64,000 nt of DNA from Woeseia sp. (GTDB taxonomy: Bacteria; Pseudomonadota; Gammaproteobacteria; Steroidobacterales; UBA11654): assembly GCA_019653755.1 (NCBI GenBank), contig BPCL01000007.1, positions 1 to 64,000 on the forward strand. The letters are read 5' to 3'. The stretch's first letter is position 1, and the number at the start of each line of letters is the position of its first letter. Made by a program: the position numbers and the translations under genes. The notes beneath the pieces are model-generated. The model was not told where the DNA came from, made no database searches, and saw only the letters and a program-made list of their open reading frames with translations. Positions 1 to 64,000 of this stretch are shown piece after piece.

Positions 1-174
1 AGAGGTGCCATAGTTTTTGATATTGGTATCAATCGGATGAGAAGGGAAAATTAACTGGAGATGTAGACTTTGAAGTGCAAAAGAAAAGGCTTCTTGGATT
101 TCTCCTGTTCCAGGCGGAGTTGGCCAATGACAGTGGCGATGCTGATAAAAAACACTCTACTTGCTTCTAATTAG
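1..174 (+). CDS. folD: FolD C-terminus (partial, frameshifted)
   Basis: C-terminal end of the bifunctional methylenetetrahydrofolate dehydrogenase/cyclohydrolase, a cytosolic one-carbon enzyme that interconverts 5,10-methylene- and 10-formyl-THF. Reading across several single-base indels, the conserved end of the family is visible: GAIVFDIGINR, then LTGDVDFE, then a PVPGGVG stretch followed by MTVAML and a final NTLLASN before the TAG at 172-174. The break before MTVAML is explained by one missing C in a CCC run near 124. The rest of the gene lies left of the window. The next genes (peptidyl-prolyl isomerase, lpxH) are on the same strand. Identity is secure from these motifs; the reading frame as given is not intact. 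Confidence 0.75.
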
Positions 175-191
175 TTTTAGAATCTAATTAA

Positions 192-768
192 ATGAAATCT
201 ATAATTAAAATTTTGCAATCTTTATCCCTCTTGTTTTAGCCTCTCCTTTATCCAGAGTTCTGAGAACTACCCTCAAATTGAAGTCACCACAACCTCAGGA
301 GTTTTTTTATTGAATTGGATAGAAACAGAGCTCCAAAAACTGTGGAAAATTTTCTTAATTATTTAAATGATGGTTTTTAAAAGAAACTGTCTTCCATCGG
401 GTATCCCTGGCTTTGTTATTCAAGCTGGTGGTTTCACTGTTGATCTTGAGGAAAAAGAAACTTTACCGAGATTATTAATGAATCTGGAAATGGGTTAACC
501 AATCAGAGGATGCCCATAGGTATGGCTAGAACCAATGAACCCATAGTGCAAGTTCACAGTTTTATATAAATCTAGCCGATAATTTTTCACTGGATCCAAT
601 GCCAACACGATGGGGTTATGCTGTTTTTGGAGATGTTATTCAGGGGTTCGAGTGGTAAATGCAATTGCTGGTAATGCACCAAACATGAATGGGATGCAAG
701 ATGTTCCAGTGGCCCCTGTGATTATTTTAGATATAAAAGAATTGATTAATAAGATAGTCAAGTCTTAA
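192..768 (+). CDS. Peptidyl-prolyl cis-trans isomerase, cyclophilin type, exported (frameshifted)
   Basis: Cyclophilin-type prolyl isomerase that accelerates X-Pro bond rotation during folding. The ATG at 192 opens a hydrophobic leader (MKSIIKILQSLSLLF), so a periplasmic PpiA-like enzyme is more likely than a cytosolic PpiB. Pieces in different frames rebuild the family: an N-terminal strand after PQIEVTTTSG, the active-site segment FHRVIPGFVIQAGGF (around 385-440), the NESGNGL loop, a WGYAVFGDV-like strand (around 612-640), and the end MQDVPVAPVIILDI. At least four indels break the frame between 230 and 660. The stop is the TAA at 766-768, 7 nt before the lpxH start. The family call is firm; the choice between PpiA and PpiB rests on the leader. 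Confidence 0.72.
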
Positions 769-775
769 TTTAAAA

Positions 776-1494
776 GTGAATAGATATTTTATTTCTGATC
801 TACACCTCGACGAGACTAGGCCTCACACTACTGCTTTATTCAAATCGTTTGCAGAAAGCTGAAAGAGAATGATCCACAAACAGAACTGTATATTTTAGGT
901 GATCTTTTCGAGTCTTGGATTGGCGATGATTATAAAAGAACTTCAAAGAGGTGAAAACAACCTTAATTTGTTAACAGGATCGGAATCAAAGTGTTTTTCT
1001 TTACGGTAACCGAGATTTTTTAATTGGGAAGAATTCCTTTCTGAAACTGGTGTTGAATTCTGATTGATCCATTCTTATTGAAAAGCAATGGAAAAATATC
1101 CTGCTCACTCATGGCGATCAGATGTGTATGATGAGTGGAGTACCAAACCTTCAGGTCTATTGTAAGAAACCCAGATTGGCAGAAGGGTTTCCTTAATTTC
1201 CCGATCTCGAAACGACTGAAAATAGCTGGAGAAACAAAAGACGCCAGCAAGCAGTCCAAGCAAGAAAAGTCGATGGAAATTATGGATGTGAATGAAGAAG
1301 AAGTTTTGAGAGTGTTCAAACAACATGGAGTTAATACAATGATTCATGGGCACACTCATCGACCGATGATACATGAGCTTAAAATAGATGGCAGCTTATG
1401 TTCTCGATATGTCCTGGGTGATTGGAATAAAACAAGTGCAATGGTTTTGCAATGGAGCAAAGAGAGCCTGGAATTGATAGATTTAATTAATTGA
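776..1494 (+). CDS. lpxH: UDP-2,3-diacylglucosamine diphosphatase LpxH (frameshifted)
   Basis: Peripheral membrane metallophosphoesterase of lipid A synthesis. It hydrolyses UDP-2,3-diacylglucosamine to lipid X and UMP. The GTG at 776 gives the N-terminus with the metal-binding DLHL motif (YFISDLHLDETRP). Downstream, in other frames, come the GDLFESWIGDD motif (around 900-930) and then an intact C-terminal stretch from 1135 with MIHGHTHRP, the last metal site, ending at TGA 1492-1494. At least two indels between 850 and 1135 break the frame. The last 8 nt overlap the tail of purF on the opposite strand, a tightly packed convergent pair. Presence of lpxH implies a Gram-negative lipid A pathway. 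Confidence 0.8.
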
Positions 1495-3007
1495 GAATTT
1501 TTGTCGGATCCTGAATGTCTATCTGCTTGCGTTCCATTTCCTTTTTGGCCATTGCTTCATCGTTTCTTTTTAGTTCAATTCTCTGAAGGTATTTTTCCGT
1601 AACATCATTAGTGACGTATTCTCCAGAAAAACATGAGGTGTCAAAATGATTGACCTCTGATTCCTCAAAACGAACAGCCTCTATTAAATCATCCAGTGAC
1701 TGATAAATTAACCAGTCCGCACCAATATATGCTGAGAGGTCTTCATCGCTTTTGTTACTAGCAATTAACTCAGAGGTTGCGGGCATATCAATTCCGTATA
1801 CGTTTGGAAATTTAACAGGGGGTGCTGCTGATGCGAAAAAAACCTTTTTTGCTCCAGCGTTCTTAGCCATTTCAATGATTTGCCTTGACGTGGTTCCTCT
1901 AACAATAGAATCATCGATCAACAAAACATTTTTATCGTTAATTTCTAGATCAATAGGGTTCAACTTTTGTTTGACTGATTTCGTTCTTTTGTCTTGCCCA
2001 GGCATAATAAATGTTCGGCCAATATAACGATTCTTTATAAACCCTTCACGGTATTTTACCCCTAGATGATGAGCAACTTGAATAGCGCTTGTTCTGCTGG
2101 TATCTGGAATTGGTATTACGACATCAACATCATGATGAAGTCCTTTTTGAATAATTTGCTGTGCTAGGTATTCACCCATTCTTAATCTTGATTTATAAAC
2201 GGACATCCCATCGATAATAGAATCTGGTCTTGCGAAATAAACAAATTCAAAGATACAAGGAGTGTAACTTTTTGGTTCTACGCATTGATGTGAATGAAAC
2301 TTATTGTTTTTATCGATATATATAGATTCACCAGGCCTCACATCCCTCATTAAATTGAACCCAGCAAAATCAAGAGCAACACTCTCTGAAGCAATCATAT
2401 ACTCTGTTCCCTGTTTTGTTTCTCTCGATCCTAATACCAATGGTCTGATCCCATTGGGGTCTCTCATAGCAACCAAGCCTTCGTTGAGAATCATTGCTAC
2501 AACGGCATAGCCTCCTGAGCATTTATTAAATAGCGCCGTTGAGGCCTTAAAAATTGACTCGGGTGTGAGAGAATCTTGCTGCTGAATCTGGATTTCATGA
2601 GCAAAAAGATTAAGCAACGCTTCTGTATCAGACTCCGTGTTCAAATGCCTTCTATCTATTTCGCTTAAATGATGTCTAAGCTCAGCCGTATTCACCAAAT
2701 TGCCATTATGAGCCAGACATATTCCATAAGGAGAATTAACATAAAATGGCTGTGCCTCCATTGAACTGAGTGTTCCAGCAGTAGGGTATCTTACATGGCC
2801 AATACCGATATTACCCTTGAGTCTAGACATGTGTTCGGCAGAGAAGACATCATTAACCAAACCATTATTTTTTCTAAGACGAAGAACCCCACCATCGTCA
2901 GTCATGATTCCGGCTGCATCTTGGCCTCGGTGTTGTATAACTGTTAGCGCATCATAGATTTCTTGATTTACAGGACGATAGCTAGATATACCTACGATTC
3001 CACACAT
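1487..3007 (-). CDS. purF: Amidophosphoribosyltransferase PurF
   Basis: First committed enzyme of purine synthesis. It converts PRPP and glutamine to 5-phosphoribosylamine in the cytosol. The 506-residue length is normal. Cys2 (MCGIVGIS) becomes the N-terminal nucleophile of the class II glutamine amidotransferase domain once Met is removed. The sequence IGIGHVRYPTAG and the AHNGNL loop follow. The phosphoribosyltransferase half carries the PRPP loop VLLIDDSIVRGTT. It sits last in a minus-strand run behind cvpA, the classic cvpA-purF pair, with a 29-nt gap. No frame problems are visible here, unlike many genes in this window. Confidence 0.97.
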   Translation of the reverse strand: MCGIVGISSYRPVNQEIYDALTVIQHRGQDAAGIMTDDGGVLRLRKNNGLVNDVFSAEHMSRLKGNIGIGHVRYPTAGTLSSMEAQPFYVNSPYGICLAHNGNLVNTAELRHHLSEIDRRHLNTESDTEALLNLFAHEIQIQQQDSLTPESIFKASTALFNKCSGGYAVVAMILNEGLVAMRDPNGIRPLVLGSRETKQGTEYMIASESVALDFAGFNLMRDVRPGESIYIDKNNKFHSHQCVEPKSYTPCIFEFVYFARPDSIIDGMSVYKSRLRMGEYLAQQIIQKGLHHDVDVVIPIPDTSRTSAIQVAHHLGVKYREGFIKNRYIGRTFIMPGQDKRTKSVKQKLNPIDLEINDKNVLLIDDSIVRGTTSRQIIEMAKNAGAKKVFFASAAPPVKFPNVYGIDMPATSELIASNKSDEDLSAYIGADWLIYQSLDDLIEAVRFEESEVNHFDTSCFSGEYVTNDVTEKYLQRIELKRNDEAMAKKEMERKQIDIQDPTKILN

Positions 3008-3036
3008 TTAATATCGCTCCTTAAATTCAAACTGGA

Positions 3037-3576
3037 TCATTGATTATAGTATTCAAGAAAAAAATTGTAGAAAAAATCTGAAATTTCTTCCGCTTGTTCC
3101 AGAAATATTGCATCTTGAATTATAGGTTCGGCGTAAATATCTGTCTCCTCCAAAAACAAAATAATAGCAGCGATAAAAAGCAACCCTCTGAGAAATCCGA
3201 AACCAATCCCAAATAGTAAATTTCCCGAAAAACTCCAACCAATTGCCTTTATTGCTTTTTTTGTAACCAATGCACCAATAAAGAGCATAACGGCCAAAAT
3301 AATTGCTCTTGCTAACCATAACTTAAAGGTTTCTGAAGCTCCAAAAGTGCTAAAGATGACTGCCAAATTCTCATCAAAACTAAAGGCTGCCCAAATTGCT
3401 ATAACCCAGGTGAGTAATGAAAATAATTCTGATAAGAACCCCCTAAAGAAACCGTAGAGAGTCGAGATTCCCACAGTGCCCAGAAGAATAAAATCAAATA
3501 TAGAGACAACTTCTTCTGCTCCAAAAAAAGTGACTGGAAATACAACTGGAAAAGGAAATGGTATGTGATAAATCAT
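3037..3576 (-). CDS. cvpA: CvpA family membrane protein
   Basis: Polytopic inner-membrane protein of the CvpA family, named for its role in colicin V production and usually found next to purF. Its molecular activity is not known. The 179 residues contain four hydrophobic segments. The FDFILLGTVGISTLYGFFRG stretch (around 27-46) matches the usual N-terminal helix and GxxRG turn. The ATG at 3576 overlaps the stop of the upstream SPOR gene as ATGA, so translation is probably coupled. That start leaves about 25 residues before the usual family start, and no alternative start codon lies there. The context (dedD-like, cvpA, purF) supports the call. Confidence 0.87.
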   Translation of the reverse strand: MIYHIPFPFPVVFPVTFFGAEEVVSIFDFILLGTVGISTLYGFFRGFLSELFSLLTWVIAIWAAFSFDENLAVIFSTFGASETFKLWLARAIILAVMLFIGALVTKKAIKAIGWSFSGNLLFGIGFGFLRGLLFIAAIILFLEETDIYAEPIIQDAIFLEQAEEISDFFYNFFLEYYNQ

Positions 3577-3968
3577 TGTTGCCCAGGAGGTACTATCTCA
3601 TATGAATAATCATTTCTTTCCAACCTCCTTGTTGTTGTTTCGATCGGGTCATCTATGTCTCTAGATCTAATTCTGACTCTATAAATTTCTTTACCGGCAA
3701 TATCTTTCTTGCTTATAAAGGCATTAAACCTTTTATTTTCCAATTCCTTGGTTAAATCTTCAGCTTGCTGATAATCTTCAAAAGTCTGAATCTGGATTAC
3801 CCATTTGAATGTTGACGGCGATGCAGTTTCTGAACCCTCGACAACTATTGCATCCTTCTGCTGATTGTATTGTTCTATTCTTTCTATGCCCTGCCCTTGA
3901 AGTATAAGTATCAGAACTACGGAGAGTAAAATGATTACCGTGATTGAACCTACTATTCTTTCTTTCAT
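3573..3968 (-). CDS. SPOR-domain membrane protein (DedD-like)
   Basis: Bitopic inner-membrane protein with a periplasmic SPOR domain, which in this family binds denuded septal peptidoglycan at the division site. Residues 1-25 hold one hydrophobic helix after a short basic start (MKERIVGSITVIILL). Residues 50-128 read as a SPOR fold: an FKWVIQIQTFEDYQQAEDL strand-helix, then FNAFISKKDIAGKEIYRVRI. At 131 residues it is shorter than E. coli DedD and lacks a long linker. It lies between folC and cvpA, exactly where dedD is found in gammaproteobacteria. Its stop overlaps the cvpA start by 4 nt, and its ATG touches the folC stop. Confidence 0.8.
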   Translation of the reverse strand: MKERIVGSITVIILLSVVLILILQGQGIERIEQYNQQKDAIVVEGSETASPSTFKWVIQIQTFEDYQQAEDLTKELENKRFNAFISKKDIAGKEIYRVRIRSRDIDDPIETTTRRLERNDYSYEIVPPGQQ

Positions 3969-5246
3969 TAAATTTCTCTAGTTTTGCTTAAATATTCCTT
4001 TGCCGGACCAACAAGTTCAAATGAGCCTGAAACAATTATATTGTCGCTAATGGGTCTGAGATTCTCAACATATTTGAATGCCTCATACGGACTATCTGTT
4101 AATGTAATATCATTTATTCCCAGTAATCTCAGCCTTTCTTTTAGTTCTTGCGAAGTAAATGACCTATCAGTATCCATTTTGCAAACTACCCAATTAGAAA
4201 CCATGTCTTTGAAAACGCCAATGAAGTCCTTTTAAGTTTTTATCTCTCATCATGCTAATAATCATGGTGTTGCCCGTCTCAAGTTTCATGGTGTTCAATC
4301 GATCTCTGAAATTTTTAGCTGCTCCTGGGTTGTGAGCAACATCTAAGATCCATCGAGATTTACTTTCAATTAATTCGAATCGACCAGGAAGAGAAAAACT
4401 CTCTAGGGCATTATTAAGTTCTTTTTCTGTAGGAAGCAATGCGGCATCTGAAGCCTCTAGCGCTGATAATGCAGTTGCCAAGTTATTTACCTCTCCTGAA
4501 GCCCAGTGACTAGGAAGTTTAATCTTCTCAATTGAATGATTGATGCCTTTCCATTCAAAACAATTATTTGCTTCAATAATGTAAAAGTCTTTATCTCTTG
4601 CTATTAACATTGAACCTTTAAAGCGAGCTTGTTCTTGAACTACTGACTGTGCTTTATTATCTCCATATATGAGTGGTTTATTCTTCTTGGCAATCCCTGC
4701 TTTCTCAAAGGCTATTTCCTCGATGGATTCTCCAAGCCACTCTTGATGATCTAAATCTATATTAGTGATTATTGAAACATCTGAATCGATAACATTTGTA
4801 GCATCTAATCGACCGCCTAAGCCAACTTCTATTAAAAAAGCATCACAGTTATGCTTGGAAAGAAGACTAAAAGCTGCGAGAGTGCCAAACTCAAAATAAG
4901 TTAAAGGAATGTCTTCGCGGATACTCTCAATATACTCAAAGGATTCTATAAGCTGTTCGTCTGAAACCTTTTTTTTATCAATTGTAATTCTCTCATTGTA
5001 GTCGATGAGATGCGGAGAGGTGTATGCTCCAGTTTTCATCCCTTTTAACATCAAAAAGTTCTCGATTAGAGCTAAAGTTGTCCCCTTGCCATTGGTTCCA
5101 GCTATAAGAAAGACATTTTTTTCAGGGAATTTTAGATCAAGCTTATCAAAAAGTTTTTTTACTCTTTCTAAAGATAAGTCAATTTCAATAGCATTAAGTC
5201 CTTGCTGGTATTCTAACCAATCAGAAAGACTTGATTTAATCATCAC
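3968..5246 (-). CDS. folC: Folylpolyglutamate/dihydrofolate synthase FolC (one frameshift)
   Basis: ATP-dependent Mur-ligase-family enzyme that makes dihydrofolate from dihydropteroate and adds glutamates to folates. The N-terminal part shows the P-loop AGTNGKGTT (around residues 49-57), the TSPHLIDYNERI segment, and NIDLDHQEWLG. The C-terminal part has LDVAHNPGA. After MRDKNLK the frame breaks near 4232-4236. Removing one base restores DFIGVFKDMVSNWVV and reads through to the stop at 3968. The spliced length, about 425 residues, is typical. The gene lies between accD and the SPOR gene in the usual accD-folC-dedD order. folC is normally essential, so the break is more likely a sequence error than a real lesion. 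Confidence 0.9.
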
Positions 5247-5262
5247 AAATCTCTTTTAAAAA

Positions 5263-6130
5263 TTATTGAATTGCTTGATTGCTAACTAAATTACTAATTA
5301 ATGTTGTGATTGTTTGACGCATCTCCCTTCGATCTACAATCATATCTATGGCGCCTTTATCTAAAAGAAAATCACTCCTTTGAAAGCCATCAGGTAAGGT
5401 TTCACCAACGGTTTGTTCAATAACTCTTGGTCCAGCAAAACCTATCAAAGCCCCTGGTTCTGCAATATTGATGTCCCCCAACATTGCTATACTTGCTGAA
5501 ACACCTCCCGTTGTCGGATCGGTTAAGACTGAGATATAGGGTATTTTTGCTGCATCTAGTTCAACAAGTGCTGAGGTAGTTTTTTGCCAATTGCATCAGG
5601 GACAGAAAAGCTTCTTGCATCCTCGCACCACCGCTGGCAGTAAAACAAACCAGTGGAATCTTATTCTCAATACTTAAATTAACCGCTCTAACAAATTTTT
5701 CTCCAACAACTGATCCCATGGAGCCTCCTAGAAAGTTGAACTCAAAAGCACAAGCAACTAATCTAATCTCCTTTACTTCCCCTTGCATTACAATTAGAGC
5801 ATCGTTCTCTCCTGATTTTCTTTTCGATTCGGTTAAACGATCCCTATACTTTTTTGTATCTTTGAACTTTAACGGGTCAGTAGAAATCAAATTATTGAAA
5901 TACTCTCTAGATGTCCCTTCATCAAAAAACTGGGTAAGTCTATACCTTGCAGAAATCCTCATGTGATGATTGCATTTGTTGCAGACATGGAGATTTCTTT
6001 CTAGATCAGCCCTATACAATTGAGCCTTGCAAGACTCGCAGGTCACCCATACACCTTCGGGTACTGATTTAACCCGTTGAGATTTTTTAGTCTTGATCCT
6101 AGACGGAACAATTTTCTTAAACCAATTCAT
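5263..6130 (-). CDS. accD: Acetyl-CoA carboxylase carboxyltransferase subunit beta AccD (one frameshift)
   Basis: Beta subunit of the acetyl-CoA carboxylase carboxyltransferase, which makes malonyl-CoA for fatty acid synthesis together with AccA. The N-terminal zinc ribbon is complete (Cys31, Cys34, Cys50, Cys53). The carboxyltransferase core follows, with [16 protein letters not shown] and [11 protein letters not shown]. The frame breaks at a run of six A's near 5581-5586; five A's would give [20 protein letters not shown] and then [11 protein letters not shown] in frame with the C-terminal part ([14 protein letters not shown], ending at 5263). The spliced length is about 288 residues. It lies upstream of folC. 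The homopolymer location points to sequencing error. Confidence 0.92.
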
Positions 6131-6152
6131 ATTATTTTAAATCTTAATTATC

Positions 6153-6941
6153 TCATCTTATCTCAATGTCTTTACTAGGCAATTGATATTTTTGAGGGTA
6201 TTTGACACCAACGAGATAAAGCCCTTCTGGAGATACTGTTTTTGATGCTTTTTGCCTGTCCTTAGCCTCTAATATCTTCTGCATTTGCTGTGGCTCTAAC
6301 CTGCTAGTACCTATATCAATCAAAGTCCCCATGATATTTCTTATCATGTGATGCAGAAAGGCATTACCAATAAAAGAGATTCTTATGCAATCATTATCCT
6401 CGTTTATACAATCAATTGACTGCATCTCTCGTATTGGATTTTTTGATTGACAACTTGAAGCTCTAAATGAAGAAAAATCATGCTTTCCAATCAAATAGTT
6501 GGCGGCATCTCTCATTCTTTCTATATCAATTGAGTGATCTATATAAAGTGCTCTGGTATTTAAAAAAACGTCAGGCTTTTTGGTTTTTAAACAGTAATCA
6601 TAACGACGATAAATCGCAGATCTTCTGGCGTCAAACTCACTAGGTACCTCTTTACTCCACTGAATTAATATGTCCCTAGGTAAGCCTGAATTAATTCCCT
6701 TTACCCATTGATCAGAATCCCTTGTGACATCGGCACTGAAGTGAAAAACTTGCTCATCTGCATGAACTCCGCTATCCGTCCTTCCTGATCCATGGATTCT
6801 GATGTTTTGATTAGCTACTGAGCTTATTGCTTCTTCTATATGATCCTGAATTGCCTTTTGATCTTTTTGTGATTGCCAACCACAATATCGCGTGCCTTTA
6901 TACTGAACTCCGCAAGCTACTTTAGTTGCTGAGGAAGACAT
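6153..6941 (-). CDS. truA: tRNA pseudouridine(38-40) synthase TruA
   Basis: Converts uridines 38-40 of the tRNA anticodon stem-loop to pseudouridine. The catalytic Asp56 lies in the conserved GRTDSGVHA motif. Other family marks are the N-terminal GVQYKGTRYCGWQ, a RRYDY tract and the C-terminal SFIGNAFLHHMIRNIMG. The 262-residue length is normal and the reading frame is clean. It lies between asd (3 nt upstream) and accD. In many relatives trpF and trpB lie between truA and accD; here they are absent. Confidence 0.96.
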   Translation of the reverse strand: MSSSATKVACGVQYKGTRYCGWQSQKDQKAIQDHIEEAISSVANQNIRIHGSGRTDSGVHADEQVFHFSADVTRDSDQWVKGINSGLPRDILIQWSKEVPSEFDARRSAIYRRYDYCLKTKKPDVFLNTRALYIDHSIDIERMRDAANYLIGKHDFSSFRASSCQSKNPIREMQSIDCINEDNDCIRISFIGNAFLHHMIRNIMGTLIDIGTSRLEPQQMQKILEAKDRQKASKTVSPEGLYLVGVKYPQKYQLPSKDIEIR

Positions 6942-6944
6942 AAT

Positions 6945-7943
6945 TTATAGATCAGAATCTATAATTGTTTCAGCAATTTGTATTGAATTGAGTGCGGCCC
7001 CTTTTCTGATATTATCTGCAACAATCCATAGGTTTATAGAATTTTGAGTTGAAAGATCCTTTCGTACTCTGCCCACATAGACTTTATCGGTTCCCTGTCC
7101 ATGTTTAATAGGTACTGGATATTCACCGTCGTGCATAACCTCAATATGAGGGGATGCATCTAACAATTCATTGACGAGGGAAACGCTGATCTCTGATTCA
7201 GTCTCAAAAGTTACTGCCTCGGAATGACCGACTCTTACTGGCACTCGAACTGCAGTTGCGTTGACCTCTATCTCGTTTGATCCAAGAATCTTTTTGGTCT
7301 CCCAAACCAGTTTCATTTCCTCAAGGGTGTAACCATTATCTTGAAATTCTCCAATCTGGGGGATGACATTATGTGCAAACAGTTGATGAGAGTCTGTTGA
7401 TGAAGTGTTGTTATCAGTCAGTTGCTTTTCCAGCAACTCTATAGCGCTTCGACCGGCACCTGAAATTGATTGGTAGGTTGCTATATTTATTTTCTTAATC
7501 GGGGTGTGATTATGAATCGGTGCAAGAGCGATCATCAATTGAATGGTGGAACAATTTGGATTGGCTACAATATTTTTAGCTCTATATTCAGACAGGGCTG
7601 AAGGATTAACCTCAGGAACCACTAAAGGAATTTCATCGTCATATCTAAATTCTGAAGTGTTATCAATAACCACAGCACCTGCTTTGGCTGCCAAGGGGGC
7701 AAATTCTCTTGAAACCGCAGCTCCAGCTGAAAAGAAGGCAAAATCTATTCCCTTAAAATCAAAGTTGTCTAGATCAATTATCTCTAGGTCTTTGGATCGA
7801 AAACTAACCGTCTGACCTAATGATCGCTTACTTGCTATGGGAGTAAGTTGCTCAACAGGAAAGGCGCGTTCTTCAAAGATAGAAATCATTGACTCCCCAA
7901 CCATCCCTGTGGCACCTACAACAGCTACATTATATTTTTTCAT
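6945..7943 (-). CDS. asd: Aspartate-semialdehyde dehydrogenase
   Basis: NADPH-dependent reduction of aspartyl phosphate to aspartate semialdehyde, the branch point to lysine/diaminopimelate, methionine and threonine. The N-terminal Rossmann motif is VAVVGATGMVGESM. The catalytic cysteine is Cys131 in NPNCSTIQ. The substrate-binding segment VRVPVRVGHSEAV follows. The 332-residue length fits the family. It is followed after 3 nt by truA and preceded by aroC with a 9-nt gap, so it is probably cotranscribed. A fimV homologue often sits between asd and truA in gammaproteobacteria and is missing here. Confidence 0.96.
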   Translation of the reverse strand: MKKYNVAVVGATGMVGESMISIFEERAFPVEQLTPIASKRSLGQTVSFRSKDLEIIDLDNFDFKGIDFAFFSAGAAVSREFAPLAAKAGAVVIDNTSEFRYDDEIPLVVPEVNPSALSEYRAKNIVANPNCSTIQLMIALAPIHNHTPIKKINIATYQSISGAGRSAIELLEKQLTDNNTSSTDSHQLFAHNVIPQIGEFQDNGYTLEEMKLVWETKKILGSNEIEVNATAVRVPVRVGHSEAVTFETESEISVSLVNELLDASPHIEVMHDGEYPVPIKHGQGTDKVYVGRVRKDLSTQNSINLWIVADNIRKGAALNSIQIAETIIDSDL

Positions 7944-7952
7944 AGCATTAGA

Positions 7953-9029
7953 TTATGACGTGACGTCAACGTCAGCATTCTGTGCCCGATGGCGCAAGTA
8001 ATGATCCATAAGAGTAATTGCAAGCATTGCTTCGGCTATTGGTGTGGCCCTTAGTCCTACGCAAGGGTCATGACGCCCTTTAGTTACGATCTCGGTTTCC
8101 TCGCCTGACTTATCGATTGTCTCTGCTGGTTTAATAATGCTCGATGTTGGCTTTAAGGCAATACTTGCAAGAATATCTTGTCCTGATGAAATACCGCCAA
8201 GAGTGCCGCCTGAATTATTTTGCTTAAAGCCAGACGAATCTATTTCGTCTCTGTGTTCGCTGCCTCGCTGAGTCACTACTGAAAAACCAGCTCCTATCTC
8301 CACCCCTTTAACGGCATTAATACTCATTAAAGCATGTGCAATATCGGCTTCAAGTTTATCAAAAACAGGTTCGCCCAAACCTACGGGAACTTGCGTAGCA
8401 AGAATGTTTATCTTTGCCCCTATTGAATCACCATCTCTTCTTAGTTGATCCATAAAGGATTCTAATTCTTCTATTTTTTTAGGATCTCCTGCAAAAAAAG
8501 GATTGGTGCCAATAAAATCTTTTTCCTTTAACTCAACTGAGATTGAGCCTAGCTGACTAAGGTAACCATATATTTCCATCCCCAATCTTTCTTTGAGGTA
8601 TTTTTTAGCTATTGCACCTGCAGCCACTCTCATTACAGTTTCTCTAGCTGATGACCTACCTCCTCCACGATAGTCTCTAATACCGTATTTATGGTAATAG
8701 GAATAATCTGCATGGCCAGGTCGAAATTTATCTTTGATGGCAGAATAATCTTTGGATTTCTGGTCAACATTGCCAACCACTAAGTTAATAGGAGTACCCG
8801 TGGTTTTTCCCTCAAAGATTCCAGACATAATTTTTACTTGATCGGGTTCTTTTCGCTGCGATGTGAAGCGAGATGTTCCGGGTCTTCGTTTCTCTAATTC
8901 TTGTTGAATATCTTCTTCTGAAAGCTCCATACCAGGAGGACAGCCATCGACAATAGCTGCCATTCCGGGTCCATGACTTTCTCCAGAAGTGGTAACAGTA
9001 AACAGTTTTCCTATTGTATTCCCTGCCAT
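7953..9029 (-). CDS. aroC: Chorismate synthase AroC
   Basis: Last step of the shikimate pathway: 5-enolpyruvylshikimate-3-phosphate to chorismate, using reduced FMN. Family signatures are visible in order: [20 protein letters not shown] at residues 9-28, [10 protein letters not shown], the [13 protein letters not shown] signature, and [19 protein letters not shown] followed by the C-terminal [11 protein letters not shown]. The 358-residue length and clean frame are as expected. It lies 35 nt downstream of prmB, and the aroC-prmB neighbourhood is common in gammaproteobacteria. Confidence 0.97.
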
Positions 9030-9064
9030 TTCATTCTCTTAACTAATTCTAATTGTATCGAATT

Positions 9065-9958
9065 CTAACTCAGATGTTGTGCTTCTATAATCGCCACACC
9101 ATCCCCTCCGTTTTCAAATACTGCCCATATAAATGGTAAATCCTTTGATCTTTCCAGTTCCTCTGCAGCAACACCCGCCTCTATAACTAAAACACCCTTC
9201 TGATTTAGAAACGGAGGAGCATCTTGCAGTATTCTTGAGATAAAATCCAGTCCCTTGTTGCCTGCTATCAGTGCTTGACGGGGCTCAAATGAATATTCAA
9301 TAGGTAATTTTCTCATAACCTCATCAGGCACATAAGGTGGGTTAGTAATAATTAAATCAAAACTTCCTGAAATATTTTCAAATAAATCAGAATGAACCAA
9401 TTCCACCTTATCAACGAGATTTTTATCTTGTCTATTCAATCTGGCAACCTCTAAAGCTGGTTCAGAAATATCAGAAGCGACAACTTCTATTTCTGGAAAT
9501 TCAATGGCCATGGATAGAGCAATGCAACCAGAACCTGTGCCAATTTCTAGAACCCTTCTTATGTTTTTCATATCAATCCATGGTTGCATTTGATTGTGAA
9601 TCATCTCAGCTATTGGAGATCTTGGAATTAGCACTCTCTCATCAACGAAGAAACGATGTCCACAAAAATAGGCTTCTCCTGTTATATAAGACATTGGCTT
9701 TCTGGTGTTTATTCTCTCTGATAGATGATTATTAATTCTAGAAAACTCATCAGATGAAGGTTTTGATGCTAAGAGCTCTTTATCCAATGGATAATCAGAC
9801 TTTAAAACAGAAAGAATAAGAGCCAATGCTTCATCCTTTGCATTAACAGAGCCGTGACCATAAAATAGATCGCTACTATCTAACAATAACTCCAATTCTT
9901 CGAGGATACTTGAAATTGAAGAATTTACTGTTGATGTTTTTAAACTAATGTTTTTCAT
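9065..9958 (-). CDS. prmB: Release factor glutamine methyltransferase PrmB/PrmC family (likely ribosomal protein uL3 N5-glutamine MTase)
   Basis: SAM-dependent methyltransferase that modifies a glutamine side chain. The SAM motif VLEIGTGSGCIALSMA and the catalytic NPPYVPDE motif are both present. Before them lies the N-terminal helical domain with a YFCGHRFFVDERVLIPRSPI segment. The FVDERVLIPRSPIAEMI variant and the position next to aroC favour PrmB (ribosomal protein L3) over PrmC (release factors), which normally sits with prfA. It is the first gene of the minus-strand core run, with 66 nt to the divergent psd. Confidence 0.9.
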   Translation of the reverse strand: MKNISLKTSTVNSSISSILEELELLLDSSDLFYGHGSVNAKDEALALILSVLKSDYPLDKELLASKPSSDEFSRINNHLSERINTRKPMSYITGEAYFCGHRFFVDERVLIPRSPIAEMIHNQMQPWIDMKNIRRVLEIGTGSGCIALSMAIEFPEIEVVASDISEPALEVARLNRQDKNLVDKVELVHSDLFENISGSFDLIITNPPYVPDEVMRKLPIEYSFEPRQALIAGNKGLDFISRILQDAPPFLNQKGVLVIEAGVAAEELERSKDLPFIWAVFENGGDGVAIIEAQHLS

Positions 9959-10024
9959 TATTTTTCGATGTTACATTAGAACACATAGACATAGAAACTT
10001 GAGACTATCAATAATTTACTCTTT

Positions 10025-10804
10025 ATGAACTCGATGAGACTATTTCAAAACCTTTTTCAAAATTTGATTCTAAAAGTTTCAAGGATCAAAGCAAGATTTG
10101 TAAAAAATCTACTCATCAATTTTTTTAAGAACCGCTATAAAATTAGTCTTGAAGAATTCGCTAGAAAAAATGTGAATGAGTATTCCTCTTTTAATGATTT
10201 TTTTACCAGAGAATTTGACGAGGGGGTGAGACCTATTGATCAAACTGAAAGCACTATAGTCTCTCCTGTGGATGGAAAAATTATGGAGTCTGGGAGGGTT
10301 AGTGATGGGAAACTTTTCCAACTCAAGAACATGGAGTATAACCTCAGTCATTTATTAAATAATAACCCTAAGCTCATTGAAGCTTTCAAAAATGCCTCTT
10401 ATGTGACGATATACCTAGCGCCCTACAACTATCACCGCGTTCACCTGCCGTATCAAGGAAAACTCCTACATAACCAGATAATAGGTGGGATGGCTTATAA
10501 AGTTAATGAGCAAGCTTTGAAGAAAATTAATGCTCTCTACACTAAAAATACTAGACAGATAAGTCAGTTTGAGAGCAGTAAAGTCAATTTTTGCATGATT
10601 ATGGTTGGAGCAATGAATGTTTCTTCAATATCAATCACCGATAAAAACAAAGACGTCTATAACAAGGGTGAAGAATTCGCTCGTTTTAACCTCGGTTCTA
10701 CTGTCTTAATGTTATTCTCTGGCTCAGAAAATATAAAATTCCCTGATCACCTAAAATTTGGTGAAAAAATAAAATTAGGTGAATGCATTGCAAAATTTAG
10801 ATAA
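10025..10804 (+). CDS. psd: Phosphatidylserine decarboxylase proenzyme
   Basis: Inner-membrane-associated enzyme that makes phosphatidylethanolamine from phosphatidylserine. The chain self-cleaves at the LGST motif (FNLGSTVLML) to create the pyruvoyl group. The SPVDGKI segment and the YNYHRVHLP catalytic-site segment are also present. The 259-residue length is slightly shorter than E. coli Psd. The ATG at 10025 follows a 66-nt divergent region shared with prmB. A very small membrane ORF follows 24 nt downstream on the same strand. Confidence 0.94.
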   Translation: MNSMRLFQNLFQNLILKVSRIKARFVKNLLINFFKNRYKISLEEFARKNVNEYSSFNDFFTREFDEGVRPIDQTESTIVSPVDGKIMESGRVSDGKLFQLKNMEYNLSHLLNNNPKLIEAFKNASYVTIYLAPYNYHRVHLPYQGKLLHNQIIGGMAYKVNEQALKKINALYTKNTRQISQFESSKVNFCMIMVGAMNVSSISITDKNKDVYNKGEEFARFNLGSTVLMLFSGSENIKFPDHLKFGEKIKLGECIAKFR

Positions 10805-10828
10805 ATTAAATCTATAGGGGGATTTTCT

Positions 10829-10948
10829 ATGGAAGCAATGATTATAGTTTTGATTGTCGTTGTGATTTTCTTGGTTCGATCGTTTAAGTATTTTAGTAAA
10901 CGAAGTTCGCCGTCAGAAGATCATGACAAAAAGGATGGCAATGATTAG
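10829..10948 (+). CDS. Small single-span membrane protein, 39 aa, unknown
   Basis: I do not recognise this ORF. The ATG at 10829 is preceded by a strong ribosome binding site (AGGGGGA, 10815-10821, 7 nt spacing). The 39-residue product has an uninterrupted hydrophobic helix (residues 4-17, IIVLIVVVIFLV) followed by an RSFKYFSKR basic patch and an acidic/basic tail, so it should insert N-out/C-in by the positive-inside rule. It lies 24 nt after psd on the same strand and may be cotranscribed with it. Its last 4 nt overlap the end of a second tiny ORF on the other strand. The good ribosome binding site and membrane-like composition are the only support. Confidence 0.5.
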   Translation: MEAMIIVLIVVVIFLVRSFKYFSKRSSPSEDHDKKDGND

Positions 10949-11034
10949 AAGGGAGAAAAGATATTCTGGATCCCAAACACACTCAGGATAATCATTAAAA
11001 CAACTAGAAAATAATAGATAAACTTCTGCTCCAT
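10945..11034 (-). CDS. Possible 29-aa membrane peptide downstream of efp
   Basis: Unrecognised. The ATG at 11034 lies 5 nt after the efp stop. The 29-residue reading frame is almost wholly hydrophobic (YYFLVVLMIILSVFG in the middle), consistent with one membrane span. No clear ribosome binding site precedes it, so any translation would depend on coupling to efp. It converges on the small ORF downstream of psd, sharing 4 nt. It could equally be an untranslated tail. Confidence 0.3.
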   Translation of the reverse strand: MEQKFIYYFLVVLMIILSVFGIQNIFSPF

Positions 11035-11039
11035 TGGTC

Positions 11040-11606
11040 TTATTTTACTCTCGATAAATATTCGCCTGTTCGTGTATCAACTCTAATAAGTTCACCTTCA
11101 TCAATAAATAAAGGAACTTTTATGGTCGCTCCGGTTGCAATTTCTGCAGGCTTTACACCACCTTGAGCAGTGTCCCCCCTCAAACCTGGTTCTGTTTTGG
11201 TTACTTTAACCTCAATCTTATTAGGTGGTTCAACAGAGATTGCTTGCCCATTCCAAAGTGTGACATTGCAATTAGCCTCCTCTGTTAACCAGTTCTTTAT
11301 TTCTTCTATTGTCCCTTCTGAAATTGCTAATTGATCGTAGGTTTCAGTATCCATAAAGTGCCAATTCTGTCCGTCATTATATAGATATTGCATTTCTCTA
11401 ATATTAACATCGGCAGCTTCCAAACTTACTCCAATCTTAACGGTTTTTTCCAAGATTCTGCCGTTTTTAAGATTTTTTAACTTTAATTTATTAAATGCCT
11501 GCCCCTTACCTGGCTTATGAAAGCCCAAGTCCACAATACTAAATGGCTCGCCATCAACAAGGACCTTTAAACCATTCTTAAAATCAGCACTGCTGTATGT
11601 AACCAT
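11040..11606 (-). CDS. efp: Elongation factor P
   Basis: Translation factor that relieves ribosome stalling at polyproline stretches. It has the full 188-residue, three-domain length of the bacterial protein. Lys34 in HKPGKGQAF is at the position that EpmA lysylates in E. coli. The C-terminal motif GEYLSRVK, and TGATIKVPLFIDEGE before it, are typical. It is the third gene of a minus-strand group after parE and parC, 14 nt downstream of parC. No epmA or epmB is in the window. Confidence 0.97.
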   Translation of the reverse strand: MVTYSSADFKNGLKVLVDGEPFSIVDLGFHKPGKGQAFNKLKLKNLKNGRILEKTVKIGVSLEAADVNIREMQYLYNDGQNWHFMDTETYDQLAISEGTIEEIKNWLTEEANCNVTLWNGQAISVEPPNKIEVKVTKTEPGLRGDTAQGGVKPAEIATGATIKVPLFIDEGELIRVDTRTGEYLSRVK

Positions 11607-11620
11607 TGATATTATTTCTT

Positions 11621-13912
11621 TTATTTAGGTTCAATTTCTAAACGATCAATTTTCTTAAACGGCGGCACGGCCCTTCCCCTCTTGCCTCGCTCACTGATGT
11701 AGTGATCAAATTCATCAGGTCTAATAATTTTTGGTTTTTTGCCACTATAAACTCTAATAGAATCGTCCTCATTTATAGCCAGAACGGAGACAAGCTCCTC
11801 TTTCCCTGATTTAAATTTCTTAGGCGGTATTCCAATTATTTTAAGACCCTTGCCTTTAGTCATCTCCATTAATTGGTTGGTAGGAAAAATTAATAATTTA
11901 CCAATTGAATTAGCTGCCACAACGAAGGTCTTTTTCGGATAACCGGCACTTGATGCGTTAGATGGTATTAAAACTTTCGCACCAGGTGAGACTCGAAGGC
12001 AAGCCTTGCCCTTACGGTTTTTGCTATAGAGGTCCTCCAATTTCACAAAAAACCCATAGCCACTGCTCGAAGCCAGTAACCAATGAGTTTCTGGGTTCCC
12101 TGACATCACACCGGAAAAAGTAGAGCCGTCAGGTGGATTAAGACGACTGGATAGGGGCTCTCCCTGACTTCTAGCAGAAGGAAGTGAGTCTGCTACCAAG
12201 CTGTAAACCCTTCCGGTGCTATCAATGAAGACTGCAAACTGATTACTTCGACCTGGAACAGAATGTAAATACCCATCGCCTGCTTTATAGTTCAACGACT
12301 CAGGTTCCTCGACCGTCCCCTTTGCAGCCCTGACCCATCCACTCTCAGATAAGATAACAGTCACCGGGTCGCTGCTAGCAAGCTGAGTTTGATCGAGTGC
12401 TTGAGAAACCGATGCAGATTCGTTGAGTTTGGATCTTCTATCGTCCCCATATTCCTTTGCGTCCTGAGCGATTTCTTTTTGAATCAATTCATTAATTTTT
12501 TTCTTGCTCTTAAGAATCTTACTGAGAATGTTTTGCTCCTTCTCAAGATCAGATTTTTCAATCAATATCTTTTCTTCCTCTAACTTTGCTAGATTTTTTA
12601 ATCTCAGATTTAAAATTGAATCAGCTTGAACGTCCGTCAGTTTAAACTTTTTCATTAATTTATCTTTTGGTTTGTCTTCCTCTCTGATAATCCTTATTAC
12701 TTCATCGATATTCAGATAGACAACCATTAGGCCCTCAAGGATATGAAGTCTTGATTCAACTTCATCCAATCGATACTGAAGCCTTCTTCTAACTGTCTCC
12801 GTCCTAAAAGAAAGCCATTCGCTGAGCAGGGTTTTTAGATCGCAAACCTTTGGCTTGCCGTCCACGCCAATGATGTTCATGTTAACCCTAATATTTTTTT
12901 CAAGATCAGTCGTTGCAAATAAATGGCTCATTAATTCATCAACATTGACTCTTGAAGATTTAGGAGTCAGTGAAATACGGATGGGAGTTTCATGATCTGA
13001 TTCATCATTAATATCAGTCAATAAGGGTAACTTTTTATCTTTCATTTGCGTTGCGATTTGCTCAATAATCTTATTGCCCGAGACCTGATAAGGTAACTCA
13101 TAAATCACAACTCTATTTTTTTCTTTCTTATATCTGGCTCTGATCTTTATTGATCCATTACCTGATTTGTACATGTTCTTTATTTCTTCTGATGGGGTTA
13201 TTATTTCTCCGCCAGATGGAAAATCAGGGCCTTGAAAATTTTTTCCTAAGCGAATCAACTGACCTATAGAAATTTCAGGATTTTTTAAGATTTTTTCTAA
13301 CAAATAAGCTATTTCCTTAATATTATGAGGTGGAATATCCGTTGACATCCCTACAGCAATACCTGTCACTCCATTTAAGATTAGATTTGGCAATCGAGCT
13401 GGAAGAAAAGCGGGCTCATTTAGTGTGCCATCAAAGTTTAATTTCCAATCAACCGTGCCTTGGCCTAGCTCAGTGAGCATAAGTTTTGTATAAGCACTAA
13501 GTTTTGCCTCTGTGTAACGCATCGCAGCAAAAGATTTAGGGTCATCATAGGACCCCCAATTACCTTGACCAATAATCATTGGATAACGATATGAGAAATC
13601 CTGTGCCATATTAACCATGGCCTCATAACAAGCTGAATCTCCATGAGGGTGGTATTTACCAAGAACATCTCCTACGGTCCTAGCTGATTTCTTAGGTTTA
13701 GACTGTGCTGAAAGACCAAGTTCTGACATCGCGTATATGATTCTTCTTTGAACCGGTTTTAAGCCATCGCCTATAAACGGAAGAGCTCTATCTAGAATCA
13801 CATACATGGAATAATTAAGGTAAGCCTTTTCGACGAATTCACTTACAGGCTGAACAGATGAACCATTACCACCTGATGTATTTTTAAAATCCATTTCTTC
13901 TTGCTTGCCCAT
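11621..13912 (-). CDS. parC: DNA topoisomerase IV subunit A ParC
   Basis: Breakage-reunion subunit of topoisomerase IV, which decatenates daughter chromosomes. I place the start at the ATG at 13912, which shares one base with the parE stop (TAATG). An upstream in-frame start at 13951 would lie inside parE. The active-site tyrosine is in [11 protein letters not shown]. The quinolone-resistance-determining segment [15 protein letters not shown] has the wild-type Ser and Glu. The C-terminal third has the beta-pinwheel blades (for example WVRAAKG, then [11 protein letters not shown]). The length of about 763 residues fits ParC rather than the longer GyrA, and the pairing with parE agrees. Confidence 0.95.
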
Positions 13913-15802
13913 TATTGTATATCTGCTAAATTGCCTTTTTCTTGAAGCCAATCCCTTCGATCAGTATAGCGTTTTTTTGCCATAAGCTTATCCATCAACT
14001 CGTTTGTCTGGCTCTCGTCTTCTATTGTCAACCTAACCAATCGTCTAGACTCCTCTAGCATGGTTGTTTCCCTAAGCTGAATCGGACTCATTTCTCCCAG
14101 ACCTTTAAATCTAGTAACTGTAACCTTAGCTTTGGATTTCTTTTTCTCAATTGCCTCAAGATGATCATCTTTTTCATCTTCGTCCAAAGCATAAAAAACC
14201 TCTTTACCAACATCAATTCTATATAGCGGTGGCATAGAAACATAAACATGGCCATCTTCTACTAATTTCTTAAAGTGTTTAACAAACAAGGCACAGATAA
14301 GCGTGGCTATGTGAAGGCCATCTGAATCAGCATCTGCCAGGATGCAAATTTTATGGTACCTAAGATTAACTAAATCTTCAGCTGATGGCTCAACCCCAAG
14401 AGCTTGAGAAATATTACTGATCTCCTGTGAAGATAAAAGATTAGACTCTTCAACTTCCCAGCTATTTAAAATCTTGCCTCTGAGTGGAAGAATAGCCTGA
14501 TATTTCCGATCTCTTGCCTGTTTTGCCGAACCTCCTGCAGAATCACCTTCGACTATAAATAATTCACATCGATCAGGTTCGTCGCTGGTGCAATCTGCCA
14601 ATTTACCAGGCAAGGTTGGTCCGCCTGTGGCTTTCTTTCTTTTAACCTTGACGTTCTTTTTTGCTCGCTTTTGAGCATTCTCAATAGCTCTGGCTACAAT
14701 TTGATCGCCTGCCTCAGGGTGCTGATTTAACCAAAGAGTAAACGCATCCTTGATAACATTTGAGACTAAAGTTGAGACCGCTCTAGAGCTTAATTTTTCT
14801 TTGGTTTGCCCTGAAAACTGAGGGTCTTCAAGCCTTATCGATAAAATATAGCTTAAGCCCAGCCAAACATCCTCAGGAGAAAGCTTAACCCCTCTAGGAA
14901 GAAGGTTTCTATAATCTGCAAACTCTTTAACTGAATCTGATAACCCAGATCTAAATCCAGAAACATGAGTGCCCCCTGCTTTGGTTGGAATCAGATTTAC
15001 ATAGGATTCTTGAATACCTTCATGATCGTCTTGAGGCCAGGTCAGACTCCATTCAATTTCTAATTTATCGTTCTGGCTGTTTCCAAAAAAAGGATCATTT
15101 GGGACACATGGGGTATCTCCTAAAACTTCCGACAAGTATTCATTAGCCCCTTCTTTGTAAAGCCATTCTAGCTTTTCATTTGTCTGCTCATCATGAAACT
15201 TAATTTTTAATCCAGGGCATAACACAGCCTTGGCTCTCAAGTTATGTTTTAGATCTTTAACCTTAATTTCCGAGCCATCAAAGTACTTCTCATTAGGCCA
15301 GAAACGAATGGTCGTTCCCGTGTTGGTTTTCCCTACTTTATCAACCACCTCAAGCTCTGATGACCTTTCACCATCCTTAAAGCTTAGGTTGTATTCGTGT
15401 CCTTCACGTTTTATCCAAACCTCTAGATTTTTTGACAAAGCATTGACGACAGAAACGCCAACACCATGAAGCCCTCCAGAAAATTTATAGCTTTTATTAG
15501 AGAACTTAGCACCTGCATGCAATCGGGTTAAAATTAATTCTACAGCTGGAACTTTTTCTTCTGGATGATCGTCAACCGGCATTCCGCGACCATCATCTTT
15601 GACCTGAACTGATCCGTCTTTGAATAAATTAACATGAATTGATTTGCAGTGTCCCTACTATGGCTTCATCAACGCTATTATCAATTACTTCATAGGCTAA
15701 GTGATTTGGGCAATCGGTGTCAGTGTACATGCCCGGTCGCTTTTGAACCGGTTCTAACCCACTAAGAACTTCAATATCTGAAGCGTTATATTCTTTTGCC
15801 AT
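13912..15802 (-). CDS. parE: DNA topoisomerase IV subunit B ParE (one frameshift)
   Basis: ATPase subunit of topoisomerase IV. The N-terminus starts at ATG 15802 ([19 protein letters not shown]) and carries RPGMYTD, then the ATP-binding ENSVDEA-type motif as [10 protein letters not shown]. The frame then breaks near 15650. Removing one A restores [11 protein letters not shown] and leads to the [15 protein letters not shown] motif. After that the frame is clean through [16 protein letters not shown], the TOPRIM segment [19 protein letters not shown] and DADSDG, to the stop at 13912. The spliced length is about 630 residues. parE and parC overlap by one base and must be cotranscribed. Confidence 0.93.
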
Positions 15803-15909
15803 GGTCCTTCATTATTCTTGAGAAGAGAGGTTGAATCAAGGGCATTATCAATGTTTATGCGGGCATTCTATCATAGGCACTCGATTAGAGTATTGTTTTA
15901 TAATAAGAG

Positions 15910-15938
15910 AAAGGGGCTGCATTGCTGCTAGCCCCTTT
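15910..15938 (-). terminator. Rho-independent terminator after katG
   Basis: A 9-bp perfect stem (AAAGGGGCT at 15910-15918 pairing with AGCCCCTTT at 15930-15938) with an 11-nt loop, 21 nt past the katG stop. T-rich sequence flanks it on both strands (CTTTTTT at 15942-15948 on plus; TTTCTCTTATT on minus), so it may work in either direction. The minus direction fits the gene order. Confidence 0.8.
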
Positions 15939-15959
15939 ATACTTTTTTAACAGCTTAAG

Positions 15960-18131
<2,172 letters not shown>

Positions 18132-18179
18132 TTTTATCTAAAAATCTCAAAATGAACAATATTAAAGCGACCTATTCGC

Positions 18180-18185
18180 TATAAT
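18180..18185 (+). promoter_or_regulatory. Possible -10 element for xseB
   Basis: A perfect TATAAT hexamer 8 nt before the xseB ATG, with no convincing -35 at 16-18 nt. If used, the transcript would start at about the start codon and be essentially leaderless, which fits the absence of a Shine-Dalgarno sequence in CCACC-ATG. Confidence 0.35.
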
Positions 18186-18193
18186 TAACCACC

Positions 18194-18427
18194 ATGAGTC
18201 CATCTAAGAAAAACTCGAAAAGCATAGAGTCAAGATTAAGTGAACTTGAAGCCATTCTGGAAGAGCTTGAGTCAGGTGACCTTGAGCTAGATCAAGCCCT
18301 GAAAAAGTTTGAGCAAGGCGTCAAACTCTCGAGAGAATGCCAAAAAACCTTAGAAGATGCTGAACTGAAAATAAAAATTCTAATGGACAATGAGTTAAAA
18401 GAGACGGACGAAAATTTAGATCAATAA
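18194..18427 (+). CDS. xseB: Exodeoxyribonuclease VII small subunit
   Basis: Small subunit of the single-strand-specific exonuclease VII, which binds several copies per XseA large subunit. The 77-residue product matches the family: SIESRLSELEAILEELESGD then LELDQALKKFEQGVKL and the C-terminal CQKTLEDAELKIKIL, forming two helices with coiled-coil character. It stands alone on the plus strand between katG and pgpA. It is usually followed by ispA and dxs, which are absent here. Its last 12 nt overlap the end of pgpA. Confidence 0.92.
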   Translation: MSPSKKNSKSIESRLSELEAILEELESGDLELDQALKKFEQGVKLSRECQKTLEDAELKIKILMDNELKETDENLDQ

Positions 18428-18900
18428 ATACTTTAGAGCTGAGATTATAATTATTGAGTATATTGCAGCCACCACATCATCAGCCATTATTCCAAAAGCA
18501 TTCTTGTACATTTTATCAATTTTTTTAATCGGATACGGCTTAGCAATATCAAAGAACCGGAAGATTAAGAACGCTGCAATGGCCCATTTTGGTTCTGGTG
18601 GTATGAAATGTGCAACCAGCATCATTGCTAGTAGTTCATCGATAATGATTTCTTGATGATCCTTAGAGCCTATTTCTTTTAATGACTGATTAACAATAAA
18701 AGTTCCAATCATTAACAACAATATTAAAAGAAGAAAATCCATTTATATTGGGGTATGAAAAATGTGCGAAAAAGATGTATATACAGAGACCTAAGCCGCT
18801 CCCAAGAGTACCTGGTGCAAAAGGAATTAAGCCAATTCCAAACCCAGTTGATAAGCAATAAATAGGGGCTCTTTACTACGCTTTTAAAATGAATACTCAT
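18416..18900 (-). CDS. pgpA: Phosphatidylglycerophosphatase A PgpA (two frameshifts)
   Basis: Inner-membrane phosphatase that dephosphorylates phosphatidylglycerophosphate to phosphatidylglycerol. From ATG 18900, 3 nt after the thiL stop, the N-terminus reads MSIHFKSVVKSP. A one-base shift near 18862 then gives STGFGIGLIPFAPGTLGSG, the family's first membrane and active-site segment. A second shift near 18745-18760 leads to the long C-terminal part with DHQEIIIDELLAM (the metal-binding DE pair), RFFDIAKPYPIKKID and GIMADDVVAAIYS. The spliced length is about 160 residues, typical for PgpA. It is last in the nusB-thiL-pgpA order and converges with xseB. Confidence 0.85.
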
Positions 18901-18903
18901 CCT

Positions 18904-19856
18904 TTATTTAAAATGCTCAAACATATGATTAGGTAAATCATAAGCTTTATCTCCGAAGGTTAAAACCTCGTCCGATCCTTTGATTTCTCCCACACAAGAA
19001 AAGTCTAGATTACTCTCTGAGGATAACTCATCCAAGAATTGAGACTCTAAATGAGGCGGAATAGTAAAACACAATTCATAATCATCGCCACCTAATAGAG
19101 CATATTTGACAGACTTATTTAGAGTTAATTCTTTAGTTAAATTTCCAGCTATTGGCAATTGCGAAACGTCAACCTAAAAATCCTAAACCTACATGAGTTG
19201 TGATTTTCTGTAAATCGATGAAAAAACCATCAGATATATCAATCATAGCAGTGGCATATTTAGCAATTAAAATGCCTTCATTATTTCTTGGTCTTGGGTA
19301 AAGAAAAGCATCGGTAAAATCATTTCTTAACTCAGAATTGCTGTTTTTGATTAATTCTAAACCGTAAGCTGCTGATCCTAGATATCCAGAAATAAAAATT
19401 AAATCCCCAACTTTTGCTCCTGTTCGAGTTATATATTGATCTTTCTCAACATAACCTTGCAATGAAACAGTAAAAAACTCAGGCCCCTCGAAGAGTGTCG
19501 CCACCAATTAAACAAATATTATTCTGGTTGGCAATTTCTGAAAACCCTTTAATAAAGCCCTTAATCCAATCCGGATTAATGCTTGGAATACTAAAAACTA
19601 GATTTGCCCATTTTGCGACTCCACCCATTGCTGCCATGTCACTCAGATTAACTGCTAGCGATCGATAACCAATAGCTTCTGCTTCTATTCCAGCTGGATA
19701 ATGGACATCCACTGTTATAGCATCAGTCACTGTAACCATTTGCTTATCATCATCTAAGTCAATTATTGCACCATCATCTCCAATGGATAATGAAACATCT
19801 GCCTGGGATTGATGCATTGAGTCTTTTAAAGCATCAATAATATCGGCCTCTTTCAC
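18904..19856 (-). CDS. thiL: Thiamine-monophosphate kinase ThiL (two frameshifts)
   Basis: ATP-dependent phosphorylation of thiamine monophosphate to the active diphosphate cofactor. The GTG at 19856 has a good ribosome binding site inside the nusB end (AAGGAAAATAA). The N-terminal part has SIGDDGAIID, VTDAITVDVHYP (metal-binding Asp), SLAVNLSDMAAMGG and GGDTLRG. A run of four G's near 19489 breaks the frame; three would give RGPEFFTVSLQGYV. A second break near 19165 joins AMIDISDGFFIDLQKI to VDVSQLPIAGNL and ALLGGDDYELCFTIP. The spliced length is about 317 residues, normal for ThiL. It lies one base from nusB. Confidence 0.9.
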
Positions 19857-20306
19857 TTATTTTCCTTTCTGAAATTGAGAGCTTTGGAATGAGTCGATTA
19901 CAGCATTAACATATTGATAACTTCCTTCAGCTCCAAACAGTTTAGCTAATTCAACAGCCTCATTAATGACCACAGGAACAGGGACATCGGAATGAAATAA
20001 AATCTCGCATGCTGCTATCCAAATAATTACTTTCTCAACAGGATTGATTTGTTCAACGGAACGGTCAAAATGATCTGAAGTTAGCTCTTCAATCTTTTGC
20101 TGATTCTCAATAATTTCATTCAGTAAGATTTCAAAATATTCCTGATCTATACGAGCATATTCTTTTCTATCTCTTGACTGTTTGACAAGTGCATCGAAGT
20201 TATCATCGTTCATTAAACGCTGATAAATAACTTGTAAAAGCAATTGCCTTGAGCCTGCTCTGCCTTTACCTGAAAATTGTTCATCTTTATCTATCTTTAT
20301 ATTCAT
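19857..20306 (-). CDS. nusB: Transcription antitermination factor NusB
   Basis: RNA-binding all-helical protein that joins NusE in the rRNA antitermination complex. The 149-residue length fits. Family signatures are SRQLLLQVIYQRLMN near the N-terminus, INPVEKVIIWIAACEILFH in the middle and VPVVINEAVELAKLFGAEGS near the end. The ATG overlaps the ribF stop by 4 nt (ATGA). In most gammaproteobacteria nusB follows ribH directly; here ribF sits between them. Confidence 0.94.
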   Translation of the reverse strand: MNIKIDKDEQFSGKGRAGSRQLLLQVIYQRLMNDDNFDALVKQSRDRKEYARIDQEYFEILLNEIIENQQKIEELTSDHFDRSVEQINPVEKVIIWIAACEILFHSDVPVPVVINEAVELAKLFGAEGSYQYVNAVIDSFQSSQFQKGK

Positions 20307-21244
20307 TCAACCAGCTCTTTAAAGTATTCTTCAGCCTCTTTTACATCTAGATTAATTTGAGCTTTTAATTCATCCACACCATTAAATTTCTTCTCACCTC
20401 TAAGATATCTCATAAACTCCACTTGTATACGAGATTTATATATATCTTGATCAAAATTGAGTATATGCACTTCCAGATTCAGTGTTTTTCCTTCAACGGT
20501 GGGTTTGTAGCCAATATTTGCAACACCAAAATAAGTCTGCTCATCATTCTCGATAATGACCTTTACACAAAAAACTCCTCTTAATGGGTTATTCAGTTTA
20601 CCTATATCAACATTAGCTGTCGGAACACCGATAGTTCGACCTAATTGCTGTCCGGTAATAACTTTCCCTTCGATAGAGTAATTACTTCCTAAATATTCAT
20701 TGGCTACTTCAAGCTGATTATCAAATAAAAATTTTCGAATTAGAGTGCTTGAAACTCTCTTAGAATTTATCTCTACAGTGCTTATAGACTCAACTGAGAA
20801 ATGATTGATCTTTGCAGATTCCTCTAGCTCTTTGATTGAGCCTGCTTTATTTTTTGCAAATCTAAAATCATCGCCAACAATAAGGTGTTTCACATTTAAA
20901 TTTTTAAGAAGGTGCAAATCTATAAACTCATTTACATCCAACTCCTCCATTTTTGAATCAAATGGAGGTACATAAAAACTGTTTACTCCCATCGCTTTAA
21001 TCAAATTATATTTTTGCCGAAATGAATTAAGCCTTAACTGTTTTTCATTCTTTGCAAAATAATCATTGGGTGTCGGCTCAAAACTAAAAACAACTGACGG
21101 TAGAGAAAGTTCTGAGGCTTTTTCAATAGCACGATTGATTAAAACTTGATGGCCCAAATGAAGGCCATCAAAAACGCCAATGGTTACGACACTTCCTTCG
21201 TTGTAGATTTGGTTGACACCTTTTATTCTTCTATAGAGACGCAT
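20303..21244 (-). CDS. ribF: Bifunctional riboflavin kinase/FAD synthetase RibF
   Basis: Converts riboflavin to FMN and then FAD. The N-terminal adenylyltransferase domain has VVTIGVFDGLHLGHQVLI with the HxGH-type motif. The segments KHLIVGDDFRFAKNKAGS and SSTLIRKFL follow. The C-terminal kinase domain has GRTIGVPTANVDI, then GVFCVKV. The length of 313 residues is normal. Its place inside the rib-nusB cluster, between ribH and nusB, is unusual: ribF usually pairs with ileS-lspA. It completes the route from GTP-derived precursors to FAD in one run, apart from GTP cyclohydrolase II. Confidence 0.95.
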   Translation of the reverse strand: MRLYRRIKGVNQIYNEGSVVTIGVFDGLHLGHQVLINRAIEKASELSLPSVVFSFEPTPNDYFAKNEKQLRLNSFRQKYNLIKAMGVNSFYVPPFDSKMEELDVNEFIDLHLLKNLNVKHLIVGDDFRFAKNKAGSIKELEESAKINHFSVESISTVEINSKRVSSTLIRKFLFDNQLEVANEYLGSNYSIEGKVITGQQLGRTIGVPTANVDIGKLNNPLRGVFCVKVIIENDEQTYFGVANIGYKPTVEGKTLNLEVHILNFDQDIYKSRIQVEFMRYLRGEKKFNGVDELKAQINLDVKEAEEYFKELVE

Positions 21245-21283
21245 GAGAGATTCTTAACTAAGTCTTGATTAATATAAATTCTT

Positions 21284-21724
21284 TTAAAGACTTTCAATAG
21301 TCTTAATCATCTCAAGTGTGGCAAGAGTTGCCTCAACCCCTTTATTTCCTGAACCATCACCTGATCTTTCAATTGCTTGATTCATGGTGTCGCAGGTCAG
21401 CACACCAAACCCTATCGGAATACCTAAGTCAATTGAAACTCTTGAGATTCCTGCGGTAGTTTCCCTGCACAAATATAATCAAAATGTGGGGTTGCCCCTC
21501 TAATCCCCTGCTCCCAAGGCAATAATCCCTTCATACTTCCTACTTTCACCAACCTTCTTAGCAATCAAGGGAAGCTCAAAAGCTCCTGAGACCCTAAAGA
21601 TATCTATTGATTCCTCTGAACAATTGTTCTCCTTGAGAGTATCTATAGAGCTCTGTATTAGTTTCTCAACCAATAAATCGTTAAATCTTGAGGCAACTAT
21701 TGCAATCTTCAATGACTTACTCAT
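21284..21724 (-). CDS. ribH: 6,7-dimethyl-8-ribityllumazine synthase RibH (two frameshifts)
   Basis: Penultimate step of riboflavin synthesis. It condenses the pyrimidinedione with 3,4-dihydroxy-2-butanone 4-phosphate in an icosahedral assembly. From ATG 21724 the sequence shows ASRFNDLLVEKLI and the substrate motif VSGAFELPLIAKK. An indel near 21508 in a GGGG run joins IALGA to IRGATPHFDYI. A second near 21470 joins it to RETTAGISRVSIDLGIPIGF, then LTCDTMNQAIERSG and NKGVEATLATLEMI. The spliced length is about 147 residues, as expected. It directly follows ribBA. Confidence 0.9.
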
Positions 21725-21726
21725 AA

Positions 21727-22863
21727 TCAGTCCTCTAATTTTTCCACGTATTCAGTGATCTCTAAATCAAATCCAGAAATTGCTTGCATTTGCTTTGGCT
21801 CGCTTACTACCTTCATCTTTCTTACCCCTAAATCCCTGAGAATTTGTGATCCTGTTCCATAATTCCTAAGCACTGAAGCCTCAGAATTATTATTTGAAGC
21901 TTTCTTTCCTTGACTAAGATTCTGAACAGAGTCAATAAAATCATTAGGCAACCCTTGATAACAAATGACAACAAGCACAGCATTATCTGATTGAGAAATT
22001 TGTTTTAAAGCAGATCGCAGTGGCCATCCAAGATTTTCATGATTTACACCTAGAGTGTCTCTAAGTTGATTGACTACATGAACTCTAACGAGTGGATTTG
22101 ACTCAGCGTTTATTTCGCCTTTTGCAAGTGCGAAATGCACTTCTCGGTTAATATGATCCTGAAAGGTATATAAATTAAACTCACCGAATTCTGTTTGTAT
22201 CTCCTTTTGATCAATTCTCTCTATGGATTGCTCATTGGCAACTCGATAACGGATTAAATCAGCTATCGTACCAATCTTGATATCATGCTTCTCAGAAAAC
22301 TCAATTAGATCAGGCCTTCTAGCCATCGTGCCATCCTCATTAAGGATTTCAACAATTACAGCTGCTGGCGTTAAGCCGGCTAGTCGAGAGAGATCACAGC
22401 CAGCTTCAGTGTGCCCAGCTCTGGTTAAAACACCGCCTGGCTTTGCCATAAGAGGAAAAATATGGCCAGGTTGTACAATATCAGTAGGTTGAGCATCTGG
22501 AGCAGTTGCCACCCTGATAGTTCGAGCTCTATCTTGAGCAGAAATACCTGTGGTTACCCCTTTAGAAGCTTCAATTGAAACCGTAAAATTAGTGGCTTCA
22601 TTGCCATCAGTTTGCCCAGTCATTAGAGGCAAGCGTAAAAGATTACAGCGAGCTTGTGTAAGCGTTAGACAAATTAAGCCTCGTCCATACTGAGCCATAA
22701 AATTAATGGCTTCTGCACTAACTTTATCTGCCGACATTATGAGATCACCTTCATTCTCGCGATCCTCATCGTCAACAATAATCACCATTTTCCCTTGGCG
22801 AAGATCTTCTGTGATCTCATCTATAGAGGAAAATATTATTTCTTTGTCGCTATTGGTTGTCAT
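21727..22863 (-). CDS. ribBA: DHBP synthase RibB with degenerate RibA-like domain
   Basis: The N-terminal domain (about residues 1-205) is 3,4-dihydroxy-2-butanone 4-phosphate synthase, with the [11 protein letters not shown] acidic motif, [18 protein letters not shown] and [12 protein letters not shown]. It should be active. The C-terminal domain has the layout of GTP cyclohydrolase II but lacks its zinc-binding signature: the usual HSECLTGD...RCDCG region is replaced by [15 protein letters not shown], with no Cys cluster. So it is probably not a cyclohydrolase, a state common in proteobacterial RibBA proteins, and a separate ribA is needed elsewhere. Total length is 378 residues. It lies between ribE (6 nt) and ribH (2 nt). 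Confidence 0.92.
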
Positions 22864-22869
22864 AGTAAT

Positions 22870-23463
22870 CTATTTTCTGCTTGTCATGCTTTGCACATAG
22901 CGGGCAAGCATATCATATTCTATGTTAACCTTTGATCCGATCTGGTAACTATCCATAATAGTTCGTTCAAGTGTGTGAGGAATTATTGTAACTTCAAAAG
23001 CATTCTCTAAAACTTGATTGACAGTTAGGCTTACTCCATTAATGGCAATTGACCCTTTCCTTGCTAGTAAAGAAGTATTTTTTGTATCTATCTTGAAAGT
23101 GATCACCTTAGCTGCACCGTCTTTCTGAATAGAGGTTACTTCTGCAACTTCATCCACATGACCAAAAACAAAATGTCCGTCGATCGAATCACCCAATCTT
23201 AAAGATCGTTCAATATTGACCTCATCACTCTTATTAAGTAACCCCAAGTTGGTTACAGTCAGTGTTTCATTAGAAACTTCCACGGAAAAACAATTATCAT
23301 TATATTCCATTGCCGTTAAGCACACCCCATTGACAGCAATACTTGCCCCCATTTTTAGATTTGAGATATCTATATCTCTAACTTCAAATTGCATTTTTAC
23401 AATATTATTAGATGACTCTTTGCTTATGAGACTGGCACGACCTTCTATAATTCCACTAAACAT
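22870..23463 (-). CDS. ribE: Riboflavin synthase alpha subunit
   Basis: Dismutates two lumazine molecules to riboflavin, acting as a homotrimer. The two lumazine-binding repeats are visible: [13 protein letters not shown] with [16 protein letters not shown], and later [14 protein letters not shown] with [15 protein letters not shown]. The 197-residue length is normal. It ends 6 nt before ribBA and starts 2 nt after ribD. No FMN riboswitch is visible ahead of any rib gene, so control probably lies at the promoter of the whole run. Confidence 0.95.
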
Positions 23464-23465
23464 AT

Positions 23466-24536
23466 TTATTTCCTTAACACTATCCTTAGATCCGTTCCAA
23501 TTTGGTCAACGGATTCAATATAAAAACGAAATGACTCTGATAGTTCATTAAGCATTGGTAACTCAAACATACCTCTAGACGAATTTCCTAGTATTGAAGG
23601 TGCAAGATAAACAATAATTTCATCAATCAAGCCTTCGTTTAAAAAAGCTCCATTAAGATTTGGTCCTGCCTCAATTAACACTTCATTAAATTCTTTGTCT
23701 GCTAAATCAATAGCAATATCTTCAAGACTCACATGCCCATTGTTTGCATTAACAAATAATACATCCTCACGTGGCCCACTGGGCTGATTGCTCATTAAGG
23801 TGTATACAAAATTTTCTCCTGATAAATTAAATATCTTCTCACTGCCCTTGGTTTTTAGTTGACTATCAAGAACGAACCTTGTTGGCTGATATTCATCAGA
23901 AAAATCAGGGAGCCTGACATTTAAAGAGGGATCATCTATTAATACCGTAGAGGCCGAAGTGAGAACAGCACAGCTCCTGGCTCTCCACTGTTGAACATCC
24001 TGTCTGGATTCTTCGCTTGTGATCCATTGGCTTTTCCCATTCTTCAAAGCAGTTCGGCCATCAATACTTGCACCAATTTTTGTTCTTATGTAGGGTCGAT
24101 TGTTTGACATACGATGGCAAAAACCGATATTGAGTTCCCTAGCTTCTTGCTCTAAGAGTCCATAAGAAACTTTAACCCCTGCCTCTTCTAAGATCTTAAT
24201 ACTCTGTCCTGAAACTTTTGGATTAGGGTCAACCATTGCAAAAAAAACTTCTTTTATTTCAGCTGCTATAAGTGCATCAACACAAGGCGGTGTCTTACCT
24301 TTATGTGTGCACGGCTCCAGAGAAATATAAGCTGTAGCTCCTTTAGTCTCATCATTGGCATTTTTAATTGCATTGATCTCAGCATGATCTTCTCCAGTTT
24401 TATGATGAAAACCTTGTCCAATAATTTTATTGTCCTTAACTAGAACACAACCAACCCTTGGATTAGGTTTGCAACTGAATATACCTTCTTTTGCTAGATC
24501 AATAGCTGATTGCATGAATTTTTGAGGATTGTTCAT
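23466..24536 (-). CDS. ribD: Bifunctional riboflavin deaminase/reductase RibD
   Basis: Deaminates and then reduces the pyrimidine intermediate of riboflavin synthesis. The N-terminal cytidine-deaminase-like zinc site is HAEINAIKNA plus SLEPCTHKGKTPPC. The C-terminal reductase domain begins at RPYIRTKIGASIDGRTAL and has SKQWITSEE-type SQWITSEESR and later VLIEAGPNLNGAFL. The 356-residue length is normal. The ATG overlaps the nrdR stop by 4 nt (ATGA), so the two are coupled. Confidence 0.95.
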   Translation of the reverse strand: MNNPQKFMQSAIDLAKEGIFSCKPNPRVGCVLVKDNKIIGQGFHHKTGEDHAEINAIKNANDETKGATAYISLEPCTHKGKTPPCVDALIAAEIKEVFFAMVDPNPKVSGQSIKILEEAGVKVSYGLLEQEARELNIGFCHRMSNNRPYIRTKIGASIDGRTALKNGKSQWITSEESRQDVQQWRARSCAVLTSASTVLIDDPSLNVRLPDFSDEYQPTRFVLDSQLKTKGSEKIFNLSGENFVYTLMSNQPSGPREDVLFVNANNGHVSLEDIAIDLADKEFNEVLIEAGPNLNGAFLNEGLIDEIIVYLAPSILGNSSRGMFELPMLNELSESFRFYIESVDQIGTDLRIVLRK

Positions 24537-25045
24537 GTCTCTTCATCCTCATCAGGGAAGATTGAAATCTGTGATTTAGCGTCTGCTTCTGTTGGCGTGT
24601 CTCTTAATGTTTCAATTTCTTTTTCGAATTCTTCGATATCTTGAAATCGTCTATAAACTGAAGCATAACGAACGAAAGCTATTTCATCTATTTCTCTTAG
24701 TTCCTTCATAACAATATCGCCCAATGCTCTTGATTGGATTTCTCTTTCTCCCAATTTTTGTACTTGCCTAATCACTCTAGAAATCACTTCTTCTATGGTC
24801 TCAATGCTAATTGGTCTCTTTTCAGTGGCAGTAAGAATACCGCTTCTTAGTTTTGATTCATCAAACGGTTCTCTTGATTTGTCTCGTTTTATTAATTTTG
24901 GCAACAGCAATTCAGCTGATTCAAATGTGGTAAATCTCTCGGTGCATTTTATACATTCCCGCCGTCTTCTGGTTTGATAGCCGTCACCCGCTAGTCGTGA
25001 GTCCACAACCTTGGTTTCTTGATTACCACAAAAAGGGCAGAACAT
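24533..25045 (-). CDS. nrdR: Transcriptional repressor NrdR
   Basis: Zinc-ribbon and ATP-cone repressor of ribonucleotide reductase genes. The zinc ribbon is Cys3, Cys6, Cys31 and Cys34. The ATP-cone domain starts at LPKLIKRDKSREPFDESKL. The family-typical RYASVYRRFQDIEEF follows near residue 130. The length is 170 residues, with a longer acidic tail than usual (ends FPDEDEET). It lies 6 nt downstream of glyA and overlaps ribD, the conserved nrdR-ribD order. Confidence 0.95.
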   Translation of the reverse strand: MFCPFCGNQETKVVDSRLAGDGYQTRRRRECIKCTERFTTFESAELLLPKLIKRDKSREPFDESKLRSGILTATEKRPISIETIEEVISRVIRQVQKLGEREIQSRALGDIVMKELREIDEIAFVRYASVYRRFQDIEEFEKEIETLRDTPTEADAKSQISIFPDEDEET

Positions 25046-25051
25046 AACTAA

Positions 25052-26311
25052 TCAGGATATATAAACTGGGAATCTCTCACACAGTTTTTTAACGTCATCC
25101 TTAGTCGAAGCAATTATTGATGTGTTATCGATATTTGTAAGGACTGTATCAATCATTTCAACAAGCAATACTATTTCATTCTCTCCAAACCCGCGGGTGG
25201 TAATTGCTGGTGTCCCTATTCTAAGACCACTTGTGATCATCGGTGATCTTGTGTCATTAGGCACAGAATTTTTATTCAGTGTAATGTTAGCTTGCCCAAG
25301 CGCAGCCTCACCGTCAGCTCCTGTAATATCCTTGTTGGTTAAATCCACTAAAAACAAATGGCAATCCGTTCCGTCAGACACAATATCGTAGCCTGAGTCT
25401 TGAAGTAATTTTGCCATCAATCTAGCATTATCAACCACTTTTCGCTGGTAGTCCTTAAACTCAGGTTTCATGGCTTCCAGAAAAGCATGTGCCTTAGCTG
25501 CAATCACATGCATCAATGGACCTCCTTGTGTTCCAGGAAAAACTTGCTTATTTATAGCCTTTTGTATTTCCTCATTCTCTCTAGCCAAAATTATCCCTCC
25601 TCTAGGACCTCTTAAGGTTTTGTGAGTAGTTGAGGTGGTTACATCAGCTATGGGAACAGGATTTGGATAACAATCGGCAGCAACTAAGCCTGCTATATGA
25701 GCCATGTCGACCATCAAATAAGCGCCAACCGAATCGGCTATTTCTCTAAATTTATTCCAGTCAGCTATTCTTGAATAAGCCGAAAATCCCGCAACAATCA
25801 TTTTTGGTGAATGCTCCTGGGCTAAGCTTGCAACTTGAGCGTAATCGATTTCACCGCTAGTAGAATCCAAACCATAAGAAACAAAATCATAGAGTCTTCC
25901 TGAAAAATTCACCTTAGCGCCATGAGTTAAATGACCTCCATCAGACAAGCTCATTCCAAGAATCGTATCCCCTGGTTCCAATAAAGACATGTAAACAGCC
26001 ATGTTCGCTTGTGAGCCTGAGTGTGGCTGTACATTGGCGTAATCAGCACTAAATAGTTGCTTAGCTCTTTCAATAGCTAATGTTTCAGCTTCATCGACAT
26101 GCTCACACCCGCCGTAATAGCGTCTGCCTGGATAACCCTCGGCATATTTATTGGTTAAAACAGAACCCTGTAATTCCATCACTAAACGAGTGGTGTAATT
26201 TTCTGAAGCAATCAGCTCTATATGCTCTTCTTGCCTCTTTTGCTCTTGTTCTACCGCCTTAGCTAGATCAGGATCGAGCTCATTGATTGTCTTATTTAAA
26301 GTCATAGTCAT
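25052..26311 (-). CDS. glyA: Serine hydroxymethyltransferase GlyA
   Basis: PLP enzyme that interconverts serine and glycine while charging tetrahydrofolate with a one-carbon unit. Family motifs: [32 protein letters not shown], and the PLP-lysine segment [14 protein letters not shown]. The C-terminal [14 protein letters not shown] is typical. I take the ATG at 26311 ([13 protein letters not shown]); an in-frame TTG at 26320 is less likely. The length of about 419 residues is normal. It feeds the purine and folate genes around it (purL upstream, folC and folD elsewhere in the window). Confidence 0.96.
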
Positions 26312-26387
26312 TATTTTCAAAATTAAGTATGCAGATTTTACTTAGATAAATTGAATAGATCGATTGTTTTTATAAAAAATCCAGGAT

Positions 26388-29300
26388 TTATCCGATCCAT
26401 TCCCTCGCGTTATAAAAAATCTGTAGCCACGGTCCGTCTTCCTCCCATTCAGGTGGGCACCATGAATGCTGTTGTTTTCTAATAACCCTCTCAGGATGAG
26501 GCATAATGATGGTTGCCCTTCCGTCTTCAGAGCAAAAGCCTGCCAAACCACCCACTGAACCATTGGGATTGGATGGATAAAGTTCACTAGGACGTCCGTA
26601 ATTGTCTACATATCTCAGAGAGATCTGATTATGTTCATCTAAAATCTGTATATCGTTTCTTCGATGATACTGAGTTCTTCCTTCGCCATGAGAGGTAGCT
26701 ATGGGAAGCATAGACCCTTCCATACCTCTTTTAAAAACAAAGAAGAGCTCTTGGTAATCTCAACAAGACTTAATCTGGCTTCAAATTGCTCGGAAAGGTT
26801 TTTAACGAAATGTGGCCAGTGGCCAGCACCTGGGATTATATCTTTTAGTTGCGACAGCATTTGGCAACCATTACACACTCCCAATGTGAAGTTCTTTTGA
26901 ATGGTTAAAAAAATCTTCAAAATGCCGTTTGACTTTAGGATTGTATAGAATGGACTTAGCCCACCCGCCTCCTGCACCCAATACATCACCGTAAGAAAAA
27001 CCACCGCAAGCAACGAGGCCTCGAAAATTATCGAGACCAATCTGACCGCTTATAAGATCTGTCATGTGAACATCGATAGCTTCAAACCCAGCTTTATGAA
27101 AAGCCACAGCCATCTCAACATGACTGTTAACTCCCTGTTCCCTCAAAACAGCTATTTTCGGTCTTTCATCTTTAAAGCGAAGTAGTTGATCTTGTTTCGT
27201 TTGAGAAAAATTAATTTTAGCAGTCATGCCAGGATCTTCTTCATCTAACATTGCTTCGAAACCTTCCTTAGCGGTTTTAGGGTTATCTCTTAAAGACTGC
27301 ATCCTGAAAGATAATTCTGACCAAGCTTTTCTCAGCTCCTTCAAATCGAAATTGATTGAATGGTTGTGTCCAGTTTCCAAGATAATCTCTTTATTTATCT
27401 GGGTTTCACCTATAACAGTGGATAATCCATCGAGCGAGTGTTTCTGTAAAATACTCTTAACGCTATCAAGATCCTTCTTATCAATTTCTATGACCGCACC
27501 TACCTCTTCAGAGAAGAGTAAAGCCAGCGTTTCATCTACAGATCCTGTGTTTAAGTCAACTCTTACCCCAGTGTTGCCGGCAAATGCCATTTCAGTGACC
27601 GTAGCAAATAAACCGCCATCAGAACGATCGTGATAAGCAAGTATCTTGTTGTTAGCTTTTAAATCCGTTATGGCCTTAAAAAAGGAGCTTAATAAAACCG
27701 GGTCAATATCAGGGGATTCACCGAGAGACCGATTATAAACCTGCGCTAAACAAGAAGCTCCCAATCGATTAAACCCTTTGCCTAGGTCAATAAGTACAAG
27801 CAAGCTATCATTTTGACGCTTCAATTGAGGAGTAATGGTTTTATTAACATCATCAACTTGTGCAAAGGCTGAAATAATTAAGGACAATGGAGCAGTCACC
27901 TGATTTTCTTGTTTATCTTCTTTCCAAGTGGTTTGCATCGACAATGAATCTTTGCCCACTGGGATTGTAAGACCTATTTTGCTGCAAAAATCGATCGTCA
28001 CCGATCTTACGGTTTCGAATAAAGCTTGTTTTTGAGAGTCGGTTTGAATCGACGACATCCAATTAGCTGAAAACTTAATATCTGATATATTTTTGATCGA
28101 AGCAGAGAGTATATTAGTTATTGCTTCGGCTACCGCTAAACGTCCTGATGCTGAAGGGTTGATAGTTGCAACAGGGGTCCTTTCACCCATAGACATCGCC
28201 TCACCTAAGGATGACTTGTGATCTTTAAGTGTAACCGCAACATCGCTAACAGGAACCTGCCAAGGTCCAACAAACTGGTCTTGAGAAACTAAGCCGCCCA
28301 CTGTTCGGTCGCCTATATGGATTAGAAATGTCTTATCTGCAACCGTTGGGAATCTGAGAATTCTTTTACAAGCATCATCGATCTCTATCCCATCTAAAGC
28401 TTCATCATTAATGCTTGAGGATTCAGTAGAAATTGAGAGTTCAGTTTTTGGTGGGTTTCCAAACAACACCTCCATAGGCATATCGATTGGGAAATCATTG
28501 AAATGTGAATCCTTAAGTTTTAGATAACCGTGTGTATTCACCTCACCAATAACACTGTATGGACATCGCTCTCTTTGACAAATTTGATCAAATAGTTCTA
28601 AATTTTCTGGGTCAATAGATAGCACATAACGTTCTTGTGCTTCATTGCACCAAATCTCTAAAGGGGACATTCCGGGTTCGGCATTGAGTATCTTTCTTAA
28701 TTCCAAATCAGCTGACATTTTACTGTGATCAATGATTTCAGGAACAGCGTTTGAAAGACCGCCAGCTCCAACGTCATGAATTAAAATTATGGGATTGTTT
28801 GATTCGTGTGTTTTATCAAGGGTTAGACTGAAACACCGATTGATTACTTCTTGAGCTCGTCTCTCCAGTTCAGCGTTATCCCTTTGAACTGAGGCAAAAT
28901 CAAGATCTTCATTACTTGTCCCTGCATTAAGAGATGAGGCAGACCCGCCTCCAAGTCCAATAAGCATAGAAGGACCTCCCAAGACGATAATTAATGCCCC
29001 CTTTGTGGTGTCTTTCTTTTGGACAGCAGAATCTGAAATATTGCCCATTCCGCCGACGATCATAATAGGTTTATGGTAACCCCAAGAATTATTCTGACTC
29101 TGATCTTTGGGTGCTTCAAAAGTTCTAAAATACCCAAGAATATTAGGTCTTCCAAATTCATTGTTAAATGCAGCGCCTCCAATAGGTCCTTCAGTCATGA
29201 TATCCAATGCTGAAGCGATACGACTCGGCTTGCCTATTGTTGTTTCCCAAGGTTGTATATCATCTGGAATTCTTAGGTGAGAGACTGAAAAACCAGTTAA

Positions 29301-30293
29301 GCCTGCTTTGGGGGTACCGCCTCTTCCAGTGGCAGCCTCGTCTCTTATTTCTCCTCCAGACCCAGTTGCTGCTCCTGGATAGGGAGAAATTGCTGTGGGG
29401 TGGTTGTGTGTCTCAACTTTCATCATTGTGTGAATATTATCTTCTACAAAAGAGTAGCTCTGATTCTTGTTTGAGGGCATAAACCAATTTGCTTTGCTCC
29501 CATTCATTACTGCTGCATTGTCCTTATAAGCGGACAATACCCCTTCAGGATTTGATTTATATGTGTGTTTAACCATATCGAATAAACTTAATTCCTCTTT
29601 TTCCCCATCTATGGTCCATTCCGCATTAAAAACCTTATGCCTACAGTGTTCAGAGTTTGCTTGAGCAAACATCATTAATTCAGCATCTGTGGGGTCTCTG
29701 CCTAAACGTTGAAATTGCTCTAACAGATAATGAATTTCTTGATCATTAAGGGCTAAGCCTAAGTCGATATTAGCTTTGTCTAAGGCCTCTTGGCCTTTGG
29801 ATAAAATAGGCACACTGCTATGAGGACGAGGATCTTCTGTTTGAAAAATAACATCAAGCTGATCAAATTCAGTCAACGCCTGTTGCGTCATCCGATCGTA
29901 AAGCATCGAGATGCATTTGTTCATTTTCTCTTGATCATTGGAGAGGGAAACCAAAGTAAACATCAATCCCCGCTCTATTCGTTGTATATTTTTTAACCCT
30001 GAACTATGGGCTATATCTGTTGACTTGCTTGACCACGGTGAAGTTGTTCCTAATCTAGGGATGACAAGAACTTTATCTCCATCATCGGCTCCAATGTCCC
30101 AATCTGGACCATAAGCAAGGAGAGAAAGAAGAATATTATTTTCTTCATCGCTGAGTTTTTTTGTATTGTCTATAAAGTGAATATACCTGGCACCAATTGA
30201 AGCGATGCTTGAGTCTATATTTTGTAGTTCAGTTAAGAGTTGATTGAGTCTGAAAGGTGAATGTGATGGAGGTCCTTCAATAGTGATCATCAT
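26388..30293 (-). CDS. purL: Phosphoribosylformylglycinamidine synthase PurL (two frameshifts)
   Basis: Large single-chain FGAR amidotransferase of purine synthesis. It transfers glutamine nitrogen to FGAR with ATP. The first 1,130 residues are clean: [35 protein letters not shown], then [16 protein letters not shown] and [15 protein letters not shown]. The glutaminase domain begins [14 protein letters not shown] and breaks near 26905. A shift restores [16 protein letters not shown] (catalytic Cys). A second break near 26725 joins it to [14 protein letters not shown] and the catalytic IIMPHPERV. The true stop is at 26388 (NAREWIG). The spliced length of about 1,300 residues matches the gammaproteobacterial enzyme. 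It follows the DUF1820 gene and precedes glyA. Confidence 0.94.
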
Positions 30294-30311
30294 TCACTCC
30301 AACTCAAAAAA

Positions 30312-30647
30312 CTACGTCTTAGATTTATCATCTGGGACAAAGACAGTGTTTGGTAATTGAGTCACATTATCGCCTTCAGCTTTACTAACTTTGCTAACGC
30401 CCTCTTTATCAACCTCATCAATTCTTAGAACAGAATGCATCGGAATATAGGTTCGCTTAACACCTTCAAATTCTGTTTTTATTTTTTCTTCTGAGGGATC
30501 AACCACCAACGATGTTTTTTCTCCGAAAACAAGGGATTCTATTTCTATAAAGCCAAGTAGATTACTATTTGCGACACTTTTAGCATAAATCTCATAGAGC
30601 TTACCCTGATTACTAAAAGTGATTTTATATAGTTTTTTTGATGCCAT
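30312..30647 (-). CDS. DUF1820 family protein
   Basis: Small conserved gammaproteobacterial protein of unknown function. The 111 residues show the family pattern: LYKITFSNQGKLYEIYAKSV near the N-terminus, GFIEIESLVFGEK, then VVDPSEEKIKTEFEGVKRTY and IPMHSVLRIDEVDKEG. No signal peptide or membrane helix is seen, so it is probably cytosolic. It lies 18 nt upstream of purL and is the first gene of the long minus-strand run. Its upstream region is shared with the divergent Fur-box locus (box 110 nt from its start). The family call is by sequence recognition; no function is assigned. Confidence 0.85.
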   Translation of the reverse strand: MASKKLYKITFSNQGKLYEIYAKSVANSNLLGFIEIESLVFGEKTSLVVDPSEEKIKTEFEGVKRTYIPMHSVLRIDEVDKEGVSKVSKAEGDNVTQLPNTVFVPDDKSKT

Positions 30648-30749
30648 TTAATTGATCAATCTAACAACGAATCTTTGACGAATTATAACTCAGAATTTAA
30701 TTCTTATGGTCATTATTATAATGAGATGATGAAGTGAGTAAAAAAATAA

Positions 30750-30777
30750 TTGAATTGATAATGATTATCATTATTAT
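30750..30777 (+). promoter_or_regulatory. Putative sigma-70 promoter of the iron locus
   Basis: TTGAAT (30750-30755, 4 of 6 to the -35 consensus), a 16-bp spacer and TATTAT (30772-30777, 5 of 6 to the -10). Transcription would start near 30784, 18 nt before the small membrane ORF. The Fur box covers the spacer and most of the -10, the usual arrangement for repression. Confidence 0.55.
30757..30775. promoter_or_regulatory. Fur box
   Basis: The 19-mer GATAATGATTATCATTATT matches the E. coli Fur consensus GATAATGATAATCATTATC at 17 of 19 positions and is a near-perfect inverted repeat. It lies in the divergent region between DUF1820 (-) and the small membrane ORF plus P19-like gene (+) and overlaps the plus-strand promoter. 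Expected behaviour: repression when Fe(II) is ample. Confidence 0.85.
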
Positions 30778-30801
30778 GACAGATAATAGTATGGTAAAGC
30801 C

Positions 30802-30945
30802 TTGTCGAACTTGTTAGAAAAAATAAAAACAAATAAAAAAAAGATTCTCAACTACACGTTAAAAGGATCCATTTGGTTTTTTATTATTAAGGGAACAATT
30901 TCAACAGCAATTATTTTATTGGGAATCTTTTACCTAACAAACTAA
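30802..30945 (+). CDS. Small membrane protein between Fur box and P19-like gene, unknown
   Basis: Not recognised. A 47-residue frame opens at TTG 30802 (or TTG 30811), 18 nt after the predicted transcription start. It has a very basic N-terminal part (KIKTNKKK) and one hydrophobic helix (IILLGIFYL near the C-terminus, preceded by SIWFFIIKGTIS), which predicts a bitopic or hairpin inner-membrane peptide. No strong ribosome binding site is seen. Its stop is 13 nt before the P19-like start, and the P19 ribosome binding site (AAAAGGAAG) lies just past it, so the two would form one Fur-controlled operon. It might be a membrane partner of the iron-binding protein; that is inference. Confidence 0.45.
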   Translation: MSNLLEKIKTNKKKILNYTLKGSIWFFIIKGTISTAIILLGIFYLTN

Positions 30946-30958
30946 AAGGAAGAATTAA

Positions 30959-31513
30959 TTGAAAGTTAACACTGCACAATTCCTTTTTGCTGTCTTCTTA
31001 GCTTTAACAGCAATGGATTTAAGAGCATTGCCTGAAATGGTCATTGGCGAATCGTCTATGGATCCAGGAATTAACTTAATATTTGAAGGTGGCATTAAAG
31101 ATGATATTCAACCCGCAAAATATTATTTAGACGAAAAATCAACTGATGTTCATCTAGAAGTACTTGCTAACTGGTCTGAAACTGCTCCATCAGGTTCGCC
31201 GGTAGGAGGACATGTTGCCTATCTTGAAGTAACAGCTGAAATTGTTAATGAAGAAACAAAAGAATCATCTAGTGTTGAGCTAACACCGCACCTTAATATG
31301 TCAGATAATCTTCATTATGCACAGAATGTAAAATTACCAGGAAAAGTAAATGAGACTTACACCATAATTTTTAACATTAGCGAACCTAAGTCTGGGATCA
31401 TGGGGATGCATTTTGACTGGAGAAATCAAGTTGCAAAAACTTTGACTCCAGGAGGCAGGTTTGAGTTCAATAATCTTGATTTCAAAGAGATCGCACTGTC
31501 AACAAGACGATAA
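30959..31513 (+). CDS. P19/Tp34-type periplasmic iron(copper)-binding protein
   Basis: Periplasmic metal-binding protein of the Fe2+ transport P19 family (P19 of Campylobacter, Tp34 of Treponema), needed in those species for iron uptake. The TTG start at 30959 follows a strong AAGGAAG site. Residues 1-23 are a Sec signal peptide. The mature part has DVHLEVLANW (His65), LTPHLNMSDNLHYAQNVKLP (His111, Met114, His119) and GIMGMHFDW (His151). These positions match the His/Met ligand layout of P19, though spacing between Met114 and His119 is shorter than I expect. The usual partner, an FTR1-type permease, is not in the window. The Fur box upstream strongly supports an iron role. Confidence 0.82.
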   Translation: MKVNTAQFLFAVFLALTAMDLRALPEMVIGESSMDPGINLIFEGGIKDDIQPAKYYLDEKSTDVHLEVLANWSETAPSGSPVGGHVAYLEVTAEIVNEETKESSSVELTPHLNMSDNLHYAQNVKLPGKVNETYTIIFNISEPKSGIMGMHFDWRNQVAKTLTPGGRFEFNNLDFKEIALSTRR

Positions 31514-31585
31514 TTTCTGAAATAACCACCAGTATTAAGTTTTAAAGCTTCTAAAATAAGTTTAGAATCGATGGACTTATAAATT

Positions 31586-33301
31586 ATGTCCAAGAATCTG
31601 ATTCAAAAACTAACTTCTTTTATCCTGGTTGCGCTAATCCTGTCTTGTTCCGAGGGCTCTGATAACAAACCCTTGACTGAGAAATTACCTTCAGTTGAGG
31701 ATCTTGAAAAACATAGCGAAGAATTTACACCTAAAATTTACTCTTATGATAATGGCATTCATATGGCAGTAGGTTATGGGATTGCTAACTCAATTATGGT
31801 GGAGGGTGAGACTGGAAACATAATTATTGATGCTTCCGATAGCACTTTTGAAGCTGAGCTTGTTTACAAGCAGTTTAAAGAAATAAATTCCAGTCCTATT
31901 AAAGCGATTATTTACACTCATAATCATGGGGATCATACCTTTGGGGCGGCCTATTATTACAACTTATTTGAAGACAAACCTGAGGTGATTTCTCACGAAT
32001 CAACGGATTATTATGTTGAACGAATTATGGGAATCTTAAACCCAATCATTTCAAAGAGAAGTACCAGAATGTTTGGCACTGAGCTGCCTGATGAGGAAGT
32101 AATAAATGTGGGTATTGGACCCTATCTTGGGGTATCACAAAGCCCTGTGGGTTATATTAAGCCAACGATTACCTTCGAAAAAGAACTCAAACTAAGTATT
32201 TCAGGAATAGATATTGAACTCTATCACGCACCCGGTGAGACCAACGATCAATTATTCGTTTGGCTACCTCAGAAAAGAGCTTTGATGCCAGGTGACAACT
32301 TATATAAAACATTTCCAAACTTATACACAATAAGAGGAACAACTCACCGAGATGTCAAGGGATGGGTTCAAAGCTTGGATCATATGCGTTCATTTAATCC
32401 TGAGTATCTTTTTCCAAGTCACACTAAACCTTTATCAGGAGCAGAAGTGATGGAGACGCTCACTCTCTATAGGGATGCCATCCAATATGTTCACGATCAA
32501 ACCATAAGATTGATGAACAAGGGATTTTATCCTGATCAAATTATAGAAATGATTGAACTTCCTGAAACCATTGCTAAATCTCCATTTGTAAATGAATTCT
32601 ATGGCACTGTCAGATGGTCGGTTAAAAGTATTTTCAATGGTTATTTAGGATGGTTTAATGGCAATATTTCAGATTTAGATCCATTGTCTAGAGCAGAAGA
32701 AGCAGAGCGATTCTCAAGACTTGTTGGCGGGGAAGCAGTGCTCTTCTCAGAGCTTGAAAAGGCTGTAGAGGGTCGTGATATGCAATGGGCTTTGCAACTT
32801 AGTGATCGGCTAATTGCACTTAACTATAAAAATGAGGAAACTAGAAAACTTAGGGCAGAAGCAGCTCGATCTATCGGTGAAGAATCGTCCAACCCTAATA
32901 AAAGAAATTATTTACTGAGCGCTGCCAATGAAATGGATCCTAGATACAAAGAGGGTTTACTTCTTCCTCAAACAGAAGGGCTTTTAAGAGAAATCTCGAT
33001 AGATATGTTCTTTGACATTCTGGCAGTAAGATTAAACCCAGAAAAAATGGAGCCAGGGGAGTTTCGTGTCTGTTTTAGCTTCACCTCTGGGATCAAAAAA
33101 TCGATAACACTCAGAAACAGTGTTGCTGAGATATCATCTTTAAATGTTGATTGTGATATTGAGGTTGAATCAGAGGATCAAGTGTTTAAAGAGATGCTAG
33201 CTGGTATTCGAAATCCAATCTTTACTGTTACCTCTGGGAAAATCAATACCAATGGGAATGCAGCTTCATTCTTATCGTTTCTCAGTAAATTCTCAGATTA
33301 A
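31586..33301 (+). CDS. Alkyl sulfatase-like MBL-fold lipoprotein (BDS1/SdsA1/YjcS family)
   Basis: Probable hydrolase of alkyl sulfate esters. The leader ends in a lipobox with Cys21 (LILSC), so it is an outer- or inner-membrane lipoprotein facing the periplasm. The metallo-beta-lactamase domain has the zinc motif THNHGDH (residues 111-117), HAPGETNDQLFVWLP and PGDNLYKTFPNLYTIRG. A helical dimerisation domain follows (around 340-430, YLGWFNGN). The last about 120 residues look like the SCP2-like lipid-binding domain of this family. The 571-residue length is a little short of SdsA1. It ends one base before the convergent tadA. Substrate is inferred from the family and untested here. Confidence 0.82.
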   Translation: MSKNLIQKLTSFILVALILSCSEGSDNKPLTEKLPSVEDLEKHSEEFTPKIYSYDNGIHMAVGYGIANSIMVEGETGNIIIDASDSTFEAELVYKQFKEINSSPIKAIIYTHNHGDHTFGAAYYYNLFEDKPEVISHESTDYYVERIMGILNPIISKRSTRMFGTELPDEEVINVGIGPYLGVSQSPVGYIKPTITFEKELKLSISGIDIELYHAPGETNDQLFVWLPQKRALMPGDNLYKTFPNLYTIRGTTHRDVKGWVQSLDHMRSFNPEYLFPSHTKPLSGAEVMETLTLYRDAIQYVHDQTIRLMNKGFYPDQIIEMIELPETIAKSPFVNEFYGTVRWSVKSIFNGYLGWFNGNISDLDPLSRAEEAERFSRLVGGEAVLFSELEKAVEGRDMQWALQLSDRLIALNYKNEETRKLRAEAARSIGEESSNPNKRNYLLSAANEMDPRYKEGLLLPQTEGLLREISIDMFFDILAVRLNPEKMEPGEFRVCFSFTSGIKKSITLRNSVAEISSLNVDCDIEVESEDQVFKEMLAGIRNPIFTVTSGKINTNGNAASFLSFLSKFSD

Positions 33302-33302
33302 T

Positions 33303-33752
33303 CTACCGTCGTTCCTGAAAAAAATCCTTGAGTATAATTTGGCATTTCTTTTCAAGCATGCCTCCAAGCACTTCGAATTTATGATTCAAGTGTGATGAAT
33401 CCGCAAAGTCATAAATTGATCCAGCGGCCCCTGCTCTATGATCGAAGGCACCAAATATCAGGTGCTCTATTCTTGAGTGGATTAAAGCTCCCATACACAT
33501 AATGCAGGGCTCTAGAGTGACATAGAGCGAACCCCCAAGCCTATAGTTGCCTTTTATTTCAGCAGCTTTTCTGAGCGCTAAGATCTCTGCGTGAGCAGTT
33601 GGGTCATTTAGCCCTATTGGTTGATTGCCTGAAGCTGAAATAACTTCTCCGTTATCAACAAAGACAGCACCAACAGGGACTTCTCCACTGATTTCAGATT
33701 CTCTAGCTTGCTCTAGAGCAAGCTCCATAAAATGTTCATGCGTAGGTTTCAA
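33303..33752 (-). CDS. tadA: tRNA-specific adenosine deaminase TadA
   Basis: Deaminates A34 of tRNA-Arg(ACG) to inosine. The zinc site is His54 with Glu56 (HAEILALRKAAE) and Cys83/Cys86 (PCIMC). The motif GALIHSRIEHLIFGAFD is characteristic. The 149-residue length is normal. It is the last gene in a minus-strand run and is separated by one base from the MBL-fold gene upstream. It is an essential housekeeping gene embedded among catabolic genes. Confidence 0.93.
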   Translation of the reverse strand: MKPTHEHFMELALEQARESEISGEVPVGAVFVDNGEVISASGNQPIGLNDPTAHAEILALRKAAEIKGNYRLGGSLYVTLEPCIMCMGALIHSRIEHLIFGAFDHRAGAAGSIYDFADSSHLNHKFEVLGGMLEKKCQIILKDFFQERR

Positions 33753-33753
33753 T

Positions 33754-34809
33754 TTAATTAATCTTTGAAATAATTATTGCGTTACTGCCTATAGGCAAAC
33801 TGACCGTAGTTCCATCTTTTGAAATTGTCCATTCTTGACGAATATCGTTTACCCCTCTAAGAAATATTCTACTGGCTATTTTATTTATGGGAGCAGGCAC
33901 GAGATGATAAAAGACTAAGTGATCGACCTTGGCTAAATTGGCTAATTTTGCCGCTTCCTCAGGGGTGGTGTGATAACTGAGAATGTCTTTGAAAATCTTA
34001 GCTCTAAGAGGCATCCCTAACCTATTAGACATGTCTTCCAAAATCTTTAAGATATGGTTTGCTTGTGCCTCGTGAAATAAGACATCAGCTTCATTTGCCA
34101 CTTTGATTATATTCTCACTATATCTAGTATCTCCACTGATTACGATTGACCTGCCCTTATAATCAAACCGATAACCCAGAGCTGGTTCGACAGGTTCATG
34201 TGAAACTTCAAAAGCAGTAACTTTTAAATCTCCTTCATTGATGATCACTGGATTGGATAAATCAATGGGGTGAGGATCAAAGCCAGCAACATCTAATGGT
34301 GCTAATTCATCACCGTGATGCTCGTTTCTGAATTGATAATCCGCTTTAAAAGCTTCTTCAAAACCCTTGGTCACACTCTCAACGCCTTTGGGTCCATAAA
34401 CATCTAATTTTTTAGTTCTCGATTGAGCAACCCATGTGGCCTGATGTAAATCGTTGAGATCAGAAATATGATCTGAATGAAGGTGTGTAAGCAAAACTCT
34501 TACGTTCTTAATAGGAATTCGCCAGTTTCTTAGATTGGCAACACTTCCATCACCGCTGTCAACAACAAAATAGTTCTCGCCAGCTTTTATCAGGATGCAT
34601 GCCTCGGCTCTTCCTGGAGTTGGAAATGGAGAACGAGAACCACAAACAACCGCAGTTAATGAATCTTCAGGCAGAATTGTGGGATTGTTTAATGCATCTT
34701 GAGCTAGACCTTCGATAAGTCTATCTTGAACTTGAGGTACTCTGATCAAGATTGAAATAGTAATTAGAACTGCAATTACTGAAATTGCTATATACTTGGC
34801 TAATTTCAT
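33754..34809 (-). CDS. Membrane-anchored MBL-fold hydrolase (arylsulfatase AtsA/RNase Z-like)
   Basis: Metallo-beta-lactamase-fold enzyme of the branch that includes RNase Z and AtsA-type arylsulfatases. An N-terminal hydrophobic helix (residues 5-22, YIAISVIAVLITISILI) without a clear cleavage site suggests an inner-membrane anchor with a periplasmic domain. Zinc ligands: LLTHLHSDHISDL, then VFSGDTR-type SIVISGDTRYS, then a late SYHTTPEEAA His. With an exported location, tRNA processing is unlikely; hydrolysis of a small ester is more likely. The ATG overlaps the stop of the DUF1330 gene by 4 nt. Confidence 0.72.
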   Translation of the reverse strand: MKLAKYIAISVIAVLITISILIRVPQVQDRLIEGLAQDALNNPTILPEDSLTAVVCGSRSPFPTPGRAEACILIKAGENYFVVDSGDGSVANLRNWRIPIKNVRVLLTHLHSDHISDLNDLHQATWVAQSRTKKLDVYGPKGVESVTKGFEEAFKADYQFRNEHHGDELAPLDVAGFDPHPIDLSNPVIINEGDLKVTAFEVSHEPVEPALGYRFDYKGRSIVISGDTRYSENIIKVANEADVLFHEAQANHILKILEDMSNRLGMPLRAKIFKDILSYHTTPEEAAKLANLAKVDHLVFYHLVPAPINKIASRIFLRGVNDIRQEWTISKDGTTVSLPIGSNAIIISKIN

Positions 34810-35216
34810 TGGTGCGGCTTAGTTTCTATATTTAATTGACCCGCTAAGCCTGCATTTCGATGCTCTTCACTTTTTCGATAATCCTTATCCATGATCATGG
34901 ATCGCATGGCTTTCCTGCTTGGGTATTCTGCAATGGCAACCCAATCCCAAAGCTCTTCTACCTCTCCAAGCATTAATCGGCTTACTACACCGCTAAAGAT
35001 AAGTTTCCCACCGACTTTCTGAAGATGCTCTTGAACTTCTTTGGCATATATCTGGTAGGCCTCTTGTCCAGTTAAATCCGTTTGTCTTCCATCTTTATAC
35101 TCGGCTTTGTCCTTAAACTTTAATAAATTAACCATATGGATAGTGGTTTTTGTATCGCCAAGAAGAAATCCAGCCATCTGTTTGGCATTAGGTCTTAATT
35201 TGTTTTCAACTTTCAT
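34806..35216 (-). CDS. DUF1330 family protein
   Basis: Small alpha/beta ferredoxin-like fold protein of unknown function. The 136 residues show TTIHMVNLLKFKDKAEY and YQIYAKEVQEHLQKVGGKLI, then WDWVAIAEYPSRKAM and the terminal EEHRNAGLAGQLNIET, the pattern of DUF1330 proteins. No export signal. It is translationally coupled to the MBL-fold gene (4-nt overlap) and starts 15 nt after the haloalkane dehalogenase-like gene, so it belongs to a catabolic operon. Function is not assigned. Confidence 0.7.
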   Translation of the reverse strand: MKVENKLRPNAKQMAGFLLGDTKTTIHMVNLLKFKDKAEYKDGRQTDLTGQEAYQIYAKEVQEHLQKVGGKLIFSGVVSRLMLGEVEELWDWVAIAEYPSRKAMRSMIMDKDYRKSEEHRNAGLAGQLNIETKPHQ

Positions 35217-35230
35217 AAATTACTTCCTTA

Positions 35231-36301
35231 TTAAGTTGATGTAATAAAACTTGAGATAATTGATGAAATCTCTTCGGGCTTTTCTTCTTGAATAAAATGG
35301 CCACCTCGCTCCACTGAGCAGTGTGGCTGACCTTGGGCACCTGGCACTACTTTGAGAAACTGACGATCAGCTCCTCGGGTAACTGGGTCATTATCAGAAA
35401 AAGCACAGAGGAAAGGTTTCTCGAAGGTTTCAAAAAAGTCCCATGCTTTCTTTTGTGCCTCTAATGAAGGATCATCTGGCATAGTTGGAACCTGACTCGG
35501 CATGGCTCTGGGGCCCATTTTATAGGATTTATCAGGGAACGGAGCTGCATAAGCTCTGCCAAGCTCAGTTTGGAAAGGAGAAATATTTTTGAGACCCAGA
35601 TTAATAAATAATAAATCCAGCATTGTGATTAACTTACTTCTCTTTCGCTCTAACATAGAAGACATCATGAACCCTATAGGTATGTCCTTGGTTTCCCAGC
35701 AATATTTTTGCCAGTAGGCAAAACTTAGTCCTTGATCTTTATCTGTTGTCCTTAATTTTTTTGCCATCTCAGGCAAGGTTGGTGTTTTAGCATTGTCTCT
35801 GAAGTCTTTAACTTTTTGGACTATCTCTTGTGGAACATCTGGTCTATAAGGCAATCCGGTATTAGAGATAATGACACGATCAAACCGCTCTGGTTGATCG
35901 GCAATTACTCTTAATCCAATCAACCCGCCCCAATCCTGTCCAAAGAAATTCAAGTTCTTTAAATCATTGGCTTCCAACCACTGACCCATCCAATCAACCT
36001 GCCTTTGATAAGAATAGTCTTCTCTGGTAGCCGGCTTGTCTGATTTGCCATAACCGGGTAAATCAGGCGCTATAACTCTTATGCCCTCTTGATTTAGCAG
36101 TGGGATCATTTTTCTATAGAGATAACTCCAAACTGGTTGACCGTGCAAACATAAAAGGAGCGGTCCATTTTCTGGCCCTTCATCAATATGATGAATTCTC
36201 AAATCAGTGTGGTCATGAGTCTTTATAGTCGTGTAACAAGGCTCATAGGGATAGTCCTTGAGATTGGCAAAAAATTTATCTGGGGTTCTAACTATCTCCA
36301 T
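35231..36301 (-). CDS. Haloalkane dehalogenase-like alpha/beta hydrolase
   Basis: Alpha/beta hydrolase closest to haloalkane dehalogenases of the DhlA/DhmA group. The catalytic nucleophile is Asp123 followed by the halide-binding Trp124 (FFGQDWGGLIG). The oxyanion and second halide segment is LLCLHGQPVWSYLYRKM. The base His lies in ERGGHFIQEEKPEE near the C-terminus. Length is 356 residues, longer than most dehalogenases (about 300), with extra sequence in the cap around 190-270. Related hydrolases in marine bacteria act on other substrates, so the dehalogenase activity is inferred from the Asp-Trp pair. It lies 11 nt downstream of a UbiD-like gene. Confidence 0.75.
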   Translation of the reverse strand: MEIVRTPDKFFANLKDYPYEPCYTTIKTHDHTDLRIHHIDEGPENGPLLLCLHGQPVWSYLYRKMIPLLNQEGIRVIAPDLPGYGKSDKPATREDYSYQRQVDWMGQWLEANDLKNLNFFGQDWGGLIGLRVIADQPERFDRVIISNTGLPYRPDVPQEIVQKVKDFRDNAKTPTLPEMAKKLRTTDKDQGLSFAYWQKYCWETKDIPIGFMMSSMLERKRSKLITMLDLLFINLGLKNISPFQTELGRAYAAPFPDKSYKMGPRAMPSQVPTMPDDPSLEAQKKAWDFFETFEKPFLCAFSDNDPVTRGADRQFLKVVPGAQGQPHCSVERGGHFIQEEKPEEISSIISSFITST

Positions 36302-36312
36302 AATTTTTCCTT

Positions 36313-37782
36313 TTAGTCTTCAAAGTATTTTAACCAATTTTCATCAACTAGCTTAGTTGTTTCTGGGCTCATCTCTTCGAGCATTACTTTGGAAATATCT
36401 GGCCAAATAGGCGGACCGCCTTCGTCTTTATACTGACGAGTCGCATCTATGATAATCTTGCTGGTGCTAAAGCGCTCAGCAGCACTAGCATCTAAAGGCA
36501 TACCTCTCATTTTTTCTATTACCTCAGCTGCTGGATAAGGCTGCCAGCGTGTGCCTAAGGCTTGAAAGATTTCACCTTTGTCATAAACATCAACATCTTC
36601 ATCAACAACAATGATCACTTTGGCAAAAAAATCTTTCTCGGCTAGAATCTTTCCTGCCTCCATCCCTTGTCCTGACTTTTCTTTTTTAATGCTGGCAGTT
36701 AAAACACCTGTACTCTCTGCGGGTCGATACACATCCATCAGATAAGGAATAAAAGTCTTATAATTTAAGAAATTACCTACCGTTTGAAGGATGCTTGGAG
36801 AAATTTTTGTAACGCCTGCAAAAGAATTAACAACCCAAGGGTCATCTCTATAGGTAATGGCTTTAACTTCCATGAAAAAATTCTCATTTTTTTTCAATCC
36901 CATAAATCCATACATTTCTCCGTACGGCCCCTCCTCCTCCATCTTATCGAGAGGAATTTCACCTTCCAAGACAATCTCTGAGTGGGCAGGGACTAGAATA
37001 TTATTTGTTTCACATTGAACCATCTCCACTGGCTTACCTCTTATTCCACCTGCATAATCCAGCTCATCTTCTCCCAATTTAGCGACCTTTGATGCGCCCA
37101 AAGTAAAAGTAATGGGATCGACACCATTGGCAATAGCCACTGCTGCAGTTTTTTCTCCTCTCTCTTTCATTTTGCTTAAAAAACTCCAAGCGTTTTGCCT
37201 AATCTCAGCATTGAAACCAATTTTATTTTTGGCCTTAACCTGGCATCGATAGGTGGCAACATTTCTTCCTAGTTCTTTATCTTCAATAAATATAGTTGCT
37301 GCATTGATATATCTCCCAGCATCGGCAGGATTTGTCTGTAACCAAGGAAATTTTAAGATATCAACATCCTTATCTATCACTATGTTTTCTTTACACGGTG
37401 CATTTTCTTTATCGACGGTGACTGGGGGCAATTTAGGCCACCCTTTATTATCTAAATTCAAACTTTTTAGATGATTGAAGGTTTTTTTTCTAGAGATTGA
37501 CTGCGACGCTCCTAAATCATTAACACCATAAATCAATGCTTCCGCATCCCAACCACCGAAAAGGTTACCTATGATTGGACCATTCAGCCATTGATTGTTT
37601 ATCTTTATTTTCTCAATAAGAAAAGCTGGAGCTAAATCGTATCCGTACTCTTTCACCAACCTATATGCAAAGCCTGTCGCTTCATACTTATCTTGGTCCA
37701 TTTGCTTAATCCTGATCAGTCGATCGTTAGACTCCAAGGCATGGATATAGTCTCTCAATGAGTCAAAAGGTCCAGTCTTCAT
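36313..37782 (-). CDS. UbiD family (de)carboxylase
   Basis: Decarboxylase family that uses prenylated FMN to remove or add carboxyl groups on aromatic or unsaturated acids. The 489 residues show FLIEKIKINNQW, NLFGGWDAEALIYG, YINAATIFIEDKELGRNVAT, the cofactor-site segment RQNAWSFLSKMKERGEKTAA, and EEEGPYGEMYGFMG, which holds the conserved Glu. Position next to a haloalkane dehalogenase-like hydrolase and an amidohydrolase suggests breakdown of a small organic acid and not ubiquinone synthesis, since no other ubi genes are near. No ubiX is in the window. Confidence 0.8.
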   Translation of the reverse strand: MKTGPFDSLRDYIHALESNDRLIRIKQMDQDKYEATGFAYRLVKEYGYDLAPAFLIEKIKINNQWLNGPIIGNLFGGWDAEALIYGVNDLGASQSISRKKTFNHLKSLNLDNKGWPKLPPVTVDKENAPCKENIVIDKDVDILKFPWLQTNPADAGRYINAATIFIEDKELGRNVATYRCQVKAKNKIGFNAEIRQNAWSFLSKMKERGEKTAAVAIANGVDPITFTLGASKVAKLGEDELDYAGGIRGKPVEMVQCETNNILVPAHSEIVLEGEIPLDKMEEEGPYGEMYGFMGLKKNENFFMEVKAITYRDDPWVVNSFAGVTKISPSILQTVGNFLNYKTFIPYLMDVYRPAESTGVLTASIKKEKSGQGMEAGKILAEKDFFAKVIIVVDEDVDVYDKGEIFQALGTRWQPYPAAEVIEKMRGMPLDASAAERFSTSKIIIDATRQYKDEGGPPIWPDISKVMLEEMSPETTKLVDENWLKYFED

Positions 37783-37791
37783 CTATGGAGC

Positions 37792-39081
37792 CTATTCGTA
37801 TGCCTTGCCGTCCTTCATAACCAAAACAATGTCTTTGAGTACTGAGATATCATCTAGAGGGTCCCCTTCGACGGCAATAATATCTGCTATTTTTCCTGCT
37901 TCTATTGATCCAAGTGTGTCTTCAATTTTTAATAACTTTGCAGTTTCCATGGTGGCCGATTGAATTGCTTTCATCTCAGGCATCCCGTTCTTAACCATGA
38001 AGACAAATTCTTCCCAATTTGTTCCGTGCGGTTGCACGCCAGCATCCGTACCAAAGGCTATCTTGACCCCTTTTTTGTAGGCTTTAGAAAAGGTGTCACC
38101 AATTTGTGGGCCAACACTAGCTGCTTTAGGCCTAACTATCTCTGGAAAATAATTGTCAATCTTAGATTTAGCAGCAACAAACTCACCTGCAGAGATTGTT
38201 GGAACATAATAAGTTCCATTCTTAATCATAAGATCCATGGCCTCATCATCCATAAAAGTTCCATGTTCAATAGAATCAACACCAGCTCGGATCGCTCGTT
38301 TCATTCCTTCAGCACCATGCGCATGAACCGCCACCCACATTCCATAATCTTTTGCAGCTGTTACAACAGCGTTGACTTCCTCTTGAGTAAACTGTGGATT
38401 ATCGCCCGATTTTGCTGGACTCAAAACACCACCAGTTACTGTAATTTTTATGCCGTCAGCTCCATCTTTATATCTTTGCCTTACAGCTGTGTAAACTTCA
38501 TATGGGCCATTAACCACCCCATCTTCTGGTAGCGGAAAGTGATAATCATCCACAGCTTTACCATTGGTAGGGTCAGCATGTCCTCCAGTTGTGGCTATAC
38601 TCTTCCCGGATGTATGAATTCTTGGGCCAATAACTTTACCTTGATTAATGGCATCTCTAAGGCTGATAGCAACCATGCCGCTATCTCCAACCTGCCTAAC
38701 GGTAGTAAACCCAGCATGGAAAGTAACCCGAGCATGCTCAGAAGCTAGTATGGCCTCCATTTCCTTTTCAACTTTTATGGGTCTCTCTGCTTTCGATTGA
38801 TACTCACCTCCAAAATGAACGTGCATATCCATCAATCCTGGGAGTACCGTCTGATCCTTAAGATCGAGGTAGGTGTCATTATCACTAGGGTCTTTATAGC
38901 CTTTGATTACGTCAGTTATAAGATTGTCATTTATCACTATGGTCATTTTTGACTGCACAGTATCTTTCTGACCATCGATTAATTTCCCTGCGTGGATAAT
39001 CGTCTCAGCCTGATTGGCGTTTGAGCCTAATACGACGATAGAGGTTAACCCTATTAGAATTGGCTTTTTAAGTGAAAACAT
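37792..39081 (-). CDS. Exported amidohydrolase (imidazolonepropionase/Xaa-Pro dipeptidase-like)
   Basis: Metal-dependent amidohydrolase of the large TIM-barrel family. I take ATG 39081, which has a GGGGGA ribosome binding site 5 nt upstream, rather than a TTG at 39108. Residues 1-25 form a signal peptide ending near SNANQA. The metal ligands are LMDMHVHFGGEY, a carboxylated-Lys-type strand (DGIKITVTGGV), VAVHAHGAEGMKRAI, GVDSIEHGTFMDD and IAFGTDAGVQPHG. So it acts in the periplasm, probably on a cyclic amide, dipeptide or lactone. It shares strand and spacing (9 nt) with the UbiD-like gene. Substrate is unknown. Confidence 0.78.
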   Translation of the reverse strand: MFSLKKPILIGLTSIVVLGSNANQAETIIHAGKLIDGQKDTVQSKMTIVINDNLITDVIKGYKDPSDNDTYLDLKDQTVLPGLMDMHVHFGGEYQSKAERPIKVEKEMEAILASEHARVTFHAGFTTVRQVGDSGMVAISLRDAINQGKVIGPRIHTSGKSIATTGGHADPTNGKAVDDYHFPLPEDGVVNGPYEVYTAVRQRYKDGADGIKITVTGGVLSPAKSGDNPQFTQEEVNAVVTAAKDYGMWVAVHAHGAEGMKRAIRAGVDSIEHGTFMDDEAMDLMIKNGTYYVPTISAGEFVAAKSKIDNYFPEIVRPKAASVGPQIGDTFSKAYKKGVKIAFGTDAGVQPHGTNWEEFVFMVKNGMPEMKAIQSATMETAKLLKIEDTLGSIEAGKIADIIAVEGDPLDDISVLKDIVLVMKDGKAYE

Positions 39082-39148
39082 TGGATTCCCCCAGCTTTTA
39101 AATATCAATACAAATAATAGAACATAAATTATTAAACTAATCTAGAGT

Positions 39149-39577
39149 TTAAATAAATGGGTCATAGGCCCATTGGAGAAGAGCCTGTCTTTGTTTGGGA
39201 CGACACCAAATATCTCTTGATTCACAATTATTTTTTATGCCGCCAATATGTCTTGGGCCAAAGGCTTTCCAACGTTTGATCTGATATTCATCAACATGCT
39301 CTAGTCTTCTTCCAAGAAAATAACGGCAATACCATTGAAACCAGCCCAGTGGATCTTCTGGTGTGATCCACCCCTTCTCTAACCATATAGAGATGGGCTG
39401 ACCAGAAGCCACTTTGAAGTAATTTAAACTGGCGTCAAAACCTGTTTGGCTGAGTTTTGCATTTTTAAACCACTCACTAGGGTACTCTGATGTATCTTCC
39501 TTGAAATAGTAACCCCCAAAAATGCCTAATTCGAGCATCTCTGGAGGACTTAGTTGAGGGTTAAACTCTTGATCCAA
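39149..39577 (-). CDS. Conserved aromatic-rich protein of unknown function
   Basis: I recognise no named family. The 142 residues are unusually rich in Trp and Tyr: FGGYYFKEDTSEYPSEWF, then WITPEDPLGWFQWYCRYFLG, then RWKAFGPRHIGGI and PKQRQALLQWAYDPFI. There is no leader or membrane helix. The basic and aromatic pattern (GRRLE, KRWKAF, RPKQRQ) could mean nucleic-acid or nucleotide binding, but that is a guess. I recall similar sequences in eukaryotic algae and fungi; this needs a search. The TTG start at 39577 is weakly supported. It lies 5 nt downstream of a secreted unknown protein. Confidence 0.65.
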   Translation of the reverse strand: MDQEFNPQLSPPEMLELGIFGGYYFKEDTSEYPSEWFKNAKLSQTGFDASLNYFKVASGQPISIWLEKGWITPEDPLGWFQWYCRYFLGRRLEHVDEYQIKRWKAFGPRHIGGIKNNCESRDIWCRPKQRQALLQWAYDPFI

Positions 39578-39582
39578 AAAAC

Positions 39583-40173
39583 TTACTTAAGAGGTTCCGT
39601 TACCTCTAGCGGCACCATTACATGAACAAAATCACTGCCTTCCCACATCACGTATGGTCCACCAGCATATGGATCTCTTGGTAAATCATCCATCATGCTT
39701 GCTGGAAGCAAGAGCATCAAATGGGGGCGTTCAGCTACCCAAATACCATTACTCCTGTCCTGATTAAACGGTTCATTATTATCAACAGGAATGTCGCCAA
39801 CTAGCATGTATGAAACACCAAAAGAAGCAGACTCAGAATCATACGAATATGATTCGCCGTTAACTGCTTTCATGTATTCTTGTAACCAGTTTTGCCATGC
39901 GGGATCTACGCACATTGGATTAACATTCTCATTAGGAGGGGTTCCAGGCATACAGACCCATCCGTTGACTCCCTCTTTTAAGATAGTCCCATCAGAACCC
40001 ATAATGGTGGCGTTTCCACTGACATTCTCAGGCGCAGCAGACATTGCTATATCCATGATCTCTTCAGCGGTGTAATGCTTATGATCTGAATCATCATGAG
40101 TGTGGGTATGACCGCCAGCAAATGCCGATGAAGTCATAATAAATATTGCTAAAAAACCCATTATTTTTTTCAT
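39583..40173 (-). CDS. Secreted protein with His-rich N-terminus, unknown
   Basis: Not recognised. A clear Sec signal peptide (residues 1-19, ending SSAFAG) and a good ribosome binding site (GGAGAAATTT) support the start at 40173. The mature N-terminus is a metal-binding-like tract GGHTHTHDDSDHKHY. The rest includes ATIMGSDGTILKEGVNGWVC, two cysteines (in WVCMPG and MCVDPAW) that could form a disulfide, WLQEYMKAVNGE, and PHLMLLLPASMMDDLPRDP. It has 196 residues. It may bind a metal in the periplasm. It starts an operon with the aromatic-rich unknown. Confidence 0.7.
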   Translation of the reverse strand: MKKIMGFLAIFIMTSSAFAGGHTHTHDDSDHKHYTAEEIMDIAMSAAPENVSGNATIMGSDGTILKEGVNGWVCMPGTPPNENVNPMCVDPAWQNWLQEYMKAVNGESYSYDSESASFGVSYMLVGDIPVDNNEPFNQDRSNGIWVAERPHLMLLLPASMMDDLPRDPYAGGPYVMWEGSDFVHVMVPLEVTEPLK

Positions 40174-40258
40174 AAATTTCTCCTTAAATTCATTCGATCC
40201 CTCAATCTTCTAATTGTAGCTCAATAGAAAAAAAATCAAATCGATTTAAGACTGGGAT

Positions 40259-41045
40259 TTAAAGAGAAATTTCACCGATGAAATAAATCAGAGAGTCTCC
40301 CCCGATCTTTACTCGTTCATCATTATTCTCACAATGCAAAACGCCCCCTCTTTTTGAAAGTTGATGCGCTAATAAAATGTCCTTGGAAAGAATTTTACTC
40401 CAGTAAGGAATCATTGTGGTATGAGCAGAACCAGTCACAGGGTCTTCGTTGACTCCAGTTTGTGGAAAAAAACACCTTGAAACAAAATCTACACTATCAC
40501 CCGGTGCACTGGCGATGAGACCTCTTGAGTCAATTTTTGAGATCTCAATAAAATTTGGTATTAACTCCATTATTATTTTCTCTGTTTCAAAGATAGCTAA
40601 ATAATCGTCTCTGCCTTTAAAGAGAAGTTGTGGCTCAAATCCAAGCAAATCAAGAATAAATTCTTTGTCTTTGACTTTTTTTAGGTGATCAGTTGGGAAA
40701 TCCAGAAATATAAGATCATCTTTTTTCACTGCTCTTAATTCTCCACTTTTTGAATGAAAAGTAATTTGATCTATATGTTCATCAAGATGTTTTTCAAACA
40801 AAATCTTTGCTGATGCTAGAGTCGCATGACCGCAAAAAGTCAACCTCTGTGGTTGGGGTGAACCAACGGATGTTAAAAGGTTCAGTTGAGATATCTATAA
40901 AAGCCGTTTCTGATAAATTATTCTCATTGGCTATAGACTGCATAATCTGTTCTGGCAACTCTTGAGTAAGCGGAACAACTGCTGCAGGATTTCCTGAGAA
41001 TAATTTACTAGTAAAAGCATCAACTTGATAAATGGGTAACTTCAT
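40259..41045 (-). CDS. PhzF family isomerase/epimerase (one frameshift)
   Basis: Member of the PhzF/diaminopimelate-epimerase fold, named for an isomerase of phenazine synthesis. Most bacterial members have unknown roles. From ATG 41045: YQVDAFTSKLFSGNPAAVVP (the usual N-terminus), NENNLSETAFI (catalytic Glu), RWFTPTTEVDF. Here a run of five T's near 40838 breaks the frame; four restore CGHATLASAKILFE, the family's next motif. The C-terminal part has FFPQTGVNEDPVTGSAHT. The spliced length is about 262 residues. No phenazine genes are near, so a role there is not implied. Confidence 0.82.
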
Positions 41046-41066
41046 AACAGTTGGTTATTATGTTTT

Positions 41067-41465
41067 TTATTCCGAAATATTTATCAACTCACTTTTCTCT
41101 AAATTATAGATAAAGCCTTTAAGAATGATGTCTTCAGAAACTAAGTGGTGAGATCTAACCTTTTCGATATCTTCAATAACACTCTGCTCTAGATCTAGGA
41201 AAAGGTTATTTTTTATTGTTTCTGGTAATTCGGAAACTTTATCATCAGGCATTTGCCCCATGAGGCAATCAGTGTGATGAATGATCCACCATTCATTAGC
41301 GTTAAAAAAATTTTTAGTGACGAGCATATAATCTATAGCTTCATCAGTTGCCCTGCCACCCGCGTTCCTAATTACAAATGCCTCAGCATCTTTAAAACCA
41401 CTCATCTCTAGTGGATCGAGTCTGGCATCCATGCAAGTTAACAAAGTGTACTTTTTATTCTCCAT
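41067..41465 (-). CDS. Beta-carbonic anhydrase, mini type
   Basis: Zinc enzyme that interconverts CO2 and bicarbonate. The 132-residue protein keeps the family's ligand set: Cys11 and the Asp13-Arg15 dyad in TCMDARLDP, and His64 with Cys67 in IIHHTDCLMG. VIRNAGGRATDEAIDYML is also typical. It is shorter than plant-type beta enzymes and resembles the short Rv1284-like group. It starts 2 nt after the stop of the carboxyltransferase gene, so the two should be cotranslated; supplying bicarbonate to that biotin-dependent enzyme is a reasonable inference. Confidence 0.8.
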   Translation of the reverse strand: MENKKYTLLTCMDARLDPLEMSGFKDAEAFVIRNAGGRATDEAIDYMLVTKNFFNANEWWIIHHTDCLMGQMPDDKVSELPETIKNNLFLDLEQSVIEDIEKVRSHHLVSEDIILKGFIYNLEKSELINISE

Positions 41466-41467
41466 AG

Positions 41468-42995
41468 CTAACCCTTGGTTTGATTCAATGACATAGTTAT
41501 AGCTTTAGAAATTATAGTTCTAGTATCTTCAGGGTCAATAACTGCGTCTATTTCTAGGTGTGTTGCTGCCTCAATAGCTTTGCCTCTATCGTAAGCTTCA
41601 GCAACAAGTTGATTGAATAAATCTTCCCTTTTTTTGTCATCGCTTTCAGCCTCTAATTCCTTTTTAAATCCTAGCTTTACCGCTCCTTCTAAGCCCATAC
41701 CACCAAACTCAGCTGTCGGCCAAGCGATAGTATATATAGGGTCATGCAAGCTACCGCCAACCATTGCTTGCGCTCCAAGGCCATATCCCTTTCTTAGAAA
41801 CACAGCCGTTATTGGAACATCTAATTGTGAGCCAACCTTAAATAAGCTAGCCATTCTTCTAACCGCACCTTGCTCTTCGCTATCAGGTCCGACCATAAAA
41901 CCTGGAGTATCCACTAAGACCAGCACAGGTAATTTATGGTCATTGCATGTTTTTAGAAAGTCAGCTGCTTTCTCTGAAGGGTTCTGAATCAATTGCGCCT
42001 CCAAGTTGCTGACAATCACTGGCAAGAAGAGCTATGGGTTGACCTTCGATTCTTATAAAACCCGTAATAACACTCCTGCCATAGTTCTTTTTAAGCTCAA
42101 GATAGGTATCGGTATCAGCTAGACATTCTATTATTTCCCTTACTGGGTATGCCCAACGTCTATCCTCTGGAATAATTTCTTTTAGATTGGATTGATCAGC
42201 AAATGAAAATTCATCCACAGGGCCTTGAAAATAAGACAATAATTTCTTTGCAATCGCGGTGGCTTCTTCTTCATCGACTGCCAAATAATCGATCACACCG
42301 TTTTTCTCTTGAATCTCAGAGGGGCCTATTTCTTTGGGGTCAAACATCCCTAAACCCCCACCCTCTATCATGGCGGGTCCTGCCATACCTATCCATGAAT
42401 TTTTTGTAGCAATCCTGAAATCTGAACATCCAAATAAGGCTGCATTTCCAGCAAAGCAATACCCGTTTGCAATAGCTATCTTAAGGCATCGACCTGATAA
42501 TCGAGCCCACGTAGAGAACGAAGGAATATTAAGACCTGCTATCTGGGTCGTCACATCGACATCACCCGGTCGTCCCCCGCCACCTTCGGTATATATTACA
42601 ATCGGCAGGGCAAACCTTTCAGCTTGTTCTGTGATCCGATCTAATTTTTGGTGATGGAAAAATCCTTGGGTCCCTGCTAAAACCGAATAATCATAAACTA
42701 TAGCAACTCCATGAGCTTGAGCCTCGCCAACCTGGTCTGCATTGATCTTGCAAAACCCAGTGATAATGCCGTCCGCTGGCGTTTCTTCTTGAAGCTCCTC
42801 ATAGTCTCTCCGTGTTCGCTGAGCAGCAACTGCAAATTCTCCAAATTCCAAGAAACTATCTTGGTCAACCAAGTGATTCAGGTTTTCTCTTGCTGTTCGA
42901 TAACCTAGATCGTGCCTCTTATTCATTGCTGAAACTCTAGAAGTATCCTTGGATTTCTCGAGTCGGTTTAAAAAGTTTTTAAATTCTTTGTTCAT
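41468..42995 (-). CDS. Acyl-CoA carboxylase carboxyltransferase subunit (one frameshift)
   Basis: Biotin-dependent carboxyltransferase of the propionyl/methylcrotonyl/geranyl-CoA carboxylase beta type. From ATG 42995: LGYRTARENLNHLVDQDSF, FFHHQKLDRITEQAERF, IYTEGGGGRPGDVD, FGCSDFRIATKNSWIGMAGP. The frame breaks near 41982 at CCC; one C fewer gives AIDSEPSEKAADFL and then LVLVDTPGFMVGPDSEEQG and YGLGAQAMVGGS. The spliced length is about 508 residues. No biotin carboxylase or biotin carrier gene is adjacent, so partners must be encoded elsewhere. With two acyl-CoA dehydrogenases upstream it points to branched-chain or isoprenoid acyl-CoA degradation. Confidence 0.85.
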
Positions 42996-43009
42996 CTAGC
43001 AGGTATTTT

Positions 43010-43612
43010 CTATAAGAAAAGTTGAATAGCAATGATTATTAATATTATGCCAATCACTTTTTCAAAAACAGGAATAAAGTTTTCATATTTCTTTGTCAGG
43101 ACTTGATTGGAAAAAATATAAGAGATACCTGTAAACCAAATAAAGGTAGTGATGGACATATATAAACCATAAAACAGTAATAAGATTGTTGTGGTGGATT
43201 CATTAACCACAACTGTGAAGAGCGTTATAAAAAATAATATTGCCTTTGGATTAAGTATATTAGTGATCAAACCCAGAACATAAGAACCTAAATAATTCTC
43301 ATTGTGTTTTCTATTCTCATTATTTAATGGGTTCGGTTTAGCAAAGAACGATAAGCAGCCGAGATAAGCGATATAGACAGCTGCAATCATCTTTAACCAG
43401 TTAAAAAAATCAGGATTGGATGATATGAGAAGAGAAACGCCAGTAATTGCTATGAATGAATGGAAGATTATGCCGGTGGCTATCCCAGCACTTGCCCAGA
43501 TAGCTACTGTTCTACCAAACCTTAGCGATTGTCTGGTAACGAGCAAGAAGTCAGGTCCTGGACTTGCAACAGCGAATAGGTGTAGCAATACAATTGTGAA
43601 GAATTCGAGCAC
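43010..43612 (-). CDS. LysE/RhtB family exporter
   Basis: Inner-membrane amino acid or metabolite exporter of the LysE superfamily. The 200 residues show the family start LLHLFAVASPGPDFLLVTRQ, then FGRTVAIWASAGIATG, a central basic loop, and GLITNILNPKAILFFITLFT, with about six hydrophobic segments. The frame is clean. It lies 14 nt upstream of the carboxyltransferase and 21 nt downstream of an acyl-CoA dehydrogenase gene. Substrate cannot be read from the sequence. Confidence 0.87.
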   Translation of the reverse strand: MLEFFTIVLLHLFAVASPGPDFLLVTRQSLRFGRTVAIWASAGIATGIIFHSFIAITGVSLLISSNPDFFNWLKMIAAVYIAYLGCLSFFAKPNPLNNENRKHNENYLGSYVLGLITNILNPKAILFFITLFTVVVNESTTTILLLFYGLYMSITTFIWFTGISYIFSNQVLTKKYENFIPVFEKVIGIILIIIAIQLFL

Positions 43613-43633
43613 GATGTTGTTTGATTGTTATTT

Positions 43634-44731
43634 TTAATACTTCTTCAGATGATAATCAGAATTACCAAATAAAGCATCTATAGCGACCAACTTCTTGAGA
43701 TAATGACCAATCAGCATCTCATCACTAACGCCCATTCCCCCATGCAGTTGGACCGCTTCTTGAGAAACTAATCTACCCGAAGTGCCGATTTGATATTTGA
43801 GAGCCGAAACAGACTTGGATTTAGTGTCTTGATTAGAATCACACTCGAGCATGGCTTTATATAAAAGTGATTTACACACTTCTGTTTCCATAAACATATC
43901 AACCATTCTATGCTGGAGAACTTGGAATTTACTGATCGGTTGGCCAAACTGTTGTCTGCCCTTGGTGTATTCTATGGTTTTCATATAGCAGGCGGTCATG
44001 CAACCAATGCTTTCTGCACTAACGCAAAGCGTGGCCAGATTAATTGCTTCATTGAGAAGTCCCTCAGCTTCATCACCGATTGCAAGAATTGCATCTTTGG
44101 ACACATTAACATCCTTGAAGCTAATTTCTGTACAGGTCTGCCCGTCTACTGTAGGGAACTCAATGAACGATAATCCAGATTGTTCTTTATCAATTAATAT
44201 CAGTGCCTTTTTATCGTCATAACTGACCCAAACGATTAAATCATCTGCATTGCCACCATTGAGAACCAAAGACTTCTTACCGTTAATAATTATATTCTCG
44301 CCGTCATTAACTGCTGATGTCTCTGGATCAGCATGATCAAAGTTTTGGTTTGGCTCAATATAGGCCAAGGAGACATGTTTGTTTCCTGATGTGATTGCCT
44401 CAACAAATTCAACACGTTGGCTAAAAGATGAATTATCTATAATGTATCCCGATAAAACGACGGTGCTTAAATAAGGCTCAAGAACAAGAACCTTTCCAAA
44501 TTCTTCAAACAAAATTGAAAGTTCTACAGGCCCACATCCAAAACCACCTGAATCCTCGTTAAACGGAAGAGATAACCAACCTAATTCAGAAAAGAGTTTC
44601 CAAAAATCTCTATCAAAACCTTCTCCAGATTTGATAATTTCCTCTCTTTTCTCAAAAGTATAGTCTGACATACAGAATTTCTGTATCTCCTCTCTGAGCA
44701 TTTTTTGTTCGTCTGAAAAATTTAAATCCAT
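43634..44731 (-). CDS. Acyl-CoA dehydrogenase (subunit of a likely pair)
   Basis: FAD-dependent acyl-CoA dehydrogenase fold of 365 residues. N-terminal LNFSDEQKMLREEIQKFC, the middle TSAVNDGENIIINGKKSLVL, and the C-terminal KGRQQFGQPISKFQVLQHRM (FAD-binding) and VQLHGGMGVSDEMLIGHYLK are typical. The position of the catalytic Glu loop of medium-chain enzymes (YEGT) reads DALFGNSDYHL, so the usual base is absent. It follows a second, larger acyl-CoA dehydrogenase by 2 nt. Such adjacent unequal pairs form alpha2beta2 enzymes in steroid and sterol side-chain degradation, a plausible but unproven model. Confidence 0.85.
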   Translation of the reverse strand: MDLNFSDEQKMLREEIQKFCMSDYTFEKREEIIKSGEGFDRDFWKLFSELGWLSLPFNEDSGGFGCGPVELSILFEEFGKVLVLEPYLSTVVLSGYIIDNSSFSQRVEFVEAITSGNKHVSLAYIEPNQNFDHADPETSAVNDGENIIINGKKSLVLNGGNADDLIVWVSYDDKKALILIDKEQSGLSFIEFPTVDGQTCTEISFKDVNVSKDAILAIGDEAEGLLNEAINLATLCVSAESIGCMTACYMKTIEYTKGRQQFGQPISKFQVLQHRMVDMFMETEVCKSLLYKAMLECDSNQDTKSKSVSALKYQIGTSGRLVSQEAVQLHGGMGVSDEMLIGHYLKKLVAIDALFGNSDYHLKKY

Positions 44732-44733
44732 AG

Positions 44734-45903
44734 CTATAAACCGAGTATCATCTTGGCAATAATATTCTTTTGTATTTCGTTGCTGCCCCCATAGATTGAG
44801 GTTTTTCGATAGTTAAGATATTTTGCAAGAGCCTTAGCTGCATAATCAGGACCGTCAGGTTGGGAGTCCGCTTCATGACCTTTGGGGCCAGGATAAATAA
44901 GCGCGTGTTCTCCCGCTGCCTCGACAAACAATTCCGTTAGTCGTTGTTGAATCTCGGTCCCTCGAATTTTTAAAATTGAAGATTCCGGTCCCGGATGCCC
45001 TTTAGTTTCTATATCTGACAACATCCTTAAGCCGGATATTTCTAGAGCTGAAAGATCAATCTCAAGTTTTTTAACCTTCCTCGATAAATCTGAATTGTTA
45101 AGTTTTGAGACTATTTCTTTTAATTTATTTAATTGTCGAATCTCAGCACCAACAACAGCTATACCAAATCGTTCATTAGCTAATAAAAATTTAGCGTAGG
45201 TCCAACCTTTACCTTCCTCACCTATAAGATTTTCAGCGGGTACTTTGACATCAGTAAAAAAGACCGTATTGACCTCATGTGCACCATCAATGGTAATGAT
45301 CGGCTCGACTTCAACTCCTGGGCTCTTCATGTCAATGAGCAGGAATGAAATACCTTCCTGTCTTTTCTCTGTTGTTTCTGTTCTAACCAGGTTGAAAATC
45401 CAATCAGAATGCTGTGCTAGTGTGGTCCAAGTTTTGGAGCCATTGACTATGTAATGATCCCCCTCTTTAACTGCCTTAGTGCTTAATGAGGCTAAATCCG
45501 AGCCAGAGCCTGGTTCTGAGTATCCTTGAGACCACCAAGTATTGAAATTCAATATGTCCGGTAGAAATCTTTTCTTTTGCTCTTCATTGCCAAAAGTATA
45601 GATAACAGGTCCGACCATAGCGACTCCGAAGGGCAATATAGCTGGACATCCGGCAAGGCCAAATTCTTTTTGAAAGATATATATCTGAGTGGATGTCCAG
45701 CCGGTGCCACCGTATTCAGTGGGCCAATTGAATCCCATCCATCCCTTGGCAGCAATGGCTTTATGAAAATCGGTTATATCCTCTTTGGTTAAGGCCTCAC
45801 CCTTGTCTTGTTTTTCCTTGACGTGTTTAGGGTAATCGTTTTCAATCCAGGATCTTATTTCATCTCTGAATTCAAGGTCTTTGTCTGTAAAACTTATTTC
45901 CAT
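44734..45903 (-). CDS. Acyl-CoA dehydrogenase (larger subunit of a likely pair)
   Basis: Acyl-CoA dehydrogenase of 389 residues. Family marks: MEISFTDKDLEFRDEIRSWI, WPTEYGGTGWTSTQIYIFQK, WSQGYSEPGSGSDLASLST (acyl-CoA and FAD contacts), YIVNGSKTWTT, and FLLANERFGIAVVGAEIRQL. It ends TSIYGGSNEIQKNIIAKMIL, where the catalytic loop has YGGS rather than YEGT. The length and ending resemble the FadE/CaiA-like enzymes that work as mixed pairs. It is the first gene of the run toward the LysE exporter and carboxyltransferase, all within 25 nt of each other. Confidence 0.87.
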   Translation of the reverse strand: MEISFTDKDLEFRDEIRSWIENDYPKHVKEKQDKGEALTKEDITDFHKAIAAKGWMGFNWPTEYGGTGWTSTQIYIFQKEFGLAGCPAILPFGVAMVGPVIYTFGNEEQKKRFLPDILNFNTWWSQGYSEPGSGSDLASLSTKAVKEGDHYIVNGSKTWTTLAQHSDWIFNLVRTETTEKRQEGISFLLIDMKSPGVEVEPIITIDGAHEVNTVFFTDVKVPAENLIGEEGKGWTYAKFLLANERFGIAVVGAEIRQLNKLKEIVSKLNNSDLSRKVKKLEIDLSALEISGLRMLSDIETKGHPGPESSILKIRGTEIQQRLTELFVEAAGEHALIYPGPKGHEADSQPDGPDYAAKALAKYLNYRKTSIYGGSNEIQKNIIAKMILGL

Positions 45904-45977
45904 ATCATGTGTTCAATAAATAACATTTAATAACAGAGCCCAAATACTACGCCCAAATTAAATTGTTCACTACTTTT

Positions 45978-47703
45978 TTATTCGTTGGCTGAGTCAATCC
46001 AGATTGGCGAGGACCACGCCATTTCAGTCACAGTTGCAGGTATATCATCCGGCGGTTGAATCCCTAAGGCTATACTGTCATAAGTTGACCATCGGCAAGT
46101 GGGCACCTGTAGCACTCTGACATAATAAAATGCGTTTTGCTCAGGCTTATAAGTTTCATCGGTCCAAGAAACTTTAATTTCATCTTCTCCTTGCTGTTGA
46201 TCAATCTCGCAAGTCTTTAAATCAACTTTAAAAACTTCGTCTGAACAGGATTGACTGCAATAGATATCTAAAACTCTTTCCAAAGCTATGCCATTACTGG
46301 TCCATCCCTTGATCAACTGAACCTTATGCAGAGGTCCTTCGAGAGGATCCTTTTGAGCAACAATACTAAACTCAGGCATATTATCCATGTCCGCTTTTAC
46401 CGTACTTCCCATCGGATGCGTCTCTTGCTGCGATTCAAAGTTGACTGAGAATTTCAATCTTATTCGAGTTCCGCTGGTAGCATAAACTTCTTTTCTCTGC
46501 ATCGAATCAAAAAGAGCATCACGTGTGTTTTGATCTGCCCAAATAGCAGCCAGTCCTCCAGGGGTGTTGTTTACTCTGTTGGAATTGCTTAAACGAGTTT
46601 CCGCTGGTGCAGTAAAGACACCGGATGCACCCCTAAAGTCATATTCTTCAGTATCACCAGGGTTAGAATTATGCGTATCTGTACTGCCTATAAAGCCAAA
46701 ATCCATGGGGTTAAATCCTATTTCTTCCTTGTATTGTAATCCCAACTTGAGACCATCTCTTACCATTGAAGTTGGATGAATGCACTGAGTCTCTTGGCCC
46801 GGTTCACAACGAGTTAGGTATTGTTCAATATTGCACTCTTCATCTGTGGTACCAAAGCCTATAGCGCATTCTGAACTGCCTTTGACTTGAAACATCTCAA
46901 CAATTGGTTCGAATTGATCTCTCAGTTTCCACGCTTCAAGGTCGTAGGGGTCACCGTCAATGGTGATGTTAGCAAAAGCCAACCCCCATGAAAGGTTTGA
47001 GTTATGAGGTATGGTGATAAATTGACAATTGCCTAAACACAAGTCATCGAGTTGCTTCCATAAATCAATTTCAGTCGCTGCATGGAACATTGAAACGGCG
47101 TGATCTGGAACAGAGTCGTTCCTGAAGATAACATTGCGATGATGCTTTCCTACATCAGGTAAAGTGGGTGAGTATTCATAAGCGTGAAAGGTAGTAAATT
47201 TTCCAGGGTCATTATGTATGTTGTTAACCTCGATAATCTTATCCCATGTCATTTTTGCAAACTTATGTAATTTCTCATGATCACCGGCAGCATCCAGCAT
47301 TGGATTATCAGGTGGTCTTTTAGCTCCATTGGCTCTGAGTTGCAAAAAGAATAGTAAGTCTGGGCTTTCGAGTCTCCGACACAGAATCAAGGTAGAGAGT
47401 GTTGCCTCTTCATCGTCACAACCTTCATGGATTCCAAAAGATTCTGAATGATCTGTGATTGCAGCAAAATCCAGTGGTGTTCGCAACTGCATTATTTCTC
47501 CTTCAACATTTTCGACGGCTTCACCCTTAGCTACTCGGTATGATTCGTCTAATGAGAGACGATTACCAAAAATGTAAGAATCAAATGACAGAGATGAATG
47601 CACATGCAAATCTCCAAAATAGACATTTTTTGTTTCATCTTCAGAAAAGGACAGTAAACAAGCTAGAAAAAATTAGAATACAAAAAAAGTTAATCAGTTT
47701 CAT
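45978..47703 (-). CDS. DUF3604 protein, exported (one frameshift)
   Basis: PHP-like metalloprotein family of unknown activity, often secreted by marine bacteria. From ATG 47703 the sequence gives a hydrophobic leader (MKLINFFCILIF). A run of six T's near 47665 breaks the frame; five give LACLLSFSEDETKNVYFGD, which joins HVHSSLSFDSYIFGNRLS, the family's metal-binding start (DLHVHSS). Further His/Asp motifs: LDFAAITDHSESFG, TTFHAYEYSP, ITIPHNSNLSWG and GFIGSTDTHNSNPG. The C-terminal half has several cysteines (YCSQSCSDEVF). The spliced length is about 575 residues. It stands alone between the acyl-CoA dehydrogenases and a membrane protein. Confidence 0.83.
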
Positions 47704-47743
47704 TTGGATAATTTACACCACAACAATTTCAAAGTTTATTTAT

Positions 47744-48436
47744 TTATTTGGAATTATTTAGCTCCAGTTGCTGATGAAAACCAAAGCTTAATGAAAAAAT
47801 GCTCACTATATGAACCAATGAAATCATCTTTTGAATGGTTGCCTGTCGGACCATCTCTTCAGGATCAAGTAAAGCATTACCGCCAAATAATTGATACATG
47901 ACATAGGCAAATGTACTCAAAAGAAAGAACATAGTGATCCAAGAATAGCGATTATCAACAGGGCTACGAACTAAAACGATGAAATAGAGAATGGCCGCAG
48001 GCACCATTAATCTAAAACCATTTAGTGCAAAAAAGACATGCTCCTTTCTGAATAAATCATGAGGCGTAAAGCCTACTCCAGCAAAGAATAATGCCCCAAA
48101 TAATAGAAATGCAGAACCAATAATTGCTAGCTTATAGTTCATCGCATCATCTTTGAATAAACTAGGGATAAACAGAAAGGCAATACCACCAAAACCAAAA
48201 ATCACCATGGAAAGATTGAAAAAGAAAGCTGAAATTGTATTGGTTGCTCCTGAATGTGATCTGATCCCACCAAGATCGCTGAGAAAGTTATGGGTAAAGG
48301 AATAGCCAATTTGCTCAGCATTATGGATATTACCACCTGGATAAAAAATGATGGCAGCCAAAACTCCTGCTACAAATAAGACAGGAATATAGCGAATAAC
48401 TTTTATAGCCCAAAGATTATATAAATTTGTTCCCAT
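47744..48436 (-). CDS. DUF998-like polytopic membrane protein
   Basis: Integral membrane protein of about 230 residues with six hydrophobic segments. The NFLSDLGGIRSHSGATNTIS loop after the first helix is the hallmark of DUF998 proteins; later VGFTPHDLFRKEHVFFALNG is a second conserved loop. The likely start is ATG 48436, which overlaps the aquaporin stop by 4 nt (ATGA). It would be cotranscribed with the aquaporin and the luciferase-like monooxygenase. Function unknown. Confidence 0.72.
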   Translation of the reverse strand: MGTNLYNLWAIKVIRYIPVLFVAGVLAAIIFYPGGNIHNAEQIGYSFTHNFLSDLGGIRSHSGATNTISAFFFNLSMVIFGFGGIAFLFIPSLFKDDAMNYKLAIIGSAFLLFGALFFAGVGFTPHDLFRKEHVFFALNGFRLMVPAAILYFIVLVRSPVDNRYSWITMFFLLSTFAYVMYQLFGGNALLDPEEMVRQATIQKMISLVHIVSIFSLSFGFHQQLELNNSK

Positions 48437-49089
48437 CAATCTTCTTGCAAATACTTCATAAATACCATCGCCATAATAGCGCCCAACACTTGAAAAACAA
48501 TGAAGGCAATAATGAATTGTGGATCAATCCCTGTAAAAGTATTGGTAAATCCTCTGGCTAAAGTAACAGCTGGATTTGCAAAGGAGGTTGAAGATGTAAA
48601 CCAGTAACCTGCTGATATGTATAACCCAACTGCTGGTGCAACTGCTGAAATATTGAGTTTTCTCACACCAAGAATTGTGATTAATAATCCGAAGGTGGCA
48701 ATAAATTCTCCAAGATAAATATTAGATCCACCTCTATAATTTTCTGAGATTTGCAGTGAATCCAAACCAAACATAGTATTAGCTAGAATTACACCTAATA
48801 GCCCACCCGTAAATTGAAATAAGATAAAAGAGATAAATTCTTTTATCTCCATCTCTTTTTTTAAGTACATCACCAAACTTACGCAAGGATTAAAATGAGC
48901 GCCTGAGATATTTATAAAGATCCAAATAAGAGCCGTTAAACCAGCCCCTGTTGCAATTGTATTGGCTAATAAAATACTTAGCTGATCACTGGATAGGGAT
49001 TCAGCCATAATTCCTGAGCCAACAACAATCATTACCAGAAAGCAGGTACCAATAAACTCAGCTAAAAGTTTCGGAAGGATATTTAACAT
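48436..49089 (-). CDS. Aquaporin (MIP family), AqpS-like
   Basis: Membrane channel of the major intrinsic protein family, for water or small neutral solutes. I start it at ATG 49089 (MLNILPKLLAEFIGTCFLV), one base after the upstream stop; a longer frame to 49176 would lie inside that gene. The two channel motifs are HFNPCVSL (first NPA changed to NPC) and SFANPAVTLARGFT (second NPA intact, with the filter Arg). The stretch YWFTSSTSFANPAVTLA resembles AqpS of rhizobial arsenic operons, which passes arsenite, but no ars genes are near. About 217 residues with six helices. Confidence 0.85.
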   Translation of the reverse strand: MLNILPKLLAEFIGTCFLVMIVVGSGIMAESLSSDQLSILLANTIATGAGLTALIWIFINISGAHFNPCVSLVMYLKKEMEIKEFISFILFQFTGGLLGVILANTMFGLDSLQISENYRGGSNIYLGEFIATFGLLITILGVRKLNISAVAPAVGLYISAGYWFTSSTSFANPAVTLARGFTNTFTGIDPQFIIAFIVFQVLGAIMAMVFMKYLQED

Positions 49090-49090
49090 T

Positions 49091-50251
49091 TCAATCTTTT
49101 GATTCGTTATAGCGATCAATTTGTTCAGTAGTGGCTCTCTCACTGCTTGCTTTAAAGTCACTTTGACTTGATGCAACCCACTTATTGGAACTAACTCTTT
49201 GTGAATTCAGATCATTAAAATGTGGAAACACATATCTTGCTATTAGCTCATAAGATTTTAATTTTGCTTCAAATGGTGCCCAATTATGATCAGTAATAAG
49301 AAAACAACCAAAACCTCCTTGTGAAGCTTCCCATAAAGTTTCTATTTGATTGATTACCACATCTGGTGTCCCTACTGCTGCCATTCCACTTTCTATAAGA
49401 TGAGAAAGTGGATCGCTCCTTCTGTCTTCTGGAACCATTGGCACTACAGCGACATCTTCAAAATATTGTGTCCATTCTTCCAGACCAAATTGAACATCCT
49501 TAATTGCTTGTTCATTTGTTTCTGCCACATGAACTAATCCAATCATTCTCCAACTACTGCGATGCATTTCATTTCCATATTTTTTTGCAGCTTCAGTGGC
49601 TATATCCCAATTTGTTCCAGCTGTATTTAAAGCTGGTGCCGCAGTTGCACTTAATGACATTAAGCCGGTACCATATTTGCCAGCAGCTGTGGGTCCGGAT
49701 GGAGAGACCATGGATGCAGTTACAACTTCAATTGATTCGTTAGCGTAGGGCTTCATTTGTAATCTCGCTTCATTTAACTCGTACCAATCTGTTTTATTTG
49801 TAACTATCTCACCATTGAATAATCTCAAAATATCACCCAGAGCTTCTTCCATCATGTCTCTCTGTTTGGTGGTTTCGATACCCATCATTTTGGCATCAGA
49901 AACAAGCGCTCCTGGGCCGACACCTAGCATGGCTCTCCCTTGGGTCATGTTATGAAGTTGAATAAATCGATCAGCAAAAACCAAGGGGTGATGATAGGGT
50001 AAAGATGAAACTCCTGTTCCCAATTTAATTCGACGGGTAGAGTTATGTGCAGCCAAGATCATTAATTCTGGTGATGCGAATAATTCCGTTCCAGCCGAAT
50101 GATGCTCTCCGAACCAAGCTTCGTCATAACCTAAAGAATCCATATGCTCAACAAGTTTGATATCCCTTTCAATGCAGAGAGTAGGATTTTCTTTTATAGA
50201 ATGAATAGGTGGTATGAAGGTACCAAATTTTAGTGAACTATCTCCCTTCAT
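49091..50251 (-). CDS. Luciferase-like (LLM class) flavin-dependent monooxygenase
   Basis: Two-component flavin monooxygenase family with a TIM barrel; it needs reduced flavin from a separate reductase. The 386 residues show LVEHMDSLGYDEAWFGEHHS, IKLGTGVSSLPYHHPLVFAD, MTQGRAMLGVGPGALVSDAK and the C-terminal VGTPDVVINQIETLW. It resembles the limonene or alkane monooxygenase-like group, though the substrate is unknown. It follows an ABM-domain gene by 3 nt and precedes the aquaporin by one base, so these four genes form one operon. Confidence 0.85.
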   Translation of the reverse strand: MKGDSSLKFGTFIPPIHSIKENPTLCIERDIKLVEHMDSLGYDEAWFGEHHSAGTELFASPELMILAAHNSTRRIKLGTGVSSLPYHHPLVFADRFIQLHNMTQGRAMLGVGPGALVSDAKMMGIETTKQRDMMEEALGDILRLFNGEIVTNKTDWYELNEARLQMKPYANESIEVVTASMVSPSGPTAAGKYGTGLMSLSATAAPALNTAGTNWDIATEAAKKYGNEMHRSSWRMIGLVHVAETNEQAIKDVQFGLEEWTQYFEDVAVVPMVPEDRRSDPLSHLIESGMAAVGTPDVVINQIETLWEASQGGFGCFLITDHNWAPFEAKLKSYELIARYVFPHFNDLNSQRVSSNKWVASSQSDFKASSERATTEQIDRYNESKD

Positions 50252-50254
50252 TTA

Positions 50255-50548
50255 TTAAGCATCAGTTATGTCAAAAATTCTTATGGAAGGTCCTTCCTCA
50301 CATAATGAGCCTATTAGTTCCACTGTTCCGTCCTCAGTTCTAAATGCAAGATACCTCTCATAATGCTCTTTTGATTCCCATTTTTCAGTAAGTACAAAAT
50401 TGTTTGTATTTTCTACATTCAGTGTCAAATTAATTTCAATACATCCATCATAATCTCTTGTAACTTTGAAAGCTTCTCTCGCGATTTCGGTAAAATTCTC
50501 AACCTCTCCATCCTTTAAGACACCTTCCAGTAAAACACTTGCTGTCAT
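50255..50548 (-). CDS. Antibiotic biosynthesis monooxygenase (ABM) domain protein
   Basis: Small dimeric alpha/beta-barrel domain of 97 residues. Signatures: FTEIAREAFKVTRDYDGCIE, then NNFVLTEKWESKEHYERYLA. ABM proteins act as cofactor-free oxygenases or simply bind hydrophobic ligands. It is the first gene of an operon with a luciferase-like monooxygenase, which suggests oxidation of a hydrophobic substrate. A clear GGAGATCAG ribosome binding site precedes ATG 50548. Confidence 0.78.
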   Translation of the reverse strand: MTASVLLEGVLKDGEVENFTEIAREAFKVTRDYDGCIEINLTLNVENTNNFVLTEKWESKEHYERYLAFRTEDGTVELIGSLCEEGPSIRIFDITDA

Positions 50549-50748
50549 TCTGATCTCCTCTATTTTTATATATTTTTAGTAACTAATCATAACATCTAGT
50601 TTTATAGATTTATTAAACTAGTGGGAAAGGATTTGAAAAAGAGAAGAATCCAGAATGTCAGCTAAAGATGTGGAAGTATTAAAAGGGATAAAATCCCAGA
50701 CTGGTTATAGTAATATCTATCTTTGTATTTTTAAGTAAGGGGGATCTT

Positions 50749-53205
50749 TTGAAAACGATAATTGATTACAATTTTTTTAGAACTTGTTCCATAGCCACTT
50801 TTATTACCATCCTTTTAGGGCTTTCACTAACGACTAACTTGATGGCAGAAGTACCAATTCTCCAACCAGGTGCTCCTGGAGAGCCCACTAGGGTAATTGA
50901 TTCAGAAACAGCAATTGCGATTGCTAACACATCATATACGGCTGCAGATGTCGATTTCATGCAAGGTATGATTATTCATCACTATCAAGCTTTTCTAATG
51001 TCTGAGATGGCCACATCAAGGACCAATAATCAAACTATTCTTGATCTGGCTGGACGCATAGATATCTCACAGCAAGATGAAATAAGCTTCATGGAAAACT
51101 GGCTGTTAGATATGAGTCAAACAGTTCCTGATCCATCAAAAAGCAATCAAATGCATCATCATAAAATGATGGGCATGGCAACTCCGGAACAAATGCAGCA
51201 ATTAAGCCAGTCAGATTCCACTGACTTTGATCGAATGTATTTAAATCTGATGATCAAACATCATGAGGGAGCGATTGATATGGTTGATCGATTAAATGAA
51301 TACCCTGGTTCAGCTTATGACCCTCAATTATATGAATTTGTCTCTGACCTTACGAATGACCAAGCTGTTGAAATAGAACGGATGAATGGAATTTTGATCG
51401 ATCTTTCTGATGACCCAAGAGCAAATTTAGCACCGGGATTATTTGATGCCGGAGTAGCAATATCAAATATGGAATTAATTGCCTCATTGAAAAAACCAGT
51501 TGGATTCTTTGATCCTGATAACCGACTCGAAAAAGGATTAAGCAACGAAGAAGATAAAGATGAGGAAGATGAGGAAGAAAGCTCAATAGAATCATCAGCC
51601 TCAGATCAGCGACGACCGATGCTGAGTTTTGATAACACTGATATGGCCTTTAGCAATGATCTGCTAATAGCTGGGAGTTATCACGGGTTTAATATCTATC
51701 GTCTCGAGGAAGATGGTATACCAAAACATATTACTTCTGTGGTTTGCCCTGGAGGTCAAGGTGATGTATCAGTAGTGGGCAACTTATTAATACTATCTGT
51801 ACAAGACACTAGAGGTCGACTGGATTGTGGTCTTGAAGGAGTAAGTCCAGAACCAAGTGAAGAGCGATTCAGAGGTTTAAGAATTTTTGATATTTCTAAC
51901 CCACTAATGCCTATTCAGGTCGGTGCAGTTCAAACATGCCGAGGTTCACATACACATTCTGTTGTAGATGGCGCAACAGCAGATGGAAAGATAATTGTCT
52001 ATAACTCAGGAACATCTAGTGTTCGCGATCAAGAAGAAATGGGAGACTGCTTTGAAGACATACCTGGAGATGATCGAACTGCTTTATTCAGAATTGATGT
52101 CATTGAAATTCCTATAAGTGATCCATCTCAATCAAAGATTGTTAATAGTCCTACAGTCTTTGCTGACTCAGAAACTGGTGTACTTGCAGGATTGTGGCGA
52201 GGTGGAGATCATGGGGATGAAACACAAGAGACTGAAATCACTGATCAGTGTCATGATATTACTGTGTTTCCATCTGCAAAACTTGCAGCTGGAGCTTGTT
52301 CAGGCAATGGAATCCTCTTTGATATCTCAAATCCAATTGAGCCAAAAAGAATTGATGTTGTAACGGATATTGGATTTGCCTATTGGCACTCCGCGACTTT
52401 CAACAATGATGGAACAAAGATCTTATTTACTGATGAATGGGGTGGAGGTGGAAGACCTAGATGTCGTGCGTGGGATCCATTGGACTGGGGAGCTAATGCG
52501 ATTTATGACATAGAAAATGGAAAATTAGAGTTTCAAAGTCATTTCAAAATGCCAGCACCTCAGAAAGAAAGTGAGAATTGCGTGGCACATAATGGATCTA
52601 TTATCCCTATTCCTGGAAGAGACATCTTTGTTCAAGCATGGTACCAAGGAGGCATTTCAGTCATTGATTTCACCGATTCATCTAATCCTATTGAAATTGC
52701 TTATTTTGATCGTGGTCCTTATTTAGAGGATGAATTGATACCTGGTGGCTTTTGGTCCGTTTATTACTATGAGGGAGCAATTTATGGAACAGAAATACAA
52801 AGAGGAATTGATGTTCTTAAATTAACACCAAGTGATCACATTACTGCAAATGAAATAGAAGCTGCTAATGATGCTTTTCCTGCAATTGGTTCAAAAAGGC
52901 TGTTTAATCCTCAACAGCAAATTCCGATGACATGGCCAGGAAACCCTGATGTCGCATTGGCTTATATTGATCAACTTATAAGAGATAATGCCATAGAAGA
53001 AAAAACTGCTGAAAATCTGATAGATAAACTTGGTCAAGCTAAAATTGCTATGGAGACGGAGACCGGTGGTAGCAGGAGACTTGCAAGGCAAATTAAGGGT
53101 TTTGATTTACCATCAAAGGAATTGGATATCGATCAACGCACCAGAGATCGAATCATACGATTAGATACAACACTAAAAACTATTGCTGAAGATTTACAGA
53201 ATTAA
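50749..53205 (+). CDS. Secreted DUF305-LVIVD repeat protein
   Basis: Large exported protein of 818 residues. TTG 50749 has a strong ribosome binding site (AAGGGGGAT). The first 33 residues hold a signal sequence (ILLGLSLTTNLMAE). Residues about 60-225 are a DUF305 domain with its His pairs (MQGMIIHHYQAFLMSEMA; LMIKHHEGAIDMVDRL). An acidic linker follows (EEDKDEEDEEESS). Residues about 285-740 are LVIVD beta-propeller repeats (LRIFDISNPLMPIQVG; GISVIDFTDSSNPIEIAYF). The order DUF305 then LVIVD in one chain, with many His, Met and Asp, fits a periplasmic or cell-surface metal-linked protein. Function is unknown. It is a single gene facing the ABM operon. Confidence 0.8.
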   Translation: MKTIIDYNFFRTCSIATFITILLGLSLTTNLMAEVPILQPGAPGEPTRVIDSETAIAIANTSYTAADVDFMQGMIIHHYQAFLMSEMATSRTNNQTILDLAGRIDISQQDEISFMENWLLDMSQTVPDPSKSNQMHHHKMMGMATPEQMQQLSQSDSTDFDRMYLNLMIKHHEGAIDMVDRLNEYPGSAYDPQLYEFVSDLTNDQAVEIERMNGILIDLSDDPRANLAPGLFDAGVAISNMELIASLKKPVGFFDPDNRLEKGLSNEEDKDEEDEEESSIESSASDQRRPMLSFDNTDMAFSNDLLIAGSYHGFNIYRLEEDGIPKHITSVVCPGGQGDVSVVGNLLILSVQDTRGRLDCGLEGVSPEPSEERFRGLRIFDISNPLMPIQVGAVQTCRGSHTHSVVDGATADGKIIVYNSGTSSVRDQEEMGDCFEDIPGDDRTALFRIDVIEIPISDPSQSKIVNSPTVFADSETGVLAGLWRGGDHGDETQETEITDQCHDITVFPSAKLAAGACSGNGILFDISNPIEPKRIDVVTDIGFAYWHSATFNNDGTKILFTDEWGGGGRPRCRAWDPLDWGANAIYDIENGKLEFQSHFKMPAPQKESENCVAHNGSIIPIPGRDIFVQAWYQGGISVIDFTDSSNPIEIAYFDRGPYLEDELIPGGFWSVYYYEGAIYGTEIQRGIDVLKLTPSDHITANEIEAANDAFPAIGSKRLFNPQQQIPMTWPGNPDVALAYIDQLIRDNAIEEKTAENLIDKLGQAKIAMETETGGSRRLARQIKGFDLPSKELDIDQRTRDRIIRLDTTLKTIAEDLQN

Positions 53206-53225
53206 GAATCTTATTACTTCGTCAA

Positions 53226-53256
53226 TCTGTGCTCGAGATTCAATCTCGAACACAGA
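53226..53256. other. Long hairpin between convergent genes
   Basis: TCTGTG (53226-53231) pairs with CACAGA (53251-53256), and TCGAGA (53233-53238) with TCTCGA (53244-53249), with one mismatched pair between. It lies between the ends of the DUF305/LVIVD gene (+) and the TonB receptor (-), separated by 68 nt. No T-run follows on either strand. It probably protects or ends both transcripts. Confidence 0.5.
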
Positions 53257-53273
53257 TGTTAGGGGACGAGATT

Positions 53274-55618
53274 TTAAAATTGAAAATTAAACCTAATGCC
53301 AATATTTCGTCCTGGTAAAGGCACCTGATCTTTCACAAAAGATGAATGATTTCTTGCGACTTCATCCAGTAAATTTTTTGCGAAGACAGTAACAAACATC
53401 TCGCTTTCTCCATAGAATATGGGAATTCTTTGAGAAACTTTAAGGTCAAGCATATTGTAAGACTCCGTGGGTGTCTCATTTAATGCAAGTTTTGATTGTG
53501 ATGTTACTTTCCTCATAATCAGTGAAGCACTAGTTCCTTCTTTTGCATAACCCAGAGAAATAATGTGTCGTCTTGGATTGATCCTTGGCACATAAGTCCC
53601 ATCTTTGAACTTTGCATTCACATAATCCATTCCGTATGAAAGCGTCATAGAACCATTGTTCATTTCTACAGATCTACCAATCTCAAACTCATAGCCATTA
53701 AGTTCAGCATCTTTTTGGAGATAGTTTGCCAAAATTAGGCCACCGTGGTCATCATGATCGTCGTGATCGCCTTCATGGTCTTCATCATGGTCATCATCGT
53801 CATGATCTTCATCGTGATGCATCTCATGCTCTTCTTCAGTCTCATCCTGCAAGTAGATGTAATCATCAACATCATTTCTAAAAATTGATGCACTGGCAAA
53901 GAATCCGTCATTTTCATAATTAAGACTAAAATCCAAATTATTTGATGTTTCGGTTTCCAAATTGGTATTACCAACTTCAAAGCGTCCGGTCGATAAATGC
54001 TCGCCATTCATAAACAGCTCAACAGCAGATGGTGCTCTTTTGACTTGAGCTAGACCAATGCTAAAGCTGGTATTTTCATTAATAGATGAACCAAGAGAAA
54101 GGGCGATACTGGTATCGTTGTAATCAATATCATAAGACTCCAGCTCCTCCTCTTCATCGTGATGCTCCTCTTCATCATGATCCTCGTCTTCATCATGATG
54201 CTCTTCTTCTTCATGCGCATGACTAACAGTGCCCCTACGATTGATGCGATCATGTCGAATACCTAGATCAAGATCCAAGCCCATAAAACGTGTTCCCAAA
54301 TAGTAGCCAATCATCTTCTCATTAGATTCTGCTGGATTCATGAAAGCCTCTGCCCCAAGAATGGAGACATCTTCATTCATATTCTGTAACACGAGTTTTT
54401 GTGATAAAGAATTATATTGTGCAAAATCTAAGATCAGACCAAATTCATCGGCATCATTAGAAAATAATGTTGGTCCTTCATCATGATCATCGTGCTCACC
54501 TTCATGGTCTTCATCATGCTCTTCGTCATGGTCATCGTCGTGCTCTTCTTCAGAATGTTGCTCAGTTAATGAATAGTCTGTATTCCTGTAGTAATAATTA
54601 ATTCGATTTACAGGACCATTACTAAGAACATAAGAACCTTCTATATTGAATGTTTCAGAGTCAGTGGTGGAAAAGATTCTTTCTTCTTCGCCATGCTCAT
54701 CATGGCCATCATGCTCTTCTTCATCATGGTCATCGTCGTGATCCTCATCATGACCGCCATGTCCTTCGTGGCCTTCTCCATGAAAAGGTATCCCATACAA
54801 GCTTTCACTGTTTTGGAATGAAGCACCGAAATGCCCCCAATCGCCAGCAGTTGAAAGACCTAATCGAAGGGTCTCAGACTCATAATCTGAATTTTCCAGA
54901 TAAGCAAGATCTTCATCATGATCATCGTGCTCACCTTCATGGTCTTCATCATGCTCTCGTCATGGTCATCGTCGTGCTCTTCTTCAGAATGAATAATTGC
55001 ACCCATGGGAATATCATAGTTATCGAAAGAGCCATCTTTATAAGCTAATGAAATGTTCAAGCCACCTAAATTATCCTTATAGCTGAATTGAGCAACTTCA
55101 CCATCATTTGCAGACTGCGTCTCTAAACCAAGTCGCAAGTCTCGCTCTTTAAAATCTTGTTTTGCAATAGTGTCATCGACGACATTCACTATGCCTCCAA
55201 TTGCACCATTGGAATACATCAGAGATGATGGTCCTCTAACAATTTCAATTTGTTTGACATTATTCATATCAACCTCATTCAAATGATCAGCACCTAAACC
55301 TGAAATATCACGAACAAGCAAGCCATTGTTTAGAACTTTGACCCTGCTCCCAGACATACCCCTAATGATTGGTTGACCAACAGCTGCGCCATAGTCTGAA
55401 GATGATACACCGAGCAAGTTATCAATAGATTCGCCCAAGCTTTGAGTTGGATTTGTCTCCAATTCTTGCTCAGTGATAATATGCAATGGATCCTTTATCT
55501 CATCGCTCGACTGGTTGATATAAGATGAAGTAACTACTACTTCTTCTATTTCATCTGCGATTATATTGTTTGTAATTAAAGCGCTCATTATAAAAAGCGC
55601 CATATGATAGTTTTTCAT
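53274..55618 (-). CDS. TonB-dependent receptor, ZnuD-like, with His/Asp-rich loops (one frameshift)
   Basis: Outer-membrane active transporter. ATG 55618 has a GGAGG site; residues 1-22 are a signal peptide. A TonB-box-like EEVVVTSS follows. The plug domain has GESIDNLLGVSSSDYGAAVG, QPIIRGMSGSRVKVLNN, QIEIVRGPSSLMYSNGAIGG. The barrel ends in a C-terminal aromatic (RFNFQF). Five His/Asp/Glu-rich tracts are inserted (near 54920-54990, 54690-54790, 54480-54560, 54130-54230, 53745-53850), as in the zinc receptor ZnuD but longer. One missing T near 54957 breaks the frame inside the first tract. The spliced length is about 780 residues. A zinc or other divalent-metal substrate is inferred from these tracts. 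Confidence 0.85.
54476..54557 (-). repeat. 82-bp direct repeat, copy A, in the TonB receptor
   Basis: This stretch (from CTTCATCATGATC to TTCAGAATG on plus) is repeated at 54911-54991, identical except for one T. It encodes the acidic-histidine tract SEEEHDDDHDEEHDEDHEGE and its continuation. The flanks differ. Confidence 0.9.
54911..54991 (-). repeat. Direct repeat, copy B, in the TonB receptor
   Basis: Second copy of the 82-bp repeat at 54476-54557, one base shorter: CTCTCG here (around 54957) against CTCTTCG in copy A. That missing base is what puts the receptor gene out of frame. Confidence 0.9.
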
Positions 55619-55665
55619 AAAACCTCCTAATTGTTAAAAACTAAAATTTAAGAAAAATTTAAGCT

Positions 55666-55935
55666 TTATTTAGGAGGTGCTCTTGAGTAATAGGAATTAA
55701 GATTAAATGAAATAAAGTTTTCATTTATGTCGACTTTTAAGATTTCCGACAGTGAAACTTTGTCAACGATGACATTTGATTCAACGGAATCAGAGACTGT
55801 GTTATCACATAATAGACATTCTATATGGGAAATCTCATCATCAATAAATCTATGTTCTACAGAGTGAAAAGATACAGAAGTTACAAAGAGTAATCCTGCT
55901 ATAAGTATAAAATTTTTATTCCCAAAAAGTTTCAC
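55666..55935 (-). CDS. Small exported Cys/His protein (DUF2946-like), unknown
   Basis: 89 residues from GTG 55935. A hydrophobic leader (ILIAGLLFVTSVSF) is followed by HSVEHRF (His24, His28), then SHIECLLCDN with a CxxC pair (Cys40, Cys43). Small proteins with this leader plus His-x-x-Cys-x-x-Cys pattern are common beside metal-linked TonB receptors, and this one sits 47 nt upstream of the ZnuD-like receptor on the same strand. A periplasmic metal-binding role is inference. The family label is tentative. Confidence 0.6.
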   Translation of the reverse strand: MKLFGNKNFILIAGLLFVTSVSFHSVEHRFIDDEISHIECLLCDNTVSDSVESNVIVDKVSLSEILKVDINENFISFNLNSYYSRAPPK

Positions 55936-55966
55936 AGCACTATTCTTCAGTTTTTATGAGCAATTT

Positions 55967-57139
55967 TCAAGACTTAAATTCTATTCCGGCTTTTCTTAGC
56001 CTCGAGATTAACTCATCTCCTAGACCAACAGCAGAAGTTAGGACTCCTCCATATTGATCGCCACCAGGTAAATTATCTGATTTAGCTAAAGCTAAAGCCG
56101 ATTCACATACCAATTTTGAGGTGGATTTATATCCTGGATCTCCCGATCCATAGATTGAACAAGTCTTTTGTTCACCATCCTCAGCATGAGCGATGAAAGT
56201 TGACCTGAACCATCCCTTATCTCTTGCCTCTTTGCTAGGCCCTTCTCCAGGTTTTAACAAGAATGGTCTGACTAAATGTCTTAGTGGAGAGGTAATAACC
56301 ATAACTGCAAATATCAAACCGTAGGAGGTGATTTTGGCTAATTTTTTTGTTTTGAATAAGCCGTATTCACCAAAGGTGAAATCTTTACCGTAGGGGTTTT
56401 TATTTTGCTCCATCAATGCAGCCGATCGTCTCACCACTCTTGTGTTAGCTATAGCCATCATTCCCACACCAGTCCATCCCTCTAATCCCTCTATCTTTTC
56501 AATTTTGAACCCATCTTTTGAGCGTCTTCTTTGTTTATCTGAAACAGTATTCTCGGGATTCAAAATAAAAGGATCTCTCATTTTTTTAGACACATCACCC
56601 ATCGTAAACATGGTTTCTGTTGTTCCTCCAGAAGCTGTTCCAACAGCTTCTTGATAAACATCAACTCGGCTCACAGGCTTATTAAATTGAGAGACTGTAA
56701 AATAAGCACCGATATCTGAAGGAATGGAATCGTAACCACAAGATGGGATAATCCTGACTCCTTTAGATGCAGCTTTTTCATGATGTTGATCAATCATGTC
56801 TCGTACCCAGTGATTCTCTCCAGTAATATCAGTATAGTGCGCTCCTTGCTCTACACAGGCCTGTACCAAAAGAGAACCGTATCTAGCAAAAGGGCCAGCT
56901 GTAGATAAAACCACTTTTGTTTGTTCTGCTAATGCATTCAGAGCTTCAAGGTCTTGCCCGTCTGCAATTAAGATATCGCCTGAAAAGTTTATATCTGATT
57001 TGAGTAGTTCTAATTTTTCCTTATCTCTTCCTGCAATTGCCCAATTTAAATCTGGGTAGTTATTCATAAAATATTTTGCACAAAGCTGACCGGTGAAGCC
57101 CGTCGCCCCGTAGAGAACTATTTCATACTTTTTTTGCAT
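55967..57139 (-). CDS. Saccharopine dehydrogenase-like oxidoreductase
   Basis: NAD(P)-binding protein of the saccharopine dehydrogenase/trans-acting enoyl reductase group. The N-terminal Rossmann motif is YEIVLYGATGFTGQL. Further marks: LNWAIAGRDKEKLELL, VVLSTAGPFARYGSLLVQAC and HYTDITGENHWVRDMID, then IIPSCGYDSIPSDIGAYF. The 390 residues include a hydrophobic stretch (YGLIFAVMVITSPLRHLV). In mycobacteria relatives reduce lipids in trans. It is the first protein gene left of the repeat RNA locus. True substrate unknown. Confidence 0.82.
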   Translation of the reverse strand: MQKKYEIVLYGATGFTGQLCAKYFMNNYPDLNWAIAGRDKEKLELLKSDINFSGDILIADGQDLEALNALAEQTKVVLSTAGPFARYGSLLVQACVEQGAHYTDITGENHWVRDMIDQHHEKAASKGVRIIPSCGYDSIPSDIGAYFTVSQFNKPVSRVDVYQEAVGTASGGTTETMFTMGDVSKKMRDPFILNPENTVSDKQRRRSKDGFKIEKIEGLEGWTGVGMMAIANTRVVRRSAALMEQNKNPYGKDFTFGEYGLFKTKKLAKITSYGLIFAVMVITSPLRHLVRPFLLKPGEGPSKEARDKGWFRSTFIAHAEDGEQKTCSIYGSGDPGYKSTSKLVCESALALAKSDNLPGGDQYGGVLTSAVGLGDELISRLRKAGIEFKS

Positions 57140-57165
57140 CTTGTTTTAATGGCTATATCCAAGAA

Positions 57166-57190
57166 TAAAAAAAGGGACTGTTAAGTCCCT
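57166..57190 (-). terminator. Rho-independent terminator of the repeat RNA
   Basis: On the minus strand AGGGACT-TAAC-AGTCCCT forms a perfect 7-bp stem with a 4-nt loop (57173-57190), followed directly by a run of six further T's (57167-57172). This is a textbook intrinsic terminator 8 nt past the last repeat copy. On the plus strand the hairpin is followed by GGCTTTTT and would be weaker. Confidence 0.85.
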
Positions 57191-57198
57191 GGCTTTTT

Positions 57199-57529
57199 CG
57201 CGAGCAGATGGTCTTTCGGTTAGTCTGTTTTCCTTCCCATCTGCCTACTTCAACTCTTGGATTTCCCTTTTGGTGTTTCCACCTCCATTTCCATACTTCG
57301 TTTGCTTCTTCGCGGGCAGTTGGTCTTTCGGTTTGTCTGTTTTCCTTCCCTTCTGCCTACTTCAATCTTTGGATTTCCGTTTTGGTGTTTCCACCTCCAT
57401 TTCCATACTTCGCTTGCTTTTTCGCGGGCAGTTGGTCTTTCGGTTTGTCTGTTTTCCTTCCCTTCTGCCTACTTCAATCTTTGGATTTCCCTTTTGGTGT
57501 TTCCACCTCCATTTCCATACTTCGTTTGC
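57199..57529. repeat. Three tandem copies of a 112-bp unit
   Basis: Copies begin at 57199, 57311 and 57423 (each at CGCG), an exact 112-bp period. Copies 2 and 3 differ at very few positions (for example TTTCCG against TTTCCC); copy 1 is the most diverged (CAGATGG for CAGTTGG, CCCATC for CCCTTC). The plus strand is pyrimidine-rich, which leaves all three plus frames open by chance. Confidence 0.95.
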
Positions 57530-57536
57530 AAAGATT

Positions 57537-57564
57537 AATTTAGCAAAGTCCTATATTTTGTCAA
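57537..57564 (-). promoter_or_regulatory. Promoter of the repeat RNA
   Basis: Read on minus: TTGACA (57564-57559, perfect -35), a 16-bp spacer, then TGC-TAAATT (57545-57537), an extended -10. Predicted start is about 57529, the first base of repeat copy 3. It lies just downstream of the quinone reductase-like gene, whose own stop is at 57577. Confidence 0.7.
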
Positions 57565-57576
57565 CCTTTTTTTTAA

Positions 57577-58190
57577 TTATTCTTTTAAGTTTCGTGCGAA
57601 TCTTCTTACCCTTCTCATATGCTTATCAAAAGCTGCATCAGTCATAGTTGGTAAAACAGAATAAAACCTTAGATATTTTGTTTTTAATCCCCCTAATTGG
57701 AATACTGACTTTTTTAATCTTCTGTAGGGAATATTGTCAAATAATGAAAAATTAAAATAACTTAACATTGGCCCTCCATAGGACATGGAGACAATTCCAA
57801 TTTTATTTTTCATTGCTCCAGGAACAGGATATCCATAATTTCCAAAATACTTGCTGTCAGGTAATAAAGACCTATATGAGAAAAACCATTTCGGGTGTAA
57901 AACCCAATCAATCCAATTTTCAATAATTACATTCATTCGTAAATTGTGGCACGCGCCGATCAAAAACATGGCATCTGCATCTTCTAGTCTTTTCCTGTAT
58001 TGCAAGACTATTGCTGGGGGCGGGTTAATGTCGCTTCTATAAAAAGGAAGTTGCTCGCTCTTCATCAAATAAATTAATCAGATCAATCTCATGACCGTTT
58101 TTTCTTAGCTTCATCGATAAACGTATCTCTGACTGAGGCATTAAAAGAATTCTGCGTATTATGATGTCCAAAAATTATACATATTCTCAT
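57577..58190 (-). CDS. Flavodoxin-fold NAD(P)H-quinone reductase-like protein (two frameshifts)
   Basis: FMN or FAD-dependent reductase of the NQO1/KefF/MdaB group. From ATG 58190: MRICIIFGHHNTQNSFNASV, a typical flavodoxin-like start. An extra A near 58100 and a shift near 58065 join it through HEIDLINLFDE to QLPFYRSDINPPPAIV. Then YRKRLEDADAMFLIGACHNL, IENWIDWVLHPKWFF and KIGIVSMSYGGP follow. The spliced length is about 204 residues. The dubious region is 58060-58110. It may be cotranscribed with apt upstream. The reductase call is by family pattern. Confidence 0.68.
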
Positions 58191-58235
58191 TTCTATTCCT
58201 GATGAAGAGTTTTTAAGCTCTCACATATTTTTAAT

Positions 58236-58778
58236 TCAATATTTCACCAATGTCTCAACTTTATAGCCATCAGCTTCAATGCGCTTACTGCCCCCTAGTT
58301 CGGGAAGATCAATGATTGCTAAAATTACAATATTCTCTGGTTTGACGCCGAAGTTTTCTGTTAATAGCTCAGCACACGCAATTGCTGTCCCGCCAGTAGC
58401 GATCAGATCATCAACTATGGCCACCCTGTCTGTGCTCTTAATATTGGTATTAGTTTGAATCTCGATCGAAGTACTTCCGTATTCAAGGTCAAAACTCTTC
58501 TTATAAGTCTCATTAGGAAGTTTTCCTGGCTTTCGAGCAAGAACAAACGGCAGTGACAGGTCGTGAGCTATAGATCCAGCAAAGATGAATCCCCTGCTCT
58601 CAATGCTGGCAATGATGCTTGCATCAAATCCTTCGGTAAGTCTGGCAAGCTCCTTACAGGTCTTTACAAATGCGTCTGGGGTTTCGATCAAACTTGTGAT
58701 GTCCCTGAATTTTATCCCATCAATTGGAAAATCACTTACAGTTCTAATGTGTTTCTTTAGATTAAATGGGTCATTCAT
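58236..58778 (-). CDS. apt: Adenine phosphoribosyltransferase
   Basis: Purine salvage: adenine plus PRPP to AMP. The PRPP-binding motif is VAIVDDLIATGGTAIA. The start FPIDGIKFRDITSLIETPDA and ASIESRGFIFAGSIAHDL are the family's substrate segments. The 180-residue length and clean frame are normal. It lies 9 nt downstream of the DoxX-like gene. Confidence 0.95.
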   Translation of the reverse strand: MNDPFNLKKHIRTVSDFPIDGIKFRDITSLIETPDAFVKTCKELARLTEGFDASIIASIESRGFIFAGSIAHDLSLPFVLARKPGKLPNETYKKSFDLEYGSTSIEIQTNTNIKSTDRVAIVDDLIATGGTAIACAELLTENFGVKPENIVILAIIDLPELGGSKRIEADGYKVETLVKY

Positions 58779-58787
58779 AATTCTCTC

Positions 58788-59207
58788 TTATTTTATTATA
58801 TATACAGGTCTGGTTATTGAGTAAGCCCAATAAATAAATAGAAATTGTAATGGGAGTCTAAAATATAGTAATCCGATTGATATCTCAGGAAAAGCCTCGG
58901 GGTTGATTGCCATATAAATATTAGCCGGATAAACAGAAACTAGTAGAGCAATCAATCCCCATCCGGCTAATTTTCTTAAGGAAGGGATTAGCACACAGAT
59001 ACCACCTAATATTTCAAAAAAGCCACTGATATAAACTGCCTCTGCATGCAAAGGAAAAGCAGGAGGCATAATAGATAAATAAAAGTCAGGATTGATGAAA
59101 TGATCAATGCCAAAATAAACAAAAAATACAGATAGCCCAAACAGGGACAAAATCCTCCACCACTCAGTGGGTAATTTTAATATATTTAATATGTGAGTCA
59201 CTCCCAC
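58788..59207 (-). CDS. DoxX-like membrane protein
   Basis: Inner-membrane protein of 139 residues with four hydrophobic segments. FFVYFGIDHFINPDFYLSIM and FFEILGGICVLIPSLRKLAG are the DoxX family pattern, and LLVSVYPANIYMAINPE follows. Start codon is uncertain: GTG 59207 overlaps the SDR end by 10 nt, GTG 59201 overlaps it by 4 nt (GTGA). The function of such proteins is mostly unknown. Confidence 0.75.
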   Translation of the reverse strand: MGVTHILNILKLPTEWWRILSLFGLSVFFVYFGIDHFINPDFYLSIMPPAFPLHAEAVYISGFFEILGGICVLIPSLRKLAGWGLIALLVSVYPANIYMAINPEAFPEISIGLLYFRLPLQFLFIYWAYSITRPVYIIK

Positions 59208-60222
59208 TCAATGAGATATCCTTGGGCCATCTGCTCACTAGTCGACCATAGTTGCTCAGCCATTGGCTTATCGAATATGTAGTTATCACCACCGACGGTA
59301 ACCGCATTACAGTCCTCAAAATAGGCGCCGCTAACTCCCTTGAGTGCAGGATTAGTAGCCACATAAACCTGAGTGGCAGCCCCCTCTTCGACAGTTTTTG
59401 CAATGAGGTGGCCAAACCAGTCAAAAGCTTTGCGCAGAGCTATAGGGGCGGTGCGAGCAATATTGGTTTTGACCAAACCCGGATGATAACATTTGAAGTC
59501 ACGCTAGAACCCTCCAATCGCGTGGCAAGTTCAAGGGAAAATAAGGCGTTCGCCAACTTGGATCGGCCATAAGCTTCCTGTGAATCGAATACACCTTCAC
59601 CTCGAAGGTTGTCAAAGTCTATTCCCACTGCAGGTGCCTGAACATAAGCAGACATACTACCAACATGAACAATACGACTCTCCTGAGCCTTTTTCAGCAT
59701 GGGCATTAACCTGTTTACCAATATAAAGTGGCCGAGATGATTTACTGCAAATGTCCTCTCGACACCATTCACTAATTCCAATTCACCAAATGTATTTATA
59801 CCTGCATTGCACATGAGAATATCAATGGGATAACCTAGTTTAGTAACTGTATCTGCACATTCTACAATGGAATCTAAGCTAGATAGCTCAAGGGCTACAG
59901 GGGTAGTTTTACCAGGCACACTGGAACAAGCTTTGCTGGCTTTCTCAAGATTCCTACCTGTACCAATAACATGAGCTCCTCTGAGCGCTAAAACCCTCAT
60001 GGTCTCTAATCCTAATCCTGAGTTACAGCCTGTGACTATTGCGGTCTTTCCTGTTAAATCCAATCCGGCCGTGACTTCTTCAGCTGTGGATGTCGCACCA
60101 AAAGGTCCCACGGGATAGTTTTCATCAATACTTACAATGGGCTCATCATCATTATTGTCACAGCCCACTATAACTGGAACTGCCACAGCCGTTGTCCCAT
60201 AAATAAATTGTCTCCTATTCAT
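59198..60222 (-). CDS. Tat-exported lipoprotein short-chain dehydrogenase (one frameshift)
   Basis: Short-chain dehydrogenase/reductase close to retinol dehydrogenase-like and protochlorophyllide-reductase-like proteins. ATG 60222 has an AGGAG site. Its leader starts MNRRQF (twin arginine), has a hydrophobic core (TTAVAVPVIV) and ends in a lipobox at Cys21 (VIVGC). The SDR core has VTGCNSGLGLETM, LMCNAGINTFG, VNHLGHF, GSMSAYV and the catalytic YGRSK. The frame breaks near 59488: a shift restores CYHPGLVKTNIARTAPIAL and reads on to TIGEW-like YLIEWE. The spliced length is about 341 residues. A Tat route implies folding with NAD(P) before export. Confidence 0.75.
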
Positions 60223-60243
60223 TCTTAACACTCCTTTTAATCG

Positions 60244-61251
60244 TTAAAGATCTTGACACTTTTTGCCGCTTAACATTCCTTTAAATAAGTCTAACTGATT
60301 TTGATCCAAACTCCGACCTGTCCACCAAGAAGCATGCTTATCCACATTTTGATTTTTATCGATAACTATTCCCCACATTGGTGTTATTTGATTCGGAAGC
60401 ATTGAATATCGAATATCTGTAACAAGTCTATCCTCTTCGTTGTAACCCAGATAGTCCTGCGAAAACCATCGAAATCTCTCAATATCCCTTGCTTGTTGAC
60501 TGTTTTTATCAAGACTTGGGAGATGATATTCATAATCAAACTTCCTAATACTCTCACCGGAACACCAAGTTGATGAATAGACTGTCCGAATTGCATCAAC
60601 AAAATAAACATCATCATGTTGATAAATAGATTTCCATAGAATTAAATTTCCAAAAGAAGGTTTTAACGTCAGACGCTCGGCATCATGGCCTCTAGAATCT
60701 GCCAACTGCATTGCTGCTGTATGAGTTCTTTCATATTGCACAAACCCTAGAGATAGATAAAAAACAATCCATCCAATGGCAATAAAGCTAAACATCCTTC
60801 TTCTTGTTGTTATCGCAAGTATTAGGAGAATTACGATCGGTAATGTAAAGAGCGGATCGACAATGGATATGTTATTCCAAGTAACCCTCTCATCTGAAAA
60901 AGGCCAAAAGAGTTGGGTGCCATAGGAAGTGCAGGCATCAAGCAATCCATGAGTTGCGTACCCTAAAAAACTTGCCACATATACAGTCTTCAGGCACATC
61001 GATCCTTTAAAAAATGGAAAAAGAAGAAGAGCAACAATCAAAGAGCCAAAGGGAATAAAAAAGAGTGAGTGACTAAACTGCCTGTGATATTCGAGAAATA
61101 AAATCGGATCATCTGATGATCGAATCAAAACATCTAGATCCGGTGCTAACGCAGCAAGAAAACCTATGAATCCAATACGGATGATATTATTTTTTGAAGC
61201 GGTTGACTGAGCAAATGCTGCACCAACTGTACCTTGGGATATTGGGTCCAT
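60244..61251 (-). CDS. DUF457 (YdjM-like) membrane-bound metal-dependent hydrolase family
   Basis: Inner-membrane protein of the YdjM family, annotated as metal-dependent hydrolases but not biochemically known. The 335 residues have MDPISQGTVGAAFAQ at the start, ALAPDLDVLIRSSDDP, the EYHRQFSHSLFFIPFG His motif, YATHGLLDACTSYGTQLFWP, and INGREDIENT-like FTLPIVILLILAI helices. The C-terminal about 120 residues are soluble and likely periplasmic or cytosolic. Gap to the SDR gene downstream is 21 nt. Confidence 0.75.
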   Translation of the reverse strand: MDPISQGTVGAAFAQSTASKNNIIRIGFIGFLAALAPDLDVLIRSSDDPILFLEYHRQFSHSLFFIPFGSLIVALLLFPFFKGSMCLKTVYVASFLGYATHGLLDACTSYGTQLFWPFSDERVTWNNISIVDPLFTLPIVILLILAITTRRRMFSFIAIGWIVFYLSLGFVQYERTHTAAMQLADSRGHDAERLTLKPSFGNLILWKSIYQHDDVYFVDAIRTVYSSTWCSGESIRKFDYEYHLPSLDKNSQQARDIERFRWFSQDYLGYNEEDRLVTDIRYSMLPNQITPMWGIVIDKNQNVDKHASWWTGRSLDQNQLDLFKGMLSGKKCQDL

Positions 61252-61287
61252 ATTGATTTACTAAATAAGGCTTAAAAATTTAAATTA

Positions 61288-62088
61288 TTAATCTTTCCAA
61301 TCAGGTGATCTTTTTTCTATGAACGCATCAATGCCCTCTTTAGCATCATCGTTCAGTAAATTATCTTTCATGATTTGAGAAGTATATTTATATGCTTCAG
61401 ATAAATTCATCTCAGTTTGAGCATAAAAAGCTTTTTTTCCAATTGATACTGTCACAGAGGACTTGCTAGCAATTTTTTCTGCTAACTTGCTCACTTCAAT
61501 AGTTAGCTCTTCCTTTGGGGCCGTATTATTTATTAGCCCTATTTCTTTTGCCTTTTCAGCATTAATAAAATCGCCAGTAAGAAGCATTTCCATGGCATTT
61601 TTCTTGTTAACATTTCTAGAAAGAGCAACCATTGGGGTTGAGCAAAAAAGACCAATATTCACCCCTGGTGTTGCAAACTTAGATTCATGGGAGGCAATTG
61701 CAAGATCACAACTTGCAACTAATTGACAACCTGCAGCTGTTGCAACTCCATCAACTTCAGCAATAACCGGTTGAGGTATATTAACTATTAATTCCATCAA
61801 TGAAGAGCAAGAATTAAAAAGGTTTTTAAAGTAGTCCTCACCGCTATCTTCGTTCTCTCTAGCGGCTGTTATTTCTTTCAAGTCATGCCCAGAACAAAAT
61901 ACATTTCCATTTGCTGCTAAAACGATAACTTTTATGGATGGATCAGAAGATGCAGCTTTAATCTCATCGATAAGAATGTTCATCATATTTTCAGATAAAG
62001 CATTTTTTTGATCTAAATTATTCATGACAAGACGCAATACTCCATTGTCACAGCTTTCTTTAATTAATATTTTTAAATTTTCTTTCAT
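61288..62088 (-). CDS. Enoyl-CoA hydratase/isomerase family protein
   Basis: Crotonase-fold protein of 266 residues acting on acyl-CoA. The oxyanion-hole segments are GNVFCSGHDLKEI and DGVATAAGCQLVASCDLAIA. The catalytic Glu region of classic hydratases is altered (GLFCSTPMVALSRNV where bacterial enoyl-CoA hydratases have a Glu-containing IGxxPG), which resembles the ECHDC3 type and makes true hydratase activity uncertain. It fits the acyl-CoA theme of the region but stands 36 nt upstream of the DUF457-type gene. Confidence 0.8.
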   Translation of the reverse strand: MKENLKILIKESCDNGVLRLVMNNLDQKNALSENMMNILIDEIKAASSDPSIKVIVLAANGNVFCSGHDLKEITAARENEDSGEDYFKNLFNSCSSLMELIVNIPQPVIAEVDGVATAAGCQLVASCDLAIASHESKFATPGVNIGLFCSTPMVALSRNVNKKNAMEMLLTGDFINAEKAKEIGLINNTAPKEELTIEVSKLAEKIASKSSVTVSIGKKAFYAQTEMNLSEAYKYTSQIMKDNLLNDDAKEGIDAFIEKRSPDWKD

Positions 62089-62115
62089 ATGAAATCTATT
62101 AAAAGCTATTTTGTA

Positions 62116-62463
62116 TCATTTTTTAGGAAAAAACTTATTAACTAATCTATCTAAAAAACTTAGTTTATCTTGCAGCACTATTTCTCCATTAACCATTATT
62201 GAAATTTTTACTTTGAAAGTTCCAGCAGCATAAACCTCAATAGATTTTATGTCTTCGGAAAATTCATACTTAGAAAGAAGTGCTAATTTGGATTTGCTAC
62301 TAAATCAGTACTTTTATCTAAATGCTCATCATAACATACAAATCTGCGGAACCTTTCATTTCTCCTCTGCTACACTCCACCAATTAGTTACTTTGATTAT
62401 TTTGCCATTAAAATCAACCGACCATTCTTTGTAATTAGGTTTTTCCATATTAATTCTGCTCAT
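62116..62463 (-). CDS. Hypothetical protein (frameshifted)
   Basis: Not recognised. The ATG at 62463 overlaps the stop of the upstream small gene (ATGA). The first part reads MSRINMEKPNYKEWSVDFNG then KIIKVTNWWSVAEEK. A break near 62355-62370 is followed by LYVNDEHLDKSTDLVANP, YEFSEDIKSIEVYAAGTF and a tail LDRLVNKFFPKK, ending at 62116. The spliced length is about 115 residues. It has no clear leader. The coherent reading after correction suggests a real gene, but support is moderate. Confidence 0.45.
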
Positions 62464-62706
62464 TTGAATTGATACTTGAAAGATAATAAATCCACTTGAA
62501 TTTTATTTGTTTCTAGATTCTCAAGATAAACATAATTCTTATTAATCTCTAAGACGTTAAGTTGAAATCCCCACTTGTTATAAATTAATACCACTGGAAA
62601 CATAAAGTGCTGTTGGTTCATTGCCTCATCTTTAAAGAGATAATATCCGCCAACTAATAATGCTGCGCCAATTAACAGATTATATTATTATTCTTTTCCT
62701 CTTCAT
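62460..62706 (-). CDS. Hypothetical membrane-anchored protein (frameshifted)
   Basis: Not recognised. From ATG 62706: MKRKRIII, then after a one-base shift near 62680 NLLIGAALLVGGYYLFKDE, a single hydrophobic anchor after a basic start. A soluble stretch MNQQHFMFPVVLIYNKWGFQ and LNVLEINKNYVYLENLE follows, ending at 62460. About 82 residues. The overlap with the next small gene (4 nt) favours a coupled pair. Confidence 0.45.
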
Positions 62707-62785
62707 GGAGACATTCTGGTGGAGTTGGATATATAGCGATGCAGACATATGTTCTGCAAAAGCATTAAAAGAAAAAAAGAAAAGA

Positions 62786-62811
62786 GAAATGAATAATTTT
62801 TTTTTCATTTC
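62786..62811. other. Inverted repeat downstream of guaA
   Basis: GAAATGAA (62786-62793) and TTCATTTC (62804-62811) form an 8-bp stem around an A/T-rich loop, 10 nt past the guaA stop. It could be a weak terminator on minus, but a clean T-run is lacking. Confidence 0.3.
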
Positions 62812-62820
62812 AAATCAAAG

Positions 62821-64000
62821 CTATTCCCACTCAATGGTGATTTCTGAAATTTTTTTAAAAGGGGTTTTTCAAAAAATTTTGTATTAAACTTTTAATTTTT
62901 TTGCCCAATTTGCGTCATAAAATCACTGTCTCAACTGCTCTTAAAGAATAACATAATCATATTTTCTGCCATCGCCCATAACGCCCACTGATCTGACTGG
63001 GAGAAAAACTGAAAATGCCTGACTGACCTTGGATAAAGATCATTAGCAATAAGTTCTTCATAAAAATTGCATCAGCTGATCTAAGAAGATCTGCATATTC
63101 TTTTTTCACCTCTCCTAAAATCCTTACTCCCAATCCTGGCCTGGGAAGGGATGACGATCCACAAGCTCTGAAGGTAGACCTAGCTCCTTCCGATAACTCT
63201 GACTTCATCTTTAAAAAGATCTCTAAGAGGCTCAATAAGTTTTAAGGACATGTTCCAGGAGTCCAGCCACATTATGATGCGACTTAATCACATGAGCTTT
63301 ACCAGTCTTTGCCCTGCAGACTCAATTACATCAGGATAAATTGTCCCCTGAGCCAACCATTTAACATTATCGAGTTTCTGGCCTGCTCTTCGAAAACTTA
63401 ATAAAGGTATTGCCAATGATTTTTCGCTTTTCCTCTGGGTCTTAACTCCTTTTAATTTTTCTAGGAAAATTTCTTCAGCATCTACACGGATGACATTCAA
63501 ATTTATATGGTTTGAAAACACCTCCATGACTTGATCCCCTTCATTAAGTCTCAGAAGCCCCTTATCCACAAAAATACAAGTTAATTTATCCCAATAGCTT
63601 TATCAGAAGGCTGCAACAACAGAGAATCAACCCCCCTGATAACCCAAGGAGAACATGTCATCGCCAACGTCTTCACGAATATTATTTATATCTTTCTCAA
63701 TATATTACCCGGGTCCAATCATTGCCACATTGACAAATACCGTGAACAAAATTCTCTATAATCATCTGACCTTTATTGGTGTGGGTAACCTCAGGATGGA
63801 ACTGAGACCATAGAAAAGGATCATCATTAGCCATTGCTGCTGTTGGAGAGTTATCACTGGTACCACAAGTATTAAATCCTATGGTAAGCCTCGACCCGAT
63901 CCCCATGACTCATCCACACCTCCAAGCAATTGTTTCTATATCAAACCCATTAAAGAGTTTATTGGATGTCTCAATTTCACTTCGGCATAACCGAATTCTC
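62821..64000 (-). CDS. guaA: GMP synthase GuaA (partial, multiple frameshifts)
   Basis: Converts XMP to GMP with glutamine and ATP. Reading from the right edge through several indels, the domains appear in order: the amidotransferase part with [14 protein letters not shown]-like remnants, [12 protein letters not shown] and [20 protein letters not shown] (63700-63906). Then comes the ATP-pyrophosphatase P-loop LGLSGGVDS (around 63620-63650), [11 protein letters not shown] (63300-63340) and the dimerisation part [20 protein letters not shown] (63090-63150), ending ITIEWE and TAG at 62821. About 110 N-terminal residues lie beyond the window. At least five breaks occur. GuaA is not replaceable without salvage, so these look like sequence errors at a read or contig end. 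Confidence 0.88.

Follow-up and report, generated by a model that had tools for sequence, protein, structure and literature searches.

Three tandem copies of a 112-nt unit, bracketed by promoter and terminator motifs of their own, look like a real RNA gene of narrow distribution in which one structured module has been tripled. We put the probability at about one half that the locus is a free-standing gene for a small non-coding RNA, acting in trans through its repeated binding modules. The array lies on the minus strand of the window, by which we mean the whole 64,000-nt stretch of DNA analyzed here; the nearest relative is the single-cell genome AG-435-A22. The predicted RNA is an orphan restricted to one lineage: it is new as a sequence family, unusual in its build, and ordinary in kind, being an intergenic regulatory RNA. 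From upstream to downstream, the features of the locus are these:

57577-58190 (-), flavodoxin-like / FMN reductase gene, upstream and co-directional; frameshifted here, intact in AG-435-A22
57559-57564 (-), -35 hexamer TTGACA from the promoter scan; identical in AG-435-A22
57537-57542 (-), -10 hexamer TAAATT with TGC before it (extended -10) from the promoter scan; identical in AG-435-A22
57418-57529 (-), unit 1 of the RNA, with the predicted 5' end at 57529; covariance-model match of 136 bits
57496-57507 (-), hairpin 1 of unit 1, GGUG-GAAA-CACC with a GNRA-type loop, in the predicted fold
57424-57472 (-), stem 2 of unit 1, GU.GGCAG..GG / CC..CUGCC.GC with a large inner loop, in the predicted fold
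57306-57417 (-), unit 2; covariance-model match of 135 bits
57194-57305 (-), unit 3; covariance-model match of 144 bits, two A-A mismatches in the stem now being pairs
57384-57395 and 57272-57283 (-), hairpin 1 in units 2 and 3, in the predicted fold
57312-57360 and 57200-57248 (-), stem 2 in units 2 and 3, in the predicted fold
57166-57190 (-), intrinsic terminator AGGGACT-TAAC-AGTCCCT followed by a T-run, from the terminator scan; identical in AG-435-A22
55967-57139 (-), gene for a protein with a saccharopine dehydrogenase NADP-binding domain (PF03435, E=1.1e-14), downstream and co-directional

The array, its transcription signals and its predicted fold

The three units stand head to tail without gaps at 57194-57529 (-). 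Tandem Repeats Finder (TRF) reports a single array in the window (57192-57529, period 112, 3.0 copies, 94% matches, no indels), with a score of 611 that we count as beyond chance, and this result bears out an initial annotation that had described three minus-strand units of exact 112-nt period. Because the units differ from one another at 3, 7 and 10 positions, the tripling is not a trivial duplication made in assembly. The same annotation had placed a TTGACA / TGC-TAAATT promoter so that transcription would begin at the first repeat base, and a terminator with a 7-bp stem and T-run after the last copy. Our scans recover both elements: a TTGACA-16-TAAATT promoter with TG before the second hexamer (57564-57537, minus strand, 10 of 12 matches), whose predicted start at 57529 is the first base of the repeat, and a 7-bp hairpin at 57190-57173 (-) with a T-run after it. 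The stretch from an A-run through the -35 and -10 hexamers is identical in AG-435-A22. The RNA would thus be driven by its own sigma-70 promoter and ended by its own intrinsic terminator. As predicted, it is 364 nt long and 71% purine, and it carries 19 GGA motifs, namely 18 in the repeats at six per unit and one in the terminator, which are the length and counts first proposed.

In the proposed history, an ancestral module of about 112 nt would have consisted of a short hairpin with a GNRA-type loop, joined by a purine-rich linker to a longer stem with interruptions. The loop of hairpin 1 is GCAA in AG-435-A22 and so retains the GNRA type, and the stem is retained in all four units, that is, the three here and the one in AG-435-A22. 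In unit 3, two A-A mismatches have become A-U and U-A pairs; among the four units, none of the changes is compensatory on both sides of a pair. None of 100 shuffles folds as well as the full RNA (z = -2.7), and single units fold moderately better than their own shuffles (z -1.2 to -2.0). The modeled unit structure is therefore probable as a fold, and covariation does not prove it.

We also considered whether the units might encode a small peptide. The only short ORF common to them runs from ATG to TGA over 14 codons (MEMEVETPKGKSKD), and we reject it because three of its four substitution sites, as read from the alignment, alter the amino acid and because no Shine-Dalgarno sequence lies upstream. 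The plus-strand ORFs of 93-125 aa that overlie the repeats are a by-product of the repeat; AG-435-A22 is without the array.

Conservation in a second genome

When the 11 family genomes were searched at the DNA level, one relative proved to carry the locus: AG-435-A22 (G008, contig CACPJA010000011.1), where the same promoter, a single unit and the same terminator stand between the same two flanking genes, a joint recurrence that we count as beyond chance. Identity between the two genomes is 45/47 in the promoter region, 108/112 in the unit and 28/29 in the terminator region, or about 96% over the cassette. By comparison, fourfold sites are 84% identical in the downstream gene and 85% in apt, and identity falls to 68% in the spacer that separates the terminator from the start codon. 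Pooled, the cassette differs at 7 of 188 positions and the comparison sites at 37 of 238 (Fisher P = 4e-5). Because the cassette diverges less than both the fourfold sites and the spacer, we conclude that promoter, RNA and terminator are under constraint, with an own promoter and an intrinsic terminator conserved beyond the neutral rate. The suggestion that this is a self-contained RNA gene built by tandem duplication of a module is strengthened by these results, with promoter and terminator both intact at the homologous locus.

What selection maintains may be a single-module RNA. The ancestral module would have given rise to the three tandem copies seen here; the tripling was gained in this genome, or it was lost in AG-435-A22, or the array was collapsed in the assembly of AG-435-A22, whose copy number comes from a single cell, so that its one copy could be a collapsed array. 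The unequal copy number in the two genomes, together with the narrow distribution described below, would suit a non-functional tandem duplication or a DNA-level element in an intergenic spacer. We consider that explanation quite unlikely, given that both synonymous sites and the neighboring spacer change faster than the cassette, whose promoter and terminator have stayed intact in both genomes.

Across the 11 family genomes and our samples of the order and class, the cassette is known from these two genomes only. There was no credible further match in the other nine family genomes or in samples of 296 genomes from the order and 369 from the class; plasmid and phage collections gave no match and viral contigs no credible one, the viral match being a chance word inside a phage ORF. 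Covariance matches of 20-27 bits in four family genomes (G001-G003 and G007) fall in protein-coding sequence, part of it valS-like by eye, or are merely short purine-rich words, and we discarded them. No such RNA lies beside the 54-56% relatives of the downstream gene in other members of the genus, or beside the orthologs of the upstream gene in G002 and G009. The RNA would be confined to a narrow lineage within the marine gammaproteobacteria.

GGA content and the absence of CsrA

The initial annotation interpreted the RNA as a decoy for CsrA/RsmA and pointed to Rfam models and to csrA in this genome and its relatives as places to look. The interpretation has a published basis, since Csr RNAs have been recognized through GGA repeats, a promoter and a terminator, and not through sequence, in organisms that possess CsrA (PMC11882849). 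That practice explains how the decoy was inferred and does not carry the inference here. Like CsrB/CsrC and RsmX/Y/Z, this is an intergenic RNA of similar size with its own promoter, its own terminator and repeated GGA motifs, and its size and signals resemble those of CsrB in particular. A search for CsrA (PF02599) was negative for all 11 family genomes, the host genome included, yet positive for E. coli as a control and for 44 of 59 genomes from the order. The family genomes are 64-92% complete, two of them above 90%, so any single absence of CsrA may be a gap, yet eleven cannot reasonably be. Because the host family is without a detectable CsrA gene, the RNA is not a CsrA decoy.

Features of the RNA itself lead in the same direction. 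It has no Rfam match at the gathering threshold, and Csr/Rsm families are absent among covariance matches up to E = 10; matches to Atu_C8 and STnc50 were dismissed as far under the gathering scores and resting mainly on the terminator. The six GGA motifs per unit do not exceed chance, as mononucleotide shuffling gives a mean of 3.96 (P = 0.15) and dinucleotide shuffling one of 4.67 (P = 0.26), and their number follows from the purine-rich composition. In favor of a decoy, 15 of the GGA motifs of the RNA stand in an ANGGA context, which is modestly enriched (5 per unit vs 1.86 in shuffles, P = 0.02). None of the six per unit, however, is predicted to lie entirely within an apical loop, unlike the pattern in CsrB/CsrC and RsmX/Y/Z, from which the exact 112-nt tandem units also set this RNA apart; one GGA straddles the GNRA hairpin, where pairing takes up its first G (P 0.99), and it reads GGC in AG-435-A22. 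Taken together, these points make a CsrA/RsmA decoy highly improbable.

Hfq (PF17209) and ProQ (PF04352) are likewise detected in 0 of 11 family genomes each. The streamlined host lineage has thus apparently lost the classic post-transcriptional regulators CsrA, Hfq and ProQ. For RNA annotation more broadly, counting GGA motifs in a purine-rich RNA is insufficient for calling a CsrA decoy, and composition and the presence of CsrA should be checked first.

A trans-acting RNA or a terminated leader

The main rival to a free-standing gene is that the RNA is the terminated 5' leader of the saccharopine-dehydrogenase-like gene, in which the modules would serve as tandem aptamer-like sensors and decide between termination and readthrough. 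We regard this as possible, if somewhat doubtful. The T-run ends 26-27 nt before the ATG of that gene in both genomes, and the gene is preceded by no other promoter-like site on the minus strand. Such spacing is nothing unusual here, however: of 10 other intergenic terminators in about 414 kb of sampled sequence, 3 stop 19-59 nt short of a start codon in the same direction. The minimum-energy fold pairs AAAAGGGA of unit 1 with the 3' arm of the terminator, UCCCUUUU, as could suit a leader, but the ensemble strongly prefers the terminator hairpin (pair probabilities 0.78-0.99), and the complementary sequence has been lost from unit 2. Moreover, the alternative partner comprises the 3' arm and the U-tract, which would probably emerge too late for an antiterminator in nascent RNA. 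Triple-tandem riboswitches do exist, and the c-di-GMP riboswitch Bc3-5 (PMC4759541) similarly sets three tandem structured modules before a gene. Here, in contrast, the modules match no known aptamer class, a strong terminator follows the module and the relative has a single one; the RNA has no riboswitch match in Rfam, and riboswitch classes are absent among covariance matches up to E = 10.

If the RNA is instead free-standing, the reading we prefer and the one favored by the complete cassette from promoter to terminator and by the constraint on it, it would most likely act in trans by offering several copies of one module to a candidate partner, which would be another RNA or an RNA-binding protein other than CsrA, Hfq or ProQ. 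We infer that it is transcribed, acts in trans and titrates that partner. A target search over 397 translation-start regions gave no complementarity above shuffles (its top match, the antisense ORF of the locus itself, was ignored), and neither did a complementarity scan over about 414 kb, or about 27% of the genome.

One form that a free-standing RNA could take is a sponge for a pyrimidine-rich sRNA, by analogy with Yfr2, although we think this specific form unlikely. Its attraction is the 71% purine composition combined with repeated AAGGGAAGGAAAA, AUGGAGG and GGAAACA stretches that are largely unpaired. GGAAACA is also repeated in a loop of Yfr2-5 (PMC1242208), and the RNAs bound by the purine-rich Yfr2 in Prochlorococcus, Yfr1/Yfr10, have a UCCU motif in common (PMC6778093). 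Both systems thus involve short purine-rich RNAs of streamlined marine bacteria with a GGAAACA loop and a copy number that varies fast. The analogy is weakened by the change of this loop to GGCAACA in AG-435-A22, by the lack of a Yfr2 match in Rfam and of any above-chance complementary stretch in the scanned 27% of the genome, and by the origin of Yfr2 in a different phylum. The arrangement also differs, since each of Yfr2-5 has a gene of its own, far from the others, unlike tandem modules within one transcript.

More tentatively, the locus could represent modular regulatory RNAs of a new class, their strength scaled by tandem amplification of the module, whether they work as a multi-site sponge or as a sensing leader with three modules. 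Provided that it is transcribed and functional, the locus would exemplify RNA regulation amplified by the copying of a module within a transcript, and would do so in streamlined marine bacteria from which the three best-known global RNA-binding regulators are apparently missing.

Several observations concern the genome at large and the surrounding genes. In the window and the sampled stretches, a Shine-Dalgarno-like 4-mer occurs at about 18% of start regions vs 11% in shuffles, which suggests, on rough ORF calls, weak use of Shine-Dalgarno sequences in this genome. The flavodoxin/FMN reductase gene (57577-58190, minus strand) appears to be frameshifted at an A-run, and genes for a TonB-dependent receptor (53274-55618, minus strand) and a short-chain dehydrogenase (59198-60231, minus strand) likewise seem to be interrupted by a frameshift; the three cases reflect either homopolymer errors of long reads or real pseudogenes. 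The TonB-dependent receptor also has long His/Asp/Glu-rich loops, encoded by short tandem repeats with periods of 12-36 nt, that are likely metal-related.
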